Source: Fretibacterium fastidiosum
GTDB lineage: Bacteria > Synergistota > Synergistia > Synergistales > Aminobacteriaceae
Assembly (NCBI RefSeq): GCF_000210715.1
Contig: NC_021038.1
Span: forward strand, 2,007,089-2,061,480
Reading direction: 5' to 3'
DNA length: 54,392 nt
Shown: in pieces, positions 1-54,392 of the stretch
Position numbering within the stretch: position 1 is the first letter of the stretch
Layout of the letters: each line of letters starts with the position of its first letter
The notes under the pieces: model-generated
What the model saw: only the letters and a program-made list of their open reading frames with translations
Told to the model about the DNA's origin: nothing
The model's database searches: none
Program-made: the position numbers and the translations under genes

Positions 1-1
1 G

Positions 2-741
2 TACCTGGCCTTCCACGACGCGCTGGTCCACGCGGAGCGCGCGCTGCCCCACGACTTCGAGCGGGGGATGTACTTCGAGGGCTGCATCCCCGTCGAGGCG
101 CTGGCGGAGCGGGGCACGGACACCCTGCGCTTCGGCCCCCTCGTCCGGTGGGCTGGGAGGACCCCCGCCCGGGGCGCGGCGGCCGGGCCTGGGCCGTCGT
201 GCAGCTGCGGCAGGACGACGCCGCGGGGACGCTCTTCAACCTCGTGGGGTTCCAGACCGGGCTGAAGTGGGGGGAGCAGCGGCGCGTGTTCTCCATGATC
301 CCCGGCCTCGAGCGCGCCGAGTTCGTGCGCTTTGGGGTGATGCACCGCAACACCTCCGTCTGCGCGCCCGCCGTGCTGGACCCGTGGCTGCGCCCCGCGC
401 CCACGGGACGCCGTGACCTGTTCCTGGCGGGACAGATCACGGGGGTGGAGGGCTACATGGAGAGCACGGCCATGGGGCTCGCGGCCGGCCTCCACGCCGC
501 CTGCCTGGCGACGGGGCGTCCCCTGCCCAGCTGGCCCGACGAGACGGTCGTCGGGTCCCTGATGCGCTACCTCCGAACCGCGGACCCGGAGCGCTTCCAG
601 CCCATGAACGCCAACCTGGGCATCCTCCCGCCGCTGGAGGGCCGGATACGGGACAAAAAGCTTCGCGCCGCGGCCTGTCGCGACCGCGCCCTGGCCGCCG
701 CCGAGGGCTTCTGGAGGGCCCAGGGCGTCCCCGCGCCTTGA
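2..741 (+). pseudogene. trmFO: tRNA (uracil-5-)-methyltransferase TrmFO, 3' part, frame broken
   Basis: TrmFO is the folate- and FAD-dependent enzyme that makes m5U54 in the T-loop of tRNA. The window opens inside the gene. One frame reads YFEGCIPVEALAERG (about 71-115), the family's conserved segment. The next frame continues with AVVQLRQDDAAGTLFNLVGF, FQTGLKWGEQRRVF, GQITGVEGYMES and FQPMNANLGILPP, all TrmFO landmarks in the right order to a normal C-terminus. The switch falls at the C-run near 136-142: one extra C would give FGPPRPVGWED and restore one frame. I see no other damage, so an assembly or sequencing error in a homopolymer is as likely as a real mutation. A strong hairpin terminator follows the stop. 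The family call is secure; only the intactness is in doubt. Confidence 0.9.
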
Positions 742-799
742 CGGCGGAGAGGCCCTGGGACCGGACTTTCAAGGCCTGACCCCGGACGGGGGGACGACG

Positions 800-838
800 A
801 AGGGCGCGGCGGTCCAAACCGGACCGCCGCGCCCTTTT
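800..838. terminator. Rho-independent terminator between convergent trmFO and mutS2
   Basis: A perfect 14-bp stem (802-815 with 821-834) closes a 5-nt loop and is flanked by A's on the left and TTTT on the right. It can serve both the plus-strand trmFO and the minus-strand mutS2 transcripts. Confidence 0.85.
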
Positions 839-851
839 CTGCGCCCTATCC

Positions 852-3206
852 CTAGCGGAACGACACGACGGTGACGCCGAAGCCGCCCTCCCCTTCGCCT
901 CCGAGGCGAAAGTCTTTGACGTACTTCAGCCGGGAGCAGAGCGCGTGGACCTCCCGGCGCAGGATGCCCTCACCCCGCCCGTGGATGACCGTGACGCTCG
1001 TGTGGTTGGCGCGGTAGGCGCGGTCCAGGTAGCCTTCCACCAAGGGCATGGCCGTCCCCACGTCCATGCCCCGCACCATGATGGAGCTGGGGACCGTCTC
1101 CGCCCGGGACATGGCCTCGGCGTTGGGAGGCGGCACGGCGACCCTGGCCTTCTTCTCCGTCGGGGCCAGCTGCTCCAGGGGGACCTCCACGCGCATGGGA
1201 CCCGCCATCAGCGCTGCGCGGCCGTTCTTCACGGACTCCACCACGCCCACGATGCCGCTGCCCGCCACCTGGACCGTGACGCCCGGCTCCACGGAAAAGG
1301 ACGCGGGACGGCTCGCGATCTCCCGCTCCACGCGCCTGTCGCGGCGCCGGTCGATGCCGCTCCGTATCCTCCGTATCTCCTGCCGGCGCCCCTCCAGCCC
1401 CTGACTTGCCCTCATCTTCACCGTCTCCTCCAGGTCGCGGATCATGCCTTTCGACGCCGCCTCCGCTCGGCTAAGCAGCTGCTCCGCCCGGCGGTCCGCC
1501 GCCTCCATGATGCTGTCCCGCTGGCCGTCGATCTCCCGCACCCGGTCCTGATAGGCCTGCCGCAGGCGCTCCGTCTCCCGAACGGTCTCCTGGAAGCTCC
1601 GCTCCGCCTGGTCCAGCGCCGCCCGCCGCTCCACCAGCTCCCCCATCAACTCCTCCGCCGAGACCCCGCGGGCTGCCAGCTCTCCCTGAGCCCGATTCAG
1701 GACCTCCTCCGGCATCCCGTAGCGACGGGCGATGGCCAGGGCGTTGCTCTTGCCGGGAACGCCCATGAGGAGCCGGTAGGTCGGGGCCAGGCGCTCCGCG
1801 TCGAACTCCATGCTGGCCGTCTCCACTCCGGGCGTCGTCAGGGCATACTGCTTGATGGGGTTGTGGTGCGTGGTAGCCAGGGTCGTGCAGCCGCGGCCCC
1901 GCAGGGTCTCCAGGATGGCCGTCCCCAGGGCCGCCCCCTCCTGGGGGTCCGTCCCCGCCCCCAGCTCGTCCAGCAGCACGACGGACTGGCGCGTGGCGTC
2001 CCGCAGGATGCCCACGATCTTCCTCAGGTGGGCGCTGAAGGTGGAGAGGTTCTGCTCGATGCTCTGCTCGTCGCCGATGTCGGCGAAGACGGCGTCGAAG
2101 CTGCCGATCCGGGTGCCGTCCCGGGCGGGTACCGGCAGACCGCACCAGGCCATCAGCAGGAGCACCCCCACGGTCTTGAGGACCACCGTCTTGCCTCCCG
2201 TGTTGGGCCCGGTCACCACCAGGGTGGAGAACCCCTCGTCCTCCCCGCAGGACACGTCCACGGGCACGGCCGCGTCCTTCAGCATGGGGTGCCGCGCCCC
2301 CACCAGGCGAAGGCCGCGCTTCCGGCTCAGCGCCGGGACGATCCAGCCCCTACCGCGCACCAGCCCGTCGCAGGCCGTCATCAGGTCCAGCTCCCCCAGC
2401 ACGCGCTCCGCCGCGTCCAGGGCCCCTGCGCGGGCCAGGACCTTCCGCGTCAGGTCCAGCAGGATCAGCTGTTCCTCGTCGCGCTCCTCGTGGGTCCGCA
2501 TCAGGAGGCCGTTGTTGATGGAGGAGAGCATCCGGGGCTCCATGTAGACGGAGTTTCCGGAGCTGGAGCGCTCCACGGCAAGCCCGGGGAAGCGGTTGAC
2601 GTACTCCTGCCGCACCAGGAGCAGGAAGCGCCCGTCCCGCCAGGCCAACGTCCGCTCCTGGAGCATGTTCAGGACGTTGGGGTCGTTCAGCAGCCGCTCC
2701 GCCGTGCGCCGCCCGGACCGCTTCAGGGATTCGAGCGCCTCCCGGATCTGAGCCAGCTTCGGGCTGGCCCGGTCCGCCAGGCGCCCCGTGTCCTCCACCA
2801 CGGAGAGGGCCTCGATCTCCGGGGCGAAGTCCCTCAGCCTTCGGCGCAGCGCCTCGAGGGCGGGGTTCGGGGCGTCCGCCAGGCCGTCCCGCACGCGCTT
2901 CGCCGCGCCCATCAGAGCGCGCACCATCAGGAGCTCGCCGCCCGACAGGATGCCGCTGCGCCTGGCCCCTTCGAAGAGGGGGGTGACGGCGGGCAGGTCC
3001 GCACTCCACTGGGGGGCCCCCTGGGCGTCCAGCAGGTCCTGCCACTCCTTCAGCAGGTCCGCGCGGCGGCTGAGGTGGGCGAAGTCCTCCGCCGGGGCCA
3101 GCCGATCGAGGGCGAGGGCCCCCAGCTCTCCCCCCAGCCGTTCCCTCAGGGGCGACAGGGCCTTGCGGAACTCCAGGAGCTCCAGGACGGAGGGGTCCGC
3201 GCGCAT
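852..3206 (-). CDS. mutS2: Endonuclease MutS2
   Basis: MutS2 is a MutS-like ATPase with a C-terminal Smr domain, linked in other bacteria to suppressing recombination and to rescue of collided ribosomes. The protein has 784 residues, the usual length. In order: MutS-like core, Walker A (GPNTGGKT, about 332), Walker B (VVLLDELGAG, about 408), a long charged coiled coil (about 500-625), and the Smr domain with HGRGEG (about 740). The Smr segment that normally reads LDLRG reads IMVRG here (about 708), so its acidic residue is missing. The open frame continues 253 codons upstream, but that part lies over the next gene in another frame. The ATG at 3206 overlaps the upstream stop as TGATG, which indicates translational coupling, so I use this start. 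Confidence 0.95.
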   Translation of the reverse strand: MRADPSVLELLEFRKALSPLRERLGGELGALALDRLAPAEDFAHLSRRADLLKEWQDLLDAQGAPQWSADLPAVTPLFEGARRSGILSGGELLMVRALMGAAKRVRDGLADAPNPALEALRRRLRDFAPEIEALSVVEDTGRLADRASPKLAQIREALESLKRSGRRTAERLLNDPNVLNMLQERTLAWRDGRFLLLVRQEYVNRFPGLAVERSSSGNSVYMEPRMLSSINNGLLMRTHEERDEEQLILLDLTRKVLARAGALDAAERVLGELDLMTACDGLVRGRGWIVPALSRKRGLRLVGARHPMLKDAAVPVDVSCGEDEGFSTLVVTGPNTGGKTVVLKTVGVLLLMAWCGLPVPARDGTRIGSFDAVFADIGDEQSIEQNLSTFSAHLRKIVGILRDATRQSVVLLDELGAGTDPQEGAALGTAILETLRGRGCTTLATTHHNPIKQYALTTPGVETASMEFDAERLAPTYRLLMGVPGKSNALAIARRYGMPEEVLNRAQGELAARGVSAEELMGELVERRAALDQAERSFQETVRETERLRQAYQDRVREIDGQRDSIMEAADRRAEQLLSRAEAASKGMIRDLEETVKMRASQGLEGRRQEIRRIRSGIDRRRDRRVEREIASRPASFSVEPGVTVQVAGSGIVGVVESVKNGRAALMAGPMRVEVPLEQLAPTEKKARVAVPPPNAEAMSRAETVPSSIMVRGMDVGTAMPLVEGYLDRAYRANHTSVTVIHGRGEGILRREVHALCSRLKYVKDFRLGGEGEGGFGVTVVSFR

Positions 3207-3835
3207 CAGTGGCTCACATCCGGCGAGGCGGGAACGGCCAGCACGTCCTCCGACCGAACCACCCCCTCGCCCTGCGAGGCCGGGGGCAGCGCCAGGGCGG
3301 AGACCCCGGCGGAGAGGGCCCCGGACCGCAGATTCTCGAGGTCCAGCAGTCCCTGCCCCTCGAGGAAGCGCACCGCAGGCGGCCAGGCTGCGGCCGCTAT
3401 GCGCATGGCGCGGCTCTCCGCCATCCAGCCGGTGGGGACGACGGCGGAGAACATCGTCAGCAGGCCGTAGACGAAGAGGAGGACGCAGAAGGTCTTGACC
3501 GCGCCCATGGCGAGCCCCAGCACGTGGTCCGGCAGCGACAGGTTGGCCGCCGCGATCAGCATGGAGAAGAGCTCCGCCAGGGCGGCGAAGAGGATGGAGA
3601 TCGCGAAGAAGATGGCGACGGCGCAGCCCAGCCCCGTCAGCCGAAGGTCCCAGGAGGGGAAGTGCCTCAGCACAAACTCCGCGGCGGGGCCCGACAGGGT
3701 CCAGGCGGCCACCGCGCTGACGACGGACCCAACGAGGCTCAGGACTTCGCCCAGGAAGCCGCGCAGCGCCCCGCGCACCAAGAAGAAGGCCAGGAGGCAC
3801 GCAGCCAGCACGTCGACGATCAAAGCAAGACTCAT
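3206..3835 (-). CDS. CvpA family membrane protein
   Basis: A 209-residue protein with four hydrophobic segments in roughly the first 135 residues, then a short cytoplasmic tail. The beginning (SLALIVDVLAACLLAFFLVRGALRGF) has the CvpA/colicin V production family pattern, including the conserved R-G-x-x-x-G turn. Family members are inner-membrane proteins of poorly defined role, linked to colicin V export and envelope stress. AAGGAG lies 7 nt before the ATG. It sits just upstream of mutS2 and overlaps it by one base; cvpA-mutS2 neighbours are common in Gram-positive-type genomes. Good family match, function unknown. Confidence 0.8.
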   Translation of the reverse strand: MSLALIVDVLAACLLAFFLVRGALRGFLGEVLSLVGSVVSAVAAWTLSGPAAEFVLRHFPSWDLRLTGLGCAVAIFFAISILFAALAELFSMLIAAANLSLPDHVLGLAMGAVKTFCVLLFVYGLLTMFSAVVPTGWMAESRAMRIAAAAWPPAVRFLEGQGLLDLENLRSGALSAGVSALALPPASQGEGVVRSEDVLAVPASPDVSH

Positions 3836-3885
3836 GAAAATTTCTCCTTAAATTTCTGTGGTTTTGTATACCCGATCGGGGGCCG

Positions 3886-5709
3886 TCAGGCCTTTCCCGG
3901 CGCGCTGGCGTGCTCCACCCGATTGCGCCCGTTCCTCTTGGCGGTATAGAGCGCGTTGTCCGCACGCTCCACCAGGGTCTCCGGCGTGTCCTCCCGGTTC
4001 AGCTCGGCCACCCCCAGGGAGATCGTCACCTGCTTCCCCTCCCCAAGGCTGCGGGATCGGAACTCGCAGGTACTGCGGATGCGCTCGGCGATGGCGACGG
4101 CGGTCATCATGGACGCGCCGTCCAGGACGGCGCAGAACTCTTCCCCGCCGTAGCGCGCGGCAATGTCGTACTCCCGGAGGGAGCCCTTCAGTATCTCCGC
4201 TATCAGGATCAGCGCGCCGTCCCCCTCCTGATGGCCCCAGGTGTCGTTGAAGGCCTTGAAGTGGTCGATGTCCATCATGATGAAGGACAGGGGGCGGTTC
4301 ATGGAACGGGCGTTCGCGATGCGCTCGGCCAGCGAGTACTTCAGGAAGGCGTGGTTGTACAGGCCCGTCATGGCGTCCCTCTGGCTGAGCTCCCGATAGT
4401 AGCTGCTCTGGGCCTGAAGCCGGGTGTAGTCGTGGAAGCGCGTCCGCGTCTCGTAGAGCGGGATGCAGGTGACGCCCAGCAGCAGGATCAGGAAGAGGAC
4501 CATGCTGACCATGCCCATGAAGAAGGCCCCGCCCAGGGACAGGAAGGTGTAGCAGAAGAGGCCCATGAAGGACAGGATGAAGGCGAGGTTGACGGTGATG
4601 AAGGTCAGCAGGTAGAAGTCCCGCCGCCCCATGCGGTACATGTGGAACGCCAGGTTCAGGAAGCCCGCGACGTTGACCAGGAAGGCCAGGAGGATCGCCG
4701 TCAGGAGCAGGTCCGGCCGGTCCGTCTGGCTCAGCAGCGTCACGAAGAGGCCCAGCAGGACCTGCGCTCCCGTCATAGGGCTGCCTCCCCGGTCGCGCCC
4801 TCCGAGGGAGTAGAACACCGCGTGGTTGAGCATGGACCAGACGACGTTCAGGACGCCGTAGAAAAGCCAGGTGAGGAAGTAGGTCAGGCTCATCGGCAGG
4901 TCGAAGTAGAGGCCGGGGTAGCGGTTGAAGAACAGGATGAAGAAGAAGAACGCGACCTGCCCGACGATGGCGCTGCGGTAGAACGGGCTGCCCGTGGAGA
5001 GGTAGAACAGGAGGTAGGCCAGGATGAAGCCCAAAAGAGAGCAGATGAAGAGGGTGTGGAACGAGAAGGCCTCCATCTGCCGCGCCATGAACTGGTCCTG
5101 GTCCAGGATGTGCAGGTAGGCGTTCAGCGGCAGGGTGTTCCGGATGCGCAGGTAGACGTAGCGGCCCGGCCGTGCGTCAAAGAAACAGGGCATGAGGAAG
5201 ACCGGGTGCGTGCTGCGGACAGCGCCGATCCCCTCAAGGGGCCTGCCGCTCCAGGAGGCCCAGAGCATGAGGCGGTCCGACGCCACCGGGTCCGGAACGA
5301 AACACTCCACCCGCGTGACCTGGACGGTGGACAGCATGGCCACCTGGCTGCGGCGCAGAAACGGCCCTCCGCCGTTCTGGACGAACTGCGCGACGGGGAT
5401 CCGAAACCACCGCTCGCCGTTGAACGACGCCATCCGCATCATGCCGTCCTGCATGGGGACGAAAGCCTTCGACATCAGGGCCGCGACCCGGCGCGCCCTC
5501 CCCTCCGCCATCTCCCCGTCAAGCGACGGCAGCTCGGCGGACGCGGGCAGCTCCTCGATCGCCGCAAGGCGATACTGCCCCCAGTCCTCGCCCGCCTGGT
5601 ACGCCATGCGCATCACGAACAAAAGGAAGACGACGATCAGAAGGAACCCAAACCACCATCGCAGCCTCTTCAACTTATCCCTGTCCTTTCCGCAGGCCGT
5701 TATCTGCAT
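3886..5709 (-). CDS. Membrane diguanylate cyclase (7TM-DISM-like sensor plus GGDEF)
   Basis: Predicted to make cyclic di-GMP from two GTP. The 607-residue protein starts with a transmembrane anchor (about 12-30), then an extracytoplasmic beta-rich region (about 35-190), seven to eight hydrophobic helices (about 195-395), a short linker and a GGDEF domain. The layout fits the 7TMR-DISM sensor family. The active site reads RYGGEEF (about 518-524), so activity is expected. REYD lies five residues upstream and fits the RxxD inhibitory I-site. The frame is open to 6210, but the upstream part has no recognisable domain. I chose the ATG at 5709 because it directly precedes the first membrane anchor; its ribosome site is weak. 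Ligand unknown. It lies 50 nt upstream of the cvpA-mutS2 pair on the same strand. Confidence 0.85.
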   Translation of the reverse strand: MQITACGKDRDKLKRLRWWFGFLLIVVFLLFVMRMAYQAGEDWGQYRLAAIEELPASAELPSLDGEMAEGRARRVAALMSKAFVPMQDGMMRMASFNGERWFRIPVAQFVQNGGGPFLRRSQVAMLSTVQVTRVECFVPDPVASDRLMLWASWSGRPLEGIGAVRSTHPVFLMPCFFDARPGRYVYLRIRNTLPLNAYLHILDQDQFMARQMEAFSFHTLFICSLLGFILAYLLFYLSTGSPFYRSAIVGQVAFFFFILFFNRYPGLYFDLPMSLTYFLTWLFYGVLNVVWSMLNHAVFYSLGGRDRGGSPMTGAQVLLGLFVTLLSQTDRPDLLLTAILLAFLVNVAGFLNLAFHMYRMGRRDFYLLTFITVNLAFILSFMGLFCYTFLSLGGAFFMGMVSMVLFLILLLGVTCIPLYETRTRFHDYTRLQAQSSYYRELSQRDAMTGLYNHAFLKYSLAERIANARSMNRPLSFIMMDIDHFKAFNDTWGHQEGDGALILIAEILKGSLREYDIAARYGGEEFCAVLDGASMMTAVAIAERIRSTCEFRSRSLGEGKQVTISLGVAELNREDTPETLVERADNALYTAKRNGRNRVEHASAPGKA

Positions 5710-6340
5710 CAATAAAAAAGGCACACCAGGCAAAACGGGCGGACCATGCAGGACAGCCGCAGGGGACCTCCGCCGCAGATGGACCGTGACTAATAATGAT
5801 ACTTCCCACCCACAGAAATTTAAAGGGCCCGCCGATGGGCCAGGGGCCGGGAAAAAAGGCACCCGAAAGGCCATGAATAATGTATTTACACTATTTAAGC
5901 TCATCTGAGGGGTGAAAAAATAAGGCCGTTCAACCCATAAAACAATATCCCTTACTCCCGCCGCTTCAGGGCCCTGGGACACCCAACCGATGCGCCCATC
6001 GGGCAACGTGCGCAGGTCCTGTGCCCCGTGCTTCAAGGACGCTCCCCTTTCCATCCGCTCCCCTTCCCCTCGCACGGCGGCCGGACGCGGGAGCGAATGC
6101 CGGCGTTTGCCCGAAGCACGGCACCCGTGCAAACCCCTCACGAAAATGCTAGAATGATACTCATCCGCCCCAACAAAGCCCGGCGGAGGCTCCATCGGGC
6201 AGGCGAACAAACTGTGGGCGGTCGTTCAAAAAAGCGCTGGGCAGTCGTTCAAAGGCGCCGGGCGCTGGACGTCCGCCCCGGAGGCATATGGGGCGGGAAG
6301 GGTAAGTTCAATCGTTTTTTTAATCAGGAGGCGTTTTGCA
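5710..6340. other. Intergenic region between divergent GGDEF and ytfQ genes
   Basis: About 630 bases hold the upstream regions of two divergent genes. I find no convincing gene. The half near 5880-5970 is AT-rich and could hold the GGDEF promoter, but no clear hexamer pair stands out. Near the ytfQ side are two direct repeats (separate entry) and the AGGAGG at 6326-6331. Confidence 0.5.
6216..6253. promoter_or_regulatory. Direct repeat upstream of ytfQ, possible operator
   Basis: GGGCGGTCGTTCAAA (6216-6230) and GGGCAGTCGTTCAAA (6239-6253) match at 14 of 15 positions. Their starts are 23 bp apart, about two helical turns, and they end about 90 bp before the ytfQ start. Placement and spacing suggest a regulator site; no regulator gene is adjacent. 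Confidence 0.35.
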
Positions 6341-7279
6341 GTGAAGAAATTTGCATTGGCGTGTCTTTGTGCTCTGCTCTTTGGAAGCTGTGCCTTTGGC
6401 GACGACAAGCCCCTGGTCGTGGGCTTCGCCCAGATCGGGGCGGAGAGCGGCTGGCGCACGGCGGAGACCGACTCCGTGCTCTCCGCAGCCAGGGAGATGG
6501 GGATCGACCTCAAGTTCAGCGACGCCCAGCAGAAGCAGGAAAACCAGATCAAGGCCATCCGTTCCTTCATCGCTCAGGGCGTGGACGGAATCCTTCTCGC
6601 GCCCGTCGTCGAGACCGGCTGGGAGCCCGTCCTGGGCGAGGCGAAGAAGGCCGGCATCCCCGTGATCCTCCTGGATCGCGGCATCGTCACGGACGACGAC
6701 TCCCTTTACGTCTGCAAGATCACGTCGGACTTCGTCTTCGAGGGACGGGAGGCCGCCAAGTGGGTCGCCAAAGAATTGAACGGAAAGGGCAACGTGGTCC
6801 AGCTTCAGGGGACCCCCGGCGCCTCCGCCGCCCTGGAGCGGCAGAAGGGGTTCGAGGAGGAGCTCGCCCAGCACCCCGACATCAAGATCCTGGAGTCCCA
6901 GACCGGCGACTTCACGATGGAGCTCGGCAAGCAGGTCATGGAGGCGTTCCTGAAGAAGCACGGGAAGGATATCCAGGTGGTCTACGCCCACAACGACGAC
7001 ATGGGGCTGGGGGCCGTTCAGGCCATACGCGAGGCGGGATTCAAGCCCGGAACGGACATCAAGGTCATCACGATCGACGCGACCAGACACGCCTTTCAGG
7101 CGATGGTCGACGGGGACATCAACGCGGTCGTGGAGTGCAACCCGCTGCTTGGCCCCCTGGCCTTCGAAACCCTGAAGAAGGCCATCGCCGGCATGACGCT
7201 GGAGAAGTGGATCGTCCAGAAGGACGAGCTGTTCGAGATGGCCCAGGCCGCGGAGCTGATCGGGCTTCGCAAGTACTAG
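6341..7279 (+). CDS. ytfQ: Galactofuranose-type sugar ABC transporter, substrate-binding protein
   Basis: Periplasmic sugar-binding protein of the ribose/galactose type, 312 residues. A signal peptide (about 1-21, ending CAFG) is followed by a mature part that matches E. coli YtfQ closely: VGFAQIGAESGWRTAET, QQKQENQIKAIRSF, LLAPVVETGWEPVL, VYAHNDDMGLGA. YtfQ binds galactofuranose, and the next three genes match YtfR, YtfT and YjfF in the same order, so the whole importer is present. The start is GTG at 6341, set by AGGAGG 9 nt upstream. There is no lipoprotein cysteine at the expected cleavage site, so the protein is probably soluble in the periplasm. Family call is firm; exact sugar is inferred from homology. 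Confidence 0.92.
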   Translation: MKKFALACLCALLFGSCAFGDDKPLVVGFAQIGAESGWRTAETDSVLSAAREMGIDLKFSDAQQKQENQIKAIRSFIAQGVDGILLAPVVETGWEPVLGEAKKAGIPVILLDRGIVTDDDSLYVCKITSDFVFEGREAAKWVAKELNGKGNVVQLQGTPGASAALERQKGFEEELAQHPDIKILESQTGDFTMELGKQVMEAFLKKHGKDIQVVYAHNDDMGLGAVQAIREAGFKPGTDIKVITIDATRHAFQAMVDGDINAVVECNPLLGPLAFETLKKAIAGMTLEKWIVQKDELFEMAQAAELIGLRKY

Positions 7280-7383
7280 GGGAACACTTGAGACAGCGCT
7301 TCCCCGGCCCGGAGGGCTTCCGGAGCCTCCGCCCTTCCGGGGACGTGTCGGAGAGGGGTATTTTTTGGGGCAGGTGATATGAA

Positions 7384-8892
7384 GTGGTATCAGAAGGAGC
7401 CGTCCTGCTGGAGGCATCGAACGTCTGTCTCTCCTTTCCTGGAGTGAAGGCCCTCGACCACGTTGACTTCACGCTCCGGCGCGGGGAGGTCCACGCCCTC
7501 ATGGGGCAGAACGGGGCTGGAAAATCGACCCTGATCAAGGTCCTCTCCGGCGTCTCTCGTCGCGATGAGGGGTCCCTGCGCTTCAAGGGTCGGGAGGTCG
7601 CCTTCGGGACGCCCCTCGACGCGCAGAGGGCCGGCATCGCGACGGTGCATCAGGAGGTCAACCTGATCCCCACGCTCTCCGTGGCCGAGAACCTCTTTCT
7701 CGGCGCGTTCCCCAGGCGGGGGCTCCACCGGATCGACTGGGCCAGGATGTTTCGGGAGTCGGAGGAGCTCCTGGCCCGGCTGAACCTTCGGATCGACGTG
7801 AGCGAACGACTGGAGAGCTACTCCATAGCGGTCTGGCAGCTCGTGGCCATCGCGCGCGCCCTTCGGATGTCCTCGGACGTCCTGATCCTCGACGAGCCGA
7901 CGTCGAGCCTCGACGCGGAGGAGACGGCCCTCCTCTTTGACGTGATGCGGGACCTGAAGCGAAAGGGGCTGGGCATCCTCTTCGTCACCCACTTCCTGGA
8001 GCAGATGTACGAGGTCGCCGACCGCGTCACGGTGCTGCGCAACGGGTGTCGGGTCGGGGAGTACGAGGTCGCCGACCTGCCCCGCATCGACCTGGTCACG
8101 GCCATGGTGGGGCGGCAGGTGGAGGAGGGGACCGGGGCGCGCCGGACCGAAAAGGGCCGGGGAGGGGCCACTCCCTTCCTCGACGTTCGGGGAGCGGGCC
8201 GCAGCGGGGCGATCGAGCCGCTGGACCTCTCCATCGGCCGGGGGGAGGTCGTCGGCCTCGCCGGCCTCCTGGGGTCGGGCAGGAGCGAGGCGGCGCGGAT
8301 GATCTTCGGGGCCGACCCGGCGGACCGCGGAGAGTTCCTCGTGGAGGGACGGCGGGAGAGGATCGCCTCCCCCGCCGACGCGATCGCCCTGGGGTTCGGC
8401 TTCTGTCCGGAGGACCGGAAGGCGGACGGGATCGTCGGCAAGCTCTCGGTCCGGGAGAACATCATCCTGGTGCTGCAGACGAGCCGCGGCTGGATCAGGC
8501 TCCTGAGGCGCGCCGAGCAGGAGCGGATCGCGGACCGATTCATCCAGGCGCTGCAGATCAAGACCCCCGGCGCCGAACAGGCGGTCGAGAAGCTCTCCGG
8601 AGGGAACCAGCAGAAGGTCGTCATCGCCCGCTGGCTGGCCTCGAACCTGAGGCTCCTGATCCTCGACGAGCCGACCCGCGGCATCGACGTCGCGGCGAAG
8701 TTCGAGATCCAGAAGCTGATCCTGTCCCTGGCGGACGACGGCCTGGCCGTGCTCTTCATCTCCTCGGAGCTGGACGAGACGGTCCGCTGCTGCGAGCGCG
8801 TCGCCGTCCTTCGGGACCGGCGCAAGGTGGAGGAGCTGTCGAACGCCGACGTCAACCGGGAGAGGATCCTGCAGGCCATCGCCAACGCCTGA
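7384..8892 (+). CDS. ytfR: Galactofuranose-type sugar ABC transporter, double ATPase
   Basis: Energises the sugar importer. The 502 residues hold two ABC domains: the first with GQNGAGKST (about 41), Q-loop VHQEVNL and LILDEPTSSLD (about 165); the second with LLGSGRSE in place of a full Walker A (about 298), FCPEDRKADGI, LSGGNQQK (about 405) and LILDEPTRGID (about 424). A degenerate second P-loop is normal for the RbsA/XylG/YtfR group. The first signature region (SYSIAVWQLVAIARAL) departs from LSGGQ, as in E. coli YtfR. Start taken at GTG 7384; the ribosome site there is weak and the true start could be a few codons away. About 100 nt separate it from ytfQ. Confidence 0.93.
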   Translation: MVSEGAVLLEASNVCLSFPGVKALDHVDFTLRRGEVHALMGQNGAGKSTLIKVLSGVSRRDEGSLRFKGREVAFGTPLDAQRAGIATVHQEVNLIPTLSVAENLFLGAFPRRGLHRIDWARMFRESEELLARLNLRIDVSERLESYSIAVWQLVAIARALRMSSDVLILDEPTSSLDAEETALLFDVMRDLKRKGLGILFVTHFLEQMYEVADRVTVLRNGCRVGEYEVADLPRIDLVTAMVGRQVEEGTGARRTEKGRGGATPFLDVRGAGRSGAIEPLDLSIGRGEVVGLAGLLGSGRSEAARMIFGADPADRGEFLVEGRRERIASPADAIALGFGFCPEDRKADGIVGKLSVRENIILVLQTSRGWIRLLRRAEQERIADRFIQALQIKTPGAEQAVEKLSGGNQQKVVIARWLASNLRLLILDEPTRGIDVAAKFEIQKLILSLADDGLAVLFISSELDETVRCCERVAVLRDRRKVEELSNADVNRERILQAIANA

Positions 8893-8900
8893 GGAAGCGC

Positions 8901-8917
8901 CCTGCCTTGCAGGCAGG
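8901..8917 (+). other. Intercistronic hairpin between ytfR and ytfT
   Basis: CCTGCC and GGCAGG (6-bp stem, 5-nt loop) lie 9 nt after the ytfR stop with no T-run behind. It is more likely an mRNA-stability or attenuating structure than a terminator. Confidence 0.35.
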
Positions 8918-8952
8918 CCATTGATTGATTGAAGCTTGAAGGGAGAGTCGTC

Positions 8953-9948
8953 GTGCTGAAGCCATTGGGGAACCGAACGTCGCGGCCCTACCTCTGGGCC
9001 CTGTCGTTCTGGCTCCTGCTCCTGATCTTCAACCTGTTCTTCACGGAGAACTTCTGGACCATCGAGGTCCGGGACGGGCACCTCTACGGCAGCCTCCTGG
9101 ACGTCCTACGTCGAGCGGCGCCCACGGTCCTGCTCTCCATGGGGATGACCCTGGTCGTCGCCACGGGAGGCATCGACCTCTCCGTGGGGGCCGTCATCGC
9201 CATCGCGGGGTCGGCGGCCGCCCTTTTGGCCCGCGCCCACTGCCCCCTGCTCCTGGTCGTCGCCGCTCCGCTGGCCCTTGCGGCCGTCGCTGGGCTCTGG
9301 AACGGGCTCCTCGTGACGCGCCTCGGCATCCAGCCCTTCGTGGCGACGCTGATCCTCATGGTGTCGGGGCGCGGCATCGCCCAGCTGCTCTGCGGGGGGC
9401 AGATCGTCCGCTTCTCGTACCCCGCCTTCGAGTTCCTCTCGTCGGGGTTCCTCCTGGGCCTCCCGTTCTCCCTCTACGTGACCGCGCTCCTCTGCATCGG
9501 GTCGGGCCTCGCAGCGCGCAGGACGGCCCTCGGGCTCTTCGTCGAGGCGATCGGGGTCAACCCCTCCGCCAGCCGCTACGCGGGCGTCAACGCCTCGGCG
9601 GTCAAGGTTCTCGTCTACGTCCTCTCGGCCCTCTGCGCGGGCGTCGCCGGCCTGCTCCTGACGACGGAGATCCGGGCGGCGGACGCCAACAACGTCGGCC
9701 TGAACCTGGAGCTGGACGCGATCCTGGCCACGGTCATCGGGGGGACGCCGATGACCGGCGGACGATTCTGCCTCCTGGGCTCCATCATCGGAGCGCTCAT
9801 CATCCAGACCCTGACCACGACGATCCTCGCCCAGGGCGTGCTCCGGCCGGCGACGCTGGTGGTCAAAGCGCTGGTCGTCATCCTGATCAGCCTCATGCAG
9901 TCACCTTCGGTGCGCGCCGGCATGGCGCGGATGAGGGCCGCGCTGTGA
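8953..9948 (+). CDS. ytfT: Galactofuranose-type sugar ABC transporter, permease 1
   Basis: Membrane channel subunit, about 331 residues with eight to ten hydrophobic helices. It matches E. coli YtfT over its length: MGMTLVVATGGIDLSVGAV, LWNGLLVTRLGIQPFVATLILMV, ADANNVGLNLELDAILATVIGGT. GGIDLSVG is the signature of ribose-type permeases. An in-frame TTG at 8929 would add 8 residues, but GTG at 8953 has AAGGGAGAG at a proper distance, so I prefer it. The stop overlaps the GTG of yjfF (GTGA at 9945-9948), indicating coupled translation. Confidence 0.9.
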   Translation: MLKPLGNRTSRPYLWALSFWLLLLIFNLFFTENFWTIEVRDGHLYGSLLDVLRRAAPTVLLSMGMTLVVATGGIDLSVGAVIAIAGSAAALLARAHCPLLLVVAAPLALAAVAGLWNGLLVTRLGIQPFVATLILMVSGRGIAQLLCGGQIVRFSYPAFEFLSSGFLLGLPFSLYVTALLCIGSGLAARRTALGLFVEAIGVNPSASRYAGVNASAVKVLVYVLSALCAGVAGLLLTTEIRAADANNVGLNLELDAILATVIGGTPMTGGRFCLLGSIIGALIIQTLTTTILAQGVLRPATLVVKALVVILISLMQSPSVRAGMARMRAAL

Positions 9949-10970
9949 GGCCCCTTTGCGGACGGAGGCCGGGACGGCTGAGGGTCCGCCACATCCCGCT
10001 GCTGGCCACCCTGTCGGTCTTCCTGCTACTCTTTACGGCGGCCTCCCTGCGGTTTCCCGGCTTCTTCTCCCTGAGGGTGTTCGTGAACCTCCTCATCGAC
10101 AACGCCTTCCTGGGCGTCATCGCGGTGGGCATGACGTTCGTCATCCTGTCGGGCGGCATCGACCTCTCCGTGGGGTCCGTCGTGGCCTGCACCGGGGTCC
10201 TGATGGCCAGGCTCGTGTCCGTCCACGGGCTGAACCCCTTCCTCGTGATGGGGCTCGTCCTCGTCCTCGGCACGGCCTTCGGGGCCCTGATGGGCGTCCT
10301 GATCGCCTGCTGCGACCTCCCGCCCTTCATCGTGACCCTGGGCGGCATGTTCTTCCTGCGCGGCGCCGCCCAGATGATCAGCCTGGAGTCCATCCCGCTG
10401 AAGTCCCCGCCCCTGGCGGCGATGGCCTCCTTCGGCATCCCCCTGACGGAGCGGGTTGACCTGCCCTTCGTGGCGCTCGTCTTCCTGGGGGTCGCCGCGG
10501 CCGCCACCTGGGTCGCCCAATCGACGGCCTTCGGCAGGAACGTCTACGCGATAGGGGGCGGCGAGACCTCGGCCGCCATGATGGGGCTACCCGTCCGCTC
10601 CTGCAAGGTTCAGGTGTACGCCCTGTCCGGCTTCTTCGCCTCGCTGGGAGGAATCCTGTACAGCCTCTACACGTTTTCGGGCTACGCCCTGGCCGGCATC
10701 GGGCTCGAGCTGGACGCCATCGCCTCGGTCGTGATCGGGGGCACGCTCCTGTCGGGCGGGGTCGGCTATCTCCCCGGCACCATCGTCGGGGTCCTGATCC
10801 AAGGGGTGATCCAGTCGTTCATCAGCTTCGAGGGAACCCTCAATTCCTGGTGGACGAAGATCGTGGTGGGGGCGCTCCTCTTCCTGTTCATCCTCCTCCA
10901 GACCTGGGTGGTGCGGTCGGCGCGCTTCGCCGTCCCCGCCACGAAGAGCCCTCCGGAGGCCGCCAGGTAG
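9945..10970 (+). CDS. yjfF: Galactofuranose-type sugar ABC transporter, permease 2
   Basis: Second channel subunit, 341 residues. Close match to YjfF: TDNAFLGIIAVGMTFVIL-like opening (here IDNAFLGVIAVGMTFVIL), GGIDLSVGSVVACTG, GMFFLRGAAQMISLESIP, GYALAGIGLELDAIASVVIGG, TLNSWWTKIVVGALLF. Two different permeases rather than a homodimer is characteristic of the ytf system. The GTG start overlaps the ytfT stop. It ends 22 nt before the convergent aminotransferase gene; a GC-rich inverted repeat around 10953-11000 may end transcription but has no clear T-run. Confidence 0.9.
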   Translation: MRPLCGRRPGRLRVRHIPLLATLSVFLLLFTAASLRFPGFFSLRVFVNLLIDNAFLGVIAVGMTFVILSGGIDLSVGSVVACTGVLMARLVSVHGLNPFLVMGLVLVLGTAFGALMGVLIACCDLPPFIVTLGGMFFLRGAAQMISLESIPLKSPPLAAMASFGIPLTERVDLPFVALVFLGVAAAATWVAQSTAFGRNVYAIGGGETSAAMMGLPVRSCKVQVYALSGFFASLGGILYSLYTFSGYALAGIGLELDAIASVVIGGTLLSGGVGYLPGTIVGVLIQGVIQSFISFEGTLNSWWTKIVVGALLFLFILLQTWVVRSARFAVPATKSPPEAAR

Positions 10971-10992
10971 AGCGACCTCCGGAGGATCGGCC

Positions 10993-12066
10993 TCAACTTT
11001 TGGGGATCGGGACCGTCCAGCCGAAGGGGTCGGGCCGGCTGCCCCACTGGAGGCCCGTCAGCTCGTCGTAGAGCCTTCGGGAGGTGGGGCCGATCTCCGT
11101 GCCGTTGACGACGTAGCTCTTCCCCCCGTAGGACAGCTCTCCGATGGGGGAGATCACGGCCGCGGTGCCCGTGCCCCAGGCCTCCTCCAGCGTCCCGTCC
11201 TCCGCGGCCCGCGTCAGCTCGTCGACGCCGACCTTCCGCTCCTCCACCGCCATGCCCCAGCTCCGCATCATCTCGATGCAGGACTTTCGCGTGATACCCG
11301 GAAGGATGGACCCGTCGGCCAGGGAGGGGGTGACGACCCGTTCCCCGATCTTGAACATGACGTTCATCGCGCCGACCTCCTCCACGTACCTGCGCTCCAC
11401 GCCGTCGAGCCACAACACCTGAGCGTAGCCCTTCTCCATGGCCCGATCCCCCGCCCGGTTGCTCGCCGCGTAGTTCCCTCCGCACTTCGTGTAGCCCGTG
11501 CCGCCCCGCACCGCCCGGACGTCCTCCGTCTCGATCATGATTCGGACGGGCTTCAGGCCGTCGGGGAAGTAGCTGCCCACCGGCGACAGGATGATGGCGA
11601 ACGTCGCCCGGTGAATGCCGTGCAGCGCCAGCGCGGGGTCCGTCGCGAAGACGAAGGGGCGGATGTAGAGCGACGTGCCGGGGTCCGACGGCACCCAGGA
11701 CTGATCCGTCCTGACGATCTCCCTGATGGCCTCCACCGTGTCCTCCGGGTTCAGCCGAGGCAGGCCGATGCGCTCGCAGGAGAGGTTGAGGCGCAAGGCG
11801 TTCTCCATGGGCCGAAACAGCTGCACGACGCCGTCAGCGCGGCGGTAGGCCTTCAGCCCTTCAAAGACCTCCGCGCCGTAGTGGAGGACGCTGGCCGCGG
11901 GCGACAGGACGATGGGGCCGAAGGGGACGATGCGCGGCCCGTGCCACCCCTCCGCGTCGCCGTAGTCCATCAAAAACATGTGGTCCGTAAAGACGGTCCC
12001 CCAGCCCAGCTCCTTCGTCGGGGGCAGCTTCCCCGGACGCTCGTTCCTCGTAAACGCAATCCTCAT
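10993..12066 (-). CDS. ilvE: Branched-chain amino acid aminotransferase
   Basis: PLP enzyme that exchanges the amino group of Leu, Ile or Val with 2-oxoglutarate. About 357 residues, fold-type IV, of the longer BCAT type: HYGAEVFEGLKAYR near 68, SLYIRPFVFATDP, VRGGTGYTKCGGNYAAS with the PLP lysine (about 193), LWLDGVERRYVEEVGAMNVMF, and the closing GTGTAAVISPIGEL. An ATG at 12072 is two codons upstream, but GGAGG is only 2 nt before it; the ATG at 12066 has 8 nt spacing and is preferred. It lies 36 nt downstream of a 2-hydroxyacid dehydrogenase on the same strand, so the pair can turn branched-chain amino acids into 2-oxoacids and then hydroxyacids. Confidence 0.93.
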   Translation of the reverse strand: MRIAFTRNERPGKLPPTKELGWGTVFTDHMFLMDYGDAEGWHGPRIVPFGPIVLSPAASVLHYGAEVFEGLKAYRRADGVVQLFRPMENALRLNLSCERIGLPRLNPEDTVEAIREIVRTDQSWVPSDPGTSLYIRPFVFATDPALALHGIHRATFAIILSPVGSYFPDGLKPVRIMIETEDVRAVRGGTGYTKCGGNYAASNRAGDRAMEKGYAQVLWLDGVERRYVEEVGAMNVMFKIGERVVTPSLADGSILPGITRKSCIEMMRSWGMAVEERKVGVDELTRAAEDGTLEEAWGTGTAAVISPIGELSYGGKSYVVNGTEIGPTSRRLYDELTGLQWGSRPDPFGWTVPIPKS

Positions 12067-12102
12067 CGTCATGACCTCCAGACCAACGACGGCCCCCGGC
12101 CG

Positions 12103-13062
12103 CTAGCGGACCTCCAGCGCGTGCGCCATGTTCGCGCGCACGTCGTCGCAGCAACCCTTGAACTCCGCCAACTCCTCCGCCGACATGGGGACCTCCACCA
12201 CCTGCTCCGCGCCGCCTGCACCCACCACGGCGGGCACGCCAATGAAGATCCCGCTCTCCCCGTACTCGCCCTCGAGGCGCGTCGTGACGGGCAGGATCTG
12301 CTTCTCGTCCAGCAGGACGACACTCGCCATGCGCGCCGCCGTGGAGCAGATGCCGTACTCGGTGCACTGCTTGCCGCTGAACACCACCCAGCCCGCGTCC
12401 CGTGCCTCCTTGCGGATGGCCTCGCGGTCGAAGCGGAAGCGCTCGTCCGTCCTCTCCCACTCCGCGAGGGGCCTGCCGCCGAAGGACACCGAGGACCAGG
12501 GCACCATCTGGGACGCGCCGTGCTCCCCCATGACGTAGGCGCAGATGGACTTGTGGTCCACCCCCGTCTGACGCGCCAGGGCGGACCGCAGGCGCGCGGT
12601 GTCGAGGCCCGTTCCCGTGCCGAACACGCGGCCCCGCGGCAGCCCCGACAGCTCCGCGAAGCGCCAGGCCACCACGTCGCAGGGGTTCGTGACGTTGATC
12701 ACGACCCCGTCAAAACCGGACTCCATGACCCGATCCACGTAGCCGTTGACGGCCCGGATGGTGAAGTCCATCTCCTCGAGACGGCTCTTGTTGCCCGTGG
12801 CCAGCAGTTGGATGTGCCCCGCGCTGTTCACCAGCACGTCGCAGTCCTTCAGGTCCGGGAAGTCCCCGGAGCGCACCTCGACGCGGTGCGGCAGGTAACA
12901 GACGGAGTCCATAACGTCCTGGGCCTCGCAGTCCGCCTTCTTCCTCTCCCGGTCCACCAGGATGATCTCGTCCGCGATGCCCTGCACCGCAAGGCTGTAG
13001 GCGACGTGCGCCCCAACATGCCCAATGCCGATGATGCCGACCGTCCTCTTCTTCCCCTGCAT
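12103..13062 (-). CDS. L-2-hydroxyacid dehydrogenase (LDH/MDH family; L-2-hydroxyisocaproate type likely)
   Basis: NAD-dependent L-2-hydroxyacid dehydrogenase, 319 residues. The Rossmann motif is GIIGIGHVGAHVA near the N-terminus, followed by VINVTNPCDVVAW, GTGTGLDTARLR (catalytic Asp and substrate-binding Arg) and the catalytic His in MGEHGASQMVPWS (about 180). The active-site loop differs from that of lactate or malate dehydrogenases and recalls L-2-hydroxyisocaproate dehydrogenase, which takes bulky branched 2-oxoacids. The aminotransferase gene just downstream would supply 4-methyl-2-oxopentanoate, so reductive leucine fermentation that regenerates NAD+ is a sensible role. That assignment is inference; an L-lactate dehydrogenase remains possible. 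GGGGAG precedes the ATG by 10 nt. Confidence 0.85.
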   Translation of the reverse strand: MQGKKRTVGIIGIGHVGAHVAYSLAVQGIADEIILVDRERKKADCEAQDVMDSVCYLPHRVEVRSGDFPDLKDCDVLVNSAGHIQLLATGNKSRLEEMDFTIRAVNGYVDRVMESGFDGVVINVTNPCDVVAWRFAELSGLPRGRVFGTGTGLDTARLRSALARQTGVDHKSICAYVMGEHGASQMVPWSSVSFGGRPLAEWERTDERFRFDREAIRKEARDAGWVVFSGKQCTEYGICSTAARMASVVLLDEKQILPVTTRLEGEYGESGIFIGVPAVVGAGGAEQVVEVPMSAEELAEFKGCCDDVRANMAHALEVR

Positions 13063-13201
13063 ACTCGATTCACTCCCCGTCCGTCCAAAAAGCCAACGCC
13101 GGTTGACTTAAGAAGCTGCCGCACGTCCCCGAACCCATCCGGGGGCGGCGGCACCGATAAGACCATGCCGCCGTCCCCGCGTGGGGAACCAGCCGGCGCG
13201 T

Positions 13202-13771
13202 TCAGCGCCTTTCTCTCTCGCTGCGCCCGAGGGTCAGGACCATTCGGAGCAACGCCCCTCCGTTCTTCGCCACGGCCGTCCAGACTGCTGCGACCAGGAA
13301 CACGAACGCCCCCAGGCTCAGCAGGAGCCTCCCATACTTTCTCGGGTTGCTGTCGAAGTACTGCAGCATCCGGTCCGCGTACGCCGACCGAACCTCCTCC
13401 TCCGGGACGCCGCGCGCGGCGGCCTGCAGCGAAAAGTACGTCTCGACGCGCGTCCCCTCGTAGGGAGAGACCAAGACGAAGAACTCGGTGGCCGGTCCCT
13501 CCTTCCGCCTGTGGAGGCTCTTGACCAGGACCAGCTTGTCCTCCATCCGGATCGTGTAGAAGTACGACGCGCTGTTCTTCTTGTCCCTTGGGAAGTGCAC
13601 GCCCGTATCCTCCAGCGCAGCGGTGACGCGCGCGTACTTCGCCTTCGTGGCGTTCAGGACCTTCAGGTCGACGATTTCGGGGATGCCGTGGGACGCCACA
13701 TCCCAGCAGATGACCCCGCCTGCAAAGATCACAGCGAGCCCCACGATGAACGAAAAGGCCTGCAACGCCAT
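13202..13771 (-). CDS. Hypothetical two-helix membrane protein
   Basis: Not recognised. The likely protein (about 189 residues) has a hydrophobic helix near the N-terminus (FSFIVGLAVIFAGGVICW), an extracytoplasmic domain of about 115 residues with several Tyr and basic residues, and a second helix near the C-terminus (LLLSLGAFVFLVAAVWTAVA) ending in a basic tail. The frame is open to 13879. I use ATG 13771 because AGGA lies 8 nt upstream; GTG at 13789 is an alternative. It is transcribed divergently from azlC and may use the TATAAT at 13903-13908. The two-helix layout resembles DUF3592-like proteins, but I cannot confirm that. Confidence 0.6.
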   Translation of the reverse strand: MALQAFSFIVGLAVIFAGGVICWDVASHGIPEIVDLKVLNATKAKYARVTAALEDTGVHFPRDKKNSASYFYTIRMEDKLVLVKSLHRRKEGPATEFFVLVSPYEGTRVETYFSLQAAARGVPEEEVRSAYADRMLQYFDSNPRKYGRLLLSLGAFVFLVAAVWTAVAKNGGALLRMVLTLGRSERERR

Positions 13772-13902
13772 CAAGAGTTTCCTGACCACTGAAAACACCC
13801 ACCCATCTTCAAAATATAGATCGCAAAACCCTTTCGCGCCGAGACGCCCCCTCCCCGCGCGCTTTGACGACGCTCCCACCTCGTCTCAGGTGCCATCGGT
13901 CC

Positions 13903-13931
13903 ATTATATAGTATTTTCGCCCCCGACCCGA
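13903..13931 (-). promoter_or_regulatory. Possible promoter of the 13771 membrane-protein gene
   Basis: On the minus strand TATAAT (13908-13903) stands in an AT-rich patch within GC-rich DNA, 130 bp before the gene start. The -35 position (TCGGGT at 17-bp spacing) is poor. Confidence 0.35.
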
Positions 13932-13963
13932 CGCCCCGCGCCCCGTGCCGGCGCCCTTTTGAA

Positions 13964-13991
13964 TTCAACCGGCGCTTCCCGATGATATAAT
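13964..13991 (+). promoter_or_regulatory. Promoter of azlCD
   Basis: TTCAAC (13964-13969), a 16-bp spacer and TATAAT (13986-13991) form a sigma70-like promoter about 57 bp before the azlC start. GGGAG precedes that ATG. Confidence 0.55.
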
Positions 13992-14048
13992 ACGTGGAAT
14001 TCCGGGCGGGACGCCCGGCGGATCTTCGACGGACGGGAGTTTTCGATC

Positions 14049-14741
14049 ATGACCAACGAGGACAGAGGGGCCGCGCGACGCGCGCTCTCCGACACGCTGC
14101 CGGTCGTCGCCGGCTACATCGTCCTGGGGGCCGGGTTCGGCGTGCTGCTCAGCACGAGGGGGTACGGTGCGCTGTGGGCCCTGGCCATGGGGCTCGTCGT
14201 CTACTCCGGCTCCATGCAGTTCGTGGACCTCGAACTGATGGCGGGGGGCGCGTCCCTTCCGACGACGGCCCTCACCGCCCTCATGGTCAGCGCCCGCCAC
14301 CTCTTCTACGGCATCTCCATGGTGGACCGCTACCGGGGCGCGGGCTGGAGGAAGCCCTACCTGATCTACGCCCTGACGGACGAGACGTGGTCCCTGGCGT
14401 GCAGCGCGGAAGACCAGCCCGGCTTTCGCCGCTACTGCTTCCTCGTGTCGCTGTTCAACCACGCGGCTTGGCTCACCGGCACGACGCTGGGCGCCCTCCT
14501 GGGGCCCTTCATCCCCTTCGACACGAAAGGGATCGACTTCGCCCTCACCGCGCTCTTCGTGACCCTCTGCGTCGAGCAGCAGCTGACCGCCCGCCGCCGT
14601 TCCCCCGCCCTCGTGGGCCTCGCGTCGTCCCTCGTCTGCCTGGCGGCCTTCGGCCCGGACCATTTTCTGATCCCGACGATGCTCTCCATCTCAGCGGCCC
14701 TGCTGCTCCTGCGCGGGAGGCTGGAGGAAGGCGATGACTGA
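14049..14741 (+). CDS. azlC: AzlC family branched-chain amino acid exporter, large subunit
   Basis: AzlC/BrnF-type inner-membrane protein, 230 residues with seven or eight hydrophobic segments. With AzlD it exports branched-chain amino acids and related compounds. Family features are LPVVAGYIVLGAGFGVLL near the N-terminus, YSGSMQFVDLELM, the conserved ARHLFYGISM, and YALTDETWSL. GGGAG lies 10 nt before the ATG. The 3' end overlaps azlD by 8 nt. Placement opposite the aminotransferase/dehydrogenase pair suggests a shared role in branched-chain amino acid balance; that link is inference. Confidence 0.92.
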   Translation: MTNEDRGAARRALSDTLPVVAGYIVLGAGFGVLLSTRGYGALWALAMGLVVYSGSMQFVDLELMAGGASLPTTALTALMVSARHLFYGISMVDRYRGAGWRKPYLIYALTDETWSLACSAEDQPGFRRYCFLVSLFNHAAWLTGTTLGALLGPFIPFDTKGIDFALTALFVTLCVEQQLTARRRSPALVGLASSLVCLAAFGPDHFLIPTMLSISAALLLLRGRLEEGDD

Positions 14742-15072
14742 GCTGTTTTGCGGCCCCCACGCGCACGACGCCCTCATCGTCCTCGTCAGCGGCGCCGTGA
14801 CGCTGGCGCTGAGGTTCCTGCCCTTCCTCACCTTCGGGCGCAGGACGCCCGCCATCGTCGCGTACCTGGGACGGGTCCTGCCCGGAGCCATCATGCCCAT
14901 GCTGGCGGTCTACTGCCTTCGGAACGTAAACCTGACCGCCGCGCCCTACGGCGCGCCGGAGTTCCTCGCCTGCGCCGTGGCCGCCCTCCTGCACGTCCGG
15001 CTGCGCAGCCTGCTCCTCAGCGTCCTCTGCGGCACGGCCTGCTACATGCTCCTGGTGCAGACGGCGTTCTAG
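14734..15072 (+). CDS. azlD: AzlD family branched-chain amino acid exporter, small subunit
   Basis: Small partner of AzlC, 112 residues with four hydrophobic segments, the standard AzlD size. The family pattern is clear: ALRFLPFLTFGR near residue 25, YLGRVLPGAIMPMLAVYCL, and a hydrophobic C-terminus. It starts 8 nt before the azlC stop, as in most azlCD pairs, so the two are translated together. It ends 24 nt before the convergent D-aminoacylase gene, with no obvious terminator between. Confidence 0.92.
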   Translation: MTELFCGPHAHDALIVLVSGAVTLALRFLPFLTFGRRTPAIVAYLGRVLPGAIMPMLAVYCLRNVNLTAAPYGAPEFLACAVAALLHVRLRSLLLSVLCGTACYMLLVQTAF

Positions 15073-15096
15073 CGGCGCCAGCCCGGCCGCCGACAT

Positions 15097-16686
15097 CTAA
15101 AAGCGCAGCACGCGCCCGGCCCGCTCGCCCGTGAGGCGTCCCCGGTGCGCCGCCAGCCGTCCGGCAACCCACACGGACTCGATGCCGACCGGAGGGTCCG
15201 TGGGGTGCTCGTAGTCGTTGCCGTCCGCGATGGTTCCGGGGTCGAAGAGCACCATGTCCGCGTCCATGCCCGGCCGCAGGAGGCCCTTGCGCGTCAGCCC
15301 AAGCCGCGACGCGGGCAGGGACGTCATCCTGCGGACTCCCTCTTCCATGGAAAACAGCTTCAGGTCCCGCGCGTAGCGCCCCAGGACCCGGGGGAAGGTC
15401 CCGCAATAGCGCGGGTGGACGAACTCACCCCGAAGCGCGATGCCGCCATCGGACCCCACCATCACCAGCGGGTTCACCATGACGTTCCGAACGTCCTGCT
15501 CCGTCATCGTGAAGTAGACGCCCTGATCGCACCCCCGATTCTTCAAAATGACCTCCAGCAGCGCGTCCACTGCGTCGGTCCCCATGTCCTTCGCCACGGC
15601 CTCCAGGTTCATCCCCGTGTACTGCGGCGTCCCGGGCAGCTGTCCGAGGACGATCCCCCGCGGCCCGTCCCCGTGCTCCATGCACTTCTGCCAGCGCTCG
15701 GACGCGGCCATCTCGTCGTGCAGCGGCCTGCGGCGCACGGGGTCCGACAGGAGCTCCACGATGCCCGCCACGCCGCCCTCGTGCACCCACTTCGGCATGA
15801 GCGAGCGCATGGTGGAGCTGGCGGCCGTGTAAGGGTACTGGTCCACCGTGACGTCGATGCCCTCCGCTCTGGCCCTCTCGATGATGCCGAAGAGGTGTGC
15901 CGCCATGCCGGGCCGGTCCCCTTCCCGCGCCTTGAGGTGCACCACCTGGACGGGGATGCGGTTCACCCGCCCCACGTTGATGGTGGCCTCCACGCACTCC
16001 GGCGACCTGTCGGCCTGATTTCGCATGTGGGAGAGGTAGAGCCCCCGGCGCTTCGCGAGGCCGCCCGCCACGAACTCCAGCTCCGCGTCCGAGGAGTAGA
16101 TCCCCGGCGGGTAGGCCAGGCCGCTGGTCAGCCCGAACGCCCCCTCCTCCATGCCCTGCTCCACCAGCTCCCGCATCCGGCACAGCTCGTCCTGCGACGG
16201 CTCGCGGCTCGCAAAGCCCATGACGCACAGGCGTACCGTCCCCTGACCGATGAAAGAGCCCACGTTGATCCCCAGAGGAAGCTCCTCCAGGCGCGACAGC
16301 CACTGGCCAAAGCTCTGCCAGTCCCACTTCAGCTTCCGGCCGGACCGCGTCACCCCCGCATACTCGTCAAGCTGGAGCACCCGCTCCGGGACGATGGGAG
16401 CCGGGCTGATGCCGCACTGCCCCATGACGATCGTCGTCACCCCCTGCAGCAGGAGGTTCTCTCCCTCCGGGTGCAGAGGCAGGACGAAATCCGCGTGACT
16501 GTGAATGTCGATGAAGCCAGGGGCCAGCATCCCGTCCCCTGCGTCCACCTCCGTCACACCGCCGCAGGGCGCCACGTTCCGCCCCACTTCCGCGATGACC
16601 CCGTCCCGGACGCGTACCCCGCCCCGATACCACGCGCTCCCACTCCCGTCGCAGATCCGGGCGTTCGTTACGACAAAGTCCGACAT
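15097..16686 (-). CDS. N-acyl-D-amino-acid deacylase (D-aminoacylase)
   Basis: Amidohydrolase-fold enzyme that removes the acyl group from N-acyl-D-amino acids, 529 residues. Zinc-site and family motifs are in order: FIDIHSHADF (His62, His64), GQCG with the metal-bridging Cys (about 91), LSHMRNQ, VVHLKARE, and SDGGIALRG near 390 with the catalytic Asp. The C-terminal beta-sandwich strands close the protein (RPGMDADMVLFDPGTI). No signal peptide, so cytoplasmic. A peptide importer lies divergently upstream, so the enzyme may work on imported D-residue compounds; that is inference. Dihydroorotase-like relatives are less likely because of the GQCG cysteine. Confidence 0.92.
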   Translation of the reverse strand: MSDFVVTNARICDGSGSAWYRGGVRVRDGVIAEVGRNVAPCGGVTEVDAGDGMLAPGFIDIHSHADFVLPLHPEGENLLLQGVTTIVMGQCGISPAPIVPERVLQLDEYAGVTRSGRKLKWDWQSFGQWLSRLEELPLGINVGSFIGQGTVRLCVMGFASREPSQDELCRMRELVEQGMEEGAFGLTSGLAYPPGIYSSDAELEFVAGGLAKRRGLYLSHMRNQADRSPECVEATINVGRVNRIPVQVVHLKAREGDRPGMAAHLFGIIERARAEGIDVTVDQYPYTAASSTMRSLMPKWVHEGGVAGIVELLSDPVRRRPLHDEMAASERWQKCMEHGDGPRGIVLGQLPGTPQYTGMNLEAVAKDMGTDAVDALLEVILKNRGCDQGVYFTMTEQDVRNVMVNPLVMVGSDGGIALRGEFVHPRYCGTFPRVLGRYARDLKLFSMEEGVRRMTSLPASRLGLTRKGLLRPGMDADMVLFDPGTIADGNDYEHPTDPPVGIESVWVAGRLAAHRGRLTGERAGRVLRF

Positions 16687-16993
16687 GCAATCCCATCCTT
16701 CAGTAAAACAACATAATTACAAAGACGACAAACTCCACCATCGCAAGGTTCATTATTTCACGAATAAAAAAATCGCTCAAGTCAAAACGCTCCCCTTATG
16801 GTAAGATAAGTGCGTTTTTCCTTGCAGGATGACACGTTTCAAGTTTTTTCTTTAAAGTAATGAAAGGATTTTGCACAAAGCTGCGCATTTACGAAAGGCC
16901 TGCAGGACGGTTTCGTCTGCCGCAACGCACGACGCTCAACGGATCCGGTTTTGAATCGAGGTCCGAGCCGATCTTTCTCAAGGAGGGTTCCTG
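16687..16993. other. Divergent control region between D-aminoacylase and dpp operon
   Basis: About 300 bases, much more AT-rich than the flanks. It holds a likely minus-strand promoter (separate entry) and, near 16995, the AGGAGG of dppB. The plus-strand promoter is not clear: TAAGAT (16802-16807) and the AT-rich 16837-16865 stretch are candidates without good -35 boxes. No gene seen. Confidence 0.5.
16752..16780 (-). promoter_or_regulatory. Promoter of the D-aminoacylase gene
   Basis: On the minus strand TTGAGC (16780-16775), a 17-bp spacer and AATAAT (16757-16752) lie 65 bp before the ATG. Confidence 0.4.
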
Positions 16994-17923
16994 GTGTTAA
17001 AGTACACGCTGCGCCGACTTCTGATGCTCATTCCCGTGCTTGCGGGAGTCGCGCTGATCGTCTTCACGCTCCTCTACATCACCCCCGGCGACCCCGCCCG
17101 AATGGCCCTGGGCGAGGACGCGCCCGCGGAGGCGGTGGAGCAGTTCCGCATCAACTACGGCTTGAACGACCCCTTTTTCGTCCAATTCGGCCGCTACTGT
17201 TACAAGGCCGCCCTTCAAGGCGACATCGGGCGCTCCTACGTGACGAAGGCCCCCGTCAGCGAGGAGCTGATGGCCCGGTTCCCCATCACGCTGAAGCTGG
17301 CCTTCTGGGCCGTGGTCCTGGGCGTGGCCCTGGGACTTCCCTTCGGAATCATCTGCGCCATCCGGCAGTACTCCTTCTTCGACTCCATCACGATGGTCCT
17401 CGCCCTGATCGGCGTCGCCATGCCGAACTTCTGGCTGGGCGTGCTCCTCATCCTGCTCTTCTCCGTCAAGCTGGAGTGGCTGCCGCCGTCCGGCTTCAAC
17501 ACCTTCGCCGAGATGATCATGCCGGTGTTCACGCTCTCCGGCGGCACGCTGGCCGTCATCACCCGCATGACGCGCTCCAGCATGCTGGAGGTCATCCGCT
17601 CCGACTACATCCGCACGGCCCGCGCCAAGGGACAGAAGGAGTCCGTCATCATCTGGCGGCACGCACTGCCCAACGCCCTGATCCCCATCCTGACCATCAT
17701 CGGGATGCAGTTCGGCAGCCTCCTGGGCGGCGCCATCCTGACCGAGACGGTGTTCTCCATTCCCGGCATCGGCCGTTTGGTGGTGGAGTCCATCAAGATG
17801 CGCGACTTCCCGGTCGTCCAGGGAGGCGTGCTCTACATCGCCGTCGTGTACTGCATCATGAATCTCGTCGTAGACCTTCTCTACGCCTGGGTTGACCCCA
17901 GAATCAAGGCCAAATACCGCTAG
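16994..17923 (+). CDS. dppB: Peptide ABC transporter permease, DppB type
   Basis: First channel subunit of a dipeptide/oligopeptide importer, 309 residues with six membrane helices. The opening (LKYTLRRLLMLIPVLAGVALIVFTLLYITPGDPA) is the classic DppB/OppB start, and the EAA loop reads DYIRTARAKGQKESVIIWRHALPNALIPI (about 205-235). GTG start at 16994 with AGGAGG 7 nt upstream. First gene of a run dppB-dppC-dppD-dppF, a small membrane protein, then the binding protein. Nickel importers share this fold, so substrate is inferred from the peptide-type binding protein that follows. Confidence 0.92.
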   Translation: MLKYTLRRLLMLIPVLAGVALIVFTLLYITPGDPARMALGEDAPAEAVEQFRINYGLNDPFFVQFGRYCYKAALQGDIGRSYVTKAPVSEELMARFPITLKLAFWAVVLGVALGLPFGIICAIRQYSFFDSITMVLALIGVAMPNFWLGVLLILLFSVKLEWLPPSGFNTFAEMIMPVFTLSGGTLAVITRMTRSSMLEVIRSDYIRTARAKGQKESVIIWRHALPNALIPILTIIGMQFGSLLGGAILTETVFSIPGIGRLVVESIKMRDFPVVQGGVLYIAVVYCIMNLVVDLLYAWVDPRIKAKYR

Positions 17924-17938
17924 GGGGAAAGTGAAGAG

Positions 17939-18793
17939 ATGATCCTGAAGAAGAACAGTATGCTGCGGCTGACGCTGATCCGCCTGCGGCGCAACAAGCT
18001 GGCCATGATCGGCCTGGCGGTCCTGATCCTGCTGATCCTCGTCGCCGTCTTTGCAGACTACGTGGCGCCCTTCAAGTACTCGCGTCAGAACCTGCGCGAG
18101 GTGCTTCAGTACCCCAACGCCAAGCACCTCCTGGGGACCGACGAATTCGGGCGCGACGTCCTGAGCCGCCTGATCTACGGCGCGCGCGTGTCCCTGCAGG
18201 TGGGGCTGGTGTCCGTCTCCATCGCCCTGGTGCTGGGCGGCGCCCTGGGTGCCATCGCGGGCTACTACGGAGGCTGGCTGGACAACCTCCTGATGCGCCT
18301 GATGGACGTGCAGCTGGCCATCCCCTCCACGCTCCTGGCCATCGCCATCGCCGCGGCCCTGGGCCCCGGCCTCTTCAACCTGATGATCGCCGTGGGCATC
18401 TCGTCGGTGCCGCGTTTCTCGCGCCTCCTGCGGGCCTCCGTGCTCTCGGTGAAGGAGATGGAGTTCATCGAGGCCGCCAGAGCCATGGGCGCCAGCGACT
18501 TCCGCATCATCCTGCTGCACATCCTGCCCAACTGCTGCGCTCCGCTCATCGTCCAGGCGACGTTGAGCGTGGCCGGCGCCATCCTCTCCTCCGCCGCCCT
18601 GAGCTTCATCGGCCTGGGCATCCAGCCGCCGTTCCCGGAGTGGGGCGGCATGTTGTCCAGCGCTCGCGGCTACCTGCGCGGCAGCGCCTACCTCAGCATG
18701 TTTCCGGGCATCGCCATCGTCGTCACCATCATCGCCCTGAACTTCCTGGGCGACGGCCTGCGGGACGCCATGGACCCCAAGCTGAAGCGCTGA
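17939..18793 (+). CDS. dppC: Peptide ABC transporter permease, DppC type
   Basis: Second channel subunit, 284 residues. It has the N-terminal cytoplasmic stretch and first helix (NKLAMIGLAVLILLILVAVFADYVAP), the HLLGTDEFGRDVLSRLIYGARVSL motif typical of DppC, and the EAA loop EFIEAARAMGASDFRIILLHILPN. It begins 15 nt after dppB on the same strand, with a G/A-rich ribosome site. Pairs with DppB to form the heterodimeric channel. Confidence 0.92.
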   Translation: MILKKNSMLRLTLIRLRRNKLAMIGLAVLILLILVAVFADYVAPFKYSRQNLREVLQYPNAKHLLGTDEFGRDVLSRLIYGARVSLQVGLVSVSIALVLGGALGAIAGYYGGWLDNLLMRLMDVQLAIPSTLLAIAIAAALGPGLFNLMIAVGISSVPRFSRLLRASVLSVKEMEFIEAARAMGASDFRIILLHILPNCCAPLIVQATLSVAGAILSSAALSFIGLGIQPPFPEWGGMLSSARGYLRGSAYLSMFPGIAIVVTIIALNFLGDGLRDAMDPKLKR

Positions 18794-18809
18794 CGGGAGG
18801 GGAACGACG

Positions 18810-19805
18810 ATGAACGGCAACGATCTGCTCCTCGACGTCCGCGACCTGTCCGTCCAGTTCGACACGGACTCCGGCGTGGTGCACGCCGTCAACCACCTCA
18901 ACCTCCAGCTCCGGGAGGGACACGCCTTGGGCTTCGTGGGCGAGACGGGGGCCGGCAAGACCACCACGGCCCTGGCCATCCTCCAGCTCATCCAGTCGCC
19001 CCCCGGCGAGGTCACGGGCGGCGAGATCCTGTTCAAGGGGCAGGACGTCCGAAAGATGACGGACGCGGAGCGGCGCCACATGCGCGGCAGCCAGATCGCC
19101 ATGATCTTCCAGGACCCCATGACCTCCCTGAACCCCATCATGACCGTCGAGGAGCAGATCATGGAGATGATCTCCCTGCACACGGACCTGAAGGGGCGGG
19201 AGGTCCGGGACCGCGCCTACGAGATGCTGGGGCTCGTGGGGATCCGCACGGAGCGGGCCAAGGACTACCCCCACCAGTTCTCCGGCGGGATGCGCCAGCG
19301 CGTGGGCATCGCCATCGCCCTGGCCTGCCGGCCGAGTCTGCTCATCGCGGACGAGCCCACCACGGCCCTGGACGTCACCATTCAGGCGCAGGTGCTGGAG
19401 CTGATCAAGGACCTCCAGCAGAAGGTGAAGACCTCCATGCTGCTGATCACCCACGACCTCGGCATCGTGGCGGAGACCTGCGACAGCGTCGCCATCATGT
19501 ACGCGGGGCGCCTCGTGGAGTACGCGGACCTGCGTCAGCTCTACGGGAACCCGCTGCACCCCTACACCCACGGGCTCTTTGACGCCGTGCCCGACCTGGA
19601 CACCCCCCTCGGCCAGAAGCTAGCGGTGGTCCCAGGCCTCCCGCCCGACCCGACGAACCTGCCCGCGGGATGCAGCTTCTCTCCGCGCTGCTCCCAGGCC
19701 CAGCCCGTCTGCTTCGAGAGGGCCTGCGGCATGGTCGAGGTGGAAAAGGGGCATTTCGTCGATTGTCACTTTCCGAAGAAGATCGAGGGAGGAGCCAGGC
19801 TATGA
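18810..19805 (+). CDS. dppD: Peptide ABC transporter ATPase, DppD type
   Basis: ATPase subunit, 331 residues: Walker [10 protein letters not shown] (about 46), Q-loop [11 protein letters not shown], signature FSGGMRQR (about 155), Walker [15 protein letters not shown] (about 178), H-loop LLITHDLG. The C-terminal oligopeptide-type extension has four Cys (GCSFSPRC...C...DC), which in the family can hold an iron-sulfur cluster. GGAGGGGAACG precedes the ATG. Its stop overlaps the dppF ATG by 4 nt (ATGA). Confidence 0.93.
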
Positions 19806-20790
19806 GCGGCGCAAAGGCTGCCCCGGAGACGTTTCTCGATATCCGGGGACTCAAAAAATACTTCAGCGTACACGGAGGCCTGCTCCACGCCGTGGACGAC
19901 GTTTCGCTTTCCATCGCCAGGGGCTGCACCCTGGGGCTGGTGGGCGAGTCCGGCTGCGGGAAGTCCACCCTGGGGCGCGTCGTCATCGGCCTGATCGAGG
20001 CCACGGACGGCGAGGTGCTCTTCGACGGCCAGGACTCCCTCAAGTTCACGGGGGCGAAGCGCAGCGAGTTTCGCCGCAGGGCCCAGATCGTCTTTCAGGA
20101 CCCCTTCTCGTCCCTGAACCCGCGCATGTCGGTGTCGCAGCTCATCGCGGAGCCTCTCGTCATCAACCGGGCCTGCCCCCACCGGGAGCTGGACGCCCGC
20201 GTCAAAAAACTGATGGACACCGTGGGGCTGGCCTCACGCCTCATCACCTCCTTTCCCCACGAGCTGGACGGCGGACGGCGGCAGCGGATCGGCATCGCCA
20301 GAGCCCTGGCCCTGGACCCGGACTTCATCGTCCTGGACGAGCCCGTCTCGGCGCTGGACGTCTGCATTCAGGCCCAGGTGCTGAACCTTCTGGAGGAGCT
20401 GAAGAAGGAGAGGGGCTACACCTACCTCTTCATCTCCCACAACCTGAGCGTGGTGCGCTACGTCTCCGACGAGGTGGCCGTGATGTACCTGGGACAGGTC
20501 GTGGAGAAGGCGGACAACACCACCCTGTTCAAGAACCCCGTCCACCCCTACACGCAGGCGCTGCTCTCCGCCGTGCCGACGGCGCGCCTCAGCGGGCGCC
20601 GCCAGAGGATCATCCTGGAGGGCGACGTGCCGAGCCCCATCAACCCGCCGGCTCCTGCCGCTTCATGGGGCGCTGCGCCTACCGTCAGGACGAGTGCCTG
20701 GAGGGGACGCCGCCCCTGACGGAGTACGAGCCGGGGCACTTCGTGGCCTGCCGCTTCGCCGGGCGTCTGACCCGGAGCCGATCTTCATGA
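19802..20790 (+). pseudogene. dppF: Peptide ABC transporter ATPase, DppF type, frame broken near the 3' end
   Basis: Second ATPase of the importer: GESGCGKST (about 47), VFQDPFSSLNPR, ELDGGRRQR in the signature position, FIVLDEPVSALDV, LFISHNL. As read, the frame stops at 20719 after an unlikely tail (PAPAASWGAAP). One base missing near 20650-20653 explains this: restored, PPGSCRFMGRC is followed by CAYRQDEC and GHFVACRF, the normal cysteine-bearing end, with a stop at 20788-20790. That restored stop overlaps the next gene's ATG (ATGA), strongly supporting it as the native end. The signature ELDGG instead of LSGG is unusual. A sequencing error and a recent mutation cannot be told apart here. 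Confidence 0.88.
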
Positions 20791-21383
20791 GCGGGGAACG
20801 GACCGAAGGCTCCCCTCCCTCACGGCTGCGCTGGTACGTCGGCGTGCCGCTGGGGACGAACCCCCTGATCCTGCTGGACCTCTCCATCCTGCTGACCGTC
20901 GGCTGGTCCGTGAGCTGGCTCTCCCTCCTGGCGCTTCAGGCGGGGTTCGGAGGCTACGTGGACGCCTCCCACGTCAAGGGGGCCGCCTTGGTGTCGGGCT
21001 ACCTGGTCCTGGCTTTTCTGGGGCTGTTCGGGGTCGTCTGCTTCGTCGTCATGAGGAACCGCTACGCGGCGCTCTACCGCTTCGACGAGGAGGACGCCTT
21101 CTGCGACAACATGAGGTGCAGCCCCCGCGCCGCGGACGGGCGGCGCCTGCACTTCACGGGCTACCCCATCGATCCGGTCCTGGAGGTCATCCGCAGCACA
21201 GAGCGCCGCGCCCGATGGGAGGACGTGACGACGGTGCAGCCCATGGACGCGATGCGGGTCCTCCTCCTGAGGGGCCGTCGGGGCGTGCTGATGCGGGTCT
21301 ACTGCCCGGACGACGCCACCTACGACCAGGCGCTGCTCTACGCGGAGACGCACCGGAAGAAGACCGATGCCAGTTCGCGTTAA
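20787..21383 (+). CDS. Hypothetical membrane protein inside the peptide transporter operon
   Basis: Not recognised. 198 residues: a short cytoplasmic start, two hydrophobic helices (about 25-50 and 68-90), then a cytoplasmic-looking domain of about 105 residues with alternating charged and hydrophobic positions (RYAALYRFDEEDAFC, VLEVIRSTERRARWEDVTTV, RVLLLRGRRGVLMRVYCPDD). The layout, two helices then a small beta-rich domain, resembles PH-like or YcxB-like membrane proteins, but I see no decisive motif. Its ATG overlaps the restored dppF stop, so it belongs to the operon. The binding-protein gene follows after a repeat-rich gap. Confidence 0.7.
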   Translation: MSGERTEGSPPSRLRWYVGVPLGTNPLILLDLSILLTVGWSVSWLSLLALQAGFGGYVDASHVKGAALVSGYLVLAFLGLFGVVCFVVMRNRYAALYRFDEEDAFCDNMRCSPRAADGRRLHFTGYPIDPVLEVIRSTERRARWEDVTTVQPMDAMRVLLLRGRRGVLMRVYCPDDATYDQALLYAETHRKKTDASSR

Positions 21384-21761
21384 AAAAACGCTCAGGGCTC
21401 CTGGCGCCCCTGTGAGGGCTGCCCCGAAGGGGCTGAGGGGTTATCGTTGAGTGTGAAAGGCGACCCCTCCGGCCCTTCGGGCCACCTCCCCTTGCAGGGG
21501 AGGCGAAAACGAAGCGGCGCGTTTTCAGGCCCCCCTGGAAGGGGGGCTGTCGAGCCCTGAAGGGGCGAGACTGAGGGGTTATTTTGGGGAGTGTGAGCCT
21601 GAGGACCAACCCCTCCGGTTCGCTGGCGCGAACCACCTCCCCTTGCAGGGGAGGCGAACCGCGTTGTCAGACGCGATTGGGCATGAATGACGCGGCGCCC
21701 TTTAACGATGGATCATAGGGCCTCTGTGAGGCCTTATACTACCCGGAAGGAGTGTTCTGTT
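21384..21761. repeat. Two tandem copies of a palindromic dispersed repeat
   Basis: The gap before the binding-protein gene holds two related copies (about 21415-21510 and 21545-21660). Each has GAAGGGGC, CTGAGGGGTTAT, GAGTGTGA, ACCCCTCCGG, and CACCTCCCCTTGCAGGGGAGGC, so each can fold into nested hairpins (AGGGGTT with AACCCCT; CTCCCC with GGGGAG). An inverted relative lies at 39694-39735. They read like REP or small MITE elements and are non-coding. TATACT at 21735-21740 is a possible -10 for the binding-protein gene. Confidence 0.75.
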
Positions 21762-23279
21762 TTGAAGAAGCGCGTTTTTCTGTTCCTGTTGGCTGCGGCG
21801 TTCGCAGCCCTGGCCTGCGGCGTCGCCGCAGCGGCGCCCAAGGACGAGATCGTCGTGGGCACGGCGTCGGACGCGAAGTCCCTGGACCCCCAGATGGCGA
21901 ACGACACCTCGTCCAGTTGCGCCCTGATCCAGATGTACGAACCGCTGTTCGAGTTCTCGCCGGACAAGAAGCTCGTCGGATACCTGGCGGAGAGCTGGAA
22001 GCAACTGGACCCGACGACGTGGGAGATCACGCTGCGCAAGGGCATTAAGTTCCACAACGGCGACGAGTTGACCGCCGAGGACGCCGTGTTCACGCTCCAC
22101 CGCATGACGACGCCGAAGGCTGCGGCCGTGAAGTCCTACGGCGCCAACATCGACCCCGAGGGGCTCAAGGTCATCGACCGGTACACGTTCCAGGTCAAGT
22201 CCTCCGCCCCCATGGCCGGCTTCCTGGCCTACCTGAACCACTCCTCCTCCTACATCATGAACAAGAAGGTCGTGGAGGCCGCAGGCGAGGACTACGGCAA
22301 GGAGCCCATCGGCACCGGCCCCTTCAAGTTCGTCTCCGCGCTGAAGGGCGACCACATCACCTTCGAGCGTTTCGAGGACTACTGGGGCGAGAAGCCGAAG
22401 TTCAAGACGCTCAAGATCCGCACCATTCCGGAGACCACGAGCCGCGTCATCGAGCTTGAGACGGGGAACATCGACATCGCCTACGGCCTTCCCACCAGCG
22501 ACTTCAAGCGCCTGCAGGAGGAGGGCAAGGTCAGCGTCTACAACAAGCCGGGCCTGTCCATCACCTACATGGGCTTCAACACCCAGACGCCGCCCTTCGA
22601 CAAACCCGAGGTCCGCCGGGCCATCACGATCGCCATCGACCGCGAGGCCGCTCTGGACGTGGTCTATCAGGGGCTGGGCCGCGTGCCCACCAGCCCGCTC
22701 CTGCCCATCAACAACTACTTCCCCGAGCCCGTCCCCGTGGAGTACGACCCCGACAAGGCCAGGGAGATGCTGGACAAGGCCGGCGTCAAGGACCTTGCCT
22801 TCACCATCTACACCAACGAGAACAAGCAGCGCAAGGACTACGCCGAGGTCATCCAGAACATGCTCGCCGAGCTGGACATCAAGGTCGACATCCAGGTCCT
22901 GGAGTGGGGCACCTTCCTGGATCAGCTGAAGGCCGGCAAGCTGCCCGTCTTCATGATCGGCTGGTCCGCCTCCGACATCAACCCGGACCCGGACGCCTAC
23001 ATCAAGGCGGCCATGCACTCCAAGTTCGCAGGGCCCTCCAACCGCGTCTGGCTGAAGGACGCCGAGGTGGACGAGCTGCTGGACAAGGGGACCGTCACGG
23101 CGGACGGCCCGGAGCGCGCGGAGATCTACAAGCGCTTCTGCGACCGCGTGAACGAGCTGAACCCGTGGTGCTACCTCGCCATCGCCGACACCCTTTACGG
23201 CACCAACAAGGCCCTGAAGGGCGCGGACAACTTCTACCGCGGCATCATCAACCGTCTTGACGGCGTGTACTACGAGTAG
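21762..23279 (+). CDS. dppA: Peptide ABC transporter substrate-binding protein (family 5)
   Basis: Periplasmic solute-binding protein for the importer encoded upstream, 505 residues. A signal peptide (KKRVFLFLLAAAFAALACGVAAA) is followed by DEIVVGTASDAKSLDPQ, the family's SLDP motif, then LAESWKQLDPTTWEITLRKGIKFHNGDELTAEDAVFTL (SBP_bac_5 signature), IGTGPFKFV and TYMGFNT. No lipobox cysteine is placed for lipidation. The start is TTG at 21762, set by GGAAGGAG 9 nt upstream; the frame is open further but without signal. Followed by a strong terminator at 23307. Dipeptide or oligopeptide binding is likely; nickel or other ligands cannot be excluded. Confidence 0.92.
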   Translation: MKKRVFLFLLAAAFAALACGVAAAAPKDEIVVGTASDAKSLDPQMANDTSSSCALIQMYEPLFEFSPDKKLVGYLAESWKQLDPTTWEITLRKGIKFHNGDELTAEDAVFTLHRMTTPKAAAVKSYGANIDPEGLKVIDRYTFQVKSSAPMAGFLAYLNHSSSYIMNKKVVEAAGEDYGKEPIGTGPFKFVSALKGDHITFERFEDYWGEKPKFKTLKIRTIPETTSRVIELETGNIDIAYGLPTSDFKRLQEEGKVSVYNKPGLSITYMGFNTQTPPFDKPEVRRAITIAIDREAALDVVYQGLGRVPTSPLLPINNYFPEPVPVEYDPDKAREMLDKAGVKDLAFTIYTNENKQRKDYAEVIQNMLAELDIKVDIQVLEWGTFLDQLKAGKLPVFMIGWSASDINPDPDAYIKAAMHSKFAGPSNRVWLKDAEVDELLDKGTVTADGPERAEIYKRFCDRVNELNPWCYLAIADTLYGTNKALKGADNFYRGIINRLDGVYYE

Positions 23280-23306
23280 CGCATCGGCACCTCAAAACGA
23301 CGACGA

Positions 23307-23334
23307 GGGGGCCTGGGCATTTGCCCAGGCCCCT
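23307..23334. terminator. Terminator after the peptide-binding protein gene
   Basis: GGGGCCTGGGC pairs with GCCCAGGCCCC across a 4-nt loop, 28 nt after the stop. The downstream T-run is weak (CCGTTTCG). It may also serve the convergent hydrolase gene. Confidence 0.7.
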
Positions 23335-23361
23335 GCCGTTTCGTCGTCGGTCGCCGACGCT

Positions 23362-24750
23362 TCAGGACCGTTTTTTGACGATGCGGTCCCCCAGCCGGGC
23401 GCCCCACACCTCCCCGTCCTCGCCGAAGTGGAGCCGAAACTCCGTCTCGGACAGGCCGGATCGCAACACCGCCCGGAAGGGGTGCACCATGAGGACCTCC
23501 ATAACTTTGCCGCTGTTTGTGACGGCGACGCCCTCTCCGTCGCGCTCCACCAGGACGTCTGCGCCCTCCCCCGACTCGTACCGTCCGCAGGCAGCTCGAA
23601 GGGTCGCGTCCGTCCAGGGACATCTGCGCCAGCGGCTCGCCGGTCGAGGGTCAAGTCCCATGGATAGCCGCAGCGCCGCGTCCGCCAGCAGGGACACGGG
23701 AACGTCCTCCGTGTTGCACAGCACGACGACGCCGCGCTCCAGCTCCGGAGACCAGGCCATGTGCGAGGACACGCCGGGCAGGCTGCCGCCGTGGCGGATC
23801 ACCGTGACGTCCTCAAGGAAGCTGATGGAGAGCCCGTAGCCATAGAACTGCTGGCTGCGCGTTGGGATGCGCGGGCGGCACATGGCGCGGACGCCCCTGG
23901 CGGAAGCCAGACGACCGCCTCCATCAATGGCCCCTTCGTTCAGGTACATGCGGAGGTACTTCTTCATGTCGGCCAGCGTGGACTTCATGGCACCGCCGCC
24001 CATGAGGACGAAGGCGTTGCGGCAGAAGTTCAGGTCCCCCTCCGGCGCCGCCTCGGAGTAGAGCTTCGCGACGTTCGCGTCCTGCGCGGGGCGCAGAAAC
24101 TCGCAGGAGCTGCGGGTCATCCCCAGGGGCTCCAGGACCTCCCGCCTCACGCAGGCGGCGTAGCTGCCCGCCCCACTTGCGCGGTGGATGACCTCCGCCA
24201 GGAGGCCGTATCCATCGTTGCAGTAGCTCATGTACTCCCCCGGCTCGCCGACGCGCTCCGACGCAGCGCTCATAGCCCCCGCCACCCTGTCGACGCCAGC
24301 GCGGGCCAGCTCGTCGCTGAAGGCCGGGTCCTCCGGACCGTCAAGCGGGAGCCCCAACTCCTTCGCCACGGGCTCCAGCGTCGTCCGCGGCAGGGGGAAG
24401 TACCCGCCGCTGTGGCTCAGGAGGTGGGCCAGCCTCACGGGGTTCGGGCCCGCGTCCCTGAAGGAGGGGCAATGGACCGACACCGGGTCCTGAAGGGAGA
24501 GAGAGCCCCGCTCGGCCAACTGCGTCACCAGCAGGGCGGTGAAGGATTTCGTGAGGGACGCCAGCCCGAAGATCGTGTCCTCGTCGATCGCCAGGCGGCG
24601 CTCCGCGTCGCGGTATCCGGCCAACTTCTGCCAAAGCGTGCGCCCCACCCGGTCGATCACGGCCACGGCGACGCCCCGGGCGCGGTGAACCTCCATCACC
24701 TCCGCCAGATACTCCTCGTACCGACGCTCAAGATCGCTGTTCAAGCTCAT
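23362..24750 (-). CDS. Serine hydrolase of the beta-lactamase (class C / penicillin-binding) fold
   Basis: 462 residues of the PF00144-type family, which includes class C beta-lactamases, D-aminopeptidases and esterases. The catalytic set is visible: SLTK (Ser and Lys, about 66-69), YCN (about 176-178) and HGG (about 323-325). A C-terminal domain of about 100 residues (from DATLRAACGRYES) resembles the lipocalin-like tail seen in D-aminopeptidase relatives. No signal peptide, so likely cytoplasmic, which argues against antibiotic resistance and for a peptide- or ester-hydrolysing role. ATG at 24750 is preceded by GGAGGAGG. Position next to the peptide importer fits peptide use. Confidence 0.85.
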   Translation of the reverse strand: MSLNSDLERRYEEYLAEVMEVHRARGVAVAVIDRVGRTLWQKLAGYRDAERRLAIDEDTIFGLASLTKSFTALLVTQLAERGSLSLQDPVSVHCPSFRDAGPNPVRLAHLLSHSGGYFPLPRTTLEPVAKELGLPLDGPEDPAFSDELARAGVDRVAGAMSAASERVGEPGEYMSYCNDGYGLLAEVIHRASGAGSYAACVRREVLEPLGMTRSSCEFLRPAQDANVAKLYSEAAPEGDLNFCRNAFVLMGGGAMKSTLADMKKYLRMYLNEGAIDGGGRLASARGVRAMCRPRIPTRSQQFYGYGLSISFLEDVTVIRHGGSLPGVSSHMAWSPELERGVVVLCNTEDVPVSLLADAALRLSMGLDPRPASRWRRCPWTDATLRAACGRYESGEGADVLVERDGEGVAVTNSGKVMEVLMVHPFRAVLRSGLSETEFRLHFGEDGEVWGARLGDRIVKKRS

Positions 24751-24803
24751 CAAGCTCCTCCTCCGCCGTCCATGACAGGAACCGGCCTTTCATAGTATCC
24801 CCA

Positions 24804-25946
24804 TCATCCCGCGCCGTTGCCCGCAAGGGGCCCCTCGCAGGAATTCCCGCTGTCCACCGCAAGCCGGACCAGAGCGTCCGACACCGCCCCCGCGATGAAG
24901 GCCACGGCCTCCTCAGCGTCATGAGCGTCGTGGACCGATCCGGAGGGGGCGACGCAAACGCCCATCGCCGCCAGGAGCCTCAGCGCGGCGGACAGCGCCT
25001 CGTCGGGGTAGAGCAGCCCCCACTCCGCCTGATCCATCAGGTGTACAATCAGGGACACGGACGCCAGCAGGCCGTCTCGGGCATCCAGCCCCGCCAGGGC
25101 CGCGGCGAAGCGCGCACGGTCCAGCCTCCCGCCCCCGTGGCGATAGCGCTCCCACAACGACTCCTCCGTCACCCCGAAGCGCTCCGTGCGCCGCAGGATG
25201 CCGTGCTGGCTCTGGGGCGTCAGGCCGCTCTGCAGCCGCAGGGCCTCCTTCACCGCGGCCTTCACCACGCGCCCCACCGCCGAGCCCAGCTTGCTGTGGT
25301 TCCCCGTATCGGTGAGGCGCAGGGAACTCGCTGCGTTAGCCACCACGATGGCGCCGTCCGTCCCCGACCCCGTCGCGATGCCGTGGGAGTAGCGGCTGGG
25401 GACGGCCAGCTCCTGAAGGGCGGCGGCCTTCGCCTCCGTCAGGGTGATCAGGGCGCGGGTCAGAGCCCCCTCGCTGAGGTCGCAACTGAAGTGCAGGATG
25501 ACGTTGACCGTCCCCGTCGGGGGCGCGGACCGGCGCTCCGCCTCCTCGTCCCAGTCCGCCGGGTCGCCGGAGCGCCCTGCGTTGACGTCGAGCCCCGCGG
25601 TCACCAGCGCGGCGACCTCAGCGGACCCCCAGCCGTCCTCCAGGATCGCCAGGTGCCCCATTTTGGCGGAGGTGGAGAGCCCGACGCTGACGGCGGGGTT
25701 CAGCCCGATCTCCCGCGCGATCAGGGCCAGGTGCTCCGCATAGGTCGGAGCCCGCATCGTGCAGTACTCGCCGCCCTTGATGCTGTAGCTGTAGTTGAAG
25801 GCCTGCCGCAGGTCCGTGCGCAGGCCGCCGTTGAAGGGCGACGTGCTCAGCACGCGGCGCGGCCCACCGAAGGCCAGCACCACAGCGCGGCCCGCCTCCC
25901 CCAGGCGCCTCGCCACGTCACCGCACGCCGAGCTCCAGACCTTCAT
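24804..25946 (-). CDS. cbiZ: Adenosylcobinamide amidohydrolase CbiZ, long form
   Basis: CbiZ removes the aminopropanol arm of (pseudo)cobalamin-type corrinoids to give adenosylcobyric acid for remodelling. The N-terminal 225 residues carry the family pattern: RVLSTSPFNGGLR, AFNYSY, VSVGLSTSAKMG, GTVNVILHFSCDLSEGALTRALITLTEAKAAAL, and SGTDGAIVVANAA. The protein has 380 residues; about 150 extra residues at the C-terminus (from about 230) are helical and not recognised. No signal peptide. A B12 riboswitch and btuFCD lie 5-13 kb away, supporting corrinoid salvage in this strain. GAGG precedes the ATG by 11 nt. Confidence 0.88.
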   Translation of the reverse strand: MKVWSSACGDVARRLGEAGRAVVLAFGGPRRVLSTSPFNGGLRTDLRQAFNYSYSIKGGEYCTMRAPTYAEHLALIAREIGLNPAVSVGLSTSAKMGHLAILEDGWGSAEVAALVTAGLDVNAGRSGDPADWDEEAERRSAPPTGTVNVILHFSCDLSEGALTRALITLTEAKAAALQELAVPSRYSHGIATGSGTDGAIVVANAASSLRLTDTGNHSKLGSAVGRVVKAAVKEALRLQSGLTPQSQHGILRRTERFGVTEESLWERYRHGGGRLDRARFAAALAGLDARDGLLASVSLIVHLMDQAEWGLLYPDEALSAALRLLAAMGVCVAPSGSVHDAHDAEEAVAFIAGAVSDALVRLAVDSGNSCEGPLAGNGAG

Positions 25947-26041
25947 TCAAAAAACGTCCTCAGGGGAATCGGGAACTCCGGCATCCCCGCGGGCCATAAT
26001 GCCGTATCGACAGAGGTCATCCCGTTCACCTCCCGCTCCAA

Positions 26042-26070
26042 ATTATACCCCAGCCAATCGCTCCATAATA
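26042..26070 (-). promoter_or_regulatory. Possible promoter of cbiZ
   Basis: Minus-strand TATAAT (26047-26042) lies 96 bp before the cbiZ ATG in an AT-rich patch; TATTAT sits in the -35 position at 17-bp spacing, a weak match. Confidence 0.35.
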
Positions 26071-26144
26071 ATCCGCCCGCCACGGCCTCACCCGCCGTGG
26101 ATTGACTCGCGGCATCGTGAAATACAAAGGCGGGACAAACAAGC

Positions 26145-26170
26145 AAAAACCCCCTCGGCGAGGGGGTTTC
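26145..26170 (-). terminator. Terminator of the toxin-antitoxin operon
   Basis: AAACCCCCTC and GAGGGGGTTT form a 10-bp stem with a 3-nt loop. On the minus strand it is followed by TTTTTG, so it ends transcripts coming from the toxin gene. Confidence 0.85.
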
Positions 26171-26278
26171 CCTATCGTCTGAATCCCTCTTGAAACTCAG
26201 GGATTTTCGCTTCTGGTGGACCACTTATCCATCGAACCCGTTTTGTGTCCTCCCATTCCGACAGGTCGCTCGTTCGGG

Positions 26279-26557
26279 TTATTTTTTGAACAGATCAGAA
26301 TGCGTACCGGTACGCACCAAAACCAAGGTCAACGTATCCCGTTCAACCCGGTAAATCAGGAGCCAGTCGGATGTTATATGACATTCCCTGAAGCCGGACC
26401 AATCGCCCTTTAAAGGATGATCCCCCAAAGACTCGGGGAGAGCGGCGTTCTGTGCCAGCAACCTGACGACACGATCAAAGGCGGATAAGTCATAGTCTCG
26501 TTTTAACAGCAACTTTAGGTCTTTTTGTATTTTTGACGAAAATCGGAGCTTAAGCAT
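26279..26557 (-). CDS. yafQ: YafQ-type toxin (RelE/ParE superfamily mRNA interferase)
   Basis: A 92-residue toxin matching YafQ across its length. YafQ cuts mRNA in the ribosomal A site. The catalytic set is present: His47 in DHPL, His60 in ECHI, Asp64 in SDW, His86 in TGTHSDLF, and Phe90. The DHPLKG-W-G-RECH and WLLIYR strands are typical. It overlaps the antitoxin gene by 8 nt, the usual order of antitoxin first. All active-site residues are intact, so the toxin should be functional. Confidence 0.92.
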   Translation of the reverse strand: MLKLRFSSKIQKDLKLLLKRDYDLSAFDRVVRLLAQNAALPESLGDHPLKGDWSGFRECHITSDWLLIYRVERDTLTLVLVRTGTHSDLFKK

Positions 26558-26795
26558 TTGAGCCCAGCAGATCCTTCATCATTTCATCGACGTTGTCATA
26601 GGTTTTGCTGAGATTGCGTCCTGCAATAACGTCTCGCATCGCCGCAACGGTTTCTTCATTGGGCTCCTGGGCCTCTCCACTTTCGAGCTCATTCAGGTAA
26701 TGGACAAGGGATTGCAGGTTTTCCTCCGAAAGTGCGTGGATACGGCGGTACAGGCTTTTTCGGGTCTTTACGTTTTCCATGTGGGCCACGTTCAT
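26550..26795 (-). CDS. Antitoxin partner of the YafQ-type toxin
   Basis: An 81-residue acidic protein upstream of and overlapping the toxin. The first half is basic to neutral (RKSLYRRIHALSEENLQSLVHYLNEL) and the second half is acidic (EEMV-like repeats, NVDEMMKDLLG), consistent with a DNA-binding start and a toxin-binding tail. It does not look like a classic DinJ ribbon-helix-helix, so the family is unsure; similar antitoxins accompany RelE toxins in Firmicutes. Start ATG 26795 has GGAG 9 nt upstream. Confidence 0.8.
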   Translation of the reverse strand: MNVAHMENVKTRKSLYRRIHALSEENLQSLVHYLNELESGEAQEPNEETVAAMRDVIAGRNLSKTYDNVDEMMKDLLGSNA

Positions 26796-26831
26796 CTTTC
26801 CCAGCTCCTCTCTCTCCGCTCTTCTGTTGCC

Positions 26832-26868
26832 AAAAGGGCCTTTCCTTCTGTCGGGAAAGGCCCTTTTT
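26832..26868 (-). terminator. Terminator of ssrA
   Basis: AAAGGGCCTTTCC and GGAAAGGCCCTTT form a long stem with T-runs on both sides (TTTTTTTT on plus, TTTT on minus). It lies about 50 nt past the tmRNA 3' end and just upstream of the antitoxin gene. Confidence 0.8.
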
Positions 26869-26914
26869 TTTAAAATCAACCCCGACGCGTTAACGATTGC
26901 GCCGAGGATTCAGT

Positions 26915-27268
26915 TGGTGGAGGCGGGGGGAATTGAACCCCCGTCCGACGTGGGCCAGCGTGACAGCGCTACAGGCTTAGTTTTCTTTTAATTGTCGTCA
27001 AAGGTGAGGCAGAAAACGGCCTTCCTTTTTCCAAGACCTCTTGTCTTTTTCACTCCAGCAAGATCCGACTGTGAGCGAAGCATCTGTCTAAAATGACGTC
27101 TCCGGCGAGCCAACAGACGAGCTCATCCTTCGACGTGGCAGGCCTAAGCCGCCAATGCGTAATCGTTATCGACGTTTATTCGTCTGCCCGAATGTTTAAC
27201 GAGGATTACGGACGTAACTCGACCTGCTCTGTCAGGCACTCCACGCGCCGTCGAAACCTGTCGCCCCC
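26915..27268 (-). ncRNA. ssrA: Transfer-messenger RNA (tmRNA)
   Basis: Rescues stalled ribosomes and tags the unfinished protein. On the minus strand it begins GGGGGCGACAGGTTTCGACGG and ends with the T-arm GACGGGGGTTCAATTCCCCC and CGCCTCCACCA. The 5' GGGGGCG pairs with the 3' CGCCTCC to make the acceptor stem (one G-U). The tag frame near the 5' third ends GAT-AAC-GAT-TAC-GCA-TTG-GCG-GCT-TAG, giving DNDYALAA at the end of the tag. The likely resume codon is GTC, preceded by AATAAAC in the way E. coli's AATAGTC precedes its GCA, so the tag would be (A)VDNDYALAA. Length 354 nt is normal. smpB lies immediately upstream. Confidence 0.95.
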
Positions 27269-27347
27269 AATAAAACCGGCTTTATCATCCAAAACTTCCC
27301 GATCACATGAACGATGATCCATCGGCATGACGGGAAGAGCCGTCCTC

Positions 27348-27821
27348 TCAGTCGTACCGTCCGTTGTGCCTCACGGCACGCGCCATATCTCGCTTCGCGT
27401 CCCGATCCGCAATGGCGTCCCGCTTGTCGTGTGCCGTCCTGCCTCGCGCCAGGGCCAGTTCCACCTTGGCTCGCCGCCCCTCCTTAATATAGACGGAGAG
27501 AGGGACCAGCGTCAAGCCCTTCTCGCGGACCCTGCCCTTCAACCGCAGCAGTTCATGACGGTGAAGGAGCAGCTTGCGCCGCCGCTCCGGCTCATGATTG
27601 TAATACGTCCCCTTCTCGTAGGGAGAGATGTGCATCCCCACCAGCCAGAGCTCCCCTTCATCCAGAGAGGCGTAGGAATCCTTGAGGTTCAGGTTTCCGG
27701 CACGCACGCTCTTGATCTCCGTTCCCGTCAGGACGATCCCGCACTCGAAAGCGTCAACGATAAAATAATCATGCCTTGCCTTACGGTTCTGGGCCACCGT
27801 CTTATTCGCCTTCTCCGGCAT
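27348..27821 (-). CDS. smpB: SsrA-binding protein SmpB
   Basis: Binds tmRNA and mimics part of a tRNA so that tmRNA can enter a stalled ribosome. 157 residues: NRKARHDYFIVDAFECGIVLTGTEIKSVRAG near the start, LKDSYASLDEGELWLVGMHISPY, the RKLLLHRHEL segment and the basic tail with KRDAIADRD. All are standard SmpB. GGAGGAGG precedes the ATG. It lies 80 nt upstream of ssrA on the same strand, so both partners can be made from one transcript. Confidence 0.97.
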   Translation of the reverse strand: MPEKANKTVAQNRKARHDYFIVDAFECGIVLTGTEIKSVRAGNLNLKDSYASLDEGELWLVGMHISPYEKGTYYNHEPERRRKLLLHRHELLRLKGRVREKGLTLVPLSVYIKEGRRAKVELALARGRTAHDKRDAIADRDAKRDMARAVRHNGRYD

Positions 27822-27854
27822 CTCATCCTCCTCCCCAATTTCATTTAGCTTTTT

Positions 27855-27882
27855 ATTTTATCACACAATCTTGCATTGACAA
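27855..27882 (-). promoter_or_regulatory. Promoter of smpB-ssrA
   Basis: Minus-strand TTGTCA (27882-27877), a 16-bp spacer and TAAAAT (27860-27855) lie about 35 bp before the smpB ATG. Confidence 0.6.
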
Positions 27883-27943
27883 GAGGCTTTTCTTCGTGGC
27901 CACGCCGCCCGCCACCGCTATGCGCAATCGCCTCCTGGAATTA

Positions 27944-28999
27944 TTACTTCCTAAAATGCTCCTCCATTATAGCATTCAGCTGAGCTGCAATCTGTGAAAA
28001 CTTTTGGTTCAAATCCAATGTTTTTACGCTTATTCGGTTCCCACTCATCTGATAAACGTTGTTCGGCTGGATGGCCTCATCGGTAGCTGCATACAGCAGC
28101 ATACCGGAAACCTTATGCGGTTGGGCTCCGAAATTCGTGTCCGTGTTTTTTACGTAAGTGAAAATCTGATACAGATTGTTGGAATGAAGCGTGTGAACGT
28201 CATACTGCGTCTGCGTTGTGCGCCTATAATACTTGGCATCAATAATAAGGACTTCGCTGCCCCTGATCAGCATGATATCGCTCTGCATAATCGGCAGCAT
28301 TGTTCCGTTGCCATCATCAAGCGCCCACGGAATTTGCGAGGCCGTTACCGTCACCTGCGGGCATTCCCTGACATAATATTCGAGGATAAACTTCTCGTAG
28401 AGACGATTCATACGCTGTTCATCAACAAAGGCTGCCAGCTTATACTCGCCGGAATCCGTGGTCAGCAGCATTCCATCAATAATGAGCTGGCACAGGCCGA
28501 TGAGCATACGGTAGGTATTGTTGTTCCTCTGAAAACGGATAGCTGACCACCTAATCGTGGTGGGATCAATCGTACTTACCTTGGAAAAAAACAGCATCTC
28601 TTTTTTCAGATTGCTCTTGTACTCCTGGTCTACCTTCGTATGCCGGAGCAAGAGCATGACGGTCGTTTTCAGTATCTGATTCAAGAGATTGTTTTCTGAC
28701 AGCTCATCATACTCACAGGTCAGCATGCACTTTCTGGCAAGGCGATTTTGAATGGTTCTCGGCATATCAATTTTGCCACGGACCACAGCCACATCCTCTT
28801 TGCGATTTAGATACTCTCGATACAGGCCCTGCTTCAGTTGGCGACCGATACCCTTGGCGAGGACCGCCGCAAAAAGGTTATGTATGTTCTCGAATTCTTC
28901 GGTAGCGACATCCTCATAACCACCTTGATTCAGCGCGGTGAAGGCATACGAAAGCATATAGTATATGTTTTTTATGAAGATGCTCCTATCCTTTATCAT
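27944..28999 (-). CDS. mcrC: McrC-type restriction endonuclease subunit
   Basis: Nuclease partner of the McrB GTPase; together they cut DNA carrying methylated cytosine. 351 residues. The N-terminal half is helical (IFIKNIYYMLSYAFTAL, DVAVVRGKIDM is the conserved RGKID box). The PD-(D/E)xK nuclease core is seen as QSDIMLIRGSEVLIIDAKYY (about 238-257). The ATG overlaps the mcrB stop by 4 nt. Base composition is clearly more AT-rich than the flanking genes, suggesting transfer. The gene ends 62 nt before the smpB promoter region. Confidence 0.9.
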   Translation of the reverse strand: MIKDRSIFIKNIYYMLSYAFTALNQGGYEDVATEEFENIHNLFAAVLAKGIGRQLKQGLYREYLNRKEDVAVVRGKIDMPRTIQNRLARKCMLTCEYDELSENNLLNQILKTTVMLLLRHTKVDQEYKSNLKKEMLFFSKVSTIDPTTIRWSAIRFQRNNNTYRMLIGLCQLIIDGMLLTTDSGEYKLAAFVDEQRMNRLYEKFILEYYVRECPQVTVTASQIPWALDDGNGTMLPIMQSDIMLIRGSEVLIIDAKYYRRTTQTQYDVHTLHSNNLYQIFTYVKNTDTNFGAQPHKVSGMLLYAATDEAIQPNNVYQMSGNRISVKTLDLNQKFSQIAAQLNAIMEEHFRK

Positions 29000-30996
29000 T
29001 GAAACACACCCAGTAAAATATTCTCCCAGTGTCGGAGCTTGTTGACATCGTCAAACCAATATTCACTCAACATCGGCAGAATATCGTAATCGACGATGGA
29101 ATACAGCCAGTCCCTGGTGCAAACATCTCTGCCACAAAAATAGCTGTGGCCGACGCAGAATCCCTTGCCCAGCGACCTGTCGAGAGAAATCTCCCGATTC
29201 AATTCCTTAACCTTAGATACCAGCTCATTCAGTGTTTCGTTATTCAGGCTGTTTTGATACTGGATGAAGCCGTCAGAATCGAAGCCCGGTTCCATTTCAA
29301 AGAAGCTGAAGCGGCGACGAAGAGCGTAGTCAATCATGGCCAGGCTGCGGTCTGCTGTATTCATCATGCCGATGATGTACAGATTTTTAGGAACTGAGAA
29401 GGGAAGTCCATTATAGGCCAATGTTGCCTTGGTGCCTCTATAGTCTTTCTCAATGAGCAGAAGCAGCTCTCCGAAAATTTTACTCATGTTGCCACGATTG
29501 ATCTCGTCAATGATAAAGAAGAAATCTTTATCCAATCGGTTCGCGGCCTTCTCACAAAAGCGATAAAAGATACCATACTTGAGCTCAAAACCGTCCTCTA
29601 CGGGCTTGTAGCCCATCATGAAGTCCTCATAGGAATAGTTTTGATGAAATTGCACGAATTCAATCCTGCTATCATCTTCTTCTCCCATCATAGACCATGC
29701 CAGACGTCTGGCAGCAAAGGTCTTTCCCACGCCGGGAGCGCCCTGAAGGATGATATTCTTTTTATTTTGAAGAACGGATACAAGGTTTTCATAACGTTTT
29801 TCCGTCATGTAAACTTCATCAAGGAAATCACTCTTTGTGTATGCGTTAATGGGAGCCACCACTGTAACCGGATATTTTTCGCCCGATGCGGCAGTAACAT
29901 ACAGTTTAACGTTGCTCAAATCAGCCTTATCGAGTGCCGCAGAAAGCTCATCCCTCAATTTCCAAACGAAGCTGCCTTCTTCATTTTTATCAGCGTTACG
30001 GCCCACGTAAAGAACCGTCCACCACCGTGTGGAGCCATTGTCTCTGGTGTTTGGTGAAATGCCGGTGGCTTCACAAATGCGCTTTGCCAGTCCGAATGAA
30101 CCGGCGTTGTAGAAATTTTTTGTCTCACCGTATTTCATGGCAAGCTGTGTGCAGGATGCCATGCCGCCGTAGTCTTTTATGCGCTTCATGATTTCCAGTG
30201 CACTGGTGGTAAAGACGGTTTCGTCCTCGAGGAGTTTGCTCCAGTCATCGACAGTAAGGCCGGAATCATAATCGGAACCATACCATTTAACAGGCTTTGC
30301 AGCAGCGGCATCCTTTTGCGAATAATATCTGCTGATGTAAAATCCAACGTCAATGGTCAGAGTTTTCAACTCAGGATCGGAATAGCACGTCTCGGTCAAT
30401 TGCGATTCGAAGAGGTTCACCAGCTCGGTATCTTCTTTTAAAGCCAGGCTGATCTCATCGTAAAGTCGTAGGAAGTTTCGGATATTATCGGCATAAGCGC
30501 CTTTTTTGAAACGGTAATTCGAGTTAAGTTCGTTGGCAACTGCTTTTGCTTCACTGAACTTGTAGATGTAGTATTTGTCCGGATAACGGAGCCACAAGTA
30601 GGTGCTGATGGAATTTTCATACTGATAATGCTGTGCGTCCTCGCTCCCGTACTCCTTCAAGAGGATGGACGAGTGCGCACTAAAAGCATCCATCCGTTCA
30701 AACACATCCTTGCTCTCATCGAACAGAGCAATGAACATGGAACGAACCTCTTCATGAGCGGACCTGGCGAAATCGACGATCATGCCCTTCGGGAAGTAAT
30801 TTGCGGAAGTCAGTAAATTGAGGGTTTTGTCCAAAGACCGACTCAGCATCTCCGGAAAATCAACTGCGTTCACATCCCAATTATCCTGAAACCATTTCAC
30901 GGCTTCCCATTTGTATTTCTCATTTTCCCACTGTTTTGAAACGAAGTTCCGTTTGTACTCAACCAGTATATCCTTCAGTCGAAATGGATCAAACAT
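28996..30996 (-). CDS. mcrB: McrB-type AAA+ GTPase
   Basis: Motor subunit of a type IV restriction system, 666 residues. The C-terminal AAA+ module has Walker A GAPGVGKTFAARRLA (about 417), the McrB-type FVQFHQNYSYEDFMMGYKP, Walker B FFFIIDEINRGNMSKIFGELL (about 492-512) and the signature MMNTADRS (about 543). The first 400 residues would recognise DNA; I see no well-known reader domain there. ATG 30996 follows AGAGGTG by 6 nt; a GTG three codons upstream is an alternative. AT-rich like mcrC. A plausible promoter lies at 31049-31077. Confidence 0.92.
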   Translation of the reverse strand: MFDPFRLKDILVEYKRNFVSKQWENEKYKWEAVKWFQDNWDVNAVDFPEMLSRSLDKTLNLLTSANYFPKGMIVDFARSAHEEVRSMFIALFDESKDVFERMDAFSAHSSILLKEYGSEDAQHYQYENSISTYLWLRYPDKYYIYKFSEAKAVANELNSNYRFKKGAYADNIRNFLRLYDEISLALKEDTELVNLFESQLTETCYSDPELKTLTIDVGFYISRYYSQKDAAAAKPVKWYGSDYDSGLTVDDWSKLLEDETVFTTSALEIMKRIKDYGGMASCTQLAMKYGETKNFYNAGSFGLAKRICEATGISPNTRDNGSTRWWTVLYVGRNADKNEEGSFVWKLRDELSAALDKADLSNVKLYVTAASGEKYPVTVVAPINAYTKSDFLDEVYMTEKRYENLVSVLQNKKNIILQGAPGVGKTFAARRLAWSMMGEEDDSRIEFVQFHQNYSYEDFMMGYKPVEDGFELKYGIFYRFCEKAANRLDKDFFFIIDEINRGNMSKIFGELLLLIEKDYRGTKATLAYNGLPFSVPKNLYIIGMMNTADRSLAMIDYALRRRFSFFEMEPGFDSDGFIQYQNSLNNETLNELVSKVKELNREISLDRSLGKGFCVGHSYFCGRDVCTRDWLYSIVDYDILPMLSEYWFDDVNKLRHWENILLGVFQ

Positions 30997-31048
30997 GGCA
31001 AACACCTCTCAAATGCTTGTCGTGCTATAGCGAAAACCAGGTGCTTTT

Positions 31049-31077
31049 ATTATAGCGCTCCATCATCAAGGCAGGAA
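31049..31077 (-). promoter_or_regulatory. Promoter of mcrBC
   Basis: Minus-strand TTCCTG (31077-31072), a 17-bp spacer and a perfect TATAAT (31054-31049) lie about 53 bp before the mcrB ATG. Confidence 0.45.
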
Positions 31078-31177
31078 ATTGAACCTCAACGCCGCCCGCC
31101 ACTGCTTCAGGCCAGACGCCATCCCCCAAAACGGGGTGACAGGACCGTTGAGCGACAGCAGACGATCGGCGGCCTTG

Positions 31178-31206
31178 TTGCTTTTTTGAGGGCGTTCCAT
31201 TAGAAT
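31178..31206 (+). promoter_or_regulatory. Promoter of the riboswitch-controlled operon
   Basis: TTGCTT (31178-31183), a 17-bp spacer and TAGAAT (31201-31206) predict a start near 31213, so a leader of about 440 nt. Confidence 0.5.
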
Positions 31207-31215
31207 GACGTCTTG

Positions 31216-31234
31216 TACAAACAGGCTGTTTGTA
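31216..31234. promoter_or_regulatory. Perfect palindrome at the predicted transcript start
   Basis: TACAAACAG and CTGTTTGTA flank one central G. It lies just past the predicted start site and could be an operator or a 5' hairpin of the leader. Confidence 0.35.
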
Positions 31235-31274
31235 TATGGAAATGCGTCATCGTCCTCCCTGTCCGACGCGCGAT

Positions 31275-31464
31275 ACGGTGGGGACGGTGTAGATGGAATG
31301 GGGTGAGAGTCCCCGCGCGGCCGGCACTGTAAGCGTGAACCCATGCTGAAGCGTCTCTTCGGGACGCCATGACGAACGTCAGTCACTGCGGCATCAGGCC
31401 GTGGGAAGGCAGGCATCGGGCGCTGGGGGCTCTCCCCCTGAATCGCAAGTCAGGAGACTTACGC
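31275..31464 (+). promoter_or_regulatory. Cobalamin riboswitch
   Basis: The conserved blocks of the B12 riboswitch appear in order: GGTG near 31289, GGGTGAGAGTCCCC (about 31300-31314), GCGGCCGGCACTGTAAGCG (the B12 box, about 31316-31334), GTCACT (31379-31385), GTGGGAAGG (31401-31409) and AGTCAGGAGACTTACGC (about 31448-31464). The AdoCbl-sensing core closes just upstream of a terminator stem. It precedes an Opp-type importer and btuFCD, which it probably represses when corrinoid is plentiful. Confidence 0.9.
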
Positions 31465-31524
31465 ATTTTCTCTGGAGGACGTTGGCCCCCTGCCCAGGGC
31501 GGACGTCTTGGCGCGTGAAAACGG

Positions 31525-31574
31525 ACGCGCCGACCTTCTCGCTTGCAGAAGCGCAGAGGGCCGGCGCGTTTTTA
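31525..31574 (+). terminator. Riboswitch-linked intrinsic terminator
   Basis: ACGCGCCG (31525-31532) pairs with CGGCGCGT (31562-31569), followed by TTTTT. It sits between the riboswitch and the first gene, in the place expected of an attenuator. A second hairpin (GCGGGC-TTGCC-GCCCGC) lies near 31596-31612, before the AGGAGG of the gene. Confidence 0.65.
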
Positions 31575-31651
31575 TCTCTGCGACGCGCAAAAGGTGCGGG
31601 CTTGCCGCCCGCAGGAGTTTTGCACTATTTTTGGAATTTTAGGAGGCAAAC

Positions 31652-33205
31652 ATGAAGAAAACGGTTTTTGCGGCGCTTTCCCTCGCGATGGCGCTCCTCT
31701 GCGGCACGGCCCTGGCGAAGGATGAGATCGTCCTGTCGGGCGGCGATAACGCCATGGCGGGAAAGATCGACCCCGTCCGCGGGTATGGTGTCTGGGGACC
31801 CGACATCTTTCACTGCCACCTGCTGAAACCCGGCAAGGACAACCTGCTGGAAAAGGACCTGGCAACGGATGAGAAGGTCAGCGAAGACGGGCTGAGGTAC
31901 ACGTATGAAATTCGCGAGGACGCGAAGTTCGCCGACGGCCACCCCCTGACAGCGGAGGACATCGTCTTCACGTTTGAGAGCACGAAGGCCGCCGCATCGG
32001 TCGCAGACCTCTCGATGTTGGAGAGCGTTCGGGCGCTCGACGACCGAACGGTGGAGTTCACGCTCTCCCGTCCATGGTCGTTCTTTCCGCACCTCCTGAG
32101 TTACGTCGGCATCGTTCCGAAGCACGCTTATAAGGAGGGCTACGGTGACATGCCGCTGGGCTCAGGCGCCTGGCGTATCGTGGACTTCCAGATCGGACAG
32201 CAGATGATTTTGGAGCCCAATCCGCACTATTACGGCAGGAAGTCCCCCTTCAAACGGGTGACGATCCTCAAGGTCGACGACGACGCCACGCTCGCTGCAG
32301 CGAAGTCGGGACAGTTGGACTTCGTCTTCATTCCGGCGGAGTTCGCGGCCACAAAACAGGAGGTGCCGGGCATGAAGCTCCTGACGCTCGACACCTTCAC
32401 CTCGCTGGCGATCAACCTGCCCGTCATCCCCGAAGGGGTTGCCTCAGGAGATGAGAAGGTGGGTAACAACGTGACCTGTGACCCGGCCATCCGCCGCGCG
32501 CTGAACGTCGGCATCAGCCGTCAGCTTCTGGTCGATCAGGCGTTGAGCGGAATGGGGAAGCCCTCCTTCACCATCGGCGGAGGCTGGCTGCCCTGGGCCT
32601 CGAAGCGGACGTTCGAGGACGGACGCCTGGAGGAGGCAAAGAAGATCCTCGAGGACGCCGGCTGGGTGGATTCGGACGGCGACGGCATCCGGGAGAAGGA
32701 CGGCCTGAAGGCGGAGTTCACGATCAAGGGCCGCAGCAACGACATGCCTCGTTACAACGTGGTCGTGGCGGTCGCGGAGAGCGCCAAAGCGCTTGGAATC
32801 CATATTATCCCTCAATCCGCACCCTGGGTTGAAGCGCGCCACGCCCGCGCTACGCCGACGTGCTGGGCGTTCGGCTACCCCAGCCCTTCGGACTTCTATC
32901 TGTTTTACCATTCTTCGCAGATCAACAAAGGCGTGATCGGCAATCCGCCCTCGTACTCCAACCCGGAGGTCGACGCCCTGATCGACAGGGCGCTGCGCGC
33001 CACAAGCCAGGAGGAGAGCGACAGGCTGTGGCAGCAGGCTGAAGAGCTGGCGGACGCAGACGTGCCGTTCCTGTACGTTGCCTGTCCCCAGGACAACTAC
33101 CTCGTCCGCGACGGACTGACGATACCGCCGCTAGGAAGGGTCAAATCCAGAAACCAGGGCGGAGCGGGGCTGGAGAACCTGAACGAGTGGAGCTGGAGCG
33201 AATGA
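31652..33205 (+). CDS. Family 5 substrate-binding protein of a riboswitch-controlled Opp/Nik-type importer
   Basis: Periplasmic binding protein, 517 residues. A signal peptide (about 1-22, ending ALA) precedes DEIVLSGGDNAMAGKIDPVRGYG, then the family's YTYEIREDAKFADGHPLTAEDIVFTF and GSGAWRIVDF. It differs from the peptide-type binding protein at 21762 in its start (no SLDPQ) and shape, and is closer in layout to nickel- or cobalt-chelate binders, though I cannot assign a ligand. AGGAGG precedes the ATG by 6 nt. First gene downstream of the cobalamin riboswitch, so a corrinoid or cobalt role is inferred from regulation, not from residues. Confidence 0.85.
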   Translation: MKKTVFAALSLAMALLCGTALAKDEIVLSGGDNAMAGKIDPVRGYGVWGPDIFHCHLLKPGKDNLLEKDLATDEKVSEDGLRYTYEIREDAKFADGHPLTAEDIVFTFESTKAAASVADLSMLESVRALDDRTVEFTLSRPWSFFPHLLSYVGIVPKHAYKEGYGDMPLGSGAWRIVDFQIGQQMILEPNPHYYGRKSPFKRVTILKVDDDATLAAAKSGQLDFVFIPAEFAATKQEVPGMKLLTLDTFTSLAINLPVIPEGVASGDEKVGNNVTCDPAIRRALNVGISRQLLVDQALSGMGKPSFTIGGGWLPWASKRTFEDGRLEEAKKILEDAGWVDSDGDGIREKDGLKAEFTIKGRSNDMPRYNVVVAVAESAKALGIHIIPQSAPWVEARHARATPTCWAFGYPSPSDFYLFYHSSQINKGVIGNPPSYSNPEVDALIDRALRATSQEESDRLWQQAEELADADVPFLYVACPQDNYLVRDGLTIPPLGRVKSRNQGGAGLENLNEWSWSE

Positions 33206-33245
33206 GACAGCGGGGGATCGCTCCCCGGGGGAAGGAGAGGGGTTA

Positions 33246-34235
33246 GTGAGTAAGGGATTCGCACGGTACGTCGCGGGGTCTCTCGGGCGGTTGCTGCTCC
33301 TGCTCGTTTCCTGTTCCGCGCTCAGCTTTTTTCTGGTCACGGCGTCACCCTTGAAAGCGATTGATGCCTTCCTCGGTGAGGTCAACGTCTCAGAGGAACA
33401 GCGGGCCCACATCGAGGAGCAGTGGGACCTGAACCGGCCGCCCCTGGAACGCTACTTCAAGTGGGCAGCAGCGGCCCTGCGGGGCGACCTCGGACAGTCC
33501 ATCATGCACCACAAGCCGGTGTCGCAAGTGCTGGCGGAGCGTTTCAAGGCCTCGCTGCTTCTGATGGGCACGGCCTGGGCGCTGTCCGGCGTCCTTGGCC
33601 TGATTTTAGGAATCGCCGCCGGCGCCTGGCGGGGCGGTTGGCCGGACAGGGTGATCAAGACCTTCAGCCTGCTTCTGGCCTCCACTCCGACGTTTTGGCT
33701 CGGACTTCTGCTCCTGATCGTGTTTGCCGTACAGCTACAGTGGTTCCCCCTGGGGCTCTCCATCCCCATCGGCCGCGTGGCCGCGGAGACGACGTGGGCC
33801 GAGCGGCTGCACCACCTCATCCTTCCTGCGTTGACGCTGTCCATCACCGGCGTGGCGAACATCGCGCTGCACACCCGACAGAAGCTGATCGACGTGCTGG
33901 AGAGCGAATACGTCCTCTTCGCCCGTGCCCGCGGCGAGTCGCTGGGGCAGATCATCCGGCGCCATGGCCTGCGCAACATCGCCCTGCCGGCGATCACGCT
34001 GCAGTTCGCCTCGGTGAACGAGATATTCGGCGGCTCCGTGTTGGCGGAGAAGGTGTTCTCCTACCCCGGCCTGGGCAGCACCGCCGTCGAGGCCGGCCTC
34101 CACGCGGACGCACCGCTCCTGATGGGCATCGCCCTCTTCAGCGTGCTCTTCGTCTTCGCGGGGAACCTGGCCGCGAACGTCCTCTACGGGTTGATCGACC
34201 CGCACATTCGGGAGGGAGAGAAAGCCCATGGCTGA
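33246..34235 (+). CDS. Opp/Nik-type ABC permease 1
   Basis: DppB/NikB-type channel subunit, 329 residues, six helices. Family features: GRLLLLLVSCSALSFFLVTASP at the start, the QWDLNRPPLERYFKWAAAALRGDLGQS segment, STPTFWLGLLLL, and the EAA loop EYVLFARARGESLGQIIRRHGLRNIALPAI (about 220-248). GTG start at 33246 with AAGGAGAGGGG upstream. Overlaps the next permease by 8 nt. Confidence 0.9.
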   Translation: MSKGFARYVAGSLGRLLLLLVSCSALSFFLVTASPLKAIDAFLGEVNVSEEQRAHIEEQWDLNRPPLERYFKWAAAALRGDLGQSIMHHKPVSQVLAERFKASLLLMGTAWALSGVLGLILGIAAGAWRGGWPDRVIKTFSLLLASTPTFWLGLLLLIVFAVQLQWFPLGLSIPIGRVAAETTWAERLHHLILPALTLSITGVANIALHTRQKLIDVLESEYVLFARARGESLGQIIRRHGLRNIALPAITLQFASVNEIFGGSVLAEKVFSYPGLGSTAVEAGLHADAPLLMGIALFSVLFVFAGNLAANVLYGLIDPHIREGEKAHG

Positions 34236-35082
34236 AGCGCTCGTCAAGGCAGCGCGCGGCCCGTGGCTGAATCACCGCCGCAGGACGCTCTGTGCGATTG
34301 GGCTGGGGGCTATCCTCCTCGCGGGGATCTTCGTCTGGGGATCGCTCCTTGGCCCCGGCGACTATGGCCCCAACTACTCGGCTCGGTACATCGCCCCCTG
34401 CGCCGCTCATCCCTTCGGGACCGACAGCCTGGGGCGCGACATGTTCTTTCGCGTCGTTGCGGGCCTGTCGCTCAGCATCCGCATCGGTCTGACGGCTGCG
34501 GTCATCAGCTCGGTCATCGCGCTGATCCTGGGGAGCCTGTCCGCCATCTTCGGCGGGCGGACGGACTCCGCCGTCAGCTACTGCGTTGACCTGTGCATGG
34601 GCGTGCCACACCTGATCCTGCTCATCCTCATCTCCATCGCCGCCGGAGGAGGCGCCGCAGGCGTCATCACAGGGGTCGCCGTCACGCACTGGCCGAACCT
34701 GACGCGCCTCATCCGCGCGGAAATCCTCCAGATCCGCTCCGCGCAGTACGTGCAGGTCGCGCGGAAGATGGGAAAGGGCCCGCTCCACATCGCCCTGCGG
34801 CACATCGTCCCTCACGTGTTTCCACAGTACGCCGTCGGCCTGATCCTGCTGTTTCCGCACGCGATCCTTCATGAGGCCGGCATCACGTTTCTGGGCTACG
34901 GTCTGCCGCTCGACACGCCGGCCATGGGCGTCATCCTCGCCGAGTCCATGCGACACCTGGCGGCCGGCATGTGGTGGCTGGCGTTCTTCCCCGGCCTGGC
35001 GCTGCTCCTCGTCGTACAGCTTTTCGACGTCGTGGGCGACAGCCTGCGGGTGTTCGTCGACCCGCACGCTGCGAGGGAGTAG
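34228..35082 (+). CDS. Opp/Nik-type ABC permease 2
   Basis: DppC/NikC-type channel subunit, 284 residues. HPFGTDSLGRDMFFRVVAGLSLSI is the characteristic motif near residue 53, and the EAA loop reads QYVQVARKMGKGPLHIALRHIVPHVFP. The middle helix is glycine-rich (SIAAGGGAAGVITGVA). Starts 8 nt before the end of permease 1; 12 nt precede the next ATPase gene. Confidence 0.9.
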   Translation: MAEALVKAARGPWLNHRRRTLCAIGLGAILLAGIFVWGSLLGPGDYGPNYSARYIAPCAAHPFGTDSLGRDMFFRVVAGLSLSIRIGLTAAVISSVIALILGSLSAIFGGRTDSAVSYCVDLCMGVPHLILLILISIAAGGGAAGVITGVAVTHWPNLTRLIRAEILQIRSAQYVQVARKMGKGPLHIALRHIVPHVFPQYAVGLILLFPHAILHEAGITFLGYGLPLDTPAMGVILAESMRHLAAGMWWLAFFPGLALLLVVQLFDVVGDSLRVFVDPHAARE

Positions 35083-35094
35083 GGGGGACTGGAG

Positions 35095-35964
35095 ATGGGC
35101 GAATTGAAAGACAGCCTCCTGAGAGTGTGCCACCTGTCCGTGAGCTTCGAGAGCTACGACACGCGCCTTGAGAGGGTGGACTACTGCGCCATCACCGACC
35201 TGAGCGTGTCGTTGGAGCGCGGAGAGATCCTGGCCGTCGTTGGATCGAGCGGCTCCGGCAAGAGCCTGCTGGCTCACGCGGTGCTGGGGATCCTGCCCGA
35301 CAACGCGCGCGTTGGAGGCGAGATGTTCTACTGCGGCGCGGTCATGACGGACGGGATGAAGTCCCGCCTGCGCGGACGTGAGATCGCGTTCATTCCGCAG
35401 TCCGTGGCCTACCTCGATCCGCTGATGCGCGTGGGAGACCAGGTGTGCGGCACGGCGGGGGAAAGCGCTCGGGAGAGGCAACGGGCGGCCTTTCGTCACT
35501 TCAACCTGAAGCGCGAGACGGCGGATTCCTATCCCTTTCAGCTTTCGGGCGGAATGGCCCGGCGCGTCCTCCTGTCCACGGCGTTCGTCGCCGACCCGGA
35601 GCTTCTGATTGCGGACGAGCCGACACCTGGACTGGACCTGGAGCTGGCCATCGAGGCGCTGAAGGACTTTCGCGTCATGGCGGACCAGGGGAAGGGCATC
35701 CTCCTCATCACGCACGACATCGATTTGGCGCTTGGCGTGGCGGATAAGGTCGCGATTTTCCACGAGGGCCGCGTCGTGGAAACCGCCGCGGCGGCGGCCT
35801 TCAGCGGGGACGGCGCCGGCTTGAAGCACCCTTACAGCCGCGCCCTGTTTCGGGCTCTACCCCAGAACGGGTTCTCCCTGGAGCGCTGCCCCGCGTGCGG
35901 GGCAAGCGAAGCGACGTGGGACGTGGACGGAGAAACGATGAGGTGCAGGTGCAGCGATGCTTGA
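35095..35964 (+). CDS. Opp/Nik-type ABC ATPase 1
   Basis: ATPase, 289 residues: Walker A GSSGSGKSLL (about 50), IPQSVAYLDPLMRVGDQ, signature LSGGMARR (about 150), Walker [15 protein letters not shown] (about 173), H-loop LLITHDIDLAL. The C-terminal extension keeps four or more Cys (CPACG...CRC) in place of the usual peptide-type motif, as if to hold a metal. Overlaps ATPase 2 by 8 nt. Confidence 0.9.
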   Translation: MGELKDSLLRVCHLSVSFESYDTRLERVDYCAITDLSVSLERGEILAVVGSSGSGKSLLAHAVLGILPDNARVGGEMFYCGAVMTDGMKSRLRGREIAFIPQSVAYLDPLMRVGDQVCGTAGESARERQRAAFRHFNLKRETADSYPFQLSGGMARRVLLSTAFVADPELLIADEPTPGLDLELAIEALKDFRVMADQGKGILLITHDIDLALGVADKVAIFHEGRVVETAAAAAFSGDGAGLKHPYSRALFRALPQNGFSLERCPACGASEATWDVDGETMRCRCSDA

Positions 35965-36586
35965 GGTAAACAACGTCGGCTTTCATTACGGCGGCGGACC
36001 ATGGGTCCTGAAGGACGTGAGCCTTAAGGTCGCCGATGGGGAGCGCATCGCCATCCTTGGCCCCAGCGGCTACGGCAAGAGCACGTTGGCAAAGCTCATG
36101 GCCGGGTACGAACGCCCCGCGGAAGGCGCGGTGCTGTGGAACGGCGCCCCGCTGCCCGGCCGCGGCTACTGCCCCGTTCAGCTGATCTACCAGCACCCGG
36201 AGCGGGCGCTCAACCCGCGTTGGAAGATGCGGCAGTCCCTGTTCGAGGCCGGAGCGCTGGACGAAGACGTCCTGCGCGAGGTGGGCATTCGCCCCCTGTG
36301 GTACGATCGCTGGCCCATCGAGCTCTCGGGCGGCGAGCTGCAGCGCTTCTGCGTGGCGCGCGTCATGCGGAGCGAAACGCGCGTCCTGATCGCCGACGAG
36401 ATGACGACGATGCTGGATGCCTTGAGCCAGGCGCACATTTGGAACTTCGTGCTGAACTATGCGGACCGGAACGGCATGGCCGTGGTGGCGATAACGCACA
36501 ACCGCGCCCTGGCGGAGCGCGTCGCGGACCGCATCATCCACATTCCGGAGCTGAATCACGTGCAGGTGGACCGCAGCAGCCTGTGA
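35957..36586 (+). CDS. Opp/Nik-type ABC ATPase 2, short form
   Basis: Second ATPase, only 209 residues, lacking the C-terminal extension: Walker A GPSGYGKST (about 36), IYQHPERALNPRW, signature LSGGELQR (about 122), Walker B VLIADEMTTMLDA (about 145; Met follows the catalytic Glu instead of Pro), H-loop AITHN. The short length and ADEM are also seen in nickel/cobalt-type NikE relatives. Followed by 77 nt before btuF. Confidence 0.88.
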   Translation: MLEVNNVGFHYGGGPWVLKDVSLKVADGERIAILGPSGYGKSTLAKLMAGYERPAEGAVLWNGAPLPGRGYCPVQLIYQHPERALNPRWKMRQSLFEAGALDEDVLREVGIRPLWYDRWPIELSGGELQRFCVARVMRSETRVLIADEMTTMLDALSQAHIWNFVLNYADRNGMAVVAITHNRALAERVADRIIHIPELNHVQVDRSSL

Positions 36587-36663
36587 CGTTGAAACAAACC
36601 CACGGTGCGCGAGGCGCAGAACGGATCAGGGAGGTATATTTTATTTTTAAGGAGGGCAACAGG

Positions 36664-37749
36664 TTGAGGTTTTTCAAGAGAAGCTTTTTGGCGTTTTTGT
36701 GCTGTGTGCTGTGCGCACAAGGCGCGCTGGGCGCCGAATTCGTCAAGTTTGTGGACGACAGCGGGCAGGAGGTGACGGTGCCGCGCTCGCCGGAACGTGT
36801 TCTCATCACGTCCATCATGCCTTTGACGAGCGTATACTGCCTCTATCGCGGCGGCATTACAGGATTGATCGGCATCTCAGACGGCACGAAGGTGGCGGCA
36901 CGGTACTCCTACCTTGCAAAGATGTTTCCGAAAATCCTCGATATTCCTTCCGACTTCATGAAGGGCGGCGAGGTGAACGTCGAGGAAGTCCTGAAGTTGA
37001 AGCCGGACGTCGTGTTCTACAACGCCTCGCGTCCGGAGGAGGGGGAAGCCTATCGCCGCATCGGGCTTCCTGCCGTGTGTTTCCGCACAGAAAAGTATCA
37101 TGGCGACCCGCTGGGGACGATTGCCGACTGGCTGGGCTACCTTGAAAGAGTATTTGGCGCAGGCGAGGGGACGGCGGGCGTTTCGGACTATGGCGCGAAG
37201 ACGCTTCAAATGGTGCGGGACCGTATCGCTGCGGCGGGCGACCTCAAGCGCCCCAAGGCGGTGATCTTTGCCGGGTACAGCGGAAACCAGCTCGTGGCGT
37301 CGGGCTCGAATCACTATTCCGAGTTCTATCTGCGCGAGTGCGGGGCGGTGAACGTAGCGGCGGAGATTGACGGCCAAAAGGGCGTCAACCTCGAGCAGAT
37401 CTACGAGTGGGACCCGGAGGTCATCCTGATCAACAATTTCTGCCCCTATGTGCCTGAGGATTTCTACGAGAACAAGATCGCCGGCTACGACTGGGGTCTG
37501 GTAAGCGCTGTGAAAAACAAGCGCGTCTACAAGTTTCCTCTGGGCATCTATCGCTGGTATCCGCCGTCCGGCGACACCCCGCTCTGCATCCTGTGGGTTG
37601 CCCAGCAACTGCATCCGGAGCTGTTCAGCGACGTCGATATCGCGAAGGAGCTTAGGGATTACTATCAAAAATTCTACCACTACGAGCCAACGGACGAGGA
37701 CATCGCCAAGATACTGCACCCCGGACGCGAGGCCGCCATCTTCAACTGA
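36664..37749 (+). CDS. btuF: Corrinoid/iron-complex ABC transporter, substrate-binding protein
   Basis: PF01497-type periplasmic binding protein, 361 residues. Signal peptide about 1-23 (ALGA), then VKFVDDSGQEVTVPRSPERVLI, the usual start of the family, GISDGTK, LKPDVVFYN, and YRWYPPSGDTPLCILWVAQQLHPELF near the end. TTG start at 36664 is fixed by AAGGAGG 7 nt upstream; the frame is open far upstream but overlaps the ATPase gene. Its stop overlaps btuC (TGATG). Siderophore or heme binders share this fold; corrinoid is preferred because of the riboswitch. Confidence 0.85.
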   Translation: MRFFKRSFLAFLCCVLCAQGALGAEFVKFVDDSGQEVTVPRSPERVLITSIMPLTSVYCLYRGGITGLIGISDGTKVAARYSYLAKMFPKILDIPSDFMKGGEVNVEEVLKLKPDVVFYNASRPEEGEAYRRIGLPAVCFRTEKYHGDPLGTIADWLGYLERVFGAGEGTAGVSDYGAKTLQMVRDRIAAAGDLKRPKAVIFAGYSGNQLVASGSNHYSEFYLRECGAVNVAAEIDGQKGVNLEQIYEWDPEVILINNFCPYVPEDFYENKIAGYDWGLVSAVKNKRVYKFPLGIYRWYPPSGDTPLCILWVAQQLHPELFSDVDIAKELRDYYQKFYHYEPTDEDIAKILHPGREAAIFN

Positions 37750-38759
37750 TGGCTCTATCTTCAAGGAGGGCAGGCGCGCTTTTGCTGCTTGCCCTTCCCC
37801 TCTTGACGGCGCTCCTTTGCCTCGGCGTGGGGCGGTACTCCATCAGCCTGTGGGAAACGCTCCACGTCCTCTTCTCGCCGCTGACGGGAGAAAAAGTCGA
37901 CGCCATGCAGTTTGCCGTAGTGTTCAAAATTCGCCTGCCCCGCATCCTGCAAGGCGCTTTATGCGGTGCGGCGCTGGCCGTGTCCGGCGCAGCCTTTCAG
38001 AGCTTGTTCAACAATCCGCTGGCGGTGCCGGACACGCTTGGCGTGGCCAGCGCCGCCTCCTGCGGGGCCGTGATCGCTCTGATGCTTCGCTGGAACCTGC
38101 TGGCCGTGCAGGCAACGGCTTTGGTCTTCGGCTTGATTGCCGTGCTCCTGACATGGTCGGCTGCAAGGATTCGGAAACAGAGTACGATCGTGATGATCGT
38201 GCTGGCCGGCATCGTCATCTCCGCGCTGTTCGACGGATTGCTCTCGCTCCTGAAATACGTCGCCGACCCCGAGGAAGCGCTGCCGACCATTACCTATTGG
38301 CTGATGGGCAGCCTGTCGGCCTCCAACTACTACACGCTGGCACTTGGAACGCCAATGATCGGCGCCGGGCTTTTGACTATATTTCTGCTGCGCTGGCGAC
38401 TCAACATCCTCTCCCTCGGCGAGGACGAAGCGCGTTCCATGGGCATTCACCTCAGAGCCATGCGCTTCACGGTCATCTTTGCGGCAGCGGCGATGACGGC
38501 TTCCTGCGTTTCGATGTGCGGCAAGATTGGATGGATCGGCCTCCTGATCCCGCACCTTGCGCGCATGGTCGGCGGCGGCAGCAATCAACGCATCATCCCC
38601 CTCAGCTTGTCGTTCGGCGCGGCGTTTACGCTCTGTGTTGACACGGTGGCGCGGAGCGTTACCGCCGCGGAGATACCGGTTTCGATCCTTACGGCCATCG
38701 TGGGCGCCCCCGTGTTCATCATGCTGTTGCGCTCCACGCAGGAGGGGGGCATGAAATGA
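37749..38759 (+). CDS. btuC: Corrinoid/iron-complex ABC transporter, permease
   Basis: FecCD/BtuC-type permease, 336 residues with about ten helices. Landmarks: FKIRLPRILQGALCGAALAVSGAAFQSLFNNPLAVPDTLGVASAASCGA (about 57-105), TYWLMGSLSASNY, and GKIGWIGLLIPHLARMVGG near 255-275. One-base overlap with btuF and 4-nt overlap with btuD show a tight operon. Confidence 0.92.
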   Translation: MALSSRRAGALLLLALPLLTALLCLGVGRYSISLWETLHVLFSPLTGEKVDAMQFAVVFKIRLPRILQGALCGAALAVSGAAFQSLFNNPLAVPDTLGVASAASCGAVIALMLRWNLLAVQATALVFGLIAVLLTWSAARIRKQSTIVMIVLAGIVISALFDGLLSLLKYVADPEEALPTITYWLMGSLSASNYYTLALGTPMIGAGLLTIFLLRWRLNILSLGEDEARSMGIHLRAMRFTVIFAAAAMTASCVSMCGKIGWIGLLIPHLARMVGGGSNQRIIPLSLSFGAAFTLCVDTVARSVTAAEIPVSILTAIVGAPVFIMLLRSTQEGGMK

Positions 38760-39544
38760 TCTTTGCGGTCGAGAATGGCTGTTTCGGCTATCGTCGCGGC
38801 TCGATCCTTCTGCGCGACATCTCGTTCCGCATAGAGCCGGGAGAGGTGCTGGCGGTTCTGGGGGCAAACGGGGCAGGAAAAACGACGATGCTTCGTTGCA
38901 TGATGGGTTTCCTGCCATGGCGTGACGGAGGGACCTTTATCGACGGGCGCGAACTCTCGTCGTTCAGCCCTCGACAGATATGGAGAAAGATGGCTTACGT
39001 ACCGCAGGCGAGAACGGCCGGCTTCCCCTATACGGCGTATGAAATGACGCTCCTTGGGCGAAGTGCACACCTTGGAGCGTTCAAGCAGCCGGGGCCTGAC
39101 GACGAGAGAATCGCCATGGAGTGCATGGAGGAAACGGGAATCCTGCACCTGAAGGATAAGCCCTGCAATCGCATGAGCGGCGGCGAACTGCAGATGGTCC
39201 TGATCGCTCGCGCGCTGACGACGCAGCCATCCCTGCTGGTGATGGACGAGCCGGAGTCCAACCTGGACTTTCACAACCAGCTGGTGATCCTGGAGGTCAT
39301 TCGTCACCTGGCGCACGACCTTGGCAAATCCGTTGTGCTGAACACGCATTTTCCCGACCACGCCATGCGGCTGGCGGACAAGGCCCTGCTCTTGAATCGG
39401 GATGGGACAAACCTCTATGGCCCAGTGAATGAAGTCGTGACGGTGGAGAACATCCGCAGCGCCTTTGGAGTGCACGCCGCGATCCGCAAGATCGAAGACA
39501 GGGGGGAACTTTACGACATCGTGGTTCCGCTGTCGCTTGCATAA
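38756..39544 (+). CDS. btuD: Corrinoid/iron-complex ABC transporter, ATPase
   Basis: FecE/BtuD-type ATPase, 262 residues: Walker A GANGAGKTT (about 40), VPQARTAGFPYTAYEMTLLGR, signature MSGGELQ (about 138), Walker B LLVMDEPESNLDFH (about 160), H-loop VLNTHFPDHAM. Last gene of the riboswitch-controlled run. No strong terminator follows; instead a repeat-rich gap begins. Confidence 0.92.
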   Translation: MIFAVENGCFGYRRGSILLRDISFRIEPGEVLAVLGANGAGKTTMLRCMMGFLPWRDGGTFIDGRELSSFSPRQIWRKMAYVPQARTAGFPYTAYEMTLLGRSAHLGAFKQPGPDDERIAMECMEETGILHLKDKPCNRMSGGELQMVLIARALTTQPSLLVMDEPESNLDFHNQLVILEVIRHLAHDLGKSVVLNTHFPDHAMRLADKALLLNRDGTNLYGPVNEVVTVENIRSAFGVHAAIRKIEDRGELYDIVVPLSLA

Positions 39545-39976
39545 CGCGCCGCGCACTTCACCCCCACGGACCGTTCCCCCTGAACTTGCTTAAGGAAGCG
39601 CTATTATACCAAATCGCGTTTTATATGGATTGCCTCCCCTGATGAAGCCCCTAAGTTCGACGACGCAAATCAAAGATTTGCTGTCTCACTTATGAAAGGG
39701 GAGGCGGTTTGCGTCAGCGAACCGGAGGGGTTCGGCCAGACGACACGACTTACGGACGCCGACAGGCGGTCGGCGTCGTGTCGGTCGGCTGAGGGCGAAG
39801 GAAGTCCGGGGGACTTCCGCAGCTCGGCCAGACGACCGGCCTCACGCAAGCCGATCTTTCGGGAGGATTGCGGCGTCGTGTCGGTCGGCTGTGCCGAAAG
39901 AGGACAATTTATTGTCGTCTTTCGGCGTTGGCGGGAGATGTTAGACAGGCGCGTCTTATGAAAAACACTCGCCGCC

Positions 39977-40035
39977 CCTACACCCCTCCCCTTCGGGGAG
40001 CCTTCCGGCTGCCGTTCGCTGACGCTCACGGGCCG
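39977..40035 (+). repeat. Dispersed repeat, second family
   Basis: CCCCTTCGGGGAGCCTTCCG followed by GCTGCCGTTCGCTGACGC and TCACGGGCCGTCAG. A close copy is at 45296-45350, and an inverted, cut copy ends the window (54371-54392). It contains CCCC-TTC-GGGG hairpins and sits just beyond gene 3' ends. Confidence 0.75.
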
Positions 40036-40107
40036 TCAGTCCCCACAGCACTCGGCGGCCCGGCCCGTCAGGTCCTGAAACAGGGCGTTCATCACGGGAA
40101 CGGACTT
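40036..40107 (-). pseudogene. 3' remnant of a puuD-like (peptidase C26) gene
   Basis: On the minus strand this encodes KSVPVMNALFQDLTGRAAEC and CGD then a stop. The intact gene at 45347 ends ESVPVMNALFQDLTARAAAR and CGD. The 24 codons with stop are intact but have no upstream gene body, so this is a leftover of a duplication that also carried the adjacent repeat. Confidence 0.8.
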
Positions 40108-40115
40108 GATATCAT

Positions 40116-40140
40116 AAGGGGGCCGATATCGGCCCCCTTT
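40116..40140 (-). terminator. Terminator of the first Synerg-CTERM gene
   Basis: GGGGGCCGATATCGGCCCCC palindrome lies about 30 nt past the stop at 40168 and is followed by TTATGATAT on the minus strand. Near-identical structures end the other two paralogs. Confidence 0.7.
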
Positions 40141-40167
40141 CTCAAGCTACGTTCGATCCGCTATCGA

Positions 40168-41067
40168 TTATCGTTTTTTCATCCTCAAGGCCAGCGGAAG
40201 GAGCCCCAGCAGGGGCAGGAAGGCGTAGCCTGCGTTGCATCCGCCGCCACCGCCGCCACCACCACCAGAGGTTTTTCCGGACGTGATCGTGAAGTTGACG
40301 GCCTCGGAAAGGGTCCAGTTCTGGCCGTCCACGCCGGTAAACGTCACGTCCACCTTGGCCTTCACCGGAACGTCCTTGACGCTGTAGGCCGCGTCGAGCG
40401 CCTTGGCCTGGATATTGTTGGCGGCGCCGTCCCAGGTGAGGGAGAGCTTGCCCGCATCCAGTTTTGTGGGGTCGAAGTCGAACGTGACGCCGGCGACCTT
40501 GAGGTCCTTATCGACCGCTCCGACCGTGGGTTTGAGCGTCAGGGTCAGCGTATCCTCCGAACCCTTCGAGGTGTCGATGGCGAGCGCCGCCTTGCTCAGG
40601 TCCACGCTGACCGGATCCTTTGCGGTGACGTTGAAAGTGAACTTAGAGGATGTCCCCCCATGCTCCAGTTTCAGCACAAGCTTTCCCGTATCGCCCGGTT
40701 TCGTCCCAGCCGAGAACCTGAAGGACCCCTTGTCGTTGGGAACCCCCACCTGGTAGTCGAGGCCGGCAGAGGAATCCTTCTGTATTTCGTTAGGTTGGGC
40801 GATCAAGAAGCCAACCTCGCGCGTTCCCACCACATCGACCGACGCGCCGAGGAACATCTCGGAAAAGCCCTTTACCGTGAGGTCGGTCTCCCCTTCGACG
40901 CTTACATCCCCCGACTCCAAAGTCGAAGCCGCGTATTTGATGAAGAAGTCGGTCTTCAGAATAGGAGGGACAGCAGCCGAAGCCAGCTTACCCTCAAACG
41001 TGATGGCGGCCAGAGCCAACACGAACAGCACTGACGCAACCTTGAACTGTCTTAGACGCTTTGTCAT
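40168..41067 (-). CDS. Synerg-CTERM secreted protein, paralog A (short form)
   Basis: 299 residues. Signal peptide about 1-31 (RQFKVASVLFVLALAAITFEGKLASAA has more than 20 letters in the region, so only its span is given: residues 6-31). Then an N-terminal region (DLTVKGFSEMFLGASVDVV), a beta-rich, cohesin-like domain (about 145-250, with VAGVTFDFDPTKLDAGKLSL), a run of nine Gly, and the C-terminal signal: Cys277, NAGYAFLPLLGLLPLAL, RMKKR. The end is the Synerg-CTERM type, thought to be recognised by a sorting protease. The InlB-like repeat found in paralogs B and C is absent. ATG 41067; GTG four codons upstream is possible. Role unknown; a surface or matrix protein is plausible. Confidence 0.85.
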   Translation of the reverse strand: MTKRLRQFKVASVLFVLALAAITFEGKLASAAVPPILKTDFFIKYAASTLESGDVSVEGETDLTVKGFSEMFLGASVDVVGTREVGFLIAQPNEIQKDSSAGLDYQVGVPNDKGSFRFSAGTKPGDTGKLVLKLEHGGTSSKFTFNVTAKDPVSVDLSKAALAIDTSKGSEDTLTLTLKPTVGAVDKDLKVAGVTFDFDPTKLDAGKLSLTWDGAANNIQAKALDAAYSVKDVPVKAKVDVTFTGVDGQNWTLSEAVNFTITSGKTSGGGGGGGGGCNAGYAFLPLLGLLPLALRMKKR

Positions 41068-41248
41068 GACGAACGACACTTCCTTCCTTTTCGGTCTTCC
41101 CCAGGCCCCTCAAGTCCGGCGCCGTGACAACACCTCCCTCCGCAGCGGCGCCCGTCCCTCGTTTGGCCATTCCTCCGCCCGTTCCCGGGAGGCGGACACG
41201 AGAACCTCCCCCTGCCTCTCCATAAAGAACGAGAGACTGCATGCCGTC

Positions 41249-41306
41249 AGGATATCACGTTGCCTTACAAAAGAATGTTCCGTTCTTGCCCTTTTCCTGT
41301 TCCGTT
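41249..41306 (-). promoter_or_regulatory. AraC-type operator and promoter of paralog A
   Basis: On the minus strand AACGGAACA occurs at 41306-41298 and again at 41284-41276, 22 bp apart. The nearer copy abuts a poor -35 position (ATTCTT), followed by 16 bp and TATCCT (41254-41249). Two direct half-sites on one face next to a weak -35 is the usual layout of an AraC-activated promoter. Confidence 0.5.
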
Positions 41307-41356
41307 ATTGACTTTTTAGGAGGGAAATTCGGAGGTCCAGAACGGACTCGATGTCA

Positions 41357-41385
41357 TAAAGGGGGCCGGAGATCGGCCCCCGTTC
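41357..41385 (-). terminator. Terminator of the second Synerg-CTERM gene
   Basis: GGGGGCCG and CGGCCCCC (loop of about 5 nt) lie about 30 nt past the stop of paralog B; T-rich on the minus strand beyond (TTTATGAC). Confidence 0.65.
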
Positions 41386-41412
41386 TCAAGCTACAGTCGA
41401 ATCCGTTATCGA

Positions 41413-42540
41413 TTATCGTTTTTTCATCTTCAAGGCCAGCGGAAGGAGCCCCAGCAGAGGCAGGAAGGCGTAGCCCGTGCTACATCCACCACCGCCACCA
41501 CCGCCACTGCTACCGCCACCACCGCCAGAGGTTTTTTCGAACGTGGCCTCGATGGTGCCGTCGGATGTGACGTTCTTCATCGTATGGGTGGCCACCGCGC
41601 CAATAGAGGCCCCATTCACCTTGACGTCCTTGATCTTATAGTTTATGTCGGGTGAAATCGTGAAGGCCTGGTCCGCTCCGTAGGCCACCGTGACGGCCCC
41701 CTTCGGCGCGATGGTACCGCCAGGCCCTGCCGTAGCCGTCACCGTGACGGTCGCGGGATGTCCCGGCCCGGACGTGATCGTGAAGTTGACGTCCTCTGAA
41801 AGGGCCCAGTTCTGGCCGTCCTCGCCGGTAAACGTCATGCCCACCTCAGCCTTCACCGGGACGCCCGCGACGCTGTATACCGCGTCGAGCGCCTTGGCCT
41901 GGATCTTCTTGCCGGCGCCGTCCCAGGTGAGGGAGAGCTTGGCCGCGTCCAGTTTTGCGGGGTCGAAGTCGAACGTGACGCCGGCGACCTTGAGGTCCTT
42001 GTCGACCGCTCCGGCCTTGCCTTTGAGCGTCAGGGTCAGCGCGTCCTCCGAAGCCTTCGAGGTGTCGATGGCGAGTGCCGCCTTGTCCAGGTCCATACTG
42101 ACGGGGCTCTTCGCGGTGATCCCTTTCAGATCGAAAGAGGTCTTTTCTCCTGTCGTGGCCGAAGGGGACAGCAAAAGTCTGCCCGTTTCACCAGGTTTTA
42201 CGGTTTTGAGGAAGTGTGCCTTCCCTGTCCCCATCCCCAAGTTGACATACTCGATCTTCTCCTCGAGAAGGGCGTCCATGTGCAAAACCTTATCCCAAAC
42301 ACCGCTGTAATCATCCGAGGTTGTGAAATCCAGTTCCTCACCCAAGAACATCTCCTTGAGTGCCGGTACTTCGGTGGTCGTATCCTTGACGCTAGTCACA
42401 TACCCCTCCTGCCCTGCCGAAGATTTGTAGTGAAATCCGAACTCCGCTGCGTCCGCCGTCAGATCGGTCCCCAGGACGACCGCAGCCGCCAGAACGAGCA
42501 GAACCGACACGAATCCTCCTTGATTCACTCGCTTTGCCAT
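41413..42540 (-). CDS. Synerg-CTERM secreted protein, paralog B
   Basis: 375 residues. Signal peptide about 1-30 (SVLLVLAAAVVLGTDLTADA), a divergent N-terminal region, the beta-rich domain shared with A (VAGVTFDFDPAKLDAAKLSL), then an extra domain of about 75 residues (VTVTATAGPGGTIAPKGAV, VKVNGASIGAVATHTMKNV) that fits the divergent InlB B-repeat family. A Gly/Ser linker precedes the CTERM: Cys353, STGYAFLPLLGLLPLAL, KMKKR. The N-terminal region differs more from A and C than A and C do from each other. ATG 42540; role unknown. Confidence 0.85.
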   Translation of the reverse strand: MAKRVNQGGFVSVLLVLAAAVVLGTDLTADAAEFGFHYKSSAGQEGYVTSVKDTTTEVPALKEMFLGEELDFTTSDDYSGVWDKVLHMDALLEEKIEYVNLGMGTGKAHFLKTVKPGETGRLLLSPSATTGEKTSFDLKGITAKSPVSMDLDKAALAIDTSKASEDALTLTLKGKAGAVDKDLKVAGVTFDFDPAKLDAAKLSLTWDGAGKKIQAKALDAVYSVAGVPVKAEVGMTFTGEDGQNWALSEDVNFTITSGPGHPATVTVTATAGPGGTIAPKGAVTVAYGADQAFTISPDINYKIKDVKVNGASIGAVATHTMKNVTSDGTIEATFEKTSGGGGGSSGGGGGGGCSTGYAFLPLLGLLPLALKMKKR

Positions 42541-42709
42541 GATGCACCACACTTCCTTTCCTCTTTGATCTTTCGTCGCGCCTCAACCGCGGCACGGATG
42601 GTGAAGATGTCCGAACCCCATCCGCCTACTTTCCGATTCCCTCTCCTCCCGAGGGGGGCGCGGAACTCTCCGAAACGTCCCCTCCAGTACAGACCCCTAT
42701 GTTGCTGTC

Positions 42710-42767
42710 AGGATATCACGTTGCCTTGCAAAAGAATATTCCGTTCTTGCCCTTTTCCTATTCTGTT
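42710..42767 (-). promoter_or_regulatory. AraC-type operator and promoter of paralog B
   Basis: Minus-strand AACAGAATA (42767-42759) and AACGGAATA (42745-42737) are 22 bp apart, at the same place as in paralogs A and C. Both half-sites carry AATA instead of AACA, so they changed together. The likely -10 is TATCCT. Confidence 0.5.
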
Positions 42768-42815
42768 ATTGACTTTTAGGGAGAATCCGGAGGTCCGGAA
42801 CGGACTCGATGTCAT

Positions 42816-42840
42816 AAGGGGGCCGGAGATCGGCCCCCGT
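42816..42840 (-). terminator. Terminator of the third Synerg-CTERM gene
   Basis: GGGGGCCG and CGGCCCCC stem about 30 nt past the stop of paralog C; followed on the minus strand by TTATGAC. Confidence 0.65.
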
Positions 42841-42868
42841 TCCCAAGCTACGTTCGATCCGCTATCGA

Positions 42869-44092
42869 TTATCGTTTTTTCATCCTCGAGGCCAGCGGAA
42901 GGAGCCCCAGCAGAGGCAGGAAGGCATAGCCTGCGTTGCATCCGCCACCGCCGCTACCGCCACCGCCGCCGCCGCTACCGCCACCGCCGCCGCCGCTACC
43001 GCCACCGCCGCCGCCGCTACCACCACCGCCGCCGCCGCTACCGCCACCGCCGCCGCCACCAGAGGTTTTTTCGAACGTGGCCTCAATGGTGCCGTCGGAT
43101 GTGACGTTCTTCATCGTGTGGGTAGCCACCGCGCCGACGGAGGCGCCATTCACCTTGACGTCCTTGATCTTATAGTTCCTGTCGGGTGAAATCGTGAAGG
43201 CCTGATCCGCGCCGAAGGCTACCGTGACGGCACCCTTCGGCGCGATGGTGCCGCCGGCCCCTGCCGTGGCCGTCACCGTGACGGTCGCGGGGCGTCCCGG
43301 CCGGGACGTAATCGTGAAGTTGACGGCCTCGGAAAGGGTCCAGTTCTGGCCGTCCACGCCGGTAAACGTCACGTCCACCTTGGCCTTCACCGGAACGTCC
43401 TTGACGCTGTAGGCCGCATTGAGCGCCTTGGCCTGGATCTTGTTGGCGGCTCCATCCCAGGTGAGGGAGAGCTTGGCTGCGTCCAGTTTTGCGGGGTCGA
43501 AGTCGAACGCGACGCCGGCGACCTTGAGGTCCTTGAGAACCGCTCCGACCATAGGTTTGAGCGTCAGGGTCAGCGTGTCCTCTGAAGCCGTCGAGGTATC
43601 GATGGCGAGTGCCGCCTTGCTCTGATCTACGCTGACCGGATCCTTTGCGGTGATGTCGAAGGTGAACTTGGAGGATGTCCCCCCATTCTGCATTTTCAGC
43701 ACAAGCTTTCCCGTATCGCCCGGTTTCGTCCCGGCCGAGAACCCGAATGACCCCTCGTGGTTGGGAACCCCCACCCGGTAGTCGAGACCGGCAGAGGAAT
43801 CTTTCTGTATCTCGTTGGGCACCTTGAGGGGGAAGACGCCCTCCTGGCGCGTTCCCACCACATCGACCTTCGCACCGAGGAACATCTCGGAAAAGCCCTT
43901 TACCGTGAGGTCGGTCTCCCCTTCGACGCTTACATCCCCCGACTCCAAAGTCGAAGCCGCGTATTCGATGAAGAATTCGGTCTTCAGACCAGGAGGAGCA
44001 GCCGAAGCCGGCTTACCCTCAAACGTGATGGCGGCCAGAGCCAACACAAACAGTACTGACGCAGCCTTAAACTGCCTCAAACGCTTTGTCAT
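42869..44092 (-). CDS. Synerg-CTERM secreted protein, paralog C
   Basis: 407 residues. Signal peptide about 1-31, an N-terminal region close to paralog A (ASTLESGDVSVEGETDLTV), the shared cohesin-like domain (VAGVAFDFDPAKLDAAKLSL), the InlB-like repeat (TAGAGGTIAPKGAVTVAFG), then a long Gly-Ser linker of about 40 residues made of repeated SGGGGGG units, and the CTERM: Cys385, NAGYAFLPLLGLLPLAS, RMKKR. The A in PLAS departs from PLAL. ATG 44092; the frame extends upstream without a signal. Directly downstream of the AraC regulator gene. Role unknown. Confidence 0.85.
   Translation of the reverse strand: MTKRLRQFKAASVLFVLALAAITFEGKPASAAPPGLKTEFFIEYAASTLESGDVSVEGETDLTVKGFSEMFLGAKVDVVGTRQEGVFPLKVPNEIQKDSSAGLDYRVGVPNHEGSFGFSAGTKPGDTGKLVLKMQNGGTSSKFTFDITAKDPVSVDQSKAALAIDTSTASEDTLTLTLKPMVGAVLKDLKVAGVAFDFDPAKLDAAKLSLTWDGAANKIQAKALNAAYSVKDVPVKAKVDVTFTGVDGQNWTLSEAVNFTITSRPGRPATVTVTATAGAGGTIAPKGAVTVAFGADQAFTISPDRNYKIKDVKVNGASVGAVATHTMKNVTSDGTIEATFEKTSGGGGGGGSGGGGGGSGGGGGGSGGGGGGSGGGGGGSGGGGCNAGYAFLPLLGLLPLASRMKKR
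42946..43063 (-). repeat. 21-bp minisatellite encoding the Gly/Ser linker of paralog C
   Basis: About five copies of a 21-bp unit (CCGCCACCGCCGCCGCCGCT with one more base on plus), each adding seven residues (one Ser, six Gly). Units are nearly identical, with one CCACCACC variant. Unit number can change by slippage or recombination without breaking the frame. Confidence 0.85.
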
Positions 44093-44249
44093 GACGAACA
44101 ACACTTCCTTCCTTTTCGGTCTTCCCCAGGCTCCTTGAGCCCGGCACCGTGACAACGCCTCGCGTCCGTCCCTCGTTTGATCATTCCTCTGCTCATTCCC
44201 GGGAGCGTACACGAACCTCCCCGTAGATGTAGATAATGAGAGCCTGCGT

Positions 44250-44313
44250 GCAATTAGGTTATCACGCTGCCTTGAAAAAGAATGTTCCGTTTTTGTCCTT
44301 TTCCTGTTTCGTT
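44250..44313 (-). promoter_or_regulatory. AraC-type operator and promoter of paralog C
   Basis: Minus-strand AACGAAACA (44313-44305) and AACGGAACA (44291-44283), 22 bp apart, followed by CTTTTTCAAGGCAGCGTGATAACCT, in which TAACCT is the likely -10. The element lies directly downstream of the regulator gene. Confidence 0.5.
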
Positions 44314-44322
44314 ATTGACTTT

Positions 44323-45246
44323 TTAAGAGGAAAATCTGGAGGTCCGGGGCACTTCGTTGAGGGATTTTCGGCGGTATTCGGTGGGAGAGAGCCCGGTTTT
44401 CTGGCGGAACACGCGCGCGAAGTGGCTGGGGTTGGGGAATCCGCAGAGCTTCCCCACTTCGGCGATGGTGCACCGGGGGTCCTTCAGGATATCCATCGCG
44501 CGGTGGATGCGGATCAGCATCTGGAACTGGCGGGGCGTCATGCCCGTGTGAGCGCGGAACTTGCGCAGGGCAGTAAACTTGTTGACATGGACGATTTGGG
44601 AGACCTCCGAGAGAGGACAGGGGTCACTGCGTTCGCTCAGGTGCTCGACGGCCCGGTCCAGCTCCGCGTCGCTTGGGACGCGCTGTTCCGTGGCCGCCGC
44701 GGAGAAACGGAGCCTGCGAATGAGGCAGACGGCAAGCTGGATGACGATACAGTCGACCATCACTCCGGACCCGATGCCTGGGCTGCCCCTTCTGCCCCCC
44801 CCGTACTCGATGAAGAATGCGCGCATCAGGGCTTTGAGCTCGGGGTCGTAGGGGATCAGGTCGTTCTCGAAAACCGTGTCGGGACTGCCGCGCAGGGTAC
44901 GGCACATCTTTTGGAAGAAGGCATAGCGGAAGTAGAGGCTGATGAAGGAGACGTTGGGGATCGGCTCGGTCACCGCGTGGGGCTGACTGCCGTTGACGGG
45001 GTAGATGGAGCCGGCTGGGACGAAGATGGGGTGTCCATCCCTCGTCCCGCCCCGAACCGGGGAGAGGGCGATGAAGAACTGCACGCTCTCGTGCCGGTAG
45101 CTGTTGGGCAGCATACAGACCGGCCTGCGGCTCACGATCACGGTCAGGTTGTTCGTCCTGAAGAACTCCAGGTAGGGGTTGTTTCCGATGAACTCGCGGA
45201 ACGGCACCCAGGGGCGGGTGACCTTCTCGGAGAGGTTGTCCTTCAT
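44323..45246 (-). CDS. AraC-family transcriptional regulator
   Basis: 307 residues. The N-terminal two-thirds is a cupin-like sensor region (about 1-190; FVPAGSIYPVNGSQPHAV is typical of the AraC ligand-binding fold). The C-terminal third has two helix-turn-helix motifs: LSEVSQIVHVNKFTALRKF (about 215-235) and IAEVGKLCGFPNPSHFARVF (about 265-285), followed by GLSPTEYRR, the family signature. ATG 45246 is preceded by GGAGG at 9 nt. It is the only regulator near the three Synerg-CTERM genes, all of which carry a matching direct-repeat motif, so it is the likely activator. Inducer unknown. Confidence 0.9.
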   Translation of the reverse strand: MKDNLSEKVTRPWVPFREFIGNNPYLEFFRTNNLTVIVSRRPVCMLPNSYRHESVQFFIALSPVRGGTRDGHPIFVPAGSIYPVNGSQPHAVTEPIPNVSFISLYFRYAFFQKMCRTLRGSPDTVFENDLIPYDPELKALMRAFFIEYGGGRRGSPGIGSGVMVDCIVIQLAVCLIRRLRFSAAATEQRVPSDAELDRAVEHLSERSDPCPLSEVSQIVHVNKFTALRKFRAHTGMTPRQFQMLIRIHRAMDILKDPRCTIAEVGKLCGFPNPSHFARVFRQKTGLSPTEYRRKSLNEVPRTSRFSS

Positions 45247-45295
45247 CCCGTTATCCCTCCTCGACACAAGCCCTCAAGGCCGGCGAGATCGTCAG

Positions 45296-45350
45296 TCCCC
45301 CCTCCGGGGAGCCTTCCGGCTGCCGTTCGCCCTTGCTCACGGGCTGTCAG
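45296..45350 (+). repeat. Dispersed repeat, second family (copy)
   Basis: CCCCCCTCCGGGGAGCCTTCC, GGCTGCCGTTCGCCCTTGC and TCACGGGCTGTCAG match the element at 39977-40035, overlapping the 3' end of the puuD-like gene by a few bases. Confidence 0.75.
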
Positions 45351-46087
45351 TCACCACAACGGGCTGCGGCACGGGCTGTCAGGTCCTGAAACAGGGCGTT
45401 CATCACGGGAACGGACTCGATCAGGTCCTCCGGATGCCACTGGGTGGCGACGATCAGCCCGTCGGCGCTCTCAATGGCCTCCACGATTCCGTCCTCCGCC
45501 TGAGCGGAGACGGCCAGGCCCTTTCCCAACGCCTTGACGGACTGGTGGTGCAGGCTGTTCACCGGCACAGCCTCCCGCCCCAGAAGTCGGGCCAGCCGGG
45601 TGCCCGGCACAACGCACGCCGTCTGCGTGACGACGTGGCGCTTCTCCGTCTGAACGTGCGTCAGGTGGTCCTCCCCCCGCTCCCCGATGTCCTGGTACAG
45701 GCTGCCGCCGCAGGCGACGTTCAAAAGTTGGGCCCCCCGGCAGATGCCAAGCATGGGGACCTGCCGTTCCATGGCGTATCGCGCAGCGTGAAACCAACAT
45801 TCGTCGAGGGCGCGATCGACCTCCCCCAGCTTCTCGTGCGGCGCCTCCCCGTAGTAGGCGGGGTCCACGTCGTCCCCGCCGGGGAACAGCAGCCCGTCGC
45901 ACGCCTCAAGAAGGGGGTCCATCAGGCTCAGGTCGCTGACGAAGGGCAGGATGACGGGGACGCCGCCGTTGTTCGCCACGGAGCGGACGCAGGTGTCGTT
46001 CGTGAAGCTGCGGCGCATGACGCTCCCGGAGGTGGAAGACGTTGTCACCAGGATGTTGCCCAGAATTCCGATAATCGGCTTTGCCAT
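45347..46087 (-). CDS. Peptidase C26 / gamma-glutamyl-GABA hydrolase-like protein (PuuD type)
   Basis: Class I glutamine amidotransferase-fold hydrolase, 246 residues. The catalytic triad is visible: Cys116 in MLGICRGAQ, His218 and Glu220 in TQWHPED. The DGLLFPGGDDVDP loop and NSLHHQSVK segment are PuuD-like. PuuD hydrolyses gamma-glutamyl-GABA in putrescine breakdown; other members act on different gamma-glutamyl amides. No other polyamine gene is nearby, so the substrate is open. ATG 46087 is preceded by GGAGG at 8 nt. The last 24 codons were copied to 40036-40107. Confidence 0.85.
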   Translation of the reverse strand: MAKPIIGILGNILVTTSSTSGSVMRRSFTNDTCVRSVANNGGVPVILPFVSDLSLMDPLLEACDGLLFPGGDDVDPAYYGEAPHEKLGEVDRALDECWFHAARYAMERQVPMLGICRGAQLLNVACGGSLYQDIGERGEDHLTHVQTEKRHVVTQTACVVPGTRLARLLGREAVPVNSLHHQSVKALGKGLAVSAQAEDGIVEAIESADGLIVATQWHPEDLIESVPVMNALFQDLTARAAARCGD

Positions 46088-46123
46088 GTTCAAGTCCTCC
46101 TCGCCCGCGATGGGCCCCGCACC

Positions 46124-47746
46124 TCAACTCGATGCCCGTTCCGATTCGTCCTGCGCGCGCCGGCCCTCCGGCCTGCCGCGCATCTCCGCGATGGCTCGCT
46201 CCAACTCGTCCGCGGCGCTGCCGAAGGAGGTCTGCCGCCGAAGCTCGGACGCCACCGGGGCCGCTTCCTCCGCCCGCCGCTCCGCTTCACCCCCCTGCCC
46301 CGTTGGGGCTTTCCCGGCAGGCTCCGTCGGGGCCTCCCCAGCGTGCTCCAGAGGGGCTTCCTCAGCAGGCTCCACTGGGTCGCTGACAAGAGCCCCTGAA
46401 GGGGGCGATTCCTCGTCAGACCTCGACGAAACGGCCTCATGGGCGGGCGTCGATGCCTCGGCCGTTGCCGTGGGGTCTGCCAGCAGGAACGGCGCCGGCT
46501 CGGCCTCCATGGGCGCCGGTTCCTGCGACGGCGCTTCCCGCTGCGATCTCCGGTCGTCGGGCCGGGGGGTGAGCGGCGCGGCCCCAGCCTGGCGCCGTGC
46601 CGTGGGGGGCGTTCCTTGAAGGGCGGCCAGGGGCTCCAGGTTCAGGACCGCCGCGGTGGTCAGCTCCAGCGCGTCCTGCTGCAGCGCGAAGTCGGGCTGA
46701 TAGCGACGGATGAGGGACAATCCGCGCCCGTCGCCCCAGGCGGCCCCCAGCAGCTGAAAGACCTTCATCAATCGGAAGTTGCGGCAGGCGCTCTCGCCCC
46801 GGTGCTGCGTCCGCATCAGGCCGGGGTTCTTGAAGCGGGCGGAGGCCGGTCCACCCCTCAGCAGCACCGTCACGTCTCCGCCGTCGTAGTCCGCGTGCAG
46901 GAGCGCGTTGACGAAGCACTCGCGAAAGGCTGCGGCGCAGGCCGGGGAGAGGCTGCGGGTGAGGCGGGGCATCAGGTCGGAGTACGCCTTCCAGAGGTTG
47001 CGCACCTCCAGGGCCTCGCCGTCGGCGTTTCCCCTGCGGACCTCCGCCCGGACGCGGGTGGCCCTGCGGCCCAGCATGAGGTGTCCTGCCTGGGTGACGG
47101 CGCCGCCTGAGAGGACCTGCGCGCGGGCCAAAAACGCCTCGAGGGACAGCTCCGACCACTCCGGCCGGCGCCGGACCACCGCGGAGCGGAAGGAGGCGAC
47201 GCTCTCCTCGTGAAGGTCGTCGAGGCTCATGCCGCGGATCGGACGATCGTCCTTCAGCCTCTCGAGGGCGTCCAGCCCCAAACGGAAGCGCGCTCCGACG
47301 CCCGACAGGAAGCCCACGCCCTCCGTTCGCCGCCAAGTTCCGCGGGCGTAGTCCTGCCCGATGCACACGGGGCGCTCGTGCCACTCCGCCGGCAGGACGC
47401 GGGCCAGCAGGATCGGCGCAGGGTCCCTCAATACGTGAAAGGTGACGGAGAGCGCCGTGCTGAAGGTCCGGCCATCCCCGCAGTCGACCGCGAGTTGATC
47501 GCGCAGCACGTCCGGGCTCCGGAGCCCCCGCGGCTCGGCGCGGCTTTCCTCTTCAAGCCACTCCGCCCCCAGGACGACCCAGCCTCCGGCGCCGTTGGCC
47601 ATGCCGCAGGCCGTGGGGGCAAAGAGGGGAAGCTCCTCCACGGTCAAAAATTGGCGGTCCTCGTTCGCCGTCCGAGCCAAAAATTCGTCGAACGTCGAAA
47701 ATCCGGCGGCCGCCCTGTCTCTCCTCATCTCCACGAAAAACTGCAC
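46124..47746 (-). CDS. AlbA/Schlafen-like protein with HATPase_c_4 domain and long low-complexity tail
   Basis: About 540 residues. The first 110 residues resemble the AlbA_2 (Schlafen-like) fold (AFPTACGMANGAGGWVVLGAE-type strand pair). A second part around 275-360 has FRECFVNALLHADYDGGDVTV and FKNPGLMR, the HATPase_c_4/ RecG-like regulator pattern. From about residue 400 the chain is rich in Pro, Ala, Glu and Gln and looks disordered. Related proteins are often annotated as transcriptional regulators or ATP-dependent helicase-like. Start GTG 47746 chosen for GGGAG 7 nt upstream; ATGs at 47785 and 47845 lack a ribosome site. Function not assigned. Confidence 0.65.
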   Translation of the reverse strand: MQFFVEMRRDRAAAGFSTFDEFLARTANEDRQFLTVEELPLFAPTACGMANGAGGWVVLGAEWLEEESRAEPRGLRSPDVLRDQLAVDCGDGRTFSTALSVTFHVLRDPAPILLARVLPAEWHERPVCIGQDYARGTWRRTEGVGFLSGVGARFRLGLDALERLKDDRPIRGMSLDDLHEESVASFRSAVVRRRPEWSELSLEAFLARAQVLSGGAVTQAGHLMLGRRATRVRAEVRRGNADGEALEVRNLWKAYSDLMPRLTRSLSPACAAAFRECFVNALLHADYDGGDVTVLLRGGPASARFKNPGLMRTQHRGESACRNFRLMKVFQLLGAAWGDGRGLSLIRRYQPDFALQQDALELTTAAVLNLEPLAALQGTPPTARRQAGAAPLTPRPDDRRSQREAPSQEPAPMEAEPAPFLLADPTATAEASTPAHEAVSSRSDEESPPSGALVSDPVEPAEEAPLEHAGEAPTEPAGKAPTGQGGEAERRAEEAAPVASELRRQTSFGSAADELERAIAEMRGRPEGRRAQDESERASS

Positions 47747-47887
47747 GGACGATCTCCCATTCTCCAACGAAAAAAGTCCCTCCATCGGCGAAAGCGCGCC
47801 TTGGGCGTCGATGGAGGCCCGACGACACCTGCGTCTATTATCCATGAAAGCGCGGGGAAGGGCAAGGGCCCGCCACGGAGCGTCGTC

Positions 47888-47911
47888 AAAAAACTCCCCC
47901 TTGCGGGGGAG
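47888..47911 (-). terminator. Terminator of the adenine deaminase-permease operon
   Basis: CTCCCCC (47894-47900) and GGGGGAG (47905-47911) form a 7-bp stem with a TTGC loop, followed on the minus strand by TTTTTTG. Confidence 0.85.
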
Positions 47912-47947
47912 CGAAAAACGTCCGGGGCCGAGACGCCGCAGGCCGGC

Positions 47948-49267
47948 TCAGGAGAGGAGCTCCTTCAGGGCGAACAGGATGGCCAAAAAGGTCATGAGGC
48001 CGCTCACGTCGCGGAACTTGCCGGACAAGCTCTTGACGAGCACGTAGGAGACGACGCCGAACTCGATGCCCGTCGCGATGCTGTAGGTCAGGGGCATCAT
48101 CGTGAAGCCCAGGATCGCGGGGAAGACGTCCGTCCACTCGTCGTAATCCAGGTCCCGAAGGCTCATCATCATGTAGACGCCCACCAGGATCAGGGCGGGG
48201 GCCGTGGCGCAGCTCGGGACGATGCCCACGACGGGCGTGAAGAAGATGGCGACGATGAAGAGGACGGCGGTCACGACAGAGCTGAGGCCCGTTCGTCCCC
48301 CCTGGGCCACGCCGCTGGAGCTCTCGACGTAGGAGGTGACCGTCGAGGTCCCCAGGATCGCGCCGGCGACGGTGCCGACGGCGTCGGCCATGAGGGCGCC
48401 CTTCGCCCTGGGCAGACGCCCCCGATCGTCCAGCAGCCCGCTGCGGCTGCAGACGCCCACCAGCGTCCCCACGGTGTCGAAGAAGTCCACGAAGAAGAAG
48501 GTGAACACCACGACCCAGAAGTCCGGCTCACGAACGAGGGAGAAGTCCATCTTCCAGAACAGCGGCTCGATGGAGGGCGGCATCGAGACGAGCGTATCGG
48601 GCAGCGTCGTGATCCCGCAGGCGGCCGCGAGGACGGTGACGGCCAGGATGCCGATCAGGAGGGCGCCGTGGACGCGGTGGGCGGTGAGCACGGCCATCAG
48701 GAGCAGCCCGACGATGGCGAGGAGCGCCGGGACGTTGTCGCCGATCTGTCCCAGGGCGATGAGGGTCGCGTCGTTGTGGACGACGATGCCGACGCTCTTC
48801 ATCCCGATGAAGGCGATGAAGAAGCCGATGCCCGCCGAGATGCCGACCTTGAGCGCCTTCGGGATGGTGTTGACCACCATCTCGCGGATGCGGGTCAGCG
48901 TCAGCAGGATGAAGATCGCGCCCTCGATGAACACGGCGGCCAGGGCCATCTGCCAGGTGACGGGGGCCCCGTTGATCTGCATTCCCAGCACGACGGTGTA
49001 GGTGAAGAAGGCGTTGAGGCCCATGCCCGGCGCCAGCCCGATGGGGTAGTTGGCCAGCACGGCCATCAGGAACGTGGCGAGAGCCGAGCTGAGGCAGGTG
49101 ACCACCACCAGCGCGTTGAAGTCCATGCCCGTCTTGCTCAGGATGGCCGGGTTGACGAAGACGATGTAGGACATGGTGACGAAGGTGGTCAGGCCGGCCA
49201 GGAACTCCGTGCGGACGGAGCTCCCCGCCTCCCTGACGTGGAACGTGCGATCCAGAAACGACATCAT
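47948..49267 (-). CDS. NCS2 family purine permease (AzgA type)
   Basis: Proton-linked uptake of adenine, guanine or hypoxanthine. 439 residues with about twelve helices. AzgA-group motifs: TEFLAGLTTFVTMSYIVFVNPAIL near the start, LANYPIGLAPGMGLNAFFTY, and in the second half FFVDFFDTVGTLVGV and TSTVTSYVESSSGVAQGGRTGLSS. AAGGGG precedes the ATG. It follows adenine deaminase by 16 nt on the same strand, so adenine uptake and deamination work together. Confidence 0.92.
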   Translation of the reverse strand: MMSFLDRTFHVREAGSSVRTEFLAGLTTFVTMSYIVFVNPAILSKTGMDFNALVVVTCLSSALATFLMAVLANYPIGLAPGMGLNAFFTYTVVLGMQINGAPVTWQMALAAVFIEGAIFILLTLTRIREMVVNTIPKALKVGISAGIGFFIAFIGMKSVGIVVHNDATLIALGQIGDNVPALLAIVGLLLMAVLTAHRVHGALLIGILAVTVLAAACGITTLPDTLVSMPPSIEPLFWKMDFSLVREPDFWVVVFTFFFVDFFDTVGTLVGVCSRSGLLDDRGRLPRAKGALMADAVGTVAGAILGTSTVTSYVESSSGVAQGGRTGLSSVVTAVLFIVAIFFTPVVGIVPSCATAPALILVGVYMMMSLRDLDYDEWTDVFPAILGFTMMPLTYSIATGIEFGVVSYVLVKSLSGKFRDVSGLMTFLAILFALKELLS

Positions 49268-49283
49268 GACAAAGACACCCCTT

Positions 49284-51047
49284 CTAAGAGATTGAGTTGG
49301 GTACGGCGGTCGCGTCCCCCTGCTGCGGGGCCCGGCCGCCTTCGGGAAAGAGGGGCTGAACTCCGCCCCTCATGATATCGACGTACCCCTGATCCGTGAT
49401 GCGGAGGTTGGGGACGACGGAGAGGCACAGGAAGGACAGGGCCATGAACGGGTGGGGCAGCTGCACGCCCAGCTGCTCCGCCCCCCGCTCCAGGTCCTCC
49501 AGAGCGCGGGCGACGCTCTCGGCGTCCAGGTGGGTCATCAGGCCGCCGATGGGCAGGGGAAGGCTGCCGCGCACGGACCCTCCCTCCGCGAGGACCAGGC
49601 CGCCGCCCGTCTCGCACAGGCACTTCAGCGCCGTGGCGATGGACCGGTCGTCCATGCCGACGGTCACGAAGTTGTGCGCGTCGTGAGCCACGGACGAGGC
49701 GATGGCGCCGCGCTGCATCCCAAAGCCCGTGACGAAGCCGACGGCAAAGCGTCCCGTGCCGTGGTGGCGCTCCAGCACGACAATCTTGGCGAGGTCGCGG
49801 GACGGGTCGGGGACGGCGTTCCCCTCCGACACGAGCGGGGGCATCCGCCGCGAGCCGGTGATGATCTCGCCCGGCTGCATCTCGATGACGTTCATCGTCT
49901 CGCCCCCGGCGGGGACGCGAAGCTGCTCCTCGGTGAGGGGCATCGTCTGCACAGCGTGGGGCAGGGGGATGGAACGCGCCTGCGCGCCCTTGACCGCGAC
50001 GCCGTCCTGGACGACGGCGCGTCCGTCCTTCCAGACGTGCTTCACGTTGAAGCTCGCCAGGTCATCGACCAGCACGAGGTCCGCTCGGCGTCCGGGCGCG
50101 ATGGCCCCCCGATCCCACAGGTGGAAGTAGTCCGCCGGCGAGAGCGTCGTCAGGCGAAGGGCCACGAGGGGGTCCACGCCCTCCTCGATCATGATGCGCA
50201 GCTTGGCGTCCATGTGCCCCGTGTCCCGGATGTAGCGCGCCGTGGCGTCGTCCGTCACGACCATGCAGCGCGCGGCCAGGAACGGGTTCTCCTTCACCAG
50301 AGGAAGGAGCGTCCGCAGGTTGGGGAAGGAGGCGCCCTCGCGCATCATCACCCACATGCCGCGCCGCAGCTTCTCCCGCGCCTCATCGAGGTCCACGCAC
50401 TCGTGGTCCGACGAGACGCCCGAGGTGAGGTAGGCGTTCAGGTCCTTTCCCGAAACGCCCGGCGCGTGGCCCGTCAGGACGACGTCGCCCGCCGCCGCCA
50501 CCCTGCCCCACACGTCCGGGTCCCCTTCGATGAGCGCGGGGTAGTTCATCAGCTCCCCCAGGTGGGTGCACCACCCCTCCCGAAGCATCTCCCGAACGGC
50601 CATCATGTCCAGCTCATCCCTCGGCGTTTCGAGGCGGGACGCGGGGACGCAGGAGGGCGCGCCCAGGAAGACGTCGACGGCCAGTCCGCGGCTCGCCAGG
50701 TACATGTAGCGGACGCCGGGGAGGCCCAGGGCGTTCGCTATCTCGTGGGGGTCCGCCATGACGGTGGTCGTCCCGTGGACCACCACGGCGTCCGCGAAGG
50801 CCGCCGGCGCCATCAGGCTGCTTTCGATGTGGACGTGCCCGTCGATCAGGCCGGGGACCAGGACGGCCCCCGCCGCATCCAGGACACGGTGCCCCTCGTA
50901 GCCCCTGCCGACGCCCGCGATCCGGTCCCCGCAGACGGCGACGTCGGCCTCCTCGTACTCCAGGGTAAAGACGTTCGCGACGCGGGCCCCCCGAATCACG
51001 AGGTCCGCAGGCCGGCTGCCCCTGGCAACTGCGGCCAGTGTGTTCAT
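49284..51047 (-). CDS. ade: Adenine deaminase
   Basis: Converts adenine to hypoxanthine and ammonia. 587 residues in the amidohydrolase fold: LVIRGARVANVFTLEY at the start, LIDGHVHIESSL with His71 and His73, HGTTTVMADPHEIANALG, EGWCTHLGELMNYP, LTGHAPGVSG, ISSDHECV-type SSDHECVD, and the C-terminal ade domain (SVAHDAHNFVTVG, GLVLAEGGSV, PNLRITDQG). GGGAGAG precedes the ATG. First gene of a two-gene purine operon. The next upstream gene (51060) is the AT-richer restriction pair, only 12 nt away, so the R-M pair is inserted at this operon's 5' end. Confidence 0.96.
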   Translation of the reverse strand: MNTLAAVARGSRPADLVIRGARVANVFTLEYEEADVAVCGDRIAGVGRGYEGHRVLDAAGAVLVPGLIDGHVHIESSLMAPAAFADAVVVHGTTTVMADPHEIANALGLPGVRYMYLASRGLAVDVFLGAPSCVPASRLETPRDELDMMAVREMLREGWCTHLGELMNYPALIEGDPDVWGRVAAAGDVVLTGHAPGVSGKDLNAYLTSGVSSDHECVDLDEAREKLRRGMWVMMREGASFPNLRTLLPLVKENPFLAARCMVVTDDATARYIRDTGHMDAKLRIMIEEGVDPLVALRLTTLSPADYFHLWDRGAIAPGRRADLVLVDDLASFNVKHVWKDGRAVVQDGVAVKGAQARSIPLPHAVQTMPLTEEQLRVPAGGETMNVIEMQPGEIITGSRRMPPLVSEGNAVPDPSRDLAKIVVLERHHGTGRFAVGFVTGFGMQRGAIASSVAHDAHNFVTVGMDDRSIATALKCLCETGGGLVLAEGGSVRGSLPLPIGGLMTHLDAESVARALEDLERGAEQLGVQLPHPFMALSFLCLSVVPNLRITDQGYVDIMRGGVQPLFPEGGRAPQQGDATAVPNSIS

Positions 51048-51059
51048 CGACTCTCCCTC

Positions 51060-51695
51060 CTATTCCGACAGACGTCGCTCATCGGGTTCAATTCCGACCA
51101 GTACAATGGGGACCGATGGATTAGAACGACCTTCGCGCACGATGTTGGTCAACTCATTTTCGTACCAGGCGAGGCCCGACGACATCTGCGACATGAGGCT
51201 GTGCATGGGAATGATCTCGATGCCCGCGTCAATGTCCCCTCTCTCATAAAAGAACGTGTGCTTGACGTGCAGGTCGTACTGCACCGAAAAATACTTGCCA
51301 AACTGGACCTCAACGGCAACGCGATCCTTCACGAAATCCACCTGATTATAAGTGCTGTACGCAGTAAAGCCCTTCTCCGTAATCGCCTGTCTTTGCCGGT
51401 CCTTGTCCCGAATGTGAACGGTGTCCCGCGTCGTCTCCAAATCCTCGTTGACGAAGTAGTCTATCCTTGTTTCACGCCAGCCTTTGCTCAAAAACTCGGC
51501 TTTGAAAAGACGGTTCAGCTCCTTTGGCGCAAACAGGGTCCTTCCCGTCATCGTTTTTTCCCTGCTCACTTTGTTGAAGGCGAGGGACGCATCCACATTT
51601 TGGACAGCGGCCTTCACCTCATCCCACAACGCAGGCCTGTGGACCAGGAGGAACTCCAGTCCATTCAAATGGCTGTACACCTGGGCGATTTTCAT
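51060..51695 (-). CDS. BglII-type restriction endonuclease
   Basis: 211 residues that match the BglII family from end to end: MKIAQVYSHLNGLEFLLVH, VSREKTM, GWRETRIDYFV, YNQVDFVKDRVAVEVQFGKY, LMSQMSSGLAWYE. The active-site set Asp120, Glu129 and Gln131 keeps the spacing of BglII's Asp84-Glu93-Gln95. BglII cuts AGATCT; the same target is likely but not proven. ATG 51695 overlaps the methyltransferase stop by 4 nt. AT-richer than its neighbours, so probably acquired. AGATCT occurs in this window (for example 23122-23127 and 37397-37402), so protection by the partner is needed. Confidence 0.93.
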   Translation of the reverse strand: MKIAQVYSHLNGLEFLLVHRPALWDEVKAAVQNVDASLAFNKVSREKTMTGRTLFAPKELNRLFKAEFLSKGWRETRIDYFVNEDLETTRDTVHIRDKDRQRQAITEKGFTAYSTYNQVDFVKDRVAVEVQFGKYFSVQYDLHVKHTFFYERGDIDAGIEIIPMHSLMSQMSSGLAWYENELTNIVREGRSNPSVPIVLVGIEPDERRLSE

Positions 51696-52636
51696 TGTGC
51701 CTGGGTCCATTCTTCGGGAACGCGGGCGATTTTATCCCCCGGCCTGGGCCTCCATATTTCCCGATGGATAGGGCGCGTTAAAAGGGTGCCCTCCCTCAAC
51801 TTTCGCAGTCTGTCCAAGCCGGTATCGACAAACTTCCGCTCCCATTCCGATCCGTAGGCCCTGCGGCCGTTCTTGAGCGCCGCCACCAGGGAGGACCCCA
51901 CCCCTGCGAAAGGATCGTAAACGATATCCCCTTCATTGGTGAGCGCCAGGATACAGCGCTCCGCCAGCTCAACCGGATACTGACACGGATGCTCAACCTT
52001 TTCAGGATGATTGTTCTTGACGTTGGGGATGTCCCACACCAGCGCGTCCCAATCGTCAATTAACCGGCTTACCGTCATCTCCCAAACGTCCTCAGGATTC
52101 TTGCCTTTTGGATTGCCGCTGAACTGCCCCTTCCTTTCCCCCTTGAAGTATCTTTTTCCGGGATACTTGGAAGGGATGCGCACGTCATCGAGGTTAAACG
52201 TGTACTCATCCGACTTCGTAAACCATAAAATCGTCTCGTAACGGCCACTGAACCTCTTGGAACAATGCAGGCCGTGACCGAAATGCCATATCACACGATT
52301 ACGCAAATGCAGCCCCATTCTTTTAAAACAGGGGTAGAAGTAGATGTCAAGCGGGTAAATTTCGCCTTCTTCAACGCAATTGCCCGTCTGCCAGCACAGG
52401 CTGCCGTCGCGCGACAAAACGCGGACCAACTCGGCAAGGATCGGTTCCAGATTACGAACGTATTCCTCAATTCCCGTTCGTGTTTCGTACTCCTTCCCGA
52501 TGTTGTAGGGAGGTGACGTGATGACCAGCTTCACCGTTTCATCGGGTATCTCCTTGCAGAAATCAAGCGCATCTCGACACTCGTAGCGGAAATCCGGCAA
52601 TTTCATCTCGAACAAAACGCCCTGTTCACACGTCAA
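51692..52636 (-). CDS. DNA (cytosine-N4 or adenine-N6) methyltransferase of the BglII-type system
   Basis: About 314 residues. Catalytic motif IV reads TSPPYN (about 40-45), which points to cytosine-N4 methylation, and the AdoMet-binding motif I reads DPFAGVGSS (about 241), so the order is the beta type. VWDIPNV, HPCQYPVELAERCILA and YGSEWERKF are further family features. Partner of the overlapping nuclease gene. The frame opens at 52651. TTG 52636 has GGAGG 8 nt upstream and is preferred; ATG 52606 (MKLPDFRYEC) is the other candidate. The gene starts inside the end of the kinase gene. Confidence 0.88.
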   Translation of the reverse strand: MTCEQGVLFEMKLPDFRYECRDALDFCKEIPDETVKLVITSPPYNIGKEYETRTGIEEYVRNLEPILAELVRVLSRDGSLCWQTGNCVEEGEIYPLDIYFYPCFKRMGLHLRNRVIWHFGHGLHCSKRFSGRYETILWFTKSDEYTFNLDDVRIPSKYPGKRYFKGERKGQFSGNPKGKNPEDVWEMTVSRLIDDWDALVWDIPNVKNNHPEKVEHPCQYPVELAERCILALTNEGDIVYDPFAGVGSSLVAALKNGRRAYGSEWERKFVDTGLDRLRKLREGTLLTRPIHREIWRPRPGDKIARVPEEWTQAQ

Positions 52637-54269
52637 GGCAGCTGCCTCCAATGAACTCGCGGATGACGGAGTTGTTGGGGATGCCCTCGTTTTGGATGGC
52701 GGGGACGAAGCGCAGGATGTTCAGGAGGCGCAGCGCCTCGCTGAAGACGGGAGAGCGCTCGTCCACCGTGTGCAGCAGGGGCTCGACGTAGCTCTTCAAG
52801 ACGCCCAGCTCGTAGGGCATCGCGGAGTTGAAGGTGGCGTTCGCCCGGCTCTGGTAGGGGAAGATGTAGCGCATGGAGCCGCGGATGACCTTGGGGTACA
52901 CTTCGAGGGTCACCTGCGCGGACTTGCCCCGCGTGCGGTAGTCGCGGATGATGCGCCGCAGCAGGCGGTTGTCGCCGGTGCTGGCGCGGTTGTGGGGGTC
53001 GATGCAGATGCTCGTCAGGGGCGAGACGAAGATGCCGTAGCGGCTCTTCTCCGGAAGCATGGCCAGGATGCGGTCGTTCAGCCCGTGGATGCCCTCCATG
53101 ATGAGCACGTCCGCCTCCCCCAGACGGATGACCTTTCCGGGCTCCTTGTGTCCGGTGATGAAGTTGTAGCGCGGCGTGACGACCTCCTCGCCCGCCAGGA
53201 TGCGCGCCAGGTTGTCCTGGAGCATCTCCAGGTCCAGCGCCTCCAGCCTCTCGTAATCGTAATCCCCGTTCTCGTCGCGGGGGGAGTCCTCCCGCTCCTT
53301 GAAGAAGTTGTCCAGGGGCAGCGTCACGGGGTTCTTGCCGCAGACCATGAGCTGCACCTTCAGCCGCTCGGAGAACGTCGTCTTGCCGGATCCCGACGGC
53401 CCCGCGATGGTGATCGCCTTCACGGGCTTTGAGGCGATGTCCTTCGCGATGCTGCCCAGGCGTTGGGAGTGAAAGGCCTCCGCGATGAGGATCAGCTCCT
53501 GCACCTTCCCCTCCGCCACACAGCGGTGCAGGCTCGTGAGGTAGTTGAGGTTCATCACCTCAAGCCAGTGGGCGTAGTCGAAGAAGATGCTGGCCAGCGA
53601 GGCGTCCGCCTGGAAGGGGGGGACGCCCTCCGGTGTATCGACGGTGGGGAACTGAAGCACCAGCCCCCGGTCGAACAACAGGAGGTCGAAGGTGCGCAGG
53701 AGCCCCGTGGAGGGGGCCATGGCCCCGCAGAAGTAGCCGTAGCGCGAGCTGCAGCGGTAGACCTCCACCGGGTCCAGGTTGGCCCGCACGAAGAGGTCCG
53801 CGATCTCAGGCTCCCCCTGCTCCTGAAAGATGCGTTTGGCCTTGTCGATGGGCAGGATCTTGCGCGTGATGGGCAGGTCCTCGTGGACCATCTCGCTCAT
53901 GGCGGCGTGCAGCTTGTAGACGTCGGACTGCGTCACGGGGCCGTCCTCCAGCTCCCAGTAGTGCCCCTCCCCGATGGAGTGGCGCAGGACCGCCTTGCGG
54001 TTCAGCGTCTTCTCGCAGGCGATGACCAACAGGAAGTCCAGGGAGCGCTGATAGATGCGCAGCCCGTCGGGCGACGTGGTCAGGACGAACTCCACCGCCG
54101 CGTCGTCGTCGATGACCCAGCCCAGCGGCCGGGTGTAGTTGTTCACGCGCCAGGCGATGACTCTCCCCTTCTCGGCGGAATCGAGATCCGCCAGCACGTT
54201 GTGCCCCGTCACCGGCGTCTCGCTGGTGATGTACTTGTCCTGGTTCAGCACGTGGATGGTAAAGGCCAT
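52626..54269 (-). CDS. TGS-domain nucleoside (uridine-type) kinase
   Basis: 547 residues. The N-terminal 200 residues resemble the TGS and second additional domains of threonyl-tRNA synthetase, and the C-terminal part is a P-loop phosphoribulokinase/uridine kinase: GPSGSGKTTFSERL (about 289-302), LPLDNFFKERED, NFITGHKEPG, LIMEGIHGLND, DPHNRASTGDNRLLRRIIRDYRTRG. The fused form is known from Firmicutes, Thermotogota and others and is usually called uridine kinase, though its real substrate is uncertain. GAGGAGGAAATG precedes the ATG. TATAAT at 54335-54340 (minus) is a possible -10. Its end overlaps the methyltransferase start region. Confidence 0.88.
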   Translation of the reverse strand: MAFTIHVLNQDKYITSETPVTGHNVLADLDSAEKGRVIAWRVNNYTRPLGWVIDDDAAVEFVLTTSPDGLRIYQRSLDFLLVIACEKTLNRKAVLRHSIGEGHYWELEDGPVTQSDVYKLHAAMSEMVHEDLPITRKILPIDKAKRIFQEQGEPEIADLFVRANLDPVEVYRCSSRYGYFCGAMAPSTGLLRTFDLLLFDRGLVLQFPTVDTPEGVPPFQADASLASIFFDYAHWLEVMNLNYLTSLHRCVAEGKVQELILIAEAFHSQRLGSIAKDIASKPVKAITIAGPSGSGKTTFSERLKVQLMVCGKNPVTLPLDNFFKEREDSPRDENGDYDYERLEALDLEMLQDNLARILAGEEVVTPRYNFITGHKEPGKVIRLGEADVLIMEGIHGLNDRILAMLPEKSRYGIFVSPLTSICIDPHNRASTGDNRLLRRIIRDYRTRGKSAQVTLEVYPKVIRGSMRYIFPYQSRANATFNSAMPYELGVLKSYVEPLLHTVDERSPVFSEALRLLNILRFVPAIQNEGIPNNSVIREFIGGSCLDV

Positions 54270-54334
54270 AGCATTTCCTCCTCACGGTCGAGATACGCCC
54301 TGGCAGAGGGTGCGTCTGTGCGTACTTTTAGAGA

Positions 54335-54340
54335 ATTATA
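54335..54340 (-). promoter_or_regulatory. Possible -10 element of the nucleoside kinase gene
   Basis: Minus-strand TATAAT (in GAGCTATAATTC) lies 66 bp before the ATG; the -35 region (AAAAAACC) is weak. Confidence 0.4.
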
Positions 54341-54370
54341 GCTCATGGCCGGTTTTTTGGAAAACGGCGG

Positions 54371-54392
54371 GGCGGAAGGCTCCCCGAAGGGG
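54371..54392 (-). repeat. Dispersed repeat, second family, cut by the window end
   Basis: Reverse complement of CCCCTTCGGGGAGCCTTCCG, the same start as the element at 39977. It is cut off by the end of the window. Confidence 0.65.

What the first reader, a model, noticed from the sequence alone, without database searches (positions are those of the whole stretch)
40098..45246. AraC-linked tandem array of three Synerg-CTERM secreted proteins
Seen directly: three adjacent minus-strand paralogs, each with a signal peptide, a shared beta-rich domain, a Gly-rich linker, a single Cys, a hydrophobic stretch and a RMKKR/KMKKR tail. Two of them share an extra InlB-like repeat. An AraC-family gene lies directly upstream. 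Family knowledge: such tails are sorting signals processed by membrane proteases (MYXO-CTERM, GlyGly-CTERM and Synerg-CTERM types). Inference: an inducible surface or matrix locus, perhaps adhesion or substrate capture, that has expanded by duplication.
Basis: partly seen in the sequence, partly recalled or inferred. Interest (0 to 1): 0.78.

Follow-up and report, generated by a model that had tools for sequence, protein, structure and literature searches.

The report
AraC-controlled array of anchored surface proteins
A Synergistota bacterium (probably the gum-disease-associated Fretibacterium fastidiosum) carries three neighbouring genes for secreted, membrane-sorted surface proteins, each behind its own copy of a predicted AraC-type regulator binding site; the same switch also precedes unrelated surface-protein genes in a relative, so it looks like a small inducible surface-protein regulon that spreads by copying its promoter.

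Summary
Three minus-strand paralogs (g1, g2, g3; 299, 375, 407 aa) have a signal peptide, a beta-rich region, a Gly-rich linker and a Synerg-CTERM-like tail, behind a co-directional AraC gene. The genome has 20 Synerg-CTERM tails and one CPBP protease, the curated Synerg-CTERM enzyme MrtS, so the sorting reading is sound.

New here. (1) Each gene has its own operator-promoter: two 15-bp direct half-sites at 22-bp spacing, then an extended -10. (2) AraC and target family occur together in only one other genome of those searched (G012, another genus), adjacent, with the same operator. (3) Blind searches found two more operators in G012; both follow degraded araC 3' ends and precede Synerg-CTERM genes of an unrelated family. 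One has lost a half-site and is a pseudogene. (4) The araC tail, operator, gene and terminator were repeated in tandem; a duplicated Peptidase_C26 3' end flanks the locus. (5) Heads of g1/g3 and g2 differ (about 25% identity) on conserved cores (78-90%).

Best reading: an AraC-activated regulon of MrtS-anchored binding proteins, expanding by copying its promoter module. Ligand, inducer and surface location are untested. A new variant of a known kind (compare EbrB-Esp).

The parts
40168..41067 (-). g1: 299-aa secreted protein: signal peptide, head type A, core, short Gly linker, CNAGYAFLPLLGLLPLALRMKKR tail (no InlB-like repeat)
   Evidence: TIGR04564 over cut-off
41413..42540 (-). g2: 375-aa paralog with head type B (closest to the G012 ortholog), core, InlB-like repeat, Gly linker, tail
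42869..44092 (-). g3: 407-aa paralog with head type A, core, InlB-like repeat, long Gly/Ser linker, tail
44323..45267 (-). AraC-family regulator (GTG start at 45267 or ATG at 45246); full-length ortholog (74-75% identity) only in G012
44249..44324 (-). operator-promoter of g3: half-sites 44305-44319 and 44283-44297, extended -10 at 44256-44266
42703..42778 (-). operator-promoter of g2: half-sites 42759-42773 and 42737-42751, extended -10 at 42710-42720
41242..41317 (-). operator-promoter of g1: half-sites 41298-41312 and 41276-41290, extended -10 at 41249-41259
42816..42838 (-). GC-rich terminator-like hairpin after g3
   Evidence: (I3), fold; T-run is short, so the consensus scan does not list it
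41359..41381 (-). terminator-like hairpin after g2
40118..40140 (-). terminator-like hairpin after g1
41326..41364 (-). duplication junction g2/g1: TCGAGTCCGTTC (start of C26-tail copy) fused to araC 3' end
   Evidence: (D11)
42784..42822 (-). duplication junction g3/g2, same structure
   Evidence: (D11)
42942..43057 (-). 21-bp (7-codon, in-frame) tandem repeat, 5.5 copies: Gly/Ser stalk of g3
43070..43312 (-). InlB-like repeat of g3 (PF18998, 21.9 bits, cut-off 23.6)
41536..41778 (-). InlB-like repeat of g2 (PF18998, 19.8 bits, cut-off 23.6)
45299..45421 (-). 3' end of the Peptidase_C26 gene plus a dispersed ~55-bp repeat: right-hand flanking direct repeat
   Evidence: (D9)
39988..40110 (-). 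left-hand copy of the same stretch (87% identical), directly after g1: the locus is bracketed
   Evidence: (D9)

Best explanation
A small AraC-activated regulon of membrane-sorted surface proteins, amplified by copying its regulated promoter. The AraC protein, on sensing an unknown cue, binds two direct half-sites (consensus G-N-C-A-A-N-A-A-C-G-G-A-A-C-A, 22 bp apart) that run into a weak -35, and activates an extended -10 promoter in front of each gene separately. Each product goes through Sec, is held in the inner membrane by its C-terminal tail, is cleaved by MrtS next to the conserved Cys (probably after lipidation, as proposed for MYXO-CTERM), and is exposed on a flexible Gly-rich stalk as a beta-rich binding protein. 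The variable N-terminal heads and stalk lengths give three versions of one adhesin or capture protein under one switch. Tandem and dispersed copies arose because the duplicated unit begins in the 3' end of araC and carries the operator with it. Shown by sequence: anatomy, paralogy, presence of MrtS, conserved operator-like sites, araC remnants, junctions, mosaic heads. Inferred: AraC binding and activation, cue, processing, surface exposure, ligand binding.
For: Own operator-like site for every copy and for the G012 ortholog. Half-sites are 80-87% conserved between the two genera, while the gap before the -10 is 27% (chance level) and the extended -10 is 85%: a phylogenetic footprint. The direct repeat is not explained by composition (0-16 of 3000 shuffles per site; 0 of 2000 column shuffles), and TRF finds it independently. 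Over 151 genomes the operator profile scores E<1e-9 only in the two genomes that have this AraC: 3 sites each. All six lie in front of Synerg-CTERM genes (one a pseudogene); two of these were found blind and front an unrelated protein family. AraC and target family co-occur, adjacent, in exactly the same two genomes. MrtS at 254 bits vs cut-off 130, the only CPBP found in the genome. Secretins are present, as the type II route proposed for MYXO-CTERM would need (PMC11980579). araC 3' remnants precede both extra G012 sites (blastn E 2e-43 and 1e-13) and the window's g1/g2 operators. Head/core mosaic; 21-bp in-frame stalk repeat.
Against: Only two genomes carry the system, so co-occurrence is n=2, and the extra operators descend from copies of the same locus, so they are not independent inventions. 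No expression, binding or localisation data. AlphaFold models were poor (mean pLDDT 57 and 42) apart from the g2 head (about 80), and Foldseek gave no significant match, so 'adhesin' is unproven. The g2 tail is a borderline Synerg-CTERM match. Activation rather than repression is inferred from position only. If the source is the SGP1 reference assembly, it is about 10% N (PMC11984142), so operators in gaps could be missed.
Confidence: 0.66

Rival explanations
1. Constitutive surface proteins with an AraC neighbour that regulates something else; the conserved 76-bp block is simply the promoter (or another factor's site) copied along with the gene.
For: No regulatory data; adjacency alone is weak. 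The block includes an extended -10, so part of its conservation needs no regulator.
Against: Conservation is concentrated in two 15-bp direct repeats 22 bp apart plus the -10, with a non-conserved gap, which is AraC/XylS-like operator geometry (family knowledge). The block occurs only in the two genomes with this AraC.
Confidence: 0.17
2. Antigenic or phase-variable array: the copies mainly exist to generate variants by gene conversion (conserved core and tail, exchangeable heads, slippage-prone stalk), and regulation is secondary. This is partly compatible with the best explanation.
For: Two head types with a fairly sharp boundary near residue 145, homogenised C-terminal halves, 21-bp in-frame linker repeats, 5' leader of g2 differing together with its head.
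Against: Each copy looks intact with its own promoter; no silent cassettes, recombinase or inversion seen; only one genome has the array; head B is shared with G012, so the split may be old divergence and not active exchange.
Confidence: 0.25
3. Mobile cassette: AraC plus gene is a horizontally moving or integrating unit that inserted at the 3' end of the Peptidase_C26 gene.
For: 123-bp direct repeat of the C26 3' end brackets the locus; patchy distribution (2 of 83 family genomes); different neighbourhood in G012; C26 on another contig there.
Against: No integrase or transposase recognised inside the bracket; half of the bracketing repeat is a dispersed genomic repeat (45 matches in the genome); local tandem duplication followed by deletion explains it equally; no empty site found in the three relatives examined.
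Confidence: 0.12

Closest known systems
Synerg-CTERM / MrtS protein sorting (TIGR04564 / NF040589)
   Same: Cys-containing short motif, hydrophobic helix, basic tail on secreted proteins; MrtS present as the only CPBP found in the genome.
   Different: Processing not tested; tails here are Gly-rich and Lys-rich and score at or below the curated cut-off.
MYXO-CTERM / myxosortase MrtX (PMC11980579)
   Same: Tripartite Cys-containing tail, CPBP intramembrane protease, proposed lipidation and type II export to the surface.
   Different: Different protease family and phylum; no experiment on the Synerg version in the papers I could read.
EbrB-Esp (Enterococcus faecium, PMC3669262) and Spy1337-R28 (Streptococcus pyogenes, PMC7098570)
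   Same: AraC-type regulator beside, and controlling, an anchored surface protein.
   Different: Gram-positive surface proteins beside their regulator (EbrB: one main target reported); here several targets, each with its own two-half-site operator, plus dispersed targets behind araC remnants in G012.
AraC/XylS operators (araI1-I2 type; family knowledge)
   Same: Two direct half-sites about two helical turns apart, reaching the -35.
   Different: Different sequence (GNCAANAACGGAACA, 22-bp spacing); binding not tested.
Divergent InlB B-repeat (PF18998)
   Same: One ~70-aa copy in g2, g3 and the G012 ortholog.
   Different: Below the curated cut-off; absent from g1; single copy.

Membership tests
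Synerg-CTERM sorted proteins | C-terminal signature with Cys, hydrophobic stretch, basic cluster (TIGR04564) | tested here: inconclusive
   g1 23.0 bits over the 22.5 cut-off but 18.3 in hmmscan; g2, g3 not reported. Local profile: g1, g3, G012 0/200 shuffles, g2 2/200.
Synerg-CTERM sorted proteins | N-terminal signal peptide | tested here: inconclusive
   n-, h- and c-regions with A-x-A visible in all three; no predictor available.
Synerg-CTERM sorted proteins | Cognate protease MrtS in the same genome | tested here: met
   NF040589, 253.7 bits vs cut-off 130; only CPBP found.
Synerg-CTERM sorted proteins | Cleavage at or near the Cys and surface location | not testable with these tools
   needs proteomics.
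AraC/XylS regulators | C-terminal double HTH (HTH_18) | tested here: met
   PF12833 E=2.3e-20.
AraC/XylS regulators | Direct-repeat half-sites about two turns apart at the target promoter | tested here: met
   22-bp spacing, all five intact sites, conserved across genera. Met as sequence, not as binding.
AraC/XylS regulators | Ligand-sensing N-terminal domain | tested here: inconclusive
   N-terminal ~200 aa highly conserved with G012 but no Pfam domain found there.
YSIRK surface-antigen regulator (TIGR04094) | Equivalog score over 200 bits | tested here: not met
   31.7 bits, HTH part only: may work like it, not a member.
InlB B-repeat proteins (PF18998) | PF18998 over its gathering score | tested here: not met
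   19.8-21.9 bits vs 23.6.

The most novel reading that the evidence does not exclude
The araC 3' end, operator, promoter and leader form a portable 'regulon-capture' module: by duplicating it, the bacterium places new MrtS-sorted surface proteins, related or not, under one AraC switch, while heads and stalks diversify. The araC remnants left in front of the captured genes are the fossil record of this, and loss of one 22-bp half-site goes with decay of the captured gene (G012 C31).
Probability: 0.4. Interest if true: 0.62.

Novelty: new variant of a known kind. Interest (0 to 1): 0.5.

Why it matters
I found no described regulator or operator for Synerg-CTERM surface proteins (only a limited open library could be searched). 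This gives a precise testable operator, its regulator and up to six targets in two genera, in what is probably a periodontitis-associated bacterium (F. fastidiosum). It also shows a readable case of regulon growth by copying a promoter together with the tail of its own regulator gene, and a variable-head, conserved-anchor surface array that strain sequencing can check directly.

Tried and rejected
PDB sequence search of the family profile: essentially only Gly/Ser linkers of scFv antibodies, an artefact of the linker. AlphaFold of g3 and g2: low confidence beyond the g2 head; Foldseek against PDB had no hit at E<=0.001 (best: filamin Ig-like, 0.016), so no fold is claimed. The CBM60 hit is below cut-off and dropped. 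First tail-profile attempts failed for technical reasons or were dominated by bias correction; redone without it. Genome-contig scans: no relative of the target family, and only HTH-level matches to the AraC; those scans are pattern-based and may miss relatives. Empty-site search at C26: flanks differ in the three relatives examined, no conclusion. The sigma-70 consensus scan found no minus-strand promoter: the -35 is weak, as expected for an activator-dependent promoter, though absence of a consensus is not proof. Metatranscriptome literature (PMC11041396) names Fretibacterium pilin and S-layer-homology proteins in periodontitis, not these genes.
Full report
What is there. The window is bases 2007089-2061480 of a 2,728,333-bp single-contig genome. 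Its size and 89% completeness fit the gapped reference assembly of Fretibacterium fastidiosum SGP1 (the length match is my recollection of that record; PMC11984142, says that assembly has about 10% Ns); the window itself has no N. On the minus strand, downstream of a Peptidase_C26 gene (45347-46093) and an AraC-family gene (44323-45267), lie three paralogs: g3 (42869-44092), g2 (41413-42540), g1 (40168-41067). Each has a signal-peptide-like start, an N-terminal head, a core of about 120 residues, a Gly-rich linker and a tail of Cys, hydrophobic stretch and RMKKR/KMKKR. g2 and g3 carry one extra PF18998-like repeat just below cut-off.

The sorting system. The genome holds 20 TIGR04564 matches. 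The only PF02517 (CPBP) protein found is, by NCBIfam, the equivalog MrtS, 'Synerg-CTERM system glutamic-type intramembrane protease' (253.7 bits, cut-off 130). Two secretins exist. By analogy with MYXO-CTERM and MrtX, where cleavage depends on the Cys and the type II system is thought to carry the protein outward (PMC11980579), the likely fate is a surface anchor. That is inference for this organism. The array tails are weaker matches than most, g2 being borderline.

The operator. Aligning the upstream regions of g1, g2, g3 and the single ortholog in G012 shows a conserved block. It consists of two direct half-sites, GTCAATAACGGAACA and GGCAAGAACGGAACA in g1, 22 bp apart, then a gap, then CGTGATAACCT/CGTGATATCCT (extended -10). 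Between the genera the half-sites are 87% and 80% identical, the extended -10 85%, and the 16-bp gap between half-site 2 and the -10 only 27%. TRF reports the 22-bp repeat independently. Shuffling rarely or never reproduces it (0-16/3000 per site; 0/2000 for column shuffles). This is AraC/XylS-type operator geometry with the promoter-proximal half-site running into the -35 (family knowledge; binding untested). A GC-rich hairpin follows each gene, so each copy looks like its own transcription unit; its T-run is short and the consensus scan did not call it.

Distribution. A profile of head plus core finds the family in 2 of 83 genomes of the bacterial family: here (3 copies) and G012 (1 copy). 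The full-length AraC occurs in the same two of 121 genomes (75% identity); nearly all other matches are confined to the HTH part. In G012 the AraC gene lies directly upstream of the single ortholog, but in another neighbourhood. So AraC plus target is a unit; the three-gene array is seen only here.

Blind test of the regulon. A pattern search for the half-site pair in both genomes and then a 76-column profile over 151 genomes returned strong matches (E<1e-9) only in these two: three here, three in G012. The two additional G012 sites were not known beforehand; C16 came from the pattern search and was then included in the profile, C31 came from the profile alone. C16:49615-49689 lies some 120 bp upstream of a 575-aa Synerg-CTERM protein unrelated to g1-g3. 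C31:2110-2162 lies upstream of a relative of that protein with two in-frame stops, and has lost one 22-bp half-site. Both sites are preceded by degraded copies of the last ~210 bp of araC (71-78% identity over the matched pieces, E 2e-43 and 1e-13). In the window, g1 and g2 are likewise preceded by the last ~25 bp of araC. So the duplicating unit starts inside araC and carries the operator along, in tandem here and dispersed in G012. Caveat: these sites share descent, so the association with surface genes is not six independent events.

How the array formed. Each intergenic junction reads hairpin, then TCGAGTCCGTTC, then the araC 3' end. TCGAGTCCGTTC is the beginning of a duplicated piece of the C26 gene's 3' end, whose full 123-bp copy follows g1 (39988-40110, 87% identical to 45299-45421). 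Hence a copy of the C26 tail already followed the ancestral gene before tandem duplication. The rest of the bracket is a dispersed ~55-bp genomic repeat (45 matches to the query). Insertion versus duplication-plus-deletion cannot be decided: no empty site was found.

Mosaic heads. g1 and g3 share head type A (84% identity); g2 has type B, which is closer to G012 (54%) than to g1/g3 (25-26%). The cores of the three are 78-90% identical, more alike than to G012 (61-70%). The change is fairly sharp near residue 145, and the g2 leader differs as well. The g3 stalk holds a 21-bp in-frame repeat of 5.5 copies; g1 and g2 have much shorter stalks. This fits variable binding heads on a conserved anchor. 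Old divergence with later homogenisation of the C-terminal half is equally possible.

Function. No fold or ligand was found. AraC-controlled anchored surface proteins are known: EbrB-Esp (PMC3669262) and Spy1337-R28 (PMC7098570). That analogy, plus stalk, repeat and anchor, makes an inducible adhesin or capture protein the most likely role. Confidence in the regulon-of-anchored-proteins reading is about two in three; in 'adhesin' specifically, lower.

Verdict. Observation confirmed, interpretation partly supported and extended. New variant of a known kind; interest 0.5.

Noticed in passing
39988-40110 and 45299-45421 (the part downstream of the C26 stop): A ~55-bp repeat family is dispersed through the genome (about 45 matches); nature and function unknown.
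   Followed up: partly
G000:C1:1325768-1349917 (loci L058, L059): A 24-kb minus-strand cluster with six further Synerg-CTERM genes, including two with near-identical tails (L001, L002): a second, larger surface-protein cluster without this operator.
   Followed up: partly
L159:1-2300 (G012:C31): Pseudogene copy of a Synerg-CTERM gene (two in-frame stops) behind an operator reduced to one half-site and an araC 3' remnant.
   Followed up: yes
L138:3767-5494 (G012:C16): 575-aa Synerg-CTERM protein under the same operator, distantly similar to the L010, L015 and L011 proteins of the window's genome.
   Followed up: partly
36600-39544 (+): Substrate-binding protein, permease and ATPase that look like an iron/siderophore-type ABC transporter, convergent with the array (from the translations; not searched).
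   Followed up: no
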